From contig NZ_JAUSNF010000051.1 of NCBI RefSeq assembly GCF_030646255.1, positions 1-36,131 of the forward strand: DNA of 36,131 nt. The letters are read 5' to 3'. Shown in pieces: positions 1 through 36,131 of this stretch. The position numbers and the translations under genes were made by a program. Each line of letters starts with the position of its first letter. Within the stretch, counting starts at the first letter, position 1. The DNA comes from Candidatus Burarchaeum sp. GTDB lineage: Archaea > Micrarchaeota > Micrarchaeia > Burarchaeales > Burarchaeaceae. The notes beneath the pieces are model-generated. The model saw nothing but the letters and a program-made list of their open reading frames with translations, had not been told where the DNA came from and did no database searches.

Positions 1-1227
1 GGGAGTTCGTTGCACGCATTCCTCGCGGCTGGGCGCGGCTGGTTCATGGTTTCGCTGCTTGCATTCCTCGCCGCTGTGCTGTGCAGAACAAATATGATTG
101 TGCTCGTAGTGCCGATTCTTGCATTTGAGTATTTGAGGGCAAGCAAGGATGGACAGGGTGCAAGGCAGAGCAGGGCGAGCCGGCTCGCACAGTCTGCAAA
201 GGCACTCACGCCATTCGCACTTGCATTCGTCCTCTCCTTCGGAGTCTGGCTCGTGCTCGACAGCTTCTTGCAGATGCAGACAATGTCGAAAACTTTCGAG
301 CACTATTTCACATATGCCACGGGCTCGAACCAGGATTTGACTTCGAGGCTTTTGAGAACCGCAGTTTCATTTGGAAGGGTGTTTGCTCGGCTTACTCCGC
401 CAATGGCACTTGCACTCGTGATTTCTGTTTATGGTTTGTGGAAAGAGAAGAAACTACTCGGTAAAAAAGAGGTTGCGGTACTTGCACTGCTATTCGCGTG
501 GATTTCCATTGGTCTCCTTACGGTGCTGCTGGTTACGCAGGGCAATGTGCCGGCATATTTCTCGCCCATAATTCCGGCAATCGCAATCGTGGTCGGGAAT
601 TTCTGTACAAGGGCGAAGATTAGTGGCTGGAAGTGGTTTGCATTTGCACTCGCAATTGCGCTAAGTTATGCAGGCCTGCTTGGCTACCTTGATTTCAACG
701 AGGTGAACCTGCTGCTCCTACTGGCCGCAGGCATTGGCGCATTCGTACTCGCACTCGCATATTGGCTCATAGACAGGAATAGGAGCCTTGCAAGGCTGGC
801 TGTTGTGCTTCTTGCAATGAGCATGGCATCTTCCGCATTCATGCTGGATGGACTGCGCACCTATGACGCAATGCGCTCGCAGTCGGTTGCCGATGCTGCG
901 GAATATTTTGATATGGTGGGCGCGCAGAAAATTGCGGAATCGCAGGAGCGCACGCTGGACCTCTACGTGAACGCGACCGTGCGCCAATACACTGAGCAGG
1001 GAACTTGCGCCATGGTTGACGGCCGGCCCTGCCCTCCCGATGAAGTTGCAAGCTTCCCGGCCGGATTCTACGTCGTGAACTTCCCGCTCAGGCCGCTTGC
1101 GCTCGACCCCGCGGTGGGCGCGCAGTTCAGGTTCAACCTTTTCTATGAGGAGGGCGTCGGGAACTGCACACTCGAAAGGATTTACAGGGCCCATGACATT
1201 GTGCTGAGCGAGATATACAGATGCTGA
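1..1227 (+). CDS. Polytopic membrane protein, GT-C/ArnT-like glycosyltransferase family, 5' truncated by window edge
   Basis: Frame open from base 1 (GSSLHAFLAAGRGW...), many hydrophobic segments, C-terminal soluble domain; next to epimerase and AglB. Confidence 0.55.
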   Translation, partial: GSSLHAFLAAGRGWFMVSLLAFLAAVLCRTNMIVLVVPILAFEYLRASKDGQGARQSRASRLAQSAKALTPFALAFVLSFGVWLVLDSFLQMQTMSKTFEHYFTYATGSNQDLTSRLLRTAVSFGRVFARLTPPMALALVISVYGLWKEKKLLGKKEVAVLALLFAWISIGLLTVLLVTQGNVPAYFSPIIPAIAIVVGNFCTRAKISGWKWFAFALAIALSYAGLLGYLDFNEVNLLLLLAAGIGAFVLALAYWLIDRNRSLARLAVVLLAMSMASSAFMLDGLRTYDAMRSQSVADAAEYFDMVGAQKIAESQERTLDLYVNATVRQYTEQGTCAMVDGRPCPPDEVASFPAGFYVVNFPLRPLALDPAVGAQFRFNLFYEEGVGNCTLERIYRAHDIVLSEIYRC

Positions 1228-1287
1228 GAAGAGCTATGGAAAGGGATTGTGCTGCAGGAAATATGCAGGTGCTGAGGTGAGTGATGC

Positions 1288-2226
1288 ATGGCAAAAATAC
1301 TGGTAACCGGGGCCGCGGGCTTCATAGGCTCGCAGCTATGTGATGCGTTGCTCGCGCGCGGGCACGAAGTTATGGGCTACGACAATCTGTGCGCAGGAAA
1401 GATGGAGAATTTGAAGGGGGCGCTAAAGAGCAAACGCTTCAGGTTTGTGCGCGCGGACATATTGGACGAGAAGAAGATTGCAGATGCTTGCACGGAAGTC
1501 CAAACAATCTATCATCTGGCCGCAGACCCAGTAGTGAAGGACAGCGCAGAGAGGCCCGGCAGGTCATTTGAGCAGAATGTTGCCGGCACGTTCAGGGTGC
1601 TCGAGGCTGCGAGGAAAAGGGGCGTGAAGCACTTTGTGCTTACTTCGACTTCCACAGTCTACGGCGATGCAAAGGAAATTCCGACGCCGGAGAGCGCGCC
1701 GCTTGAGCCCATAAGCAACTATGGCGCAAGCAAGCTTGCGGGCGAGCACTACTGCGCATCCTATGCCCACACCTATGGCATCAGGGCCACGGCATTCAGG
1801 TATGCCAATATTTTCGGCGAAAGGAGCGGGCATGGCGTGATGTGCGACTTTTATGCCAAGCTCAGGGCCAACCCGCGCGAGCTCGAGATACTGGGCGATG
1901 GGAAGCAGGACAAGTCTTACTTGCATGTGGAAGACTGCATTGAGGCCAGCCTGCTGGCTGTTGCAAAGCAGCGCACAGTGTTCGAGGCCTATAACATAGG
2001 GAGCAGGAAAAAATACACTGTGGACGAACTTGCACGAATCATATGCAAGATAATGGGCGTGAAGCCGAAATTCAGCTATACTGGCGGAAAACGTGGTTGG
2101 GTTGGCGACGTGCCGCTCATGCTGCTTTCAACCAAGAAGATTGAGAAGCTCGGCTGGCGCGAGAAGATTGGGTTTGAAGATGGTGTGAGGCGCTATTTGA
2201 AGTGGCTGGCTGCTGAAGGAAACTGA
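1288..2226 (+). CDS. NAD-dependent epimerase/dehydratase (UDP-glucose 4-epimerase-like SDR)
   Basis: Rossmann motif GAAGFIGSQL, YGASK catalytic motif, YHLAA. Confidence 0.9.
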   Translation: MAKILVTGAAGFIGSQLCDALLARGHEVMGYDNLCAGKMENLKGALKSKRFRFVRADILDEKKIADACTEVQTIYHLAADPVVKDSAERPGRSFEQNVAGTFRVLEAARKRGVKHFVLTSTSTVYGDAKEIPTPESAPLEPISNYGASKLAGEHYCASYAHTYGIRATAFRYANIFGERSGHGVMCDFYAKLRANPRELEILGDGKQDKSYLHVEDCIEASLLAVAKQRTVFEAYNIGSRKKYTVDELARIICKIMGVKPKFSYTGGKRGWVGDVPLMLLSTKKIEKLGWREKIGFEDGVRRYLKWLAAEGN

Positions 2227-2261
2227 ACTGATGCAAAAATAGACTGGCCTGCCTTCACAAC

Positions 2262-5027
2262 CTAGTCCTTCAGCCTGTAGATGCGCACTGGAAGGCCTGG
2301 CCCTATCTGCGCCGGGTCTCCAACATATGGATAGACCTGCTCAAAGCCATCGATGTGCCCGAGGAAGAAGCCCTGGTAGAATACTGAATCATAGGCAAGG
2401 CCTGCGCGGTCTTCATAGCCCGAGCCGGCTGAAGGATACATTACTAGAAACTGCTGATAGAGACGGCCATCTGCGAGCGTGGTCTGGCCCTGCCCCATCA
2501 GATAGCCGCGGTTTTGCGTGCTGTTCGCCTCATTAAGCATGACGAGCTGGCTCTGGCCGTCTTGCTCATACGCACCCACACAGTAGCCGGAAGTTCTGTG
2601 CGAGGAAATTGAGCGCACGAAAGTTATGTCCGTGCCCTGTACGTTGCAGACATCTGCAGCCGTCGGGTTGGCTGGCACGAAGACGCGCTCAAAAGAGTGC
2701 TGGGCCTCGCAGGGGGACGAACCGACCTGGCGGGGCACGAACTTGGTCTCGTTGTTCTGCACGCACGAGAGGTAGACCAGCGCGCCCCACTTGCCTATGA
2801 GGTCCTGGTCCAGCAGCAGATATTTCGCCTTGTGCTCGCGCATCCACTGCGCCGCATGCTCGGGCGTGTTTGACACGAGCAGGTCGGCCATCTGCAGATC
2901 CTGATACATGTACGGATGGTCGTTGCGCGTGATGGTCTTGCGCTGGCCGAAGAAGTTCGTCCAGTGGCCGTAGTCCCACCAGTGTATCACGCGGTCGTCC
3001 TCTGCCACGTTGTTCCTGATCCAGTCCATCGGGTCTATCCACCATTGGGGTATGCGCGAGCAGTAGAGGTAATAGGCAGTGCCGAGGGCCCTTGCCTTCT
3101 CGCCCTGGCCCAGGTCTATTGCATGCGAGTCAATGTACGGCTGGAGCGCGTTGCAGTCGACCACGGTCTGCCCGCCGAATTCGGTGTAGATTTCCGGGCT
3201 GGCCGAAGCCTGGATTACGAATAATATGGGCACTGCAGTAAGAAGCATTAGGGCCATGCCGAATGCAAATGCGCCGTTGGCGTAAAGGGCGCCCTGCTTT
3301 TCATCAGCCTTTGTCAACTCGGAAACCAGGCGCACGAGGCCGCCAAGCACCACGCAGAAGCCGACAATCACGACGCTCGTGAGCTGGAATACGAACTTTA
3401 TCTTGCCCAGGCCGACCCAGACAACGGGCAGGACCATGAATGCAAAGAAGAGCGAATGCTTGGAGTCGCGGTACCAGGCCATTGCAAAGGCTGATGCGGC
3501 AATAAGCCCGAAAATAATCAAACTTGAAATTCCCTGCAGGAAGCCGGACTCGAAAAGCCATTTGAGCGGAAGCCCGAGCGGGCCTATTGCAGCTACGAAG
3601 TCATTGCCCGTGCCGCCCTCTTCTGCCACTGTGTTGGCCATCGCATCTGCGGGAAGCGTCTGCGAGGCGGCGCCCTTCACATAGCCGAGTATTGGCGGGC
3701 CCAGGGGCGTGAACAGCAGCACGAGGCCGCCGAGGACGAGCAGGACCGCCAAATAGTTGAACTTGTCGCTGGCCATGTCAAAGAGCTTGAGCTGCTCTAT
3801 TGCATAGATGGGAAGCAGCAGCACCTTTTCGTGCATGGCCCACTCGCGCTTGTGCGCAAGCTTGTCTGAAATGGCCCATAGCGCATAGTAGAAGTAAATC
3901 GCACCTACCACTGCGAGCGGATCCATGGATATGTTGAATATGAAGGAGAGGTAAGGGAATGCGGGTGCGGTGAAGCCGCCATAGTAGGAAAGAATCAGCT
4001 GGGCGCCTATGCCAAACGAGATTATGATTGCGTTCAGCTCCAGGAACTTCCAGCTCGTTCTTCCTTTCAGGTAATCAATGATTCCCTGCACGCCGATGTA
4101 GCCGGCCATCAAGAGATAGGCCTGCACGTCGGATTTTGAACCCAGAGTAAGGGCGGCGAGCGCGATTCCTGCGAGGAGCGCTGCGCTCCGCTTCTGCCGC
4201 GTTATGACTAGCAAGTATGCTGCATAGAAGAAGAATGCGCCGAACACGCCCCAGGGCGTCTGCTCGTTTTCCCACGCCGCAAGTTTCTCGATTATGCGCG
4301 GCGCGAAGGCCATGAGGCCTGCCGCGATAAGGCCGATTTTTCGGCCGTACGGCTCAGATAAGAGAAGATATGCGAAAAATACTATTGCAGCCGCGACCAC
4401 GGGCGGATAGAATGCCTGCGCAAAGCCCAAAGCATACAGGTCAAAAGGCTTGCCCGCGTTGTATATTGCATACCATTGTGCGCCAAGGTAGTTGGAGAGC
4501 GGCGGAGCCCTGTGCGAGGTAATGTTTGGATACCATGCCAGGTCATCAATCCGGGGTATCTCGCCCGCCTGCACTATGAACTGCGTTGCGCGCGCATAAT
4601 AGTACGGGTCAAACTCATAAAAGAATGCGCCTGCATTCGACGGGAAGGCACTCTGCATCCGTATGTAGAAGGCTGTGACTATGAATAGCAGCAGCAGAAA
4701 CCAGTGCCAGTTCTCACGCAGGTTGAGCTTGACGTCGAGCGGGAAGATTTTTTCCTTGAAGCAGAATGCCAGGCCGATGATGCTCAGCAGGACTGTGTTT
4801 GCGATGAACAAATCATGTGAGAAAAGGATGCCGACGAATGATTCTGCCATCAATAGGAATGGCGGAATTACAAGGCCAAGCGCAAAACCGATGCCGAGAG
4901 CCTCGGGCACGCCCATCTTGAGCCTGCGCACAAGAGGCAGGGCGAGCAGGAAGCCGGGAACTATTATCGAGATTAGCGCCAGCAGTGCGGGTACTAGAAA
5001 GCTGATAAACTCCATAAACTCACTCAA
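2262..5027 (-). CDS. aglB: Oligosaccharyltransferase STT3/AglB
   Basis: 921 aa, multi-TM N-terminal half and the diagnostic WWDYGHW motif (VIHWWDYGHWTNFFG); TTG start at 5027. Confidence 0.92.
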   Translation of the reverse strand: MSEFMEFISFLVPALLALISIIVPGFLLALPLVRRLKMGVPEALGIGFALGLVIPPFLLMAESFVGILFSHDLFIANTVLLSIIGLAFCFKEKIFPLDVKLNLRENWHWFLLLLFIVTAFYIRMQSAFPSNAGAFFYEFDPYYYARATQFIVQAGEIPRIDDLAWYPNITSHRAPPLSNYLGAQWYAIYNAGKPFDLYALGFAQAFYPPVVAAAIVFFAYLLLSEPYGRKIGLIAAGLMAFAPRIIEKLAAWENEQTPWGVFGAFFFYAAYLLVITRQKRSAALLAGIALAALTLGSKSDVQAYLLMAGYIGVQGIIDYLKGRTSWKFLELNAIIISFGIGAQLILSYYGGFTAPAFPYLSFIFNISMDPLAVVGAIYFYYALWAISDKLAHKREWAMHEKVLLLPIYAIEQLKLFDMASDKFNYLAVLLVLGGLVLLFTPLGPPILGYVKGAASQTLPADAMANTVAEEGGTGNDFVAAIGPLGLPLKWLFESGFLQGISSLIIFGLIAASAFAMAWYRDSKHSLFFAFMVLPVVWVGLGKIKFVFQLTSVVIVGFCVVLGGLVRLVSELTKADEKQGALYANGAFAFGMALMLLTAVPILFVIQASASPEIYTEFGGQTVVDCNALQPYIDSHAIDLGQGEKARALGTAYYLYCSRIPQWWIDPMDWIRNNVAEDDRVIHWWDYGHWTNFFGQRKTITRNDHPYMYQDLQMADLLVSNTPEHAAQWMREHKAKYLLLDQDLIGKWGALVYLSCVQNNETKFVPRQVGSSPCEAQHSFERVFVPANPTAADVCNVQGTDITFVRSISSHRTSGYCVGAYEQDGQSQLVMLNEANSTQNRGYLMGQGQTTLADGRLYQQFLVMYPSAGSGYEDRAGLAYDSVFYQGFFLGHIDGFEQVYPYVGDPAQIGPGLPVRIYRLKD

Positions 5028-5078
5028 CGCACGCAGGAAAATGGGGGAAAATAATTAATAAGCATTTTAAGCGCTTTC
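5028..5078. promoter_or_regulatory. Divergent promoter with a single central AT box (ATAATTAATA) between aglB and geranylgeranyl reductase
   Basis: AT box centred near 5053, about 26 nt from each start codon (TTG 5027 minus, GTG 5079 plus). Confidence 0.6.
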
Positions 5079-6224
5079 GTGGGAAAGCAGGTCGTGCGAG
5101 TTTCTGTTGTGGGTGCGGGTCCTGCGGGCTGCGCAGCTGGAGCGCGGGCTGCTGAACTGGGCGGGCGCGTCTGCATCTATGAAGAGCACGAAAAGATAGG
5201 CGAGCCCGTGGCCTGCTCGGCCATAGTCTCACGGAAAGGGCTGGAGGCCTGCGGCGTGCCCTACGAGGCCGTGACATTCAACAAACTCAGGGGCGCGTTC
5301 ATCCACTTGCCCGGCGGGCTTGTGCTGTGCGTGAAGGCTGGCCATGACGTGGCGAACGTGTTTGACCGCGCGAAATATGACAAGCTGTGCGCGGAAAGGG
5401 CGGAGAAGGCAGGCGCAATGATTGAGGTTGGAAGGCGGATTGAACCGCAGGGGATGAAAAAACTTGCAGAAGCCGGTGCGCTGATAGGCGCAGACGGATT
5501 TTCCTCGCCAACTGCAAAGGCATTCGGTTTTCCGGCCATCAAGGACCATGTTTTCTGCTACCAGGAGGACATAGAGGGTGCGCATTTTGTTGATGAAACG
5601 AGCGTGCACGTGTTTGTTTCGAACTCGCTGTTGCCGGGATTTTTCGCATGGGCAATCCCGCTGGGCAAGGAGAGGGCGAGAGTCGGATGCGGAGTAATGC
5701 AAGGGCATAACCCGAAGCAGGCGCTTGACAGGCTGGTGGAAAAGGAAGGGACTCTGCGCGAAATTCTCGATGGTGCGCGCACAGTAAGCAGGCTGGGCGG
5801 CGTGATTCCGGTTTGCATGCGGAAGCAGACTGCAAAAGGCAGGGTTCTGCTTGTAGGCGATGCTGCAGGGCAGGCCAAGGCCACGACAGGGGGCGGCATT
5901 TACTTCGGCAGCATGTGCGGCAGGCTTGCAGGCGAGGTTGCTGCGCAGGCAAAAAGCGAGAAGGAACTGGTGGCTTACGAGAATCTTTGGCGCACGAAGT
6001 ATGGAAAGGACCTAGAAATTCACAGGCGCATGATGGATTTTGCAGCAGGCATTGGGGATGGACAACTGTGCAGCTATGCGCGGCTTGCAAAGCAGTTCGG
6101 AATCGAGAGGTTCCTGTCCGAGCACGGCGACATGGATTCGCCGGGCACCATGCTGGAAAGCCTCAGGAAGAGCGGCGGCCTGCTTGCGGCGACTGTTGGA
6201 AGGCTGTTTGGAACGCAGGCGTGA
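5079..6224 (+). CDS. Geranylgeranyl reductase family FAD-dependent oxidoreductase
   Basis: N-terminal GAGPAGCAAGARAAELG dinucleotide fold, GDAAGQAKATTGGGIYFG motif typical of the GGR family. Confidence 0.88.
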   Translation: MGKQVVRVSVVGAGPAGCAAGARAAELGGRVCIYEEHEKIGEPVACSAIVSRKGLEACGVPYEAVTFNKLRGAFIHLPGGLVLCVKAGHDVANVFDRAKYDKLCAERAEKAGAMIEVGRRIEPQGMKKLAEAGALIGADGFSSPTAKAFGFPAIKDHVFCYQEDIEGAHFVDETSVHVFVSNSLLPGFFAWAIPLGKERARVGCGVMQGHNPKQALDRLVEKEGTLREILDGARTVSRLGGVIPVCMRKQTAKGRVLLVGDAAGQAKATTGGGIYFGSMCGRLAGEVAAQAKSEKELVAYENLWRTKYGKDLEIHRRMMDFAAGIGDGQLCSYARLAKQFGIERFLSEHGDMDSPGTMLESLRKSGGLLAATVGRLFGTQA

Positions 6225-6264
6225 TTGATTAATAAAATTGCACGAGATAGGATGCAGTGAATAC

Positions 6265-6957
6265 ATGGTTGTTGTAAGACCGAAACATGTAGCGCTCATA
6301 CCCGACGGCAACCGCAGGTGGGCGCGCAGGCATGGAAAGACGCCTGTCGGGGGCCATGCGGCTGGCATCGACAATCTGGGCAACCTGCTGAAATGGTGCC
6401 GGGAGTTCAAGGTAAAGGAGCTCACTGCGTGGGGTTTTTCGACCGAGAATTTCGACAGGCCGCCGAGCGAAGTGCACGGGCTCATGAAGCTTTTCGAGAA
6501 GAAATTGCTGGAGGCTGAGAAAAGGAATGAGGTGCACAAATACAAAATAAGGGTGCGCGTGCTGGGCGACCTGGACAGGTTTCCTTCCCAGCTCCGCAAC
6601 AAAATACGCGAGCTTGAGGGCCGCACTGAGAATTACAACAATTACCACTTCAACATCCTGCTCAGCTACGGAGGTAGGAAGGAGCTCGTGGCCGCAGTGA
6701 ACCAGGCGCTTGCAAGCGGCGTGCGCAGGGTTGATGAAAATTCATTCCGGAAGCTGCTCTGGACCGCGCCGCTTTCCTCAGACCCGGACATAATAATTCG
6801 AACTGCGGGCGAAAGCAGGATGTCGGGATTCCTGCCCTGGCAGGGCGCGTACAGCGAGTATTACGTATCGCAGAAGCTCTGGCCTGAATTCGGGCGCGCG
6901 GATTTTGTGAAGGCTCTGCGCGAGTATTCGAAGAGAAAGAGGCGGTTTGGCAAATAG
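6265..6957 (+). CDS. uppS: Cis-prenyltransferase (undecaprenyl/polyprenyl diphosphate synthase)
   Basis: HVALIPDGNRRWARRHG, ELTAWGFSTENFDRP, DIIIRTAGESRMSGFLPWQGAYSEYY motifs; start taken at 6265 within ORF 6238-6957. Confidence 0.95.
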   Translation: MVVVRPKHVALIPDGNRRWARRHGKTPVGGHAAGIDNLGNLLKWCREFKVKELTAWGFSTENFDRPPSEVHGLMKLFEKKLLEAEKRNEVHKYKIRVRVLGDLDRFPSQLRNKIRELEGRTENYNNYHFNILLSYGGRKELVAAVNQALASGVRRVDENSFRKLLWTAPLSSDPDIIIRTAGESRMSGFLPWQGAYSEYYVSQKLWPEFGRADFVKALREYSKRKRRFGK

Positions 6958-7033
6958 TCCGGGCCGGCCAATAAACTATTGGTTTAGCTGAAAGAAACGA
7001 AAGAAGAAAAAGCGAGGAAAGGCAGGTAAGAAC

Positions 7034-7390
7034 GTGGCACGCATATATAACAGGACGCGGAATGAGGCGCTTGCCGATTCGGCAGAACTTGCCGACACTT
7101 TTTTCTCGCGGGCGCGCGGACTGATGTTCAGGCGCAGGATTGAAAAGCCGTTGATATTCATATTCGATGAAGGCCAGGAGAAAAACATGCGGGCCTGCGC
7201 CATTCACTCGCTCTTCGTGTTCTTTTCCTTCTCGGCAATTTATCTGGATGCCAAGAAGAGAGTGGTGGATGTGCGCGTGTGCGGGCCGTTCTTCTCGTTC
7301 ATGATGCCGCGCTCCGAATGCGCCTACCTGATAGAGGGCGAGCCGGGGCTGACTGGGAAAGTAGGAGTTGGAGATGTGCTGGAGTTTTAG
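7034..7390 (+). CDS. DUF192 family protein
   Basis: ARGLMFRRRIEKPLIFIFDEGQEKNMRACAIHSLFVFFSFSAIYLD matches the DUF192 pattern. Confidence 0.8.
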   Translation: MARIYNRTRNEALADSAELADTFFSRARGLMFRRRIEKPLIFIFDEGQEKNMRACAIHSLFVFFSFSAIYLDAKKRVVDVRVCGPFFSFMMPRSECAYLIEGEPGLTGKVGVGDVLEF

Positions 7391-7456
7391 ATTGTGCTGA
7401 ATGGGCGGACGCGAAGGATGTGCTGGAGTTTTGAATGCGCGTAAAGGGGCAAGAAA

Positions 7457-8971
7457 ATGGGATCTTACGAAGAAAGAAAATTAAGGGGGCCGGTTAAGGC
7501 CAGAAAGCGGGAGGAAGAGCTGCTGGGCTGGGAGATTGGCGCATGGAACTGCGATTACAAGGTTGGCATGCCAGGGTTGAGTGATGAGGAAAAGGAGGTT
7601 GTGGCTGGACTGACGGAGAAGTTCCGAGAGGCGACAAGGCATGCCGCGGTCGAGGATAAGGAAGATGCAAAGCGCGAGATGGGAAGGCTGCTCGCAGATT
7701 ATTGCGAGGAAAGAGGAATTGGGATTGAGCAACGGCAGGCAGACTACCTCGTCCGCACAGCTGTCGCACATACATACGGCTTCTCTGCGCTCGATGAGCT
7801 GCTGATGGATGACGAACTCGAGGAGCTTGCGGTTGTCGGCATCGGCAAGCCGATTTTCATCTACCATCGCGCGCGCGGATGGCTGAAGACAAATTGCGCG
7901 TTCAGGAATGGCGAGGCACTTATTGATGTAATGAATAAGATGGCGCGCGGGGTCGGCAGGAGAATCACTTTGCAGAGCCCGCGGCTCAACGCAGTCCTGC
8001 CTGACGGCTCGCGCATGCACGCCTCGATTCCGCCGATTTCCGAGTATGAGCTCACAATAAGGAAGTTCCGGCGCAACCCGATTCACGTTGCAGACCTGAT
8101 AGCCTACAAAACCTTCTCGCCCGGCTCGCTTGCGTTTTTGTGGATGCTCATGCAGGCAGATGCCTCGCTTGTGATTGCGGGCAACACGGCGAGCGGAAAG
8201 ACCAGCACGCTGAACGCGCTTTTCCAGTTCATCTCGCTGAAGGAACGTGTGCTCATCACTGAAGAGACGCCGGAGATAAACGTGCCGCATGAGCACAAGG
8301 TCAAGCTGCTCTCGAGCGCCGAGCTGGGCATCCCGATGAAGGAGCTGGTTGCAGACTCGCTTAGAATGAGGCCTGACCGCGTGATTGTGGGCGAGGCGCG
8401 CACAGCGGAGGAGGTTGGCGCGCTGCTCGAAACCATGACGAGCGGGCAGGCTCGGGGCTCGTATGCAACTTTCCACGCGCAGAGTGCGCGCGAAGTGCTT
8501 GTGCGCATGCGCTCGCTCGGTGCGCTGCCGAATGACCTGCAGTCGCTTGACCTCATCGTGGTGCAGAGGCGCCTGATGCGCTATGACCCGAAGGCGAGGA
8601 AGGGGCATGAGGTGCGGAGATGCACGGAAATAAGCGAGATTGTGCCGCCCGTAAGTGCGGCAGATGATGCAAAACTTCCGGCCCTGCGCATGATCTTCAA
8701 ATATGATGCATTCAAAGATGCAGTAGTTGCTGCGGAAAAAAGCAAAATTCTCGCCGGGCGCGTATGCGAGAGCTTCGGCATTTCGAGGAAAGAATTCGAT
8801 GCTGAGCTTCAGCGCAGGGCAGAATTCCTTGCAGGCCTCGATGTTTCGCGCTCATTCGACGAAATAACGCGCGAGGTGCAGCGCTTCTCGTTTGCGGACT
8901 TTGAGGAAGAGACGCCGAAGGCAGCAGCAGCTCCGGCCGGCGTGGCGTTCTTCAACTCGGTGTTCGAGTAA
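7457..8971 (+). CDS. Type II/IV secretion system or archaeal pilus ATPase (TadA/VirB11/GspE-like)
   Basis: Walker A GNTASGKTSTLNALFQF, LITEETPEINVPHEHKV, MRPDRVIVGEARTAEEVGALLETMTSGQ. Confidence 0.92.
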   Translation: MGSYEERKLRGPVKARKREEELLGWEIGAWNCDYKVGMPGLSDEEKEVVAGLTEKFREATRHAAVEDKEDAKREMGRLLADYCEERGIGIEQRQADYLVRTAVAHTYGFSALDELLMDDELEELAVVGIGKPIFIYHRARGWLKTNCAFRNGEALIDVMNKMARGVGRRITLQSPRLNAVLPDGSRMHASIPPISEYELTIRKFRRNPIHVADLIAYKTFSPGSLAFLWMLMQADASLVIAGNTASGKTSTLNALFQFISLKERVLITEETPEINVPHEHKVKLLSSAELGIPMKELVADSLRMRPDRVIVGEARTAEEVGALLETMTSGQARGSYATFHAQSAREVLVRMRSLGALPNDLQSLDLIVVQRRLMRYDPKARKGHEVRRCTEISEIVPPVSAADDAKLPALRMIFKYDAFKDAVVAAEKSKILAGRVCESFGISRKEFDAELQRRAEFLAGLDVSRSFDEITREVQRFSFADFEEETPKAAAAPAGVAFFNSVFE

Positions 8972-8977
8972 GTTCGG

Positions 8978-8985
8978 TTTTTAAA
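8978..8985 (+). promoter_or_regulatory. TATA-like box upstream of the tRNA gene (TTTTTAAA)
   Basis: About 30 nt upstream of tRNA position 1 at 9011. Confidence 0.5.
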
Positions 8986-9010
8986 GTTGCTTTGTGAAAA
9001 GATAAACTAG

Positions 9011-9183
9011 GCCTAGGTAACTCAGCTTGGTATAAGAGTGCCAGACTCATAATCTCCGCCTGTGAGACAGGCGGCTCAAAATGGCACCAAAGTCAGTTGA
9101 GAAATCTGGAAGCCGCGAGTTCAAAAGCCGTGACGGCAAGCCGTCAAGATTTGCCAGCAAGGCTGTCAATCTCGCCCTAGGCA
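9011..9183 (+). tRNA. tRNA with CAU anticodon (Met elongator or Ile2) containing two introns: anticodon-loop 37/38 (approx 9052-9103) and T-loop (approx 9126-9169)
   Basis: Acceptor GCCTAGG/CCTAGGC, D-stem ACTC/GAGT, anticodon stem CCAGA/TCTGG with loop CTCATAA, T-arm GCGAG-TTCAAAT-CTCGC after removing introns; mature length 77 nt. BHB-like pairing CTCA/TGAG with 3-nt bulges TAA and AAA for intron 1. Confidence 0.88.
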
Positions 9184-9222
9184 TTGAAGTGGCTAAGTTA
9201 GGTAAGTAGTTGGAGCGGCCCA

Positions 9223-9271
9223 CTTTCCGCTTGACGCGGAAAGGGGTCCCTTTCTCGGAGCGCCGAGAAAG
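9223..9271. terminator. Tandem GC-rich hairpins between convergent tRNA and RNase P RNA genes
   Basis: CTTTCCGC-ttgac-GCGGAAAG (9223-9243) and CTTTCTCGG-agcg-CCGAGAAAG (9250-9271). Confidence 0.5.
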
Positions 9272-9273
9272 TG

Positions 9274-9572
9274 GACGGGCAATAGTCCGCCTTCAGTACT
9301 TGCAGCATTCAACTAAGCGGCCGAACGGCCTTGCACGGCTTAAACGGCTTTTTCACCGGCGCGTTTCACCCCTCCTCCTTCGCTCTCCGAAGATCATTGC
9401 ATGACGGATTCGGGTCTCGTTTCTGTTCCGGCTAAGGGCCTTGAACCCTTTTGTAAAGCCTCGTCGTGGGCGGAACTTCCTCACCTAGGAAACCTATGTT
9501 TGCTGAATTTCACGTCCCTTACAGGAAATGAGTCAGAAAACCCGGCGTCCTCAGCGTCAGCTGCTGCCCACC
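9274..9572 (-). ncRNA. rnpB: RNase P RNA, archaeal type
   Basis: On minus strand: GGTGAGGAAGTTCCGCC (P4 5' region), GGAACAGAAACGAGACC, TTAGTTGAATGCTGC..ACTGAAGGCGGACTATTGCCC (P4 3' region); P4 pairing CCGCC/GGCGG; P1 pairing GGTGGGCA/TGCCCGTC closes 9572 to 9274. Confidence 0.9.
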
Positions 9573-9599
9573 GCTCCGTATGAATCGCTCAGTCTGGGC

Positions 9600-9607
9600 T
9601 TAAAAAC
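9600..9607 (-). promoter_or_regulatory. TATA-like box for RNase P RNA (TTTTTAAG on minus strand)
   Basis: About 28-35 nt upstream of predicted RNase P RNA 5' end. Confidence 0.45.
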
Positions 9608-9664
9608 CCACCTATGGGTTTAAATTTCTCTTTTGGGTAATTTTGGTGTGGGAGAGGTGGGCGC

Positions 9665-10207
9665 ATGGATAAAAACGGCGTGAAGAAAGTCTTTGGAGCC
9701 ATTAAGGCAGGGAACCTCGACCACTTGAACGAGCTAGTGGTAACAAAGGAAGACGCGAACGTGACAAATTCGCAGGGAATGCCGGCACTGACCTTTGCTA
9801 TTCGGGAGCACAAGACCGAGGCAGCCTTGTTCTTTATAGAGAGAGGAGCAGACGTGAATAAGGGCTTTGAAGATGAGGAATATACTGGTGGGCGCCTAAG
9901 GGGCGTTGAAGATGCTCCGATAGAAGACGCGGTGATTACAGATAACGTAGAGGTCATCCTTGCTCTTTTAAATAAGGGAGCGGATCCGGAAAAGGGAATC
10001 GACATGGCAGAGGCCAGCGGGCATTATGCCATGAAGGGCAAGATAGAGTACTGGGTTAGACGTAAGGAAAAAAAGGAAGAACTCCTTGAAGGGGAGAAAA
10101 AAAGCCCGGCTGACGTGCGCAAAGCATTTTCTACTGATGACGCAGGCACCCGACTCAAAAAGCAAGAAGTCAGGATACCGAATGGCGGAAAGAAAGCGGC
10201 CCAGTAA
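9665..10207 (+). CDS. Ankyrin-repeat protein
   Basis: ALTFAIREHKTEAALFFIERGADVNKG and VEVILALLNKGADPEKG ankyrin-type repeats. Confidence 0.75.
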   Translation: MDKNGVKKVFGAIKAGNLDHLNELVVTKEDANVTNSQGMPALTFAIREHKTEAALFFIERGADVNKGFEDEEYTGGRLRGVEDAPIEDAVITDNVEVILALLNKGADPEKGIDMAEASGHYAMKGKIEYWVRRKEKKEELLEGEKKSPADVRKAFSTDDAGTRLKKQEVRIPNGGKKAAQ

Positions 10208-10234
10208 ATGCATCAGGTGTGCGGTTTTGAACCC

Positions 10235-10465
10235 CTACGCGCCCGGCTTGGTCTTGCCGTCCACGCAGAAATACATGCCCGAGAACTTCTTCAGCTTCGG
10301 TATTGGGCAGGTCGGGCATATGCAACCGTTCTTGTTGAATGAACAGCCGCGCTTGCTGACCAGGCAGAAAAGCTGGTCTTTCTTGCCCCGGGCGCACTCA
10401 TTGTAGCTCGGGCACGGAGGGCAGACGCATTTGGCCATGAGTTCCTGGAAGTTTTCCGCTGCCAT
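10235..10465 (-). CDS. Small Cys-rich protein, DUF2769-like
   Basis: CVCPPCPSYNEC...CLVSKRGCSFNKNGCICPTCPI; start MAAENFQEL. Confidence 0.65.
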   Translation of the reverse strand: MAAENFQELMAKCVCPPCPSYNECARGKKDQLFCLVSKRGCSFNKNGCICPTCPIPKLKKFSGMYFCVDGKTKPGA

Positions 10466-10469
10466 TAAA

Positions 10470-11135
10470 TCACCTCGTGGATTTCCCGTTCTTGAGCAGC
10501 CGCGCAAGAGACACGCACTCGGCCGCAAGGTCTTTCTTCATGCCCGCGAAGAACTTGCTCCTGCTGATGCGCTCTGCATCCAGCTCGCCATCCTCCTTGC
10601 TTTCGCCGACCCAGTAGGCTATTGCGAATGGCGGGAGGTGGAAGCCCATGAATGTGAGGAAATTCAGAAGGTTTCCGCCGACGTGCTGCGCGCCGTCCTC
10701 ATGTCCTATCACAACCACGCCAGCCACCTTGTCCTTGATCAGCCGCTTGTTGAAAATCGAGTACTGGTTCTCGACGCAGTTCAGCCGCTCTATGACCTTC
10801 TGCATGAGGCTCGAGCAGTTGTTCCACCTCACAGGAGTGCCAAAGAGCACGATGTCCGACTCGAGAAGCGCATCGTAAATTAGCTTCATCTGGTCGTCCT
10901 TGTACTTCAGGCTGCTCTGGCAGGGCCAGGTGCACAGCTTCGGGTTCTTGGAGTAGTTGCCTTCGCAAGTGTGAATTTTCAGGTCCGAGACGCAGATGAA
11001 CTTAGTCTGCGCGCCATCGGCGGCCATCAGGCCGAGCACGTCCTTGAGCGCGGCCTCAGTGTGGCTTTCGTCTTTCGCCTCTGGTGCCCTGTTGGTGGCG
11101 GAAATTGCGACTGCCTTGAGGGAAGGAAGCTTCAT
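10470..11135 (-). CDS. Flavodoxin-fold NAD(P)H-dependent FMN reductase
   Basis: Flavodoxin-like pattern KAVAISATNR...SDIVLFGTPVRWNNCSSLMQKVIERL; TATA-like box near 11161, about 26 nt from start. Confidence 0.75.
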   Translation of the reverse strand: MKLPSLKAVAISATNRAPEAKDESHTEAALKDVLGLMAADGAQTKFICVSDLKIHTCEGNYSKNPKLCTWPCQSSLKYKDDQMKLIYDALLESDIVLFGTPVRWNNCSSLMQKVIERLNCVENQYSIFNKRLIKDKVAGVVVIGHEDGAQHVGGNLLNFLTFMGFHLPPFAIAYWVGESKEDGELDAERISRSKFFAGMKKDLAAECVSLARLLKNGKSTR

Positions 11136-11183
11136 CTTGCGGTCATCGGATGCCGGCTATAAAATAGTTTGCGATGCTTTTGC

Positions 11184-12515
11184 CTAATTTCCTGCGCCAG
11201 GCATCCCTGGGAACCCGCCCTTCATCATCTTTTCCATCTGCCTGCGGAAGCCGCGGTTGTGCTTGAACTGGCCCATCATCTTCTGCACCTTCTCGAACTG
11301 CGAGAGCAGGTCGCGCACGTCCTCGGGCTTCCGGCCGCTGCCGCGCGCAATGCGCTCAAGCCTCGAGCGGTTCTTCTTTAGTAGAGCCACGTCCTCGCGC
11401 TCGGCGGGCGTCATGGAATTGATCATTACCTCATAGGCCTTGAGCTTTTCCTCGCTCTGCTCGACCATGTCCTTAGGTATATCGGGAGCACCGAGCATCT
11501 GGAACACGCCCTTGAGCGGGCCCATTTTCTTCGCTGCCTTGAGCTGTTCGTAGAATGTCCTGATTGTAAACTTATCCTCGAGCAGCGCCTTCTCATCAAT
11601 CTTCGACTCGGCGCTTACCTCATTTACTTTCTCAATTAGAGCTTCGAGGTCAGGGAAGCCTAGTAGGCGGCCCACGAACTTCTTTGCGTCAAAAAGTTCC
11701 AAATCCTCCTGCTTCTCGCCAGTGCCGATGAATGAGACTTTCGTGCCGCTAGCTGCAACCGCACTGAGCGCGCCGCCTCCTTTTCCAGAGCCGTCCATCT
11801 TCGTAATTATTACGCCAGTAAGCCCCACGGCCTTGTTGAATTCGTCTGCCTGCTTCTTTGCGACCTGGCCTATGTCGGCATTGAGCACCAGCAGTTTTTC
11901 GTCGGGCTTGAACTCGGCATTGATTTGCTTAAGCTCGTGGCTCAGCTCATCATCAAATGCGCTGCGGCCGGCAGAGTCCAGTATAAGCACGTCTTCCTTT
12001 GCCTGCGCAAGCGCCTCGCGCGCAATCTTCGATGCGTCTATCTCTCCTTTCTTCCCGTAGAAGTGCGCGCCCGCCCTTTCAGCGACCTGCTGCAACTGCT
12101 CATAGGCTGCAGGCCGTGCTACGTCGCAGCAAATCATTGCAACGCTCAGGCCTTTCTTCTTGAAGAAGTGCGCGAGCTTGCCCGCCGTAGTTGTCTTGCC
12201 GCTTCCGAAAAGCCCGAGCAGCATGATTTTCTGCTTTGCAATCTTGGGCTCATGCTTCTCGCCCAGCATGGCCGCGAGCTCCTCGTAGACCACTTTCACG
12301 ACGTGCTCGCGGCTGTCAACGCCCTTGAGCGCCTTCTCGTCCAGCGCCCGCGCCTCGATGCGCTTGCTCAGCTCGCTCACGAGCGCCACGTTCATGTCGC
12401 CCATGATGAGCACGCGCTGGATTTCCTTCACTGTCTCGCGCACTACGCGCTCGTCCACTAGCGCTGCGCCAGTTAATTTTTTGAGTGCCCGCCGAAGGCC
12501 TGTGCCAAGGTCCAT
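11184..12515 (-). CDS. srp54: Signal recognition particle GTPase SRP54
   Basis: GLFGSGKTTTAGKLAHFF, DSAGRSAFD, TKMDGSGKGGGALS, Met-rich C-terminus FRRQMEKMMKGGFPGMPG; start taken at MDLGTGLRRAL. Confidence 0.95.
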   Translation of the reverse strand: MDLGTGLRRALKKLTGAALVDERVVRETVKEIQRVLIMGDMNVALVSELSKRIEARALDEKALKGVDSREHVVKVVYEELAAMLGEKHEPKIAKQKIMLLGLFGSGKTTTAGKLAHFFKKKGLSVAMICCDVARPAAYEQLQQVAERAGAHFYGKKGEIDASKIAREALAQAKEDVLILDSAGRSAFDDELSHELKQINAEFKPDEKLLVLNADIGQVAKKQADEFNKAVGLTGVIITKMDGSGKGGGALSAVAASGTKVSFIGTGEKQEDLELFDAKKFVGRLLGFPDLEALIEKVNEVSAESKIDEKALLEDKFTIRTFYEQLKAAKKMGPLKGVFQMLGAPDIPKDMVEQSEEKLKAYEVMINSMTPAEREDVALLKKNRSRLERIARGSGRKPEDVRDLLSQFEKVQKMMGQFKHNRGFRRQMEKMMKGGFPGMPGAGN

Positions 12516-12516
12516 G

Positions 12517-13620
12517 TTACCGCCTTTCAGCATCTGCAATTACGAGGAAATCTCCGCCTAGCTTCAGTATTTGTGCATTTGAGAGCTTTAATGCATTCCG
12601 CACGAGCGCAGCGCCCTTGCCGCGCACAGGTGAAACCGCGCCATCGCCGCCGATTATTTTCGGCGCAATGAAAGCATAGACGCGGTCCACAGCACCCATG
12701 TCAAAGGCAGAGCCTATGAGCTCGCCGCCGCCTTCGACCAGTACGGAATGCTTGCCCATGGAGAAAAGCCTGCGCAAAAGCTGCCTCAAATCCACGCGCG
12801 TTTTGCCGCATATGAGGACACTGATGCCCGCAGCCTTCAGCTCCTGCTCACGCGTCTTATCCCTTGCCTTGGAAGTCACGACCAGCACCCTGTCCTTGAG
12901 AACGCTGAATACGTTCATGCCCGGCCTTATGCGCAGGCGGCTGTCGCATATTACGCGCAGCGGCTCGGGCATGCCTTTTGTGCGGCAGGTGAGCAGAGGA
13001 TTGTCCAGCATGACAGTGTTTGAGCCGACCAGAAGCACGTCGTAGGAGCCGCGCAGCTTCCGCGAATACGCGCGGGCCACAGAGCCGGTTATCCATTTTG
13101 AATCGTTTGTCTTCGTGGCTATCTTTCCGTCAAGGCTCATGGCATAGCGCACTGCCACGAGCGGCATGTGCCGCTTCAGCGAAGAAATTATGCGACTGTT
13201 GATGATGCTGCATTCGCGCCCGAGCACGCCTGCCCTTGCATCAATTCCCGCATCGCGCAGCAAGGTCATGCCGCTCACAGACGGATTCGGGTCTTTGGCT
13301 CCGATGACTACGCATGCAAGGCCTGCCTTGATGATTGCGGGCGCGCAGGGCGGCGTCTTCTTGCCCGTGTGCGAGCAGGGCTCGAGCGTAACATACAATG
13401 TGGAGCCGCGTATTTTTTCCGCATGCCCGCATTTCCTGACATTTGCAAGGGCATTTATTTCCGCGTGCGGACCGCCAGCATATTCGTGATGGCCCGTTGC
13501 CAGGACCTTGCCGTCCTTAACCAGCACCACACCCACGTTCGGATTTGGAAATGGGTCGGACTTCTTAGCTTCAGTAAGAGCGAGCCGCATGAAACGCGCA
13601 TCGTCGGAAAAAGAACCCAT
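12517..13620 (-). CDS. ribD: Bifunctional diaminohydroxyphosphoribosylaminopyrimidine deaminase / reductase
   Basis: Deaminase motifs GGPHAEINAL and PCSHTGKKTPPC; reductase domain with SLDGKIATKTNDSKWITG. Confidence 0.93.
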   Translation of the reverse strand: MGSFSDDARFMRLALTEAKKSDPFPNPNVGVVLVKDGKVLATGHHEYAGGPHAEINALANVRKCGHAEKIRGSTLYVTLEPCSHTGKKTPPCAPAIIKAGLACVVIGAKDPNPSVSGMTLLRDAGIDARAGVLGRECSIINSRIISSLKRHMPLVAVRYAMSLDGKIATKTNDSKWITGSVARAYSRKLRGSYDVLLVGSNTVMLDNPLLTCRTKGMPEPLRVICDSRLRIRPGMNVFSVLKDRVLVVTSKARDKTREQELKAAGISVLICGKTRVDLRQLLRRLFSMGKHSVLVEGGGELIGSAFDMGAVDRVYAFIAPKIIGGDGAVSPVRGKGAALVRNALKLSNAQILKLGGDFLVIADAERR

Positions 13621-13624
13621 AAAA

Positions 13625-14209
13625 TCAGTCCGCGTAGTGCCCGAGCTTCACGATTTTTGTGGCAAGATAGCGCCTGTTGTACTTGGTTGGTTTTGTGTGC
13701 AGGGGAATTCGGCCTGCAACTTTGATGCCGTGCATGCAGACACTATACATCTTGAGCGGGTTGTTCGTGAGCAGGAGCACTGACTTGACTCCGAGGAACT
13801 TGAGCATCCTTGCGGCAGGCCCGAAGTCCCTCCCATCGCGGCTGAAGCCCAGCATCTCGTTTGCCTCGGCAGTGTCATAGCCCTGCTCCTGCAGGGCATA
13901 GGCGCGTATCTTGTTGTATAACCCTATGCCGCGGCCCTCCTGGTTGAGGTAGACTATTATTCCGAAGGGCCTGCGCGCCATGAAACGCAGTGCGGCTTCG
14001 AGCTGGGCGCGGCAGTCGCACTTGAGCGAGCCGAAAACGTCGCCCGTGAGGCACGAGCTGTGTATGCGCACGGGCACCCGAGCCTTTCCCTTCACGTTGC
14101 CCTTTACGAGCGCGGCGTGCTCCTTTCCGTCCTTGTCCACGAATGCATACACGCGGAAAGCGCCGAGGCGCGTAGGCAGTTTTGCATTTGAGAATTTCAT
14201 TGTGATCAC
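13625..14209 (-). CDS. ribA: GTP cyclohydrolase II
   Basis: HSSCLTGDVFGSLKCDCRAQL zinc motif, YLNQEGRGIGLYNKIRAYALQEQGYDTAEAN. Confidence 0.95.
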   Translation of the reverse strand: MITMKFSNAKLPTRLGAFRVYAFVDKDGKEHAALVKGNVKGKARVPVRIHSSCLTGDVFGSLKCDCRAQLEAALRFMARRPFGIIVYLNQEGRGIGLYNKIRAYALQEQGYDTAEANEMLGFSRDGRDFGPAARMLKFLGVKSVLLLTNNPLKMYSVCMHGIKVAGRIPLHTKPTKYNRRYLATKIVKLGHYAD

Positions 14210-14625
14210 TTCATGCCAGTGACTAATTTTTTTGCACCCATCACTGCGCGCTCCGCATATTCCTTTGCCCTTGCATTGGCCTTTGCATAAGTTGCGCCCG
14301 GGCCTATGACGCCCAGAGTTACGGGCTTTTCAAACTCCAGTGAGAGGGAGGTTAGGGCGTTTGCCATCGCGCTTGCAATGAACTCGTCGTGCTTTGTCCC
14401 GCCCGTCACTATTGCGCCGATTACCGCGACCGCGTCAATGCCGCGCATTTTCAGGAGCTTCTTGGCTGCAAGGGGCGTGTCGTAGGCGCCTGGGACGCGC
14501 ACGACTTTTGCAACTGCGCAGCCCTCGCGCCTCGCACATGCAAGCGCGGCTGCCAGCATTTTTTCCGTAATCTCGGCATTAAACTCGCTCACGACCAGAC
14601 CAATGGAAATTGTTTCCTTTTTCAT
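14206..14625 (-). CDS. ribH: 6,7-dimethyl-8-ribityllumazine synthase
   Basis: VVSEFNAEIT, VRVPGAYDTPLAAKKL, AVIGAIVTGGTKHDEFIA. Confidence 0.93.
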   Translation of the reverse strand: MKKETISIGLVVSEFNAEITEKMLAAALACARREGCAVAKVVRVPGAYDTPLAAKKLLKMRGIDAVAVIGAIVTGGTKHDEFIASAMANALTSLSLEFEKPVTLGVIGPGATYAKANARAKEYAERAVMGAKKLVTGMK

Positions 14626-15131
14626 TTCCTTCCACCTTTCCTTTGCTTTTTGATTTTTACAGGCCCCTCGTCAGGGAAGCCCTGCCTCACACCCATGCCT
14701 GCGCGCAGGGAAAGTTCCTGCGGGCTCGCGACAAGCAGCACGGCATTCACTGCGTGCTTCCTCGCCCTGTTCTCGCATATCCCGAGCAGCTGCGCGTCGT
14801 TCTTGGCCTCGTTCTCGTGCACGAAGACCTCGACTATATGCCTGTTTGTGAGCATCTTGGCCATCTGTATTCCGAGGCTGGCCTCATGGCCGCACTGCGT
14901 GTCTATGGGCTTCCTGCCGACCATACCCAGGGCCAGCACCACGTCGCACTTGTCCAGCTCCAGCAGGCGCTTGCACTCGACCGCCAAATCCTTTATGCCC
15001 GGCACGGTGCGCCTGACAATCTCGACGCGCATGCCGAACCTCCTGCTTATCTCATCGGCTGCGAAGCTCGCCATGTCCACGCGCGCAAAGGTCGTGTCGG
15101 CCATGCCCAGCTTCACATTCCGTGACATCAT
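14622..15131 (-). CDS. ribC: Archaeal-type riboflavin synthase
   Basis: VGMADTTFARVDMA-like start, VRRTVPGIKDLAVECKRLL, LALGMVGRKPIDTQCGHEASLGIQ. Confidence 0.9.
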   Translation of the reverse strand: MMSRNVKLGMADTTFARVDMASFAADEISRRFGMRVEIVRRTVPGIKDLAVECKRLLELDKCDVVLALGMVGRKPIDTQCGHEASLGIQMAKMLTNRHIVEVFVHENEAKNDAQLLGICENRARKHAVNAVLLVASPQELSLRAGMGVRQGFPDEGPVKIKKQRKGGRK

Positions 15132-15799
15132 TGCAATTCCCCCAATATATCCTTGCCGATTATGAAAGGCGCGTTCATCTTTTTTGCCAGCAGCTTCGCG
15201 CGTGCAGAAGAAGTGGCCTTGCCGGTCCTGCCATCCAGCATCTCACATAGCGCGACTGCAGGCGCGATGCCAGCAAGCTGTGCGAGCACAGTTGAGAGCT
15301 CGGTGTGCCCCTTGCGGTTGCGCAGGCTGCGCGAGCGCAGCAGCTGCACATGGCCCGGAGCCTTGAACGAGTTTGCAAATTCATCGGCTGGATGAGATCT
15401 TGTAGCCATTGATTTTTTCACCAGCTTCCCGAGCTCGCGCATAGTTGTGGCCCGGTCAATGTCAGTGACGCCCGTGAACGTGTCCTGGTGGTTGACTGAA
15501 ACTGAAAACGCGGACTTGTCCCCGTATTTTGCCTTGCGCAGGACGAGGTTCCCGGGCACGAGGCGCGATGAGCGCAGCAAGTCGTCCATGAAGGGCAGGC
15601 CCAGCGCCTCGCTGGCCTCGGCGCCCACGGCCACACACATGAGGCCGCCGCCATGCTGCCGCATGAGCGCAACCTTCCGCGGGGTCGCGAACTGCGCGCC
15701 CAGCAGGATGTCGGCCTCGCCCTCGCGCTCGCTGGAATCGAAGAGTATGATGAATCCGCCGCGCCTCAAAGAGGCTAGTGCGGCAGAGATGTTGTCCAT
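15128..15799 (-). CDS. ribB: 3,4-dihydroxy-2-butanone 4-phosphate synthase
   Basis: DSSEREGEADILLGAQFATP, MRQHGGGLMCVAV, FTGVTDIDRATTMREL; start set at MDNISAAL (15799) rather than 15841 because TTTTAAAA lies at 15823-15830. Confidence 0.9.
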   Translation of the reverse strand: MDNISAALASLRRGGFIILFDSSEREGEADILLGAQFATPRKVALMRQHGGGLMCVAVGAEASEALGLPFMDDLLRSSRLVPGNLVLRKAKYGDKSAFSVSVNHQDTFTGVTDIDRATTMRELGKLVKKSMATRSHPADEFANSFKAPGHVQLLRSRSLRNRKGHTELSTVLAQLAGIAPAVALCEMLDGRTGKATSSARAKLLAKKMNAPFIIGKDILGELQ

Positions 15800-15822
15800 G
15801 ACGGGAACTTCGAAGTCCACTC

Positions 15823-15830
15823 TTTTAAAA
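15823..15830 (-). promoter_or_regulatory. TATA-like box (TTTTAAAA) of the rib operon
   Basis: Centre about 27 nt upstream of ATG at 15799. Confidence 0.6.
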
Positions 15831-15926
15831 GTAGCTACCAAGAAATGGGTAAGCGTATGGCAGTGCCGCCGGATTCCACGTCATCCTGCTTGCACAAGGA
15901 AAAGGATGCGGTTTGCCTCTGCGCAG

Positions 15927-17282
15927 CTAAACCACGCTTTCCGCAGGCCTGTGCGCATTCCGGGCTACTGAAACCAGGCTAGGCAAGGCATATGCGCGTC
16001 CGTTCAGTTCGCAATAGGCAGAATAGCGAATAAGAATATCGCTGACCTTGCCTGCGAGTTCGTTGTTGCCGCTCGCAATTGCGAATAAGCGAGCCTGCTC
16101 AAGGAAGTAAAGATTGGATTTTTTCATTTTCCCCAAATTCAGCCCGTCTTTTGAAATTTCATCGATACCGAACTTATAACAAAATTCTGCGCCGCGGAGA
16201 AGGATTTCGTGTGCCTCCGAAGAATTGTCGACGGCCAGCTCTTTGAATGTGCTATCGGCCAATAAATTTAGCAGCGCAACCTTGAACTTGCCCACGGCAA
16301 CGGAGTCCGAGATAGATTCGGGAAGGAGCTCGATTGCTGCAAGCCCTTTTTGGGCCGCAGTATTCACATTATGGCTATGATCGGCCAACTGATAATGACG
16401 GGCAGATTTCCTAAAGGCGCGGGCTGCTGCAAACCGGATATCGGCGGCGTTGCTTCGGCCGCCACGATAGGAATATAGTTCAAACCCGCTACCTTCATGC
16501 TTTTGCGGATGCTTGGCATCGTTGTCTTTCTCGAGCAAATCGGCCAAGGCCAGCAGGTAATTGCCTTTTCCGGATGTGATTTCGGCCATCGCATTCTCTT
16601 TACGTTCCGCTGCGAGATTCGCGTAAAATATACGGTCGCGCACAGAATCCGTGCGATGCTCGGGCGCGAAGCAAACCGGATCGGCATTTTTGAAGAGAGA
16701 ATATAGCAGGTCAAATACCGCGTCCAGGGAGCGTGAATATTTTGGATCGAGTAAAATTGCCTTTTCTGCTCGCTCTCGCATATCCGGGTCGTTCAACAGC
16801 GCTTTGCCTATTTCCGAGGCCTTTTCAAATATGTACCGGTCTGTCCGGGCTTTGATGGCATAGGTGGAAAACGCAGTGAAAACTGCAGAATCAGGCTCGC
16901 CACGGAATTTCTTGCTCTTTTCAAGCAGGTGGTTGGCAACTTCTGCAACAGTTTCGGGGCCGCAGAGCTCATTGGCAAGTTTAAGGGCGCGGAGGATGTT
17001 TTTAGGGTAATGCGAGAACCGCGCCGCTTCAACGGCTTGTTCCAGCAGCAGCTCGTCCGCGGCGGTCCGGGTTTTTTTGTTCGACCAGTTATAAGAGAGG
17101 GAATTGCGGTTCGCGATCATAGATGTGATGATTGCGTCATCACGCTCGATTGTGGGCGTCTTGCGGTGCTTCCTCTGCCAGAAATCACGCAGGAAATTTT
17201 TTTGGGGCGAGGAGAAGTCCGAGGAATTAAATCTATTTTTTGTAGGAACAGTAGTTTGGACTTTTGCTTGAACCTGACCCAT
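15927..17282 (-). CDS. Hypothetical protein, predicted largely alpha-helical
   Basis: 451-aa ORF from MGQVQAKVQTT; upstream in-frame extension overlaps hjc in antisense and is not credible. Confidence 0.65.
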   Translation of the reverse strand: MGQVQAKVQTTVPTKNRFNSSDFSSPQKNFLRDFWQRKHRKTPTIERDDAIITSMIANRNSLSYNWSNKKTRTAADELLLEQAVEAARFSHYPKNILRALKLANELCGPETVAEVANHLLEKSKKFRGEPDSAVFTAFSTYAIKARTDRYIFEKASEIGKALLNDPDMRERAEKAILLDPKYSRSLDAVFDLLYSLFKNADPVCFAPEHRTDSVRDRIFYANLAAERKENAMAEITSGKGNYLLALADLLEKDNDAKHPQKHEGSGFELYSYRGGRSNAADIRFAAARAFRKSARHYQLADHSHNVNTAAQKGLAAIELLPESISDSVAVGKFKVALLNLLADSTFKELAVDNSSEAHEILLRGAEFCYKFGIDEISKDGLNLGKMKKSNLYFLEQARLFAIASGNNELAGKVSDILIRYSAYCELNGRAYALPSLVSVARNAHRPAESVV

Positions 17283-17356
17283 CTTGAGCACCCCTACAGG
17301 AATAGGTGTAAATATGCCCAGGAGAATTTTTAAAGGTTCAGACGAAACCCATGACA

Positions 17357-17749
17357 TCAGAGCAGGCTTTCGACACGCCGGTTTATCTCGCGGGCACGCT
17401 TTGCCGTAACAGTGAAGCTCTTCTTCTGCTCGCCCAGCTCGTCCAAATAGATGAAATACCAGCCCTCGCGCGAGAGGCGCCACGCAATCATGGTCGTCAT
17501 GCCAGTGTTCTCTTCCCACGTGCGCAGTTCGGCAATCTTGAACTTCTCCAAACTCAAGCTGCCCTTGTCCCAGGCCTTGCACTCAAAGCCGAACTGCTTG
17601 CCGCGCTTGAAAAGGAGGATGTCGGGCGAGGGTGTGCCCACGCCAGAGCCTGCTGAGCGGATGACGGAGTAGCCCTTCTGCTGGAAGAGGTCGATGAGTT
17701 CGCGTTCAGAGCGAGAGCCTTTTTGGTAGGTGCCGAAGGTCATGCGCAC
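17357..17749 (-). CDS. hjc: Archaeal Holliday junction resolvase
   Basis: KGSRSERELIDLFQQKGYSVIRSAGSG, PDILLFKRGKQFGFECKAWD. Confidence 0.92.
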   Translation of the reverse strand: MRMTFGTYQKGSRSERELIDLFQQKGYSVIRSAGSGVGTPSPDILLFKRGKQFGFECKAWDKGSLSLEKFKIAELRTWEENTGMTTMIAWRLSREGWYFIYLDELGEQKKSFTVTAKRAREINRRVESLL

Positions 17750-17818
17750 AGCCTCGTAGCTTACGCATAGAACTATGCAGGCAAGTTTATTAACCTCGGA
17801 GCGGCAAAGTTTAACGGG

Positions 17819-18411
17819 ATGGTGAGCGTGAGAAAATCAAACATCAGAGGCACGGGCCGGGACTTTACAGGGGCCGGGAGCTCCTCGAAGTAGGCGAAGC
17901 CGTTCACGCTGAAGAACTCACCGACCGCGACACCAAATTCTTCAGGAAACCGATTGCAGAGATAGCGTGCTCGACTGTGCGCGAGCCAGGACAGGCGAGA
18001 TTGGTAGTGCCGACGTTCGGCCTCATTACGCCGCTCAAGGAGCTGGATGAGATTATCGAGCGCACGCGGCAGGAGAAAGACCTTCCTGGCGGGGACTGGA
18101 AGGAGAAGAAGGAGCGGCTGCGCATGCTTCTCAGCATGCGCGATGGCCTTGAGCCGAATTGTAAAGAGATAAATGAAATGACTCGTGAGGGCGGCTTGCT
18201 TAAGATTCACCGTGAGCTGCTGAAGAAAATGCGGGAAGATAGAGCCTGTAGTGAACGCGTAAAGGGCCGCCCGAACAGTACGAGGATTTGAGATTGGATG
18301 GCGAGCGGCAGGAAGCGCGGGTCAGACAGTACGAGGATAGGGACTGGCTGAGGAGGCAGCGCAGGCACACTCAGGGCATCCCCCGAGGGCAGTGCACGCC
18401 CTTTATAACAT
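17819..18411 (+). pseudogene. Frameshifted coding region with charged/coiled-coil-like content
   Basis: Frame 1 MVSVRKSNIRGTGRDFTGAGSSSK*; frame 2 open without early start: GLYRGRELLEVGEAVHAEELTDRDTKFFRKPIAEIACSTVREPGQARLVVPTFGLITPLKELDEIIERTRQEKD...; frame 3: EQYEDLRLDGERQEARVRQYEDRDWLRRQR. Confidence 0.5.
18401..18409 (+). promoter_or_regulatory. TATA box (CTTTATAAC)
   Basis: Centre about 27 nt upstream of ATG 18432. Confidence 0.6.
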
Positions 18412-18431
18412 TTCCATGATTAGGTAATGGC

Positions 18432-18974
18432 ATGAAGACGGACATCCGGGTGGGAGAGGTAATGACCCGCGGCGTGGTTACGCTGGACGCGGCAGAAAGC
18501 GTCCTTGAGGCTGCCAAGGTAATGAAGAAGAACAACTTCGGCAGTGTCGTGATTACGCGCAAGGGCAGGGCAGTAGGCATAATCACTGAAAGGGACATTG
18601 TGCTCAAACTGGTATTGATTGGCAAGAATGCGAGGAATACCAAGACCGGCGATGCCATGAGCCGCCCGCTCAAGACTATATCAGCAAGCAGCACGCTCGC
18701 AGATGCGGCGGAAAGGCTCAGGAATTTGAAGATTAAGCGCCTGCCGGTTGTTGACGAGAAAGACAGGCTGGTGGGCATGATAACCGATGACGACCTGGTC
18801 AGGATATACCCGGGCCTGATAGATGTGCTGCTTGAGGAGGCTGACATACAGAAATTTGGAAAGAATGAGGAATTCACTGGAGCATGCGAGAAATGTGGCG
18901 TTTATTCAGAGGAGCTCGCCCGCGAGAGCGGTAAGCTATTGTGTTCGGAGTGCATAGAGGAAGAGGAAGTTTAG
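18432..18974 (+). CDS. Tandem CBS-domain protein with C-terminal zinc ribbon
   Basis: VMTRGVVTLDAAESVLEAAKVMKKNNFGSVVI...GIITERDIV, second CBS with RLPVVDEKDRLVGMITDDDL; CEKCGVYSEELARESGKLLCSEC. Confidence 0.92.
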   Translation: MKTDIRVGEVMTRGVVTLDAAESVLEAAKVMKKNNFGSVVITRKGRAVGIITERDIVLKLVLIGKNARNTKTGDAMSRPLKTISASSTLADAAERLRNLKIKRLPVVDEKDRLVGMITDDDLVRIYPGLIDVLLEEADIQKFGKNEEFTGACEKCGVYSEELARESGKLLCSECIEEEEV

Positions 18975-19021
18975 GCCAAGCAAGGGGATTATAAAGGGCC
19001 TGCACCCCAATAATAGCCGCT

Positions 19022-19567
19022 GTGCGCGGATGGCTGCGGGAGCAGCAAGCGAGCTTTGAACGCCAGTCAACAGCGCACAGCACATTTGCGCTCATTCTCT
19101 TCGCATGCTACTGGCACATAGTGATTGCATTGCGTGCGAGAAATCCCGAGCAGGGAAGGCTTGAAAGGAAGGAGAAGCTGCTCGGCCGCGTGCTCGCAAA
19201 GCTCGATGAATCGGTGGTAATTGTAGAGGGGAAAAAGGATGTTTGGGCCCTGCGGAACATTGGCGTGAAAGGAAAGCTCATGGAGGCAAGCGGCAGGGTG
19301 AAAGGAATCTGCCCGCGCCTCGGAGTTGCGGCGTGCGAGGCAGGGCTGAATGCGGATGAAGTGGTTGTACTGACGGACGCTGATGGGGCTGGCGAGGAGC
19401 TGGCAGCCATGCTCGTGGGCGAGTTGGATGCGAACGGCGTGAAGCCGAATTTGCAGGTGAGGAGGGATTTGAGGTTTGTGCTCGGGTTCCGCACAGTGGA
19501 AGAAATTCCGCGGAAGCTCGAGGAATTCAGGGAGAAAGTAAGGGGAAAAAGAATTGAAAAATCATAA
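19022..19567 (+). CDS. Small Toprim-domain protein (start uncertain, possibly GTG 19121)
   Basis: VVIVEGKKDVWALRNIGVKG...EVVVLTDADGAGEELAAML Toprim motifs; TATA-like TTATAA near 18991. Confidence 0.8.
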   Translation: MRGWLREQQASFERQSTAHSTFALILFACYWHIVIALRARNPEQGRLERKEKLLGRVLAKLDESVVIVEGKKDVWALRNIGVKGKLMEASGRVKGICPRLGVAACEAGLNADEVVVLTDADGAGEELAAMLVGELDANGVKPNLQVRRDLRFVLGFRTVEEIPRKLEEFREKVRGKRIEKS

Positions 19568-19584
19568 ACACGAAGGTGAATTGA

Positions 19585-20976
19585 ATGGGAAAAACATACA
19601 TAGACACAGTAAAATACGTGGTTTACTCAGAGGTGGAAATTGGCGGCATGATTGAAAAACCCGACGTGGTGGGCGCGCTTTTCGGCCAGACCGAGGGGCT
19701 GCTCGGCGACGAGCTGGACCTGCGCGAGCTGCAGAAAAACGGGAGGATAGGAAGGATTGAAGTGGACCTGCACGCGCGCGCGGGCAAGACGCAGGGCACC
19801 ATACAGCTGCCTTCGAGCCTGGACATGGTTGAGACGTGTATTTTGGCCGCGGCACTTGAGACGGTCGACCGCGTAGGGCCGTACACTGCGAGCATAAAGG
19901 TCCAGAAAATAGAGGATACGCGGAGTGTGAAGAGAAAGACCGTTGTTGATAGGGCTAAATTCCTGCTTAAGAACCTGCTCGTGACCGAGATACCTGAGAG
20001 CGGGGAAATAAGCGAGCTCGTGCGGGCCGAGGTCAGGGTTTCCGAGATACTGGAGTTTGGGCCTGACAAGCTTCCTGCAGGGCCGGGCGTGCAGGACGCC
20101 AACGAGATACTTGTTGTCGAGGGAAGGGCAGACGTGCTGAACCTGCTAAAGAACAATATGGACAATGCGGTTGCGATTGGCGGGGCAAATGTGCCCAAGT
20201 CTCTCGCGGCGCTGTGCAAGCAGAAGGAGGTTACCCTGTTCCTTGACGGGGACAGGGGCGGCGACATCATAATGAAGGAAATTATGTCGATTGCAGAAGT
20301 GGACTATGTCGCACGCGCGCCGGCAGGCAAGGAGGTTGAGGAGCTCTCGCGCAAGGAGCTCATAAAGGCGCTGCGATCGCGCGTGCCCGTGGAGCAGAGT
20401 GATGGCGAGGCGAGCAGGCAGGAGTCTGAAAGCTCTCGCGCACCATTCAGGCTGCGCGAGCCCGTGAGACCTTCACTGAGAAGTGAGGTGCGGAGCATGA
20501 TGGGCCAGCCGCATGTCGCGGCCCCGGCACAGCGCATGGCAGCGCCCATGCCTTCGCGCATGATGTCGTCATCACCGCTTTCGCCGGCATCGCAGCACGT
20601 GCAGGCGCAGCCCATGCAGCAGGCAGTTGCGCCCGCGGCATTCCAGCGGCCTGCGCCAGCACCCATCATACCAACGGCACAGGTGGCAATGCCATCAGTT
20701 TCCGATGAGCTTTACGCGAGCCTCGCAGAGCTCGAGAATACTGCAAGGGCCAAGCTGTATGATGAAGGCAATGCGCTGAAGAGCGAGATTCTTGTGAAGG
20801 ACATCCTGCCTTCGCTCGAGTCAGCCTCGGGCGTGCATTCAGTCGTGTTCGACGGAGTAGTCACGCAGAGGCTTGTGGACCTTGCGGCCAAGAAGGGCAT
20901 CAAGATACTGCTCGGGGTGAAGGTAGGCAACATCTTCAACAGGCCGCCGGGCATGTTCATAGGTGCGAAGAAGTAG
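19585..20976 (+). CDS. dnaG: Archaeal DnaG primase/exosome-associated protein
   Basis: MGKTYIDTVKYVVYSEVEIGGMIEKPDVVGALFGQTEGLLG, Toprim ILVVEGRADVLNLLK and FLDGDRGGD. Confidence 0.95.
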   Translation: MGKTYIDTVKYVVYSEVEIGGMIEKPDVVGALFGQTEGLLGDELDLRELQKNGRIGRIEVDLHARAGKTQGTIQLPSSLDMVETCILAAALETVDRVGPYTASIKVQKIEDTRSVKRKTVVDRAKFLLKNLLVTEIPESGEISELVRAEVRVSEILEFGPDKLPAGPGVQDANEILVVEGRADVLNLLKNNMDNAVAIGGANVPKSLAALCKQKEVTLFLDGDRGGDIIMKEIMSIAEVDYVARAPAGKEVEELSRKELIKALRSRVPVEQSDGEASRQESESSRAPFRLREPVRPSLRSEVRSMMGQPHVAAPAQRMAAPMPSRMMSSSPLSPASQHVQAQPMQQAVAPAAFQRPAPAPIIPTAQVAMPSVSDELYASLAELENTARAKLYDEGNALKSEILVKDILPSLESASGVHSVVFDGVVTQRLVDLAAKKGIKILLGVKVGNIFNRPPGMFIGAKK

Positions 20977-20987
20977 GCATAAGAAAA

Positions 20988-21509
20988 CTACCAAGATCCG
21001 GGGGGCCTATATCTGGGTGGAGGCGGACCAGGCAGTTCGCTTCCTTCCTTTTTTGCTTTTTCAAACTTTTTTTGCCAATCCTGGAAAGTAGCTTCTGCAT
21101 GATTCTTTTTTGCTGTTTCATGTTTCGTGTTTTCTCTCGCTTCGACGATGGTTTGCTGTGCGGCCGCTATGAGCGTGCCGGCGAGTACACCCACCATCGC
21201 ACCCATAACAACCCCAAACCAAGATGCGCTCGTATTTCCGTACACGACTAAAGGCACTAAAGGACCGATGACGGCACCTATCGCAGCACAAACGCCAATC
21301 GTTGAACTCATGCTTCCTCGTTCGTTTCTCCAAATCAGTCGATTACTACGCACTACACCCGCCTTCGATTGTTCTGACGCCGCAGTTGCAATGGGTTCTT
21401 TTTCAAGATGACTGAATAGGAAGCTGAGGTTCTGTGCGCGGTGATGGTTTCTGAAAGTAGTGTTTGCAATTTCTGGCGGCATAACTTGCTTTCTTCCTAC
21501 GAAGTTCAT
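20988..21509 (-). CDS. Hypothetical membrane protein with glycine-rich TM hairpin
   Basis: IGVCAAIGAVIGPLVPLVVYGN...FGVVMGAMVGVLAGTLIAAAQQ; TTTAAA box about 26 nt upstream of ATG 21509. Confidence 0.6.
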   Translation of the reverse strand: MNFVGRKQVMPPEIANTTFRNHHRAQNLSFLFSHLEKEPIATAASEQSKAGVVRSNRLIWRNERGSMSSTIGVCAAIGAVIGPLVPLVVYGNTSASWFGVVMGAMVGVLAGTLIAAAQQTIVEARENTKHETAKKNHAEATFQDWQKKFEKAKKEGSELPGPPPPRYRPPGSW

Positions 21510-21585
21510 GCTTAGAATTAGGTCATTTAATGTTTAAAAACCCGATAGAAACCCAGAGTGGTCGATGTCAATCACAGAAAGGAAA

Positions 21586-22410
21586 CTATGGCCGCAGTAT
21601 TGGCGGCATTTTTCTCTTGTGCCCGCTTTCCGCGAGCATGGCCTGCACGGACTCGACGAGCTTTGCATCGCGCACCCGCTTAGCAACTGCGGCGGGCTTC
21701 ATTTTTTTATCTACAAGCAGCCGCAGGATTGCATCTATTTTTTCATAGCTTGAGCCGAGCTCGCGCTCAGCAGTCTGGCCGTGCCAGAGCGAGGGCGAGG
21801 AGGGCTTTTCAAGTATTTGCCGCGGCACGCCAAGCGTGCGCGCAAGCTCGCGCACTTCGGTCTTGTAGAGCGAGCCCAATGACAGAAGGTCGCAGGCACC
21901 GTCCCCGTATTTCGTGAAATAGCCCAGCAGAAGCTCGCTCCTGTCACCTGTACCGACTACAAGGGCGCGTGAACGGGCGGCAAGATTGTAGAGGCATACT
22001 GCGCGCAGGCGCGCAGTTATGTTGCCGGTTGCCAGCTCGTCCTGCGGAGCCAGGCCATGGCCATGGATGCGCGAGCTGAGCGAGTGCGCGAGGTCTGAAA
22101 TGTTGAATTGACAGTGGTCAATGCCAAGCGAGCGCGCAACAAGATGGGAGTGTTCGAGGTCCTGCCTGCTGGTCGCGTGCGAAGGCAGCATGACGCCGAT
22201 TACTCGGTGCTCTCCGAGTGCATCTGCAAGGAGATAGGCAGTTGTGGAAGAGTCGAGCCCGCCGCTAAGGCCCACTACCGCATTCTCAAATCCCGCATTT
22301 GCGAAATATTCTGAAGTGAGTTTTGAAAGCCGTTTTGCAAGTTCGGAGTAGTTCATATTAATCAACCGGCGTTCGGCTATTCCGTGTTCAATCATTTTGC
22401 GTTCAATCAT
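21586..22410 (-). CDS. nadE: NAD+ synthetase (start may be MNYSELAKRL at 22356)
   Basis: VVGLSGGLDSSTTAYLLADALG PP-loop; GTGDRSELLLGYFTKYGDGACDLLSLGSLYKTEVRELA. Confidence 0.92.
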   Translation of the reverse strand: MIERKMIEHGIAERRLINMNYSELAKRLSKLTSEYFANAGFENAVVGLSGGLDSSTTAYLLADALGEHRVIGVMLPSHATSRQDLEHSHLVARSLGIDHCQFNISDLAHSLSSRIHGHGLAPQDELATGNITARLRAVCLYNLAARSRALVVGTGDRSELLLGYFTKYGDGACDLLSLGSLYKTEVRELARTLGVPRQILEKPSSPSLWHGQTAERELGSSYEKIDAILRLLVDKKMKPAAVAKRVRDAKLVESVQAMLAESGHKRKMPPILRP

Positions 22411-23294
22411 CCTACATGTACGTCGTCAACGCGCCGCCCGTTCTTCTTCAGGACATTCCTGAGCCGTATGAGCCTGCCTGAACTGACGACATTCAGGAAT
22501 TCCGAGCGCTCTGCCGGCGGCATGCGCACAGCCTCGCGCCAGATTGTGCGGCCTCCGGCAAAGCCGCTTGCGCCTCCGCGGCACGCAAGCTCAAGCTGCG
22601 ACTTGAACTGCAGGAAGTCGGCCTGGTCGCTCAGCAGAATCCATGGAACCGGGACCGCGCCACTTATGCGCTTGCACGCCCGTATGGCAGTTTCAGCATT
22701 CATTGAAAATGTGGGGAACTGCGCACCCAGCAGGTCGCAGTAGGGCGAAAGTTCTCGCGCCGAAGCCAGCACCGAACCTTCCCAGAAGTCAAGTGAGACT
22801 TCGTAGAGGAGTAATTCGAGAAAAAGCGGAATGCCGGCAGAAAGGCAGTCCTTGCGCACACGCTTCAGCAGTGCGAACTGCTTGGCTGCGGAGTTTGGAT
22901 AGCGCGGGTTGTAGTAAAGCTTGAGTTTTACCCCTGCAGCGCCTGCCTTGCGAGCCTGGAGCGGACTGGTTGCAGGGTCGAGCTGGGCAACGCGTTCGCC
23001 GCCCACCGCGGCATGGCCGCCTTTCTCGAGCGAGAGCACAAGCGCACTACCGTTGGTGAGCGCCTTTGCGCGCTGGCAGAATTTTGCCGCGTCATGGTCG
23101 AGTAGGGTCGCGCTTGCAAATGGCGAGAGGGCCTTGACGATGTCGCGCTTCACGTCACACAACTTGGCTGCAGAAATTGAGCGCGGGTTCTGGGGGTTGA
23201 GCATGCGCGCTAACGAGGTGCGATGGTCGGCAGCGAGCATTGAAATGAAGCCGTCTTCAACAAGGCTGAACAGGCTTGGCGTTGCAGACATCAT
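22407..23294 (-). CDS. Class I aldolase of tagatose-1,6-bisphosphate aldolase (LacD)-like type
   Basis: MLAADHRTSLARML, GAAGVKLKLYYNP, PLFLELLLYE, PVPWILLSDQADFLQFKSQLELACRGGASGFAGGRTIW. Confidence 0.65.
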   Translation of the reverse strand: MMSATPSLFSLVEDGFISMLAADHRTSLARMLNPQNPRSISAAKLCDVKRDIVKALSPFASATLLDHDAAKFCQRAKALTNGSALVLSLEKGGHAAVGGERVAQLDPATSPLQARKAGAAGVKLKLYYNPRYPNSAAKQFALLKRVRKDCLSAGIPLFLELLLYEVSLDFWEGSVLASARELSPYCDLLGAQFPTFSMNAETAIRACKRISGAVPVPWILLSDQADFLQFKSQLELACRGGASGFAGGRTIWREAVRMPPAERSEFLNVVSSGRLIRLRNVLKKNGRRVDDVHVG

Positions 23295-23356
23295 GTTTAC
23301 ACCGGGACGCACAACAGTTTCAAACTCAGGCACGCATGTTTCAATTCAGGCACGCA

Positions 23357-24658
23357 TCATACCTTGAAAGACTCGCCGTTCTTCGGCACGATTATTTCGT
23401 ACTTCTTGCCCAGGGCATCCTTGAGCTCAGCGAACTTGTTTTTCTCCCCGTGCACAAGGAAGATGCGCTTGAGCGCCCGAGTAGTGCGCGCGAACTGCAC
23501 AAGGCCCGCCTGGTCGCAGTGCGCACTCAGGTCGAATTTCTTCACAGTCATATTTATCCTTACCTTCTCGCCGTCGAGCTCGACCTGCTTTGCGCCATCG
23601 ATTATCTGCCTTCCAGGCGTGCCCTCACTCTGGTAGCCGACGAATGCCAACAGGGAGTTGCGGTCGCGCGCGAGGGCCTTCATATAGGTGATGGCTGGTC
23701 CGCCAGTGAGCATGCCCGAAGTTGATACGATGATGGCCTGCTGGTTAAGCACGTCGCTCCGCGTGCGCGTCTTTGGTATGTGGAAGTGTTTGCTCCTGAA
23801 GGGGTCCTGGCCTCCGTGCAGCAGCCTGCGCCGCACCTCGGGCTTGGCGAATTCCAGGTTCTGCCGATAGATGCGGTTGGCCTTCAAAATCATGCCGTCC
23901 ACGAATATGGGCACGGGGCTGAGCGCACCGCTTGTCATGTGCTGCTCAAGTATGAAAATTACCTCCTGCGCGCGGCCGACTGCGAAAGACGGGATGAGAA
24001 CCGAACCGCCGCTTATGATAGCGGTTTCGATTGCATCTATGAGCTCCTTGGCCACGTCCTTGAGCGGCTTATGCGTGTCTTCCTTTGCGCCGTATGTGCT
24101 TTCCATTATGAGTGTCTCGGCCCGCAGGCCCTGGTGGCAGGCGTCGAGCAGGCGCGTGACGCGGTTGTTGAAGTCGCTGGTGTATAGAAGCCGCTGCCCG
24201 CTGTGCACGAGCGTCATGGCAGAGCCCAGTATGTGGCCGGCATTGTGGAAGGAGAATTTCAGTTTTTCGCCTGCGGTTTGATTGAACTGCAAGGGCTTGC
24301 AATGCGCGAGCACATGCTTTGTATCATCGGGCGAGAAATGATTGCTCAGCCGCTGGTAGTCGGCTAGAAGCAGGGCCATGAGGTCCTGCGTGGGCTTTGT
24401 CACGTAAATCGGGGCGCGGCATTTCTTGGCGTTTGAGTAGAGTATGGGAAGGTAGCCGGTATGGTCGAGATGGGCATGCGAGATCGCTATTTGCGAGTAG
24501 GCGCGGGCGTCGGCGTCTTCGAGCAGCGGGTTGCGCTCCTGGGGGGTTTTCGCACCCACATTGATGCCGCAGTCCATTAGGAGCGAGGCATTGCCTTCCC
24601 GCAGGCCTATGCAGTTGCGCCCGACTTCGCCTGCGCCGCCGTAAAAAGAGAGGTCCAT
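23357..24658 (-). CDS. Beta-CASP metallo-beta-lactamase RNase (archaeal CPSF/RNase J-like)
   Basis: YGGAGEVGRNC, SHAHLDHTGYLP, YTSDFNNR, ESTYGAKE, STSGMLTGGPA, FVGYQSEGTPGRQI, SAHCDQAGL. Confidence 0.92.
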   Translation of the reverse strand: MDLSFYGGAGEVGRNCIGLREGNASLLMDCGINVGAKTPQERNPLLEDADARAYSQIAISHAHLDHTGYLPILYSNAKKCRAPIYVTKPTQDLMALLLADYQRLSNHFSPDDTKHVLAHCKPLQFNQTAGEKLKFSFHNAGHILGSAMTLVHSGQRLLYTSDFNNRVTRLLDACHQGLRAETLIMESTYGAKEDTHKPLKDVAKELIDAIETAIISGGSVLIPSFAVGRAQEVIFILEQHMTSGALSPVPIFVDGMILKANRIYRQNLEFAKPEVRRRLLHGGQDPFRSKHFHIPKTRTRSDVLNQQAIIVSTSGMLTGGPAITYMKALARDRNSLLAFVGYQSEGTPGRQIIDGAKQVELDGEKVRINMTVKKFDLSAHCDQAGLVQFARTTRALKRIFLVHGEKNKFAELKDALGKKYEIIVPKNGESFKV

Positions 24659-24710
24659 GGAGGCATATCTGCACATATGCTTTTTAACCCTAGCAGCCGA
24701 TAGCTACGAC
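24659..24710. promoter_or_regulatory. Divergent promoter with single central box (GCTTTTTAACC)
   Basis: Box centre near 24684; 26 nt to ATG 24658 (minus) and 27 nt to in-frame GTG 24711 (plus). Confidence 0.6.
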
Positions 24711-25427
24711 GTGGTGGACCTCAAGATGCCGTCGATGCCGTTCATGAAGAAGAAGGGCGAGGCAGAGAGGGCAAAGGAAGGGAAAAGAGCAAAGGAGCAG
24801 GCAGGGGAAGCGCCGTGGAAGGAAGCAAGCACGCCTGCACCGGAAGAAAGCGAGATTGACGCTCTCAGGCGCAAAGTGGCGCTTTACAGGCGCGTGATTG
24901 AGCGCTACCGCGACATGATTGAGAAGGCCGAGACTAAGACCGTGACCGAATTGCGCTCGCTGATTGTCCCGGAGGATCCTGAAGTTGTGAAGCTGCGGGA
25001 TGAGATTCTTGAGGAGTTTAGGCCCTATATCTACCAGCAGCACTTTGAGCAGGTTGCGCGGAAGGCATACCAGTACGTGCTGGGCGAGCTGGCCAATGAG
25101 GAACTGCCCGTTGACTTCTGGCTCGAGCCCCGCGACATGATTGAGCTGAGGGCGGCCGACGAGATGGACAAGGCGGTGCTGCTCTGCTCGCTCCTGCGCT
25201 CGCTCGAGTGCGAGACCGCCAAGGTCGTGGTCGAGAGCAATGGCGAGAGGCACGTGTTCGTGGGCTTCCAGGTCGGCGGCAGGTACGTGCTGATGGACCC
25301 TGCGCACAAGAAGATTGTCGAGGGCGAGCGCGAGGATGTGCTGATAAAGCAGTTTGGCGGCGGCAGGAAGAATGTTTACGAGTTCAATGACAAGGAGTAC
25401 GACGAGATCGTGGGCGGGCAGGAATAG
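24711..25427 (+). CDS. Transglutaminase-like protein with N-terminal coiled coil
   Basis: DEMDKAVLLCSLLRSLECETAKVVVESNGERHVFVGFQVGGRYVLMDPAHK (Cys/His/Asp order of transglutaminase-like fold). Confidence 0.6.
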   Translation: MVDLKMPSMPFMKKKGEAERAKEGKRAKEQAGEAPWKEASTPAPEESEIDALRRKVALYRRVIERYRDMIEKAETKTVTELRSLIVPEDPEVVKLRDEILEEFRPYIYQQHFEQVARKAYQYVLGELANEELPVDFWLEPRDMIELRAADEMDKAVLLCSLLRSLECETAKVVVESNGERHVFVGFQVGGRYVLMDPAHKKIVEGEREDVLIKQFGGGRKNVYEFNDKEYDEIVGGQE

Positions 25428-25491
25428 CTGACTTTACGGCTGGTTTGGCGGCGCATGCGTTTTTTAATTTAAGCCCCCATAATAGGCATCT

Positions 25492-25499
25492 CTAAATAG
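25492..25499 (+). promoter_or_regulatory. TATA-like box (CTAAATAG) of rpoK
   Basis: Centre about 26 nt upstream of ATG 25521. Confidence 0.5.
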
Positions 25500-25520
25500 C
25501 GCTTACAAGTGGTGATCACG

Positions 25521-25697
25521 ATGGCAGAAGAACTCAACAGGTTTGAAAAGGCGAGGATTATCGGCGCACGCGCACTGCAGCTGGCAATGGGCGCGCCGCC
25601 GCTCATTGAAGTGAAGGACCTGACCAACCCCGTGAACATTGCGTTCGGCGAGTTTGAGAAGGGCGTAATCCCGCTTGTCGTAATACGAGACAGCTAA
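25521..25697 (+). CDS. rpoK: DNA-directed RNA polymerase subunit K (Rpb6-like)
   Basis: NRFEKARIIGARALQLAMGAPPLI..NPVNIAFGEFEKGVIPLVV. Confidence 0.93.
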   Translation: MAEELNRFEKARIIGARALQLAMGAPPLIEVKDLTNPVNIAFGEFEKGVIPLVVIRDS

Positions 25698-26368
25698 TTA
25701 GAGCTGGCGTTGCTTAGCGGGAAGGGAGCTGAAATCAGCACTATAGTGAATAGTTCTGACTCCGAGCCCAGCAGCACGCGCTTTTCCTCGTCAACCCACA
25801 TGTCGGCCTCGAGGATGTTTGCGGTCTCACCGTTGATTACGCGCATTGAGACGGAGCGTACCTTGAAGGCAGGCCTGCCCCGGAATTCCTCCCGCCCGAG
25901 TGCAGATATTGTGCGCAAGGTCGCATCATCGAACTCTATTGGCGGCGGATAGGTTATGCGGCTTGTGGAGCGCCACGAGAAGTTGTCGCTCAGCGAGAGC
26001 ATCCAGGGCTGGAAAAAGTCGGTTGCGAGCTCATTGGCGCGCACCGCACCAGTTTCCATATTTATGCAGACGCTGGAAGAGGCCGCCGCTTCGACCGCAG
26101 CCGCGTCGGCGCGCACACCCATGCAGTCCCCGAAGAGGCCGAGAACAGTGTAAGTTATGTTGGCCTGCACGCCGGAAAGTTTGTATTCATAGATGTATTT
26201 TTCGCCAGGCATGAGCTGGAGCCCCACATTGGGCGAAAGCGGCTCGGCAGAGAAGTTGAGCGTCGTCTTGGTTATATCCACTGGCTTCGTGAAGAACAGG
26301 AGCACGACTGCGAAGAAGAGAACTATTGGGACAATATACCATAGTAGGGTTGTTTTTGATATGTGCAC
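25694..26368 (-). CDS. Hypothetical single-TM protein with extracytoplasmic domain
   Basis: MHISKTTLLWYIVPIVLFFAVVLLFFTKP anchor; overlaps rpoK stop by 4 nt (convergent). Confidence 0.7.
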   Translation of the reverse strand: MHISKTTLLWYIVPIVLFFAVVLLFFTKPVDITKTTLNFSAEPLSPNVGLQLMPGEKYIYEYKLSGVQANITYTVLGLFGDCMGVRADAAAVEAAASSSVCINMETGAVRANELATDFFQPWMLSLSDNFSWRSTSRITYPPPIEFDDATLRTISALGREEFRGRPAFKVRSVSMRVINGETANILEADMWVDEEKRVLLGSESELFTIVLISAPFPLSNASSN

Positions 26369-26433
26369 GGGCGCAGTATTGGGCGGGAAGGTTTTAATCG
26401 GTTTTTGGATGAAGGAAAAGGGAGAATGCGTCC

Positions 26434-26829
26434 GTGGTCCATGTGGAGTCTGAGAAAGCGCCTGATGTGCAGGAGCGCATTGCGAAAATACTGGCGAGCG
26501 GCGAGTTCCCGCACGTGAATGCCTACAGGCTCATATGCATGCGCTCGACGGGCGCAGGGGCGCGGGCATATGCGCGCATATGGAGCCTGCCCTCAATATG
26601 GCAGAATGCGCTGGGCATCGACCCGTTCTACGTGATAGAGGTGCTGAGCCAGCACTTTGACAAGCTGGACCAGGAAAAGAAGGACAAGGTCCTAATTCAC
26701 GAGCTGCTGCACATACCGAAGAAGTTCAGCGGCGGGCTCGTGCCGCACACGTGCTTCGGGAAGAAAATTGATGAGAGGAAAGTAAGGGAAATTTATGAAA
26801 GGGTTTTAAAGAGCAGGAACGAGTATTAA
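26434..26829 (+). CDS. Putative zinc metallopeptidase (HELLHIP motif, phage-metallopeptidase-like family)
   Basis: KDKVLIHELLHIPKKFSGGLVPH with HExxH motif. Confidence 0.75.
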   Translation: MVHVESEKAPDVQERIAKILASGEFPHVNAYRLICMRSTGAGARAYARIWSLPSIWQNALGIDPFYVIEVLSQHFDKLDQEKKDKVLIHELLHIPKKFSGGLVPHTCFGKKIDERKVREIYERVLKSRNEY

Positions 26830-26836
26830 GGACTAT

Positions 26837-27694
26837 ATGAATCAAATGCTGAAAGAAAAACTAGACGGATATAAAAAAAGAGCAGACGCATGGATCGATA
26901 GGCATCGGAATAAATTCACAACCCTCCTCAATGCAGTAGTTGTAGTGGTTGCATTGATCGGCGTCATCTTTTTGCCTGTTTTTAATGGATACTCTGTATA
27001 TGACAACTACGTCATTGGTCCTCGTATTAAATTTGAAGTCGCTACATATCCACCCGAAGGTACGCAAATTAAGATAAACTACATAAATGTAGGGGGAACG
27101 CCGATTACGAACTTGGAAATAAGGTACTATGGTTTTTTTGATCCGGAATTATACGGAGTTAGTGCTGAATTAAAAAATAATTATACAAAGGTTGCACAGC
27201 TAAGTACGCGAAATCTTCAGAATCGCGGAGATTCTGGATATTTCTATATAGATATACGTGGACAGGGCATATATCCTACCTGTGAGTTGATTACTACTGC
27301 AACATACATGTCGGGGCCGAACCTGCAGCTATTTCATTCTGAAAATGGAGAGTGTTATTACAAAATTGATCCGCCCCTACCTGAAACAGTGTGCACTCCG
27401 GCACAACTTGAGTTTTATGTTTATTCACATGAAATCAAGAATTATACAAAAATAGTGCATTATCCAATTTCATGGGAAAAATTTAATATCGGAATAAACA
27501 CACCACAAGGAATACCTTGTAAAAAGTATGAACTTTCTGAAAATAAAGAAAAACTACGCATGGTGGTAGCCGTACCTGCGAATGTTCGTGAAATGTTAGG
27601 TAAATATGTACTTGACAAAGCTAAACTCGCTAAAAAATATTGTTCTGAAGGAATAATGCCCCAACAGTGGTGCATTGAAAATAATCTAGATTAA
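26837..27694 (+). CDS. Hypothetical single-TM protein with extracytoplasmic domain, AT-rich
   Basis: TTLLNAVVVVVALIGVIFLPVF TM, Cys-containing external domain; visibly lower GC and different codon use than neighbours. Confidence 0.7.
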   Translation: MNQMLKEKLDGYKKRADAWIDRHRNKFTTLLNAVVVVVALIGVIFLPVFNGYSVYDNYVIGPRIKFEVATYPPEGTQIKINYINVGGTPITNLEIRYYGFFDPELYGVSAELKNNYTKVAQLSTRNLQNRGDSGYFYIDIRGQGIYPTCELITTATYMSGPNLQLFHSENGECYYKIDPPLPETVCTPAQLEFYVYSHEIKNYTKIVHYPISWEKFNIGINTPQGIPCKKYELSENKEKLRMVVAVPANVREMLGKYVLDKAKLAKKYCSEGIMPQQWCIENNLD

Positions 27695-27707
27695 TTGTTT
27701 GATTTAC

Positions 27708-28325
27708 TCAGTTTTTCGCCAGCGCCGAATCTATCGCCTGCTTCATCTGGTCAAAAGTCAGGTAGCCGACGTAGCGCCTGTTGTTTATGTAGAAGGTGGG
27801 CGTGCCCTCGACGCCCAGGGAAATGGCCTCGTTGCGCTCCTTCTCGACTTGCGCAGCCTTCAGCCCGCCGTCAAGGCAGTCGTTGAACTGCGTTGTGTCG
27901 AGGCCGAGCAAGGCGGCGTATTCCTTCAGCTTCGAAGTCCCGAGGTTGCCGCCTGCCATGAAAAGCGCGTCGTGATACTCGAAGAACTTGCCCTGGTCGG
28001 CCGCGCACTCGCTGGCCTCCGCCGCCTTCTGCGCATAGGGGTGGATTTCATATAATGGGAAGTGCTTGAATACGAATTTTATGTTGTCGCCATATGCCGC
28101 CTCGACTTTTTTCACTTCAGGGTAGACGCGTATGCAGACAGGGCACTGGAAGTCCGAGAACTCGATTATTGTGACTTTTGCAGTGGCCCCGCCATAAAAC
28201 GGCTCTCCCGCTATGGAGGGAAGCTGGCCTGGAGGAACCTCAGTGCCCCCGTTGCCCGGAGTGCCGGGGCAGCCCGCCAACAGGAAGACAAAGAGAAAGA
28301 TGGGGAGGAGTATTGGCAGCTTCAT
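27708..28325 (-). CDS. DsbA-like thiol oxidoreductase, lipoprotein signal
   Basis: MKLPILLPIFLFVFLLAGCPGTPG lipobox-like; EFSDFQCPVCIRVYPEV (CPVC), VEGTPTFYINN. Confidence 0.88.
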   Translation of the reverse strand: MKLPILLPIFLFVFLLAGCPGTPGNGGTEVPPGQLPSIAGEPFYGGATAKVTIIEFSDFQCPVCIRVYPEVKKVEAAYGDNIKFVFKHFPLYEIHPYAQKAAEASECAADQGKFFEYHDALFMAGGNLGTSKLKEYAALLGLDTTQFNDCLDGGLKAAQVEKERNEAISLGVEGTPTFYINNRRYVGYLTFDQMKQAIDSALAKN

Positions 28326-28396
28326 GGTATCTACCCGTATGCACATCTTGCTCGTGCATATGTCCTGCTCTTGCATAATCAATGTCAAAGAACGCA

Positions 28397-29089
28397 TCAA
28401 TAGACGTGCTCGTTTGGGTAGAGCTCTATGCCAGTGGGCGCAAATCGCATGAGGAACAGCCGCTCAGCATAGCTCGTGCCGCGCATCTTTATGACCTCGA
28501 GCGCGCGCAGGCGCTGCTCGCCCTTGCGTATAGTGTAGAGGTAGATTACGCCGTCGGCGAGCGGCTCGACATCGAACTGGGGGAAGGGCGTGCCGAAAGA
28601 GTCCACGCGGCAGTCCGAGGTCAGCATCACCGTGCAGCCCCACTTCTTGAGCTTTGCCAGCAGCTTCATTACCTCCTGCCGCTTCCTCATCTCATTCTCA
28701 TAGAGTACTGCAAAGGAGGTGACGGTGTCCAGCACGACGCGCCGTATCTTGAGCTCCTCTATCTTGTCGTGAATCATGAGCTCCTGCGCAAGGAAGTGGT
28801 CGACCTCGTGCGGCGGATATTCGAGGAACATGAACTTCTTCTGCTTTTCAAAGTCCGCGAACTTCCAGCCATAGGCAGACATGTAATCGTACACGCGCGG
28901 CTTTTCCTCCTCGAAGGAAATGTAGAGCCCGTTCTCATTTGCATTCGCAAGGCCGTGGTGGAGGAACTGCATTGCAAATGTCGACTTGCCTGCGCCCGTG
29001 CCGCCGCTGATTGCGATTATGCTGCCAGAAGGATAGCCGCCACCGAGCAGCTCGTCAAGGCCGGCCAGGCCAGTGCTTACGCGTTCCAT
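28397..29089 (-). CDS. KaiC/RadA-like ATPase
   Basis: VSTGLAGLDELLGGGYPSGSIIAISGGTGAGKSTFAMQFLHHGL intact Walker A; RRVVLDTVTS Walker B. Confidence 0.9.
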   Translation of the reverse strand: MERVSTGLAGLDELLGGGYPSGSIIAISGGTGAGKSTFAMQFLHHGLANANENGLYISFEEEKPRVYDYMSAYGWKFADFEKQKKFMFLEYPPHEVDHFLAQELMIHDKIEELKIRRVVLDTVTSFAVLYENEMRKRQEVMKLLAKLKKWGCTVMLTSDCRVDSFGTPFPQFDVEPLADGVIYLYTIRKGEQRLRALEVIKMRGTSYAERLFLMRFAPTGIELYPNEHVY

Positions 29090-29140
29090 GCATTGATTAC
29101 CTCACAAACATTTTAAACTTCAGATACGAATGTGCAGACT
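29090..29140. promoter_or_regulatory. Divergent promoter with single central box (TTTTAAA)
   Basis: Box 29111-29117; 25 nt to ATG 29089 (minus) and 27 nt to ATG 29141 (plus). Confidence 0.65.
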
Positions 29141-30910
29141 ATGCGCCCGACAGCCTTAATAATATTAGCGCTTGCGCTCCTTTCGGAGGCAGGCATGGCC
29201 TATGCTGAATGCCCGAGCGGAAGCGCGAGCATCATGGTGCCGGCAGTGGCGGGCGAAGAGGGGAAAATTCTTATGCTGTCTGTAGAATCAATGCCGGGCC
29301 ATGGCGAAGTATTCATGTCAACCGCGCCATATGTCGGCCTGCAGACGCAGAATTCCGAAAGGATTGCGGTCTCGGTCGCAGCATGGATACTGGAACAGAA
29401 TGCGAGTGAGTGCGACTTCCTTTTCAGGATTGGCGGGGACGTGGACGAAACTGAGGCAGTGGATGGCCCGAGCGCGGGCGCGGCTATGACGCTCGTGGTG
29501 CTTTCTGCGCTCAGCAACACATCCATATCGAATACTGTGAGCATGACAGGAACTATAGAACTTGATGGCTCCATAGGGCCTGTGGGGGGCGTGAGCGCGA
29601 AGGCAAGGGCCGCCGCGAAGGAAGGCGCGAATATTTTCCTCACGCCGAAGCTGGAAATGTATGAGCGGCTTTTGCTCAGCGGTGTGCACAAGAACTACGA
29701 CATAAGGGTCATTGAAGTCCAGGACATTTTCGAGGCTGCGGCAATAGTGCTTGGGGGGGAGGTTCCGCTGGAAAAGAATAGGACATATAGGGGCACCGAG
29801 CTCCCAGAGGACCTGGACATATATGCGATTTTGATTACGCCACAGGTTGCGCGGTTCGCAAAAATAGCGAATGATACGTTGGATGATACTGTTGCAGAAG
29901 TGGCGCAGGCCAAGCTCAGGGGGAATGGGGAGTTTGATGCCTATTTCGAAGGCGAGATGAACGCCACGCGCACATTGCTGGACAAAAAATACCACTATAC
30001 TGGAGCCAATATTGCATTCCTGGCTGGCGTTGATGCGCGCATCGTGGGCAGGCCGATAACAGAAGCTGAACTGAAGGCAAGCATCAGTGACGTTGAGGCG
30101 TGCCTTGCTGGGCTGAGGAAGCCGGCGCTATACCAAGACAATGCCGAGGAGGTTTTCGGTGGAGAAGTCAGGATGACCTGGGCGCGACAGAAGCTTGATG
30201 ACGTCCTCAATATGAGTGGCGAGGGCGAAGATATGATGGTTTACAAGCTCAGGGAGCTCGACTATGCGAAAGGCTGGTGCACGCTCGCAGGAAGGCTATA
30301 TGACTATGGGGGCGCCGGAGAGAAGTTGAACGAGCAAAGCTTGCGGTTGCTTGCAAAAGAGAAGCTGGAAGCGGCGAGGCAAGTGGTTTTGAGTGAGGAC
30401 AGCGATGTCGGATGGCATCTGATGGCTGCGGAAGAGGCATATGACGCAGGAAACTACGGCGCAGCAGTTTATGATTCGGCATATTCAATTGGAATGACTA
30501 TGGCTTCGGAAGAGCTCATTAACCAGACGCCAGAAAGCCTGAAAAAACGCGTTGGGGGGTTTGTGGCAAAAGAGGTTGGCGGCCTTTGGCCGAACCTCTA
30601 CAAAATGCAAGTGCAATACTATTCCAAGGAAGGCAGCACGGATTTGGCGACTGCGTTCAGGATGGCGCAGTTCGTTAAAGAACTTGAGAAGAACAATGAT
30701 GAGGCCATGAAGATTTTGATTGCTGCGAAAGTAGGTGAGATGCCCGAGCCGCAGGCGACTATGCCGGTGGTGCCGGTGCAGGAAAATGGGCAGCTCGAAG
30801 TCAGTGCGAGTGCGCGGGATGCGTTTGCGCTGCTCGCGATTCTGGGGCTTCTTCTGGTAATCGCCTATGAAGTGGGTGAGATAAGAGGGGAAAAACATGC
30901 ATCCATCTAA
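29141..30910 (+). CDS. Secreted/membrane-anchored Lon-like (S16) protease lacking an AAA+ domain
   Basis: Signal peptide MRPTALIILALALLSEAGMAYA; DGPSAGAAMTLVVLSAL catalytic Ser region, GSIGPVGGVSAKARAAAKEG catalytic Lys region; C-terminal TM ALLAILGLLLVIAYEV. Confidence 0.9.
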   Translation: MRPTALIILALALLSEAGMAYAECPSGSASIMVPAVAGEEGKILMLSVESMPGHGEVFMSTAPYVGLQTQNSERIAVSVAAWILEQNASECDFLFRIGGDVDETEAVDGPSAGAAMTLVVLSALSNTSISNTVSMTGTIELDGSIGPVGGVSAKARAAAKEGANIFLTPKLEMYERLLLSGVHKNYDIRVIEVQDIFEAAAIVLGGEVPLEKNRTYRGTELPEDLDIYAILITPQVARFAKIANDTLDDTVAEVAQAKLRGNGEFDAYFEGEMNATRTLLDKKYHYTGANIAFLAGVDARIVGRPITEAELKASISDVEACLAGLRKPALYQDNAEEVFGGEVRMTWARQKLDDVLNMSGEGEDMMVYKLRELDYAKGWCTLAGRLYDYGGAGEKLNEQSLRLLAKEKLEAARQVVLSEDSDVGWHLMAAEEAYDAGNYGAAVYDSAYSIGMTMASEELINQTPESLKKRVGGFVAKEVGGLWPNLYKMQVQYYSKEGSTDLATAFRMAQFVKELEKNNDEAMKILIAAKVGEMPEPQATMPVVPVQENGQLEVSASARDAFALLAILGLLLVIAYEVGEIRGEKHASI

Positions 30911-32129
30911 GAGGATAGCCGGGAGCGAAGGGGATGTGCTCGCTGGCAAAAAGGTTGTGCTGGGCGTCTGCGGCAGCGTTGCCGCAGTAAAGGCGCCCGG
31001 GATTGCGCGCACGCTCATGCGCAGGGGCGCTGAAGTTGTTTGCGTGATGAGCCCGGGCTCCGAGCATTTCATCGGCGCAGGCCTGATGCACTGGGCCACA
31101 GGCAATGACGTGATAATGGGAATTACAGGAAAGACAGAGCACGTTGAGCTTTTTGGGTCGAAAAAGGGGGAGGACTGCGAAGGTTGCGCGGATTTGCTGC
31201 TTATTGCGCCGGCCACGTTTGGAACTGTTGGCAGGATTGCGAATGGAATGGAACATGGCGCAGTAGACCTGATGGCTGCGTGCACGCTTGGGGCGGGCAT
31301 TCCGGTCATGATTGCGCCGGCAATGCACGAGTCGCTTTACAAAAATCAAATGTTCTCGGAAAATGTGCGGAAGCTGGAGGCGTGCGGGGTTAAGTTTGTG
31401 CCTCCGCGGCTCGAAGGGGGGAAGGCAAAGATTGCGATGCCAGACGAGATTGCGGCGTTTGTTGGGCGGGAGATTGGGAAGGGCGCGGGCGCGCTGAAAG
31501 GAAAGCGGATTGTGGTGACCGCGGGCGCAACGCGCGAGTTTATCGATGGCGTGCGTTTCATATCGAACCCGAGCACAGGCAGGATGGGCGTTGAGGTTGC
31601 AAAGAAGGCATGGCAGATGGGCGCAGAAGTTACTCTGGTGGCGGGGCATTTGGATGTTGAAGTTCCGCGCTACGTGAAGAAGCTGGATGCGGGCACGGTT
31701 GAAGAGATGGCGGATGCTGTGAAGTCGTGCAAGGCAGAGGCATATGTGCTTGCGGGCGCACCCGGCGATTTTGAGGTTGGTGGCGGGGTGCGGAAGGGAA
31801 AGATGGATTCCAAGAAGGCAGCGGAGCTGAAGCTCAAGCCGACGCCAAAGATTGCAGACTCTGTGAAAAAATGGCACCCGGGCGCGAAGCTGGTCGTGTT
31901 CAAGGCGGAGAGCGAGGCGGCGGGGCTGGAGGAGAAGGCAAGGAAGAGAATGAAAGAATGCGGCGCTGATTTGGCAGTTGCAAATGTGGTGGGCGGGGGA
32001 AGGGGTTTTGGTGAAGTGAAGTCTGAAGTCTTGTTGATAGGTCGGCAGGGTTCGAAGAAAGTTATTGGAACAAAGGCGGAAATTGCCGGTGCGCTGCTTG
32101 CTGAACTGGCAGCTTATTTGGGCAGATAG
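30897..32129 (+). CDS. coaBC: Bifunctional phosphopantothenoylcysteine decarboxylase / phosphopantothenate-cysteine ligase
   Basis: KKVVLGVCGSVAAVKAPGIARTLMRRGAEV, ITAGATREFIDGVRFISNPSTGRMGVEVAKKA-like motifs. Confidence 0.93.
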   Translation: MHPSKRIAGSEGDVLAGKKVVLGVCGSVAAVKAPGIARTLMRRGAEVVCVMSPGSEHFIGAGLMHWATGNDVIMGITGKTEHVELFGSKKGEDCEGCADLLLIAPATFGTVGRIANGMEHGAVDLMAACTLGAGIPVMIAPAMHESLYKNQMFSENVRKLEACGVKFVPPRLEGGKAKIAMPDEIAAFVGREIGKGAGALKGKRIVVTAGATREFIDGVRFISNPSTGRMGVEVAKKAWQMGAEVTLVAGHLDVEVPRYVKKLDAGTVEEMADAVKSCKAEAYVLAGAPGDFEVGGGVRKGKMDSKKAAELKLKPTPKIADSVKKWHPGAKLVVFKAESEAAGLEEKARKRMKECGADLAVANVVGGGRGFGEVKSEVLLIGRQGSKKVIGTKAEIAGALLAELAAYLGR

Positions 32130-32956
32130 GATGCAAAAATCCGCTGCATCCTGAGCGCATCCTGTTCGAGCAGGGGCGTCTCGCAGATTATCGTGCCAGA
32201 ATAGTCCTGCTCGGCACATAACTTGAGAAATGGCTTGACAGGAGGCTCATTGGTGGTGCCCAGCTCAAGGTGGCGGCGCTCGCCCTTGTCAGTGTATTCT
32301 ACTTCAGAGAAGTGTGCGTGGAAGCTGGTGACTGCATTCTTTCCGAGCGAAGACTCGAGCTTGCTGAAGATTGCCGCATAGTCTGCTTCTGCATTTGCCG
32401 CGGTTATCGCGCCATTGCCGCGCGCATGATAGTGGGCGAAGTCGATGACTGGTTTGGTTTGCGGGAGGTTGGCCGCGAGCGCGATGATTTCGTCGAGGCT
32501 TCCGAACTGGCTGCCCTTGCCCATGAGCTCGGGCCCAAGCAGTACGTCGTTTATGCCTAGAGCGTGCATCTGCTCGAGCGCAAGTGTGAGGGTCTGCCTG
32601 GTGAGGGCGGCGCATTCTGAGGATGGGCGGTCCAGATAATAGCCAGGATGGAAAACTATTATGCGGGCGCCGAGCGCATGCGCGACTTTCGCAGTGTCGA
32701 TAATGTTGCGGACCGAGCGCACCAGCTTCTCATTTGTGCGCGCGCAGCAATTTATCCAGTAGGGTGCATGGCAGGAGAGCGAGATGTTGAGCCGCTTCGC
32801 CTCGGCGCCGACGGCGCGGACCTGTTCTGGCCCCATATGCACGCCGCGCACGAACTCTACTTCCATGGCGCCGAGCCCGAGCTCAGCTACTGTGCGGACG
32901 CCTTCAAGGGTTCCGCCCTGGCATGCGATGGGAATGCCTGCTGGACCGAAAAGCAT
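32114..32956 (-). CDS. Endonuclease IV / sugar isomerase-like TIM barrel
   Basis: SCHAPYWINC, GARIIVFHPGYYL, LLGPELMGKGSQFGSLDEI, VIDFAHYHARG, HAHFSEVEY; start set at MLFGPAGIP. Confidence 0.8.
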   Translation of the reverse strand: MLFGPAGIPIACQGGTLEGVRTVAELGLGAMEVEFVRGVHMGPEQVRAVGAEAKRLNISLSCHAPYWINCCARTNEKLVRSVRNIIDTAKVAHALGARIIVFHPGYYLDRPSSECAALTRQTLTLALEQMHALGINDVLLGPELMGKGSQFGSLDEIIALAANLPQTKPVIDFAHYHARGNGAITAANAEADYAAIFSKLESSLGKNAVTSFHAHFSEVEYTDKGERRHLELGTTNEPPVKPFLKLCAEQDYSGTIICETPLLEQDALRMQRIFASYLPK

Positions 32957-33010
32957 GAACAGGAATTGCACGGATAAAGGTTATAGACGTTTACTGCCCA
33001 AAATCCATGC
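32957..33010. promoter_or_regulatory. Divergent promoter with single central TATA (TTATAG/CTATAA)
   Basis: Box near 32981-32986; about 27 nt to ATG 32956 (minus) and 27-28 nt to ATG 33011 (plus). Confidence 0.55.
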
Positions 33011-33712
33011 ATGCGGGCTTTTGTGAGCGCGCTGCTAGTAGCCGCACTGCTTCTTCCATTGCTAGCCTTCATCTCATCGCAGGCAGAGCTGAAGGCAGAT
33101 GAGGGTGCGATGCTGTCCCGCGCATTTGCAGCCGGGGCCAGCAGGAATGCTGGCGAGACGGGTTTGCTTGCAGTGAAGGAGATCATTAGACAAACCACTA
33201 CTGAACGGATGCCGCGCGATGCGAGGAGCGTGAAGGAGAGTGAAGTGGAGGCGGCGAGAAGGCTGGCACTTTTTGAGGAATTTTCTGAGGCAGAATTTGG
33301 TGCTGAACGCTGGCAGGTCGACATGTGGTGCGGCAGGATTTCGTCTTCAGAGGCGCGCGAGCTTGCACGCGAGATGACGCACCAAGGGAAGGCACTGAAG
33401 TGTGTGCAGTGCTGGGATGCGGGAAAGAAAGTGGTTCTGGTGGGCAGAGGAAAAACAGTGGAGGTGAATGCATGCGCATTCGCAATACTCGTCGAGCCGG
33501 CGCTTGTGGGAAGCGGAAGGGCAGGTGTGGGCAACTCGGCTCTAAGCTTGCTGTATGATGAAGATGGAGGGGCGCTTGTGCCTGCTGATGCAGAAGTTGC
33601 AGAAGCGATTGCGGCGGGCGGATGGGCTATTGGGGTATCTGTGTATGACAAGAATACTGGGGCAGCCTCGGTGCGCTACGTTGCGCCGGGCGAGATGGAA
33701 AAATATGGATGA
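33011..33712 (+). CDS. Hypothetical membrane/exported protein upstream of pilin-like genes
   Basis: N-terminal hydrophobic segment FVSALLVAALLLPLLAFISSQ; co-oriented with pilin-like genes. Confidence 0.7.
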   Translation: MRAFVSALLVAALLLPLLAFISSQAELKADEGAMLSRAFAAGASRNAGETGLLAVKEIIRQTTTERMPRDARSVKESEVEAARRLALFEEFSEAEFGAERWQVDMWCGRISSSEARELAREMTHQGKALKCVQCWDAGKKVVLVGRGKTVEVNACAFAILVEPALVGSGRAGVGNSALSLLYDEDGGALVPADAEVAEAIAAGGWAIGVSVYDKNTGAASVRYVAPGEMEKYG

Positions 33713-33722
33713 GGATAATTAG

Positions 33723-34007
33723 ATGGAGCAGACTATGGCACTACGAGGACATCTAAGTAAGATGGCGAGAAGAACGCGGCACTTGCGGGGGCAGCTGAGC
33801 ATAGAGGCACTTGTTGCGATTGCCGCATTCCTTGCACTGCTGGCCGCGTTGATTGGGGCTGCCGCGGTTGCGGGCGATGCAACAGAAGATGCACAGGCAG
33901 CGATGACGGATGAAAGACTGAAGGCAGCTGCGGTGCTTGAGAATGAGGTTGTGGCAGGCGAAGGCATTGAGTTTGGAGATGAATATGCAAAAGAACTGAA
34001 AGGGTGA
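33723..34007 (+). CDS. Type IV pilin-like protein with class III signal sequence
   Basis: RGQLSIEALVAIAAFLALLAALIGAA, QxSxE class III-type motif followed by hydrophobic helix. Confidence 0.75.
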   Translation: MEQTMALRGHLSKMARRTRHLRGQLSIEALVAIAAFLALLAALIGAAAVAGDATEDAQAAMTDERLKAAAVLENEVVAGEGIEFGDEYAKELKG

Positions 34008-34011
34008 ACGT

Positions 34012-34392
34012 ATGCGTGGGGCGATAATGACGACAGATGCACTGATTGCTTCGCTAGTCATTATACTAATCATTGTTGCATGGGCGCAGGCGCATTCGCT
34101 CGTGGTGGGCGGGGCGGCCAATGAGGCAAGACTCGAGGCAAAAAAAATGAGGCTGGTCGCATATGCAGATGCCATTGTAAGGGATGCAAGGGAAGGAAAC
34201 CCGGCTCCCACATCAGCTGCTTTTAGGATGCGGGATGTGCAAGTGAGGTTGTGGAGTCTTGACGAAAATAAACCGGCAGGCACGGACATGCAGACGGAGA
34301 CGGGAAATGGAGAGGTGCCTGATGAACGCATTTGCATTAGACGGCTGATTCCGGCTGAGAGCGGGGCGAAGATTCTAGAGGTTTGTGCATGA
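34012..34392 (+). CDS. Pilin-like small membrane protein
   Basis: RGAIMTTDALIASLVIILIIVAW near N-terminus. Confidence 0.65.
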   Translation: MRGAIMTTDALIASLVIILIIVAWAQAHSLVVGGAANEARLEAKKMRLVAYADAIVRDAREGNPAPTSAAFRMRDVQVRLWSLDENKPAGTDMQTETGNGEVPDERICIRRLIPAESGAKILEVCA

Positions 34393-34465
34393 AGGAAAAG
34401 ATTGTTGCGGGGCAGGGTGGCGCATTCGGAGTTGCAGGGCGAGCGAAGAGGCCGGAGGTTTGCGC

Positions 34466-34870
34466 ATGAGGCTTGCACGGCTGCGGCATGCGAAAATGCG
34501 CGGCGCCATACTCACGCTCGAGGCGATGGCAGCCATGCTCGTACTGCTTGCCGCAATCATGCTGATGCTTGCGCATCCTTCCGCCAGCAGAAGCAGGGCA
34601 TCGCAGCTGGCGATGCAGATGCAGGCAGAGGATATTGTGGAATTTGTTGCCGGAGCAGGAGGTGCGGAAAAGGTTGGTGAGGCGAAGCTGATGGCGATTG
34701 CAGACGCACTGGATGCGTGCATACGGGTTTCGAAGAAGGGTGAGGAGACCTTCAGGTCGGCGTGTTTTGGTGAGGGCGGCTCTGGCGCAAAGGAGCGCGC
34801 AGCTGCAGGATATTTTGAAATCGACGGCACCGCATATTCTTTGGCTTTGCTCGAGCTCGAGAAAAGATGA
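34466..34870 (+). CDS. Pilin-like small membrane protein
   Basis: MRLARLRHAKMRGAILTLEAMAAMLVLLAAIMLML; start at 34466 within ORF 34385-34870. Confidence 0.65.
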   Translation: MRLARLRHAKMRGAILTLEAMAAMLVLLAAIMLMLAHPSASRSRASQLAMQMQAEDIVEFVAGAGGAEKVGEAKLMAIADALDACIRVSKKGEETFRSACFGEGGSGAKERAAAGYFEIDGTAYSLALLELEKR

Positions 34871-34876
34871 TTAACA

Positions 34877-34884
34877 TTTAAATA
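34877..34884 (+). promoter_or_regulatory. TATA box (TTTAAATA)
   Basis: Centre about 26 nt upstream of ATG 34907. Confidence 0.6.
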
Positions 34885-34906
34885 CCAGGAAAACGAAGCA
34901 GGTGCG

Positions 34907-36082
34907 ATGGCAGTGGTTCCGACTGGAATTGGCAAACTGGATGAGCTTGTCGGCGGCGGGCTTGAGAAAGGCTCGAGCGCGCTAATCCACATGACGCCGG
35001 GCCTTGAAGGCGCCACGTTTGCCCAGCAGATCCTGCTTGAGGGACTGAAGAACGGGCTTGGCGGAATCTACGTAGTCAACAACAAGGCGCCGGCGAGCGT
35101 GCTGGACGCCACTTTGCAGCTGAACTGGAATGCGAAGCTTTTCGGAAAGGTCAAGTTCGTAGACTGCTTTTCATCGACTTTGGGCCAAGCATCAGACGAG
35201 AAGTATGTGACCAAAACGCCATGGGACCTGAAGGAACTGGACATGGTGATTGCAAAGGCAGTGAAGGAGAACAGGGAGGCCGTGCTCGTGTTCGACTCGC
35301 TTTCGACGCTGGTCGAGCGCAAGGGCGAAAAGGAAGTCATGGCGGCAATCAAAGGATGGAAGGACTCTGCAAAGAAGATGAATGTGACTGCACTTTACCT
35401 GTTTACAGACTGGAGCGAGAAGAGGGACGTTTTCAACCGCATCGCGGGCGCATTCGACTATGGAATAATGCTGAAGGCGGTTGAGGAGAAGATGCTCCTG
35501 CGGAATTATTTCTCAGTGGAGAAGGCGCCCACAAAGGTGCAGAAGGTTGCGGTGCCGTTCAAGATAGGGCCTGACGGGGTTGCAATCTACGTGCCGAAGA
35601 TTCTTGTCACCGGGCCGTTCCACGCAGGCAAGTCAAGCTTCATACATGCAATCAGCACGAGGGCGGTTTCCGTTGACCGCATGGGCACTACGATTGCACT
35701 CGACCACGGATATGTCGACAGGGGTGGAATGAGCATAGACCTGTTCGGAACGCCGGGGCAGGAAAGATTTACGTTCATGATCGACATCCTGAACAGGGAT
35801 GTGTTTGGCATCATACTTGTGGTCGACAGCATGAACCCGGAGATTGAGAGGGCGGTCGAGATGCTGAAGTATGTGGAAAGATATGGAATTCCGCTTGTGG
35901 TCGCGGCCAATAAGCAAGATGTGAAGGGCGCGATGAAGCCGCAGGACATGAAGAACGAGCTTGTAAAGAGAGGGATCGTAAAGGACATTAGCGTCGTGGG
36001 CACATCAGCAGCTACAAAAGAAGGCTGTATTGAACTAGTGAATGTGCTCATGGATGCAATAATAGGTGTGAAGCATGCCTGA
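34907..36082 (+). CDS. KaiC/RadA-like domain (degenerate Walker A) fused to Ras-superfamily, CvnD/MglA-like GTPase
   Basis: N-terminal TGIGKLDELVGGGLEKGSSALIHMTPGLEGATF and AVLVFDSLSTL; C-terminal G1 VTGPFHAGKSSF, switch I GTTIALDHG, G3 DLFGTPGQERF, G4 NKQD, G5 TSA. Confidence 0.9.
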   Translation: MAVVPTGIGKLDELVGGGLEKGSSALIHMTPGLEGATFAQQILLEGLKNGLGGIYVVNNKAPASVLDATLQLNWNAKLFGKVKFVDCFSSTLGQASDEKYVTKTPWDLKELDMVIAKAVKENREAVLVFDSLSTLVERKGEKEVMAAIKGWKDSAKKMNVTALYLFTDWSEKRDVFNRIAGAFDYGIMLKAVEEKMLLRNYFSVEKAPTKVQKVAVPFKIGPDGVAIYVPKILVTGPFHAGKSSFIHAISTRAVSVDRMGTTIALDHGYVDRGGMSIDLFGTPGQERFTFMIDILNRDVFGIILVVDSMNPEIERAVEMLKYVERYGIPLVVAANKQDVKGAMKPQDMKNELVKRGIVKDISVVGTSAATKEGCIELVNVLMDAIIGVKHA

Positions 36083-36131
36083 AGAAACCAAGACAAGGCT
36101 GGAAGACCTGCTGGGCGAGCTGAACCAGACA
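36075..36131 (+). CDS. 3'-truncated CDS; start resembles roadblock/LC7-domain proteins
   Basis: MPEETKTRLEDLLGELNQT..., overlaps preceding stop by 8 nt; family assignment is inference from 19 residues. Confidence 0.4.
   Translation, partial: MPEETKTRLEDLLGELNQT

Follow-up and report, generated by a model that had tools for sequence, protein, structure and literature searches.

What is the function of an archaeal protein that unites a KaiC-like ATPase domain and a small GTPase domain in one polypeptide, and which partners does it act with? This question is raised by a gene at the very end of a contig of Candidatus Burarchaeum sp. (NZ_JAUSNF010000051.1), which we analysed over its full 36,131 nucleotides (hereafter the window) together with a survey of 301 genomes of the same phylum. 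The features discussed below are listed in Table 1. From their arrangement, and from the relatives of the gene in other genomes, the fusion and its roadblock partner point to an archaeal signalling module that has so far not been described.

Table 1 Positions of the fusion gene, its domains and its neighbours in the window.
Feature	Position	Strand	Basis
233-aa membrane-anchored gene, leads a widespread prepilin cluster; link with the fusion uncertain	33011..33712	+	31/301 genomes
Prepilin-like gene (RGQLSIEALVAIAAF), upstream neighbour	33723..34007	+	sequence
Prepilin-like gene (RGAIMTTDALIASLVI), upstream neighbour	34012..34392	+	sequence
Prepilin-like gene (RGAILTLEAMAAMLVL), upstream neighbour	34385..34870	+	sequence
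TATA-like box TTTAAATA, 30 nt 5' of the fusion ATG	34877..34884	+	TTTAWATA match, kept in relatives
Fusion of an inactivated KaiC and an MglA-type GTPase, 391 aa	34907..36082	+	ORF, Pfam, relatives, motif alignment
KaiC (RecA-like) domain, predicted pseudo-ATPase	34916..35596	+	PF06745; motif table; alignment to 2dr3 and 2zts
Small GTPase domain with G1 GPFHAGKS, G2 MGTTIALDHG, G3 DLFGTPGQERF, G4 NKQD, G5 TSA	35597..36079	+	Pfam, motif alignment
Start of a roadblock/LC7 gene, truncated where the contig stops	36075..36131	+	MPEETKTRLEDLLGELNQT matches the start of the 123-aa protein of G086; f19 orthologues are Robl_LC7

A conserved fusion of a KaiC-like domain and a small GTPase

A first-pass annotation of the sequence had proposed that a KaiC-like domain is fused to a small GTPase in a protein of 391 amino acids, which the open reading frame and the Pfam matches confirm. 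Residues 4-230 match the KaiC family (PF06745; E 5.5e-23; score 82 bits, cut-off 26.6) and residues 231-384 match the Arf family (PF00025; E 1.2e-11), with Ras, SRPRB and MMR_HSR1 likewise exceeding the Pfam cut-off in the GTPase half. No linker separates the domains; the final strand of KaiC (GVAIYVP) continues directly as the first GTPase strand (KILVTG). An AlphaFold2 model of the protein, calculated with one relative, reached a mean pLDDT of 39.6, which is too low for a fold comparison.

The fusion is found in eight of the 301 genomes, which belong to three families: the window genome and G086 of the same genus (g1), G100 (family f18) and G103 to G107 (family f19). G086 is LFW-281_7, Candidatus Burarchaeum australiense (Burarchaeales, Micrarchaeota), and comes from Little Forest Legacy Site groundwater (PMC8561730). 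The sequence is conserved at 79% in G086 and at 45-50% in the other families. Between the window and G086, dN/dS (NG86) is about 0.10 overall, 0.13 for the KaiC half and 0.06 for the GTPase half, and from these low ratios between two members of the genus we conclude that both halves are under purifying selection. A chance fusion of reading frames is ruled out by this selection together with the conservation in eight genomes, and an assembly join is ruled out by the several independent genomes, in which the fusion is contiguous except for G100, where the gene is split across two contigs. A profile of the GTPase domain retrieved the eight fusions and, with an E-value of 8e-9, a single weak match within a 568-aa frame of G051, and no standalone copy of the domain among the 301 genomes; the phages and viral contigs that we searched gave no matches.

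The KaiC half is a predicted pseudo-ATPase

The first-pass annotation had noted a degenerate Walker A motif with a remaining Walker B, and the motif alignment agrees: Walker A of the window protein reads TPGLEGAT, compared with GTGAGKST in active KaiC paralogues, and Walker B (VLVFDS) is retained. The alignment further reveals a loss that had escaped notice, namely that of the catalytic glutamate pair (VNNKA vs SFEEE). Both losses extend to all eight fusions, in which Walker A is degenerate (TPGLEGAT, TPGIDGRA or similar) and invariably devoid of its lysine, the catalytic glutamate site has become VNN, IEN or similar, and Walker B is mostly retained. The intact KaiC proteins of the same and related genomes have GTGAGKST or DAGSGKTT as their Walker A, with FEE as the catalytic-glutamate motif, and both the GK[ST] of Walker A and the catalytic glutamate are present in the four aligned intact KaiC genes of the phylum. 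An alignment with two KaiC-like chains of solved structure, 2dr3 and 2zts, shows the same active-site losses.

Since these motifs are lost in the KaiC half and those of the GTPase half are retained (see below), with purifying selection acting on both, we infer that the former no longer binds ATP, being most likely a pseudo-ATPase that has been kept for its fold, and that the latter is likely active. In G106 (L038:5549-6559), the whole protein is reduced to 337 aa, the KaiC half being further shortened and having lost still more of the ATPase motifs, and the GTPase half being unchanged.

ArlH/FlaH is the KaiC-like ATPase of the archaellum, and the RecA-like fold of the KaiC superfamily is common to it and the fusion. 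Identity with ArlH is ruled out by motifs and score: active KaiC and ArlH ATPases carry the GK[ST] of Walker A and the catalytic glutamate, whereas none of the eight fusions has either; the KaiC half is nearer to the thermo_KaiC_1 model than to the FlaH/ArlH models, with 27.3 bits against the FlaH cut-off of 194 (PRK06067); and archaellum genes are absent from its neighbours. For archaea, KaiC-like signalling hubs and inactivated KaiC (iKaiC) domains are treated by Makarova et al. 2017, as cited in PMC5847659. According to the excerpt of PMC5847659 that deals with them, iKaiC domains resemble the case described here in being degenerate KaiC domains within signalling fusions of narrow phyletic range, but the fusions named in this excerpt are those with REC, PAS and HalOD1, and it mentions no small GTPase.

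The GTPase half resembles archaeal MglA-type GTPases

All five G motifs ascribed to the C-terminal half by the first-pass annotation are present. DLFGTPGQERF, with GTPGQ in G3, occurs in each of the eight fusions, and G1 (GPFH[AS]GK[ST]), G2 (GTT), G4 (NKQD) and G5 (TSA or TVA) are retained. G2 reads MGTTIALDHG or LGTTVALDHG, with a threonine in place of the Group 1 arginine, and G4 is ANKQD in seven fusions and, on the second contig of G100, also in the eighth.

The closest known GTPases are those of MglA Groups 2-5, including CvnD, MfpB and the archaeal Group 4, with their MglB/CvnB roadblock partners. These groups are characterized by GTPGQ in G3, a threonine in G2 for the Group 1 arginine and roadblock partners with a DG (Asp-Gly) pair, and [NT]KxD in G4 is typical of Groups 1, 4 and 5 (Wuichet and Sogaard-Andersen, PMC4316618). 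The fusion GTPase displays each of these sequence features, including a nearby DG-pair roadblock protein, and its bacterial kin lie beside roadblock genes, which upholds the earlier assignment to the CvnD/MglA type. It departs from these groups in two respects: the known members are single-domain proteins of at most 240 aa in the survey of PMC4316618, whereas the fusions measure 337-417 aa with an N-terminal, inactivated KaiC domain, and the linkage to histidine kinase and DUF742 genes known there is replaced here by a linkage to KaiC genes. An insertion between G1 and G2 is confined to the Thermus, Deinococcus and Streptomyces rows of the alignment and is missing from the fusions, as in the archaeal type, which together with NKxD in G4 points to an archaeal-type MglA. 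This finding places an MglA-type GTPase in a DPANN lineage with tiny genomes.

Thermus and Deinococcus provide the nearest plasmid-borne relatives in the form of ATP/GTP-binding proteins, and Streptomyces in the form of CvnD-like proteins. Roadblock genes adjoin these bacterial GTPases in all three records examined, and the Thermus and Deinococcus replicons concerned also yielded roadblock genes when the roadblock protein was the query. The Streptomyces relative sits in a conservon. The actinobacterial conservon (CvnA-D) shares a CvnD-like GTPase and a roadblock protein with our locus, but the fusion has no adjoining histidine kinase and no CvnC/DUF742, and identity with a conservon is ruled out by the absence of both kinase and DUF742 from the neighbourhoods examined.

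The overlapping gene encodes a roadblock protein

As the first-pass annotation had stated, the next gene overlaps the fusion by 8 nt, its ATG beginning at 36075 and the stop codon of the fusion occupying 36080-36082. The window contains only 57 nt (19 codons) of this gene, whose 19 residues align with the start of a 123-aa roadblock protein of G086. In that genome, too, the fusion contig ends within the next gene, a part of which matches Robl_LC7 (E 4e-8); contig C6 opens with an exact overlap of 33 nt, and joining the two contigs yields the whole protein (MPEETKVKLEDMLTELSQTGDIEASAIVRRDGLMIASD...). On single contigs of G103, G104 and G106, the next gene is a Robl_LC7 gene as well (Pfam E 9e-14, 4e-14 and 3e-14, respectively). 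The roadblock identity of this gene had been set beforehand as the test on which the earlier reading should stand or fall, and the reading stands on the joined G086 contigs and the three Pfam matches. We also sought the rest of the gene in the genome of the window itself, where no other contig carries it; the KaiC gene on contig C7 of this genome (G000:C7), considered as the syntenic KaiC, proved not to be so (43% identity). The roadblock proteins conserve a DG pair, as described for the MglB partners of Groups 2-5 (PMC4316618).

The roadblock gene is followed by an intact KaiC ATPase gene on C6 of G086 and by a degenerate KaiC gene (DUF7504) in G103 and G104, so that fusion, roadblock and KaiC-like genes are adjacent in three genomes. 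G106 has fusion and roadblock side by side. In G100, G105 and G107, DUF7504 comes directly after the fusion, and the roadblock gene is located at another place in the genome, beside an intact KaiC gene.

A proposed GTP switch within a KaiC/roadblock hub

The best explanation of these sequence data, to which we give an even chance of being correct, is that the fusion acts as the GTP-switch subunit within a signalling hub of KaiC and roadblock proteins. The inactivated KaiC half would not hydrolyse ATP and would instead serve as a docking and oligomerisation module for an intact KaiC, the ATP-driven partner. The GTPase, attached without a linker, would toggle between GTP and GDP states, and a roadblock dimer would bind it as an activator or adaptor, like MglB/CvnB, and bridge it to KaiC. 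A transmembrane roadblock protein, which is found in most of the same genomes, could bring the switch to the membrane, and type IV pili are one candidate output. The hub is favoured by the domain set and by the pattern of motif loss and retention in all eight members, and likewise by the gene adjacencies described above, the co-occurrence of fusion and roadblock genes and the frequent KaiC-superfamily neighbours of the latter (see below), the lack of standalone copies of the GTPase domain, the pairing of both proteins' relatives in bacteria and the DG pair of the roadblock proteins; the position of the roadblock gene away from the fusion in G100, G105 and G107 and the roadblock genes of genomes that lack the GTPase speak against it. 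No output gene is consistently linked to the fusion in the neighbourhoods compared. We propose only tentatively the further step that the GTPase subunit with its dead KaiC assembles with KaiC ATPases, and that the GTP switch and the KaiC ATP cycle are mechanically coupled through roadblock proteins, some of them membrane-anchored, in an undescribed kind of complex.

Each kind of component is known, including signalling fusions of iKaiC (named in the excerpt of PMC5847659), and it is the combination that would be new: we found no description of a KaiC/GTPase/roadblock combination in the literature searched, outside of which lies the 2017 KaiC-hub paper (Makarova et al.). As a KaiC-GTPase polypeptide, an overlapping roadblock gene and a KaiC ATPase gene are encoded next to each other, a KaiC/GTPase/roadblock complex is directly testable.

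Roadblock genes adjoin KaiC-like genes across the phylum

Roadblock domains occur in 15 of the 301 genomes, which include all eight with the fusion (hypergeometric 4e-12, uncorrected for shared ancestry). Counting the fusion, 14 of the 16 standalone roadblock genes adjoin a gene of the KaiC superfamily, with only 1-13 KaiC matches per roadblock-bearing genome. An MglA-type GTPase is missing from seven of the 15, and from this we conclude that the roadblock protein is not present solely for the GTPase. In six genomes without this GTPase (G098, G099, G101, G102, G080 and G081), the roadblock gene lies beside KaiC-like genes. This is what would be expected if roadblock proteins mainly regulated KaiC ATPases and the fused GTPase acted as a secondary input, either by recruiting the KaiC/roadblock pair or by competing with it, a reading that we consider rather unlikely. 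We know of no direct interaction between a roadblock protein and KaiC. Against this reading, roadblock proteins of this family are linked with the GTPase in bacteria (PMC4316618; the Thermus, Deinococcus and Streptomyces records).

Locus by locus, the standalone roadblock genes nearly always adjoin a KaiC-like or DUF7504 gene (L069, L070, L072, L073, L074, L075, L076, L077, L078, L079, L081). Most roadblock-bearing genomes also encode a long protein that ends in a roadblock domain. Long transmembrane proteins of this kind are found at L080:5032-6987 (G000:C2, in the window genome), L047, L053 and L071:2939-6739; judged by eye, the 652-aa frame of G000:C2 begins like a lipoprotein and contains hydrophobic transmembrane segments. 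These long proteins are candidate membrane receptors for the fusion GTPase. Within the window, an intact KaiC gene (28397-29089) is divergent from a gene with a Lon-type (S16) protease domain (29132-30910), an arrangement retained in G086, and genes with a similar Lon domain occur in the vicinity of the roadblock-KaiC pairs in G100, G101 and G102.

The upstream pilin cluster and the putative promoter of the fusion

The prepilin genes directly upstream had led the first-pass annotation to suggest that the fusion controls a surface filament. Across the phylum, this cluster is a conserved arrangement in which a membrane-protein gene precedes two or three genes for prepilin-like proteins; the four cluster genes of the window (33011-34870) are without Pfam matches. 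The fusion adjoins the cluster only in the window genome and G086, and in the latter an extra gene lies between pilins and fusion. G104, G105 and G107 own the cluster, but not near the fusion, and the f19 fusion flanks inspected carry ferredoxin, reductase and primase-like genes. The fusion is absent from 26 of the 31 cluster-bearing genomes, and the stretches examined at 17 other cluster loci contained no KaiC, roadblock or GTPase gene.

The fusion also appears to have a promoter of its own. The plus strand of the 36-kb window has just two TTTAWATA matches, one of them the box TTTAAATA, and G086 has the same box at the same distance although the flanks differ. At a like distance, TTTATTAAAT precedes the fusion in G103, G104 and G107, and G105 has a close variant of it. 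A TATA box 30 nt before the ATG suggests that the fusion is transcribed by itself, apart from the pilins, as a leaderless mRNA.

With the pilin linkage confined to genus g1, the f19 fusions elsewhere and a TATA box of its own, the claim of filament control is not supported as it had been put. We retain it as an alternative, because roadblock proteins (arCOG02603) and KaiC families have been reported in archaeal type IV pilus loci (PMC4858521). The GTPase state would then set the assembly or polarity of the pilins encoded upstream, comparable to the control of type IV pili by MglA in Myxococcus, in keeping with the stimulation of type IV pilus assembly by MglA-GTP (PMC9481161). A weak positive sign comes from G097 of another family (f5), where the same pilin cluster has a gene for a membrane-anchored roadblock protein next to it, and where the contig carries a standalone roadblock gene as well. 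Considering the many clusters without a fusion and the fusions distant from their clusters, the extra gene in G086 and the separate promoter, we regard a pilus or adhesion-filament regulator as unlikely.

In the PDB, the best sequence matches of the GTPase half are Arf proteins, as are most of the others, which we read as general G-domain similarity. A house-keeping role, for instance in translation or protein targeting as for SRP-receptor-beta and Arf GTPases, with the KaiC half as an inert scaffold, would suit these matches and the Arf and SRPRB matches in Pfam, but is highly improbable for a protein that occurs in only eight of 301 genomes, is tied to a roadblock protein and has GTPGQ, the signature of MglA Groups 2-5, rather than DxxGQ in G3.
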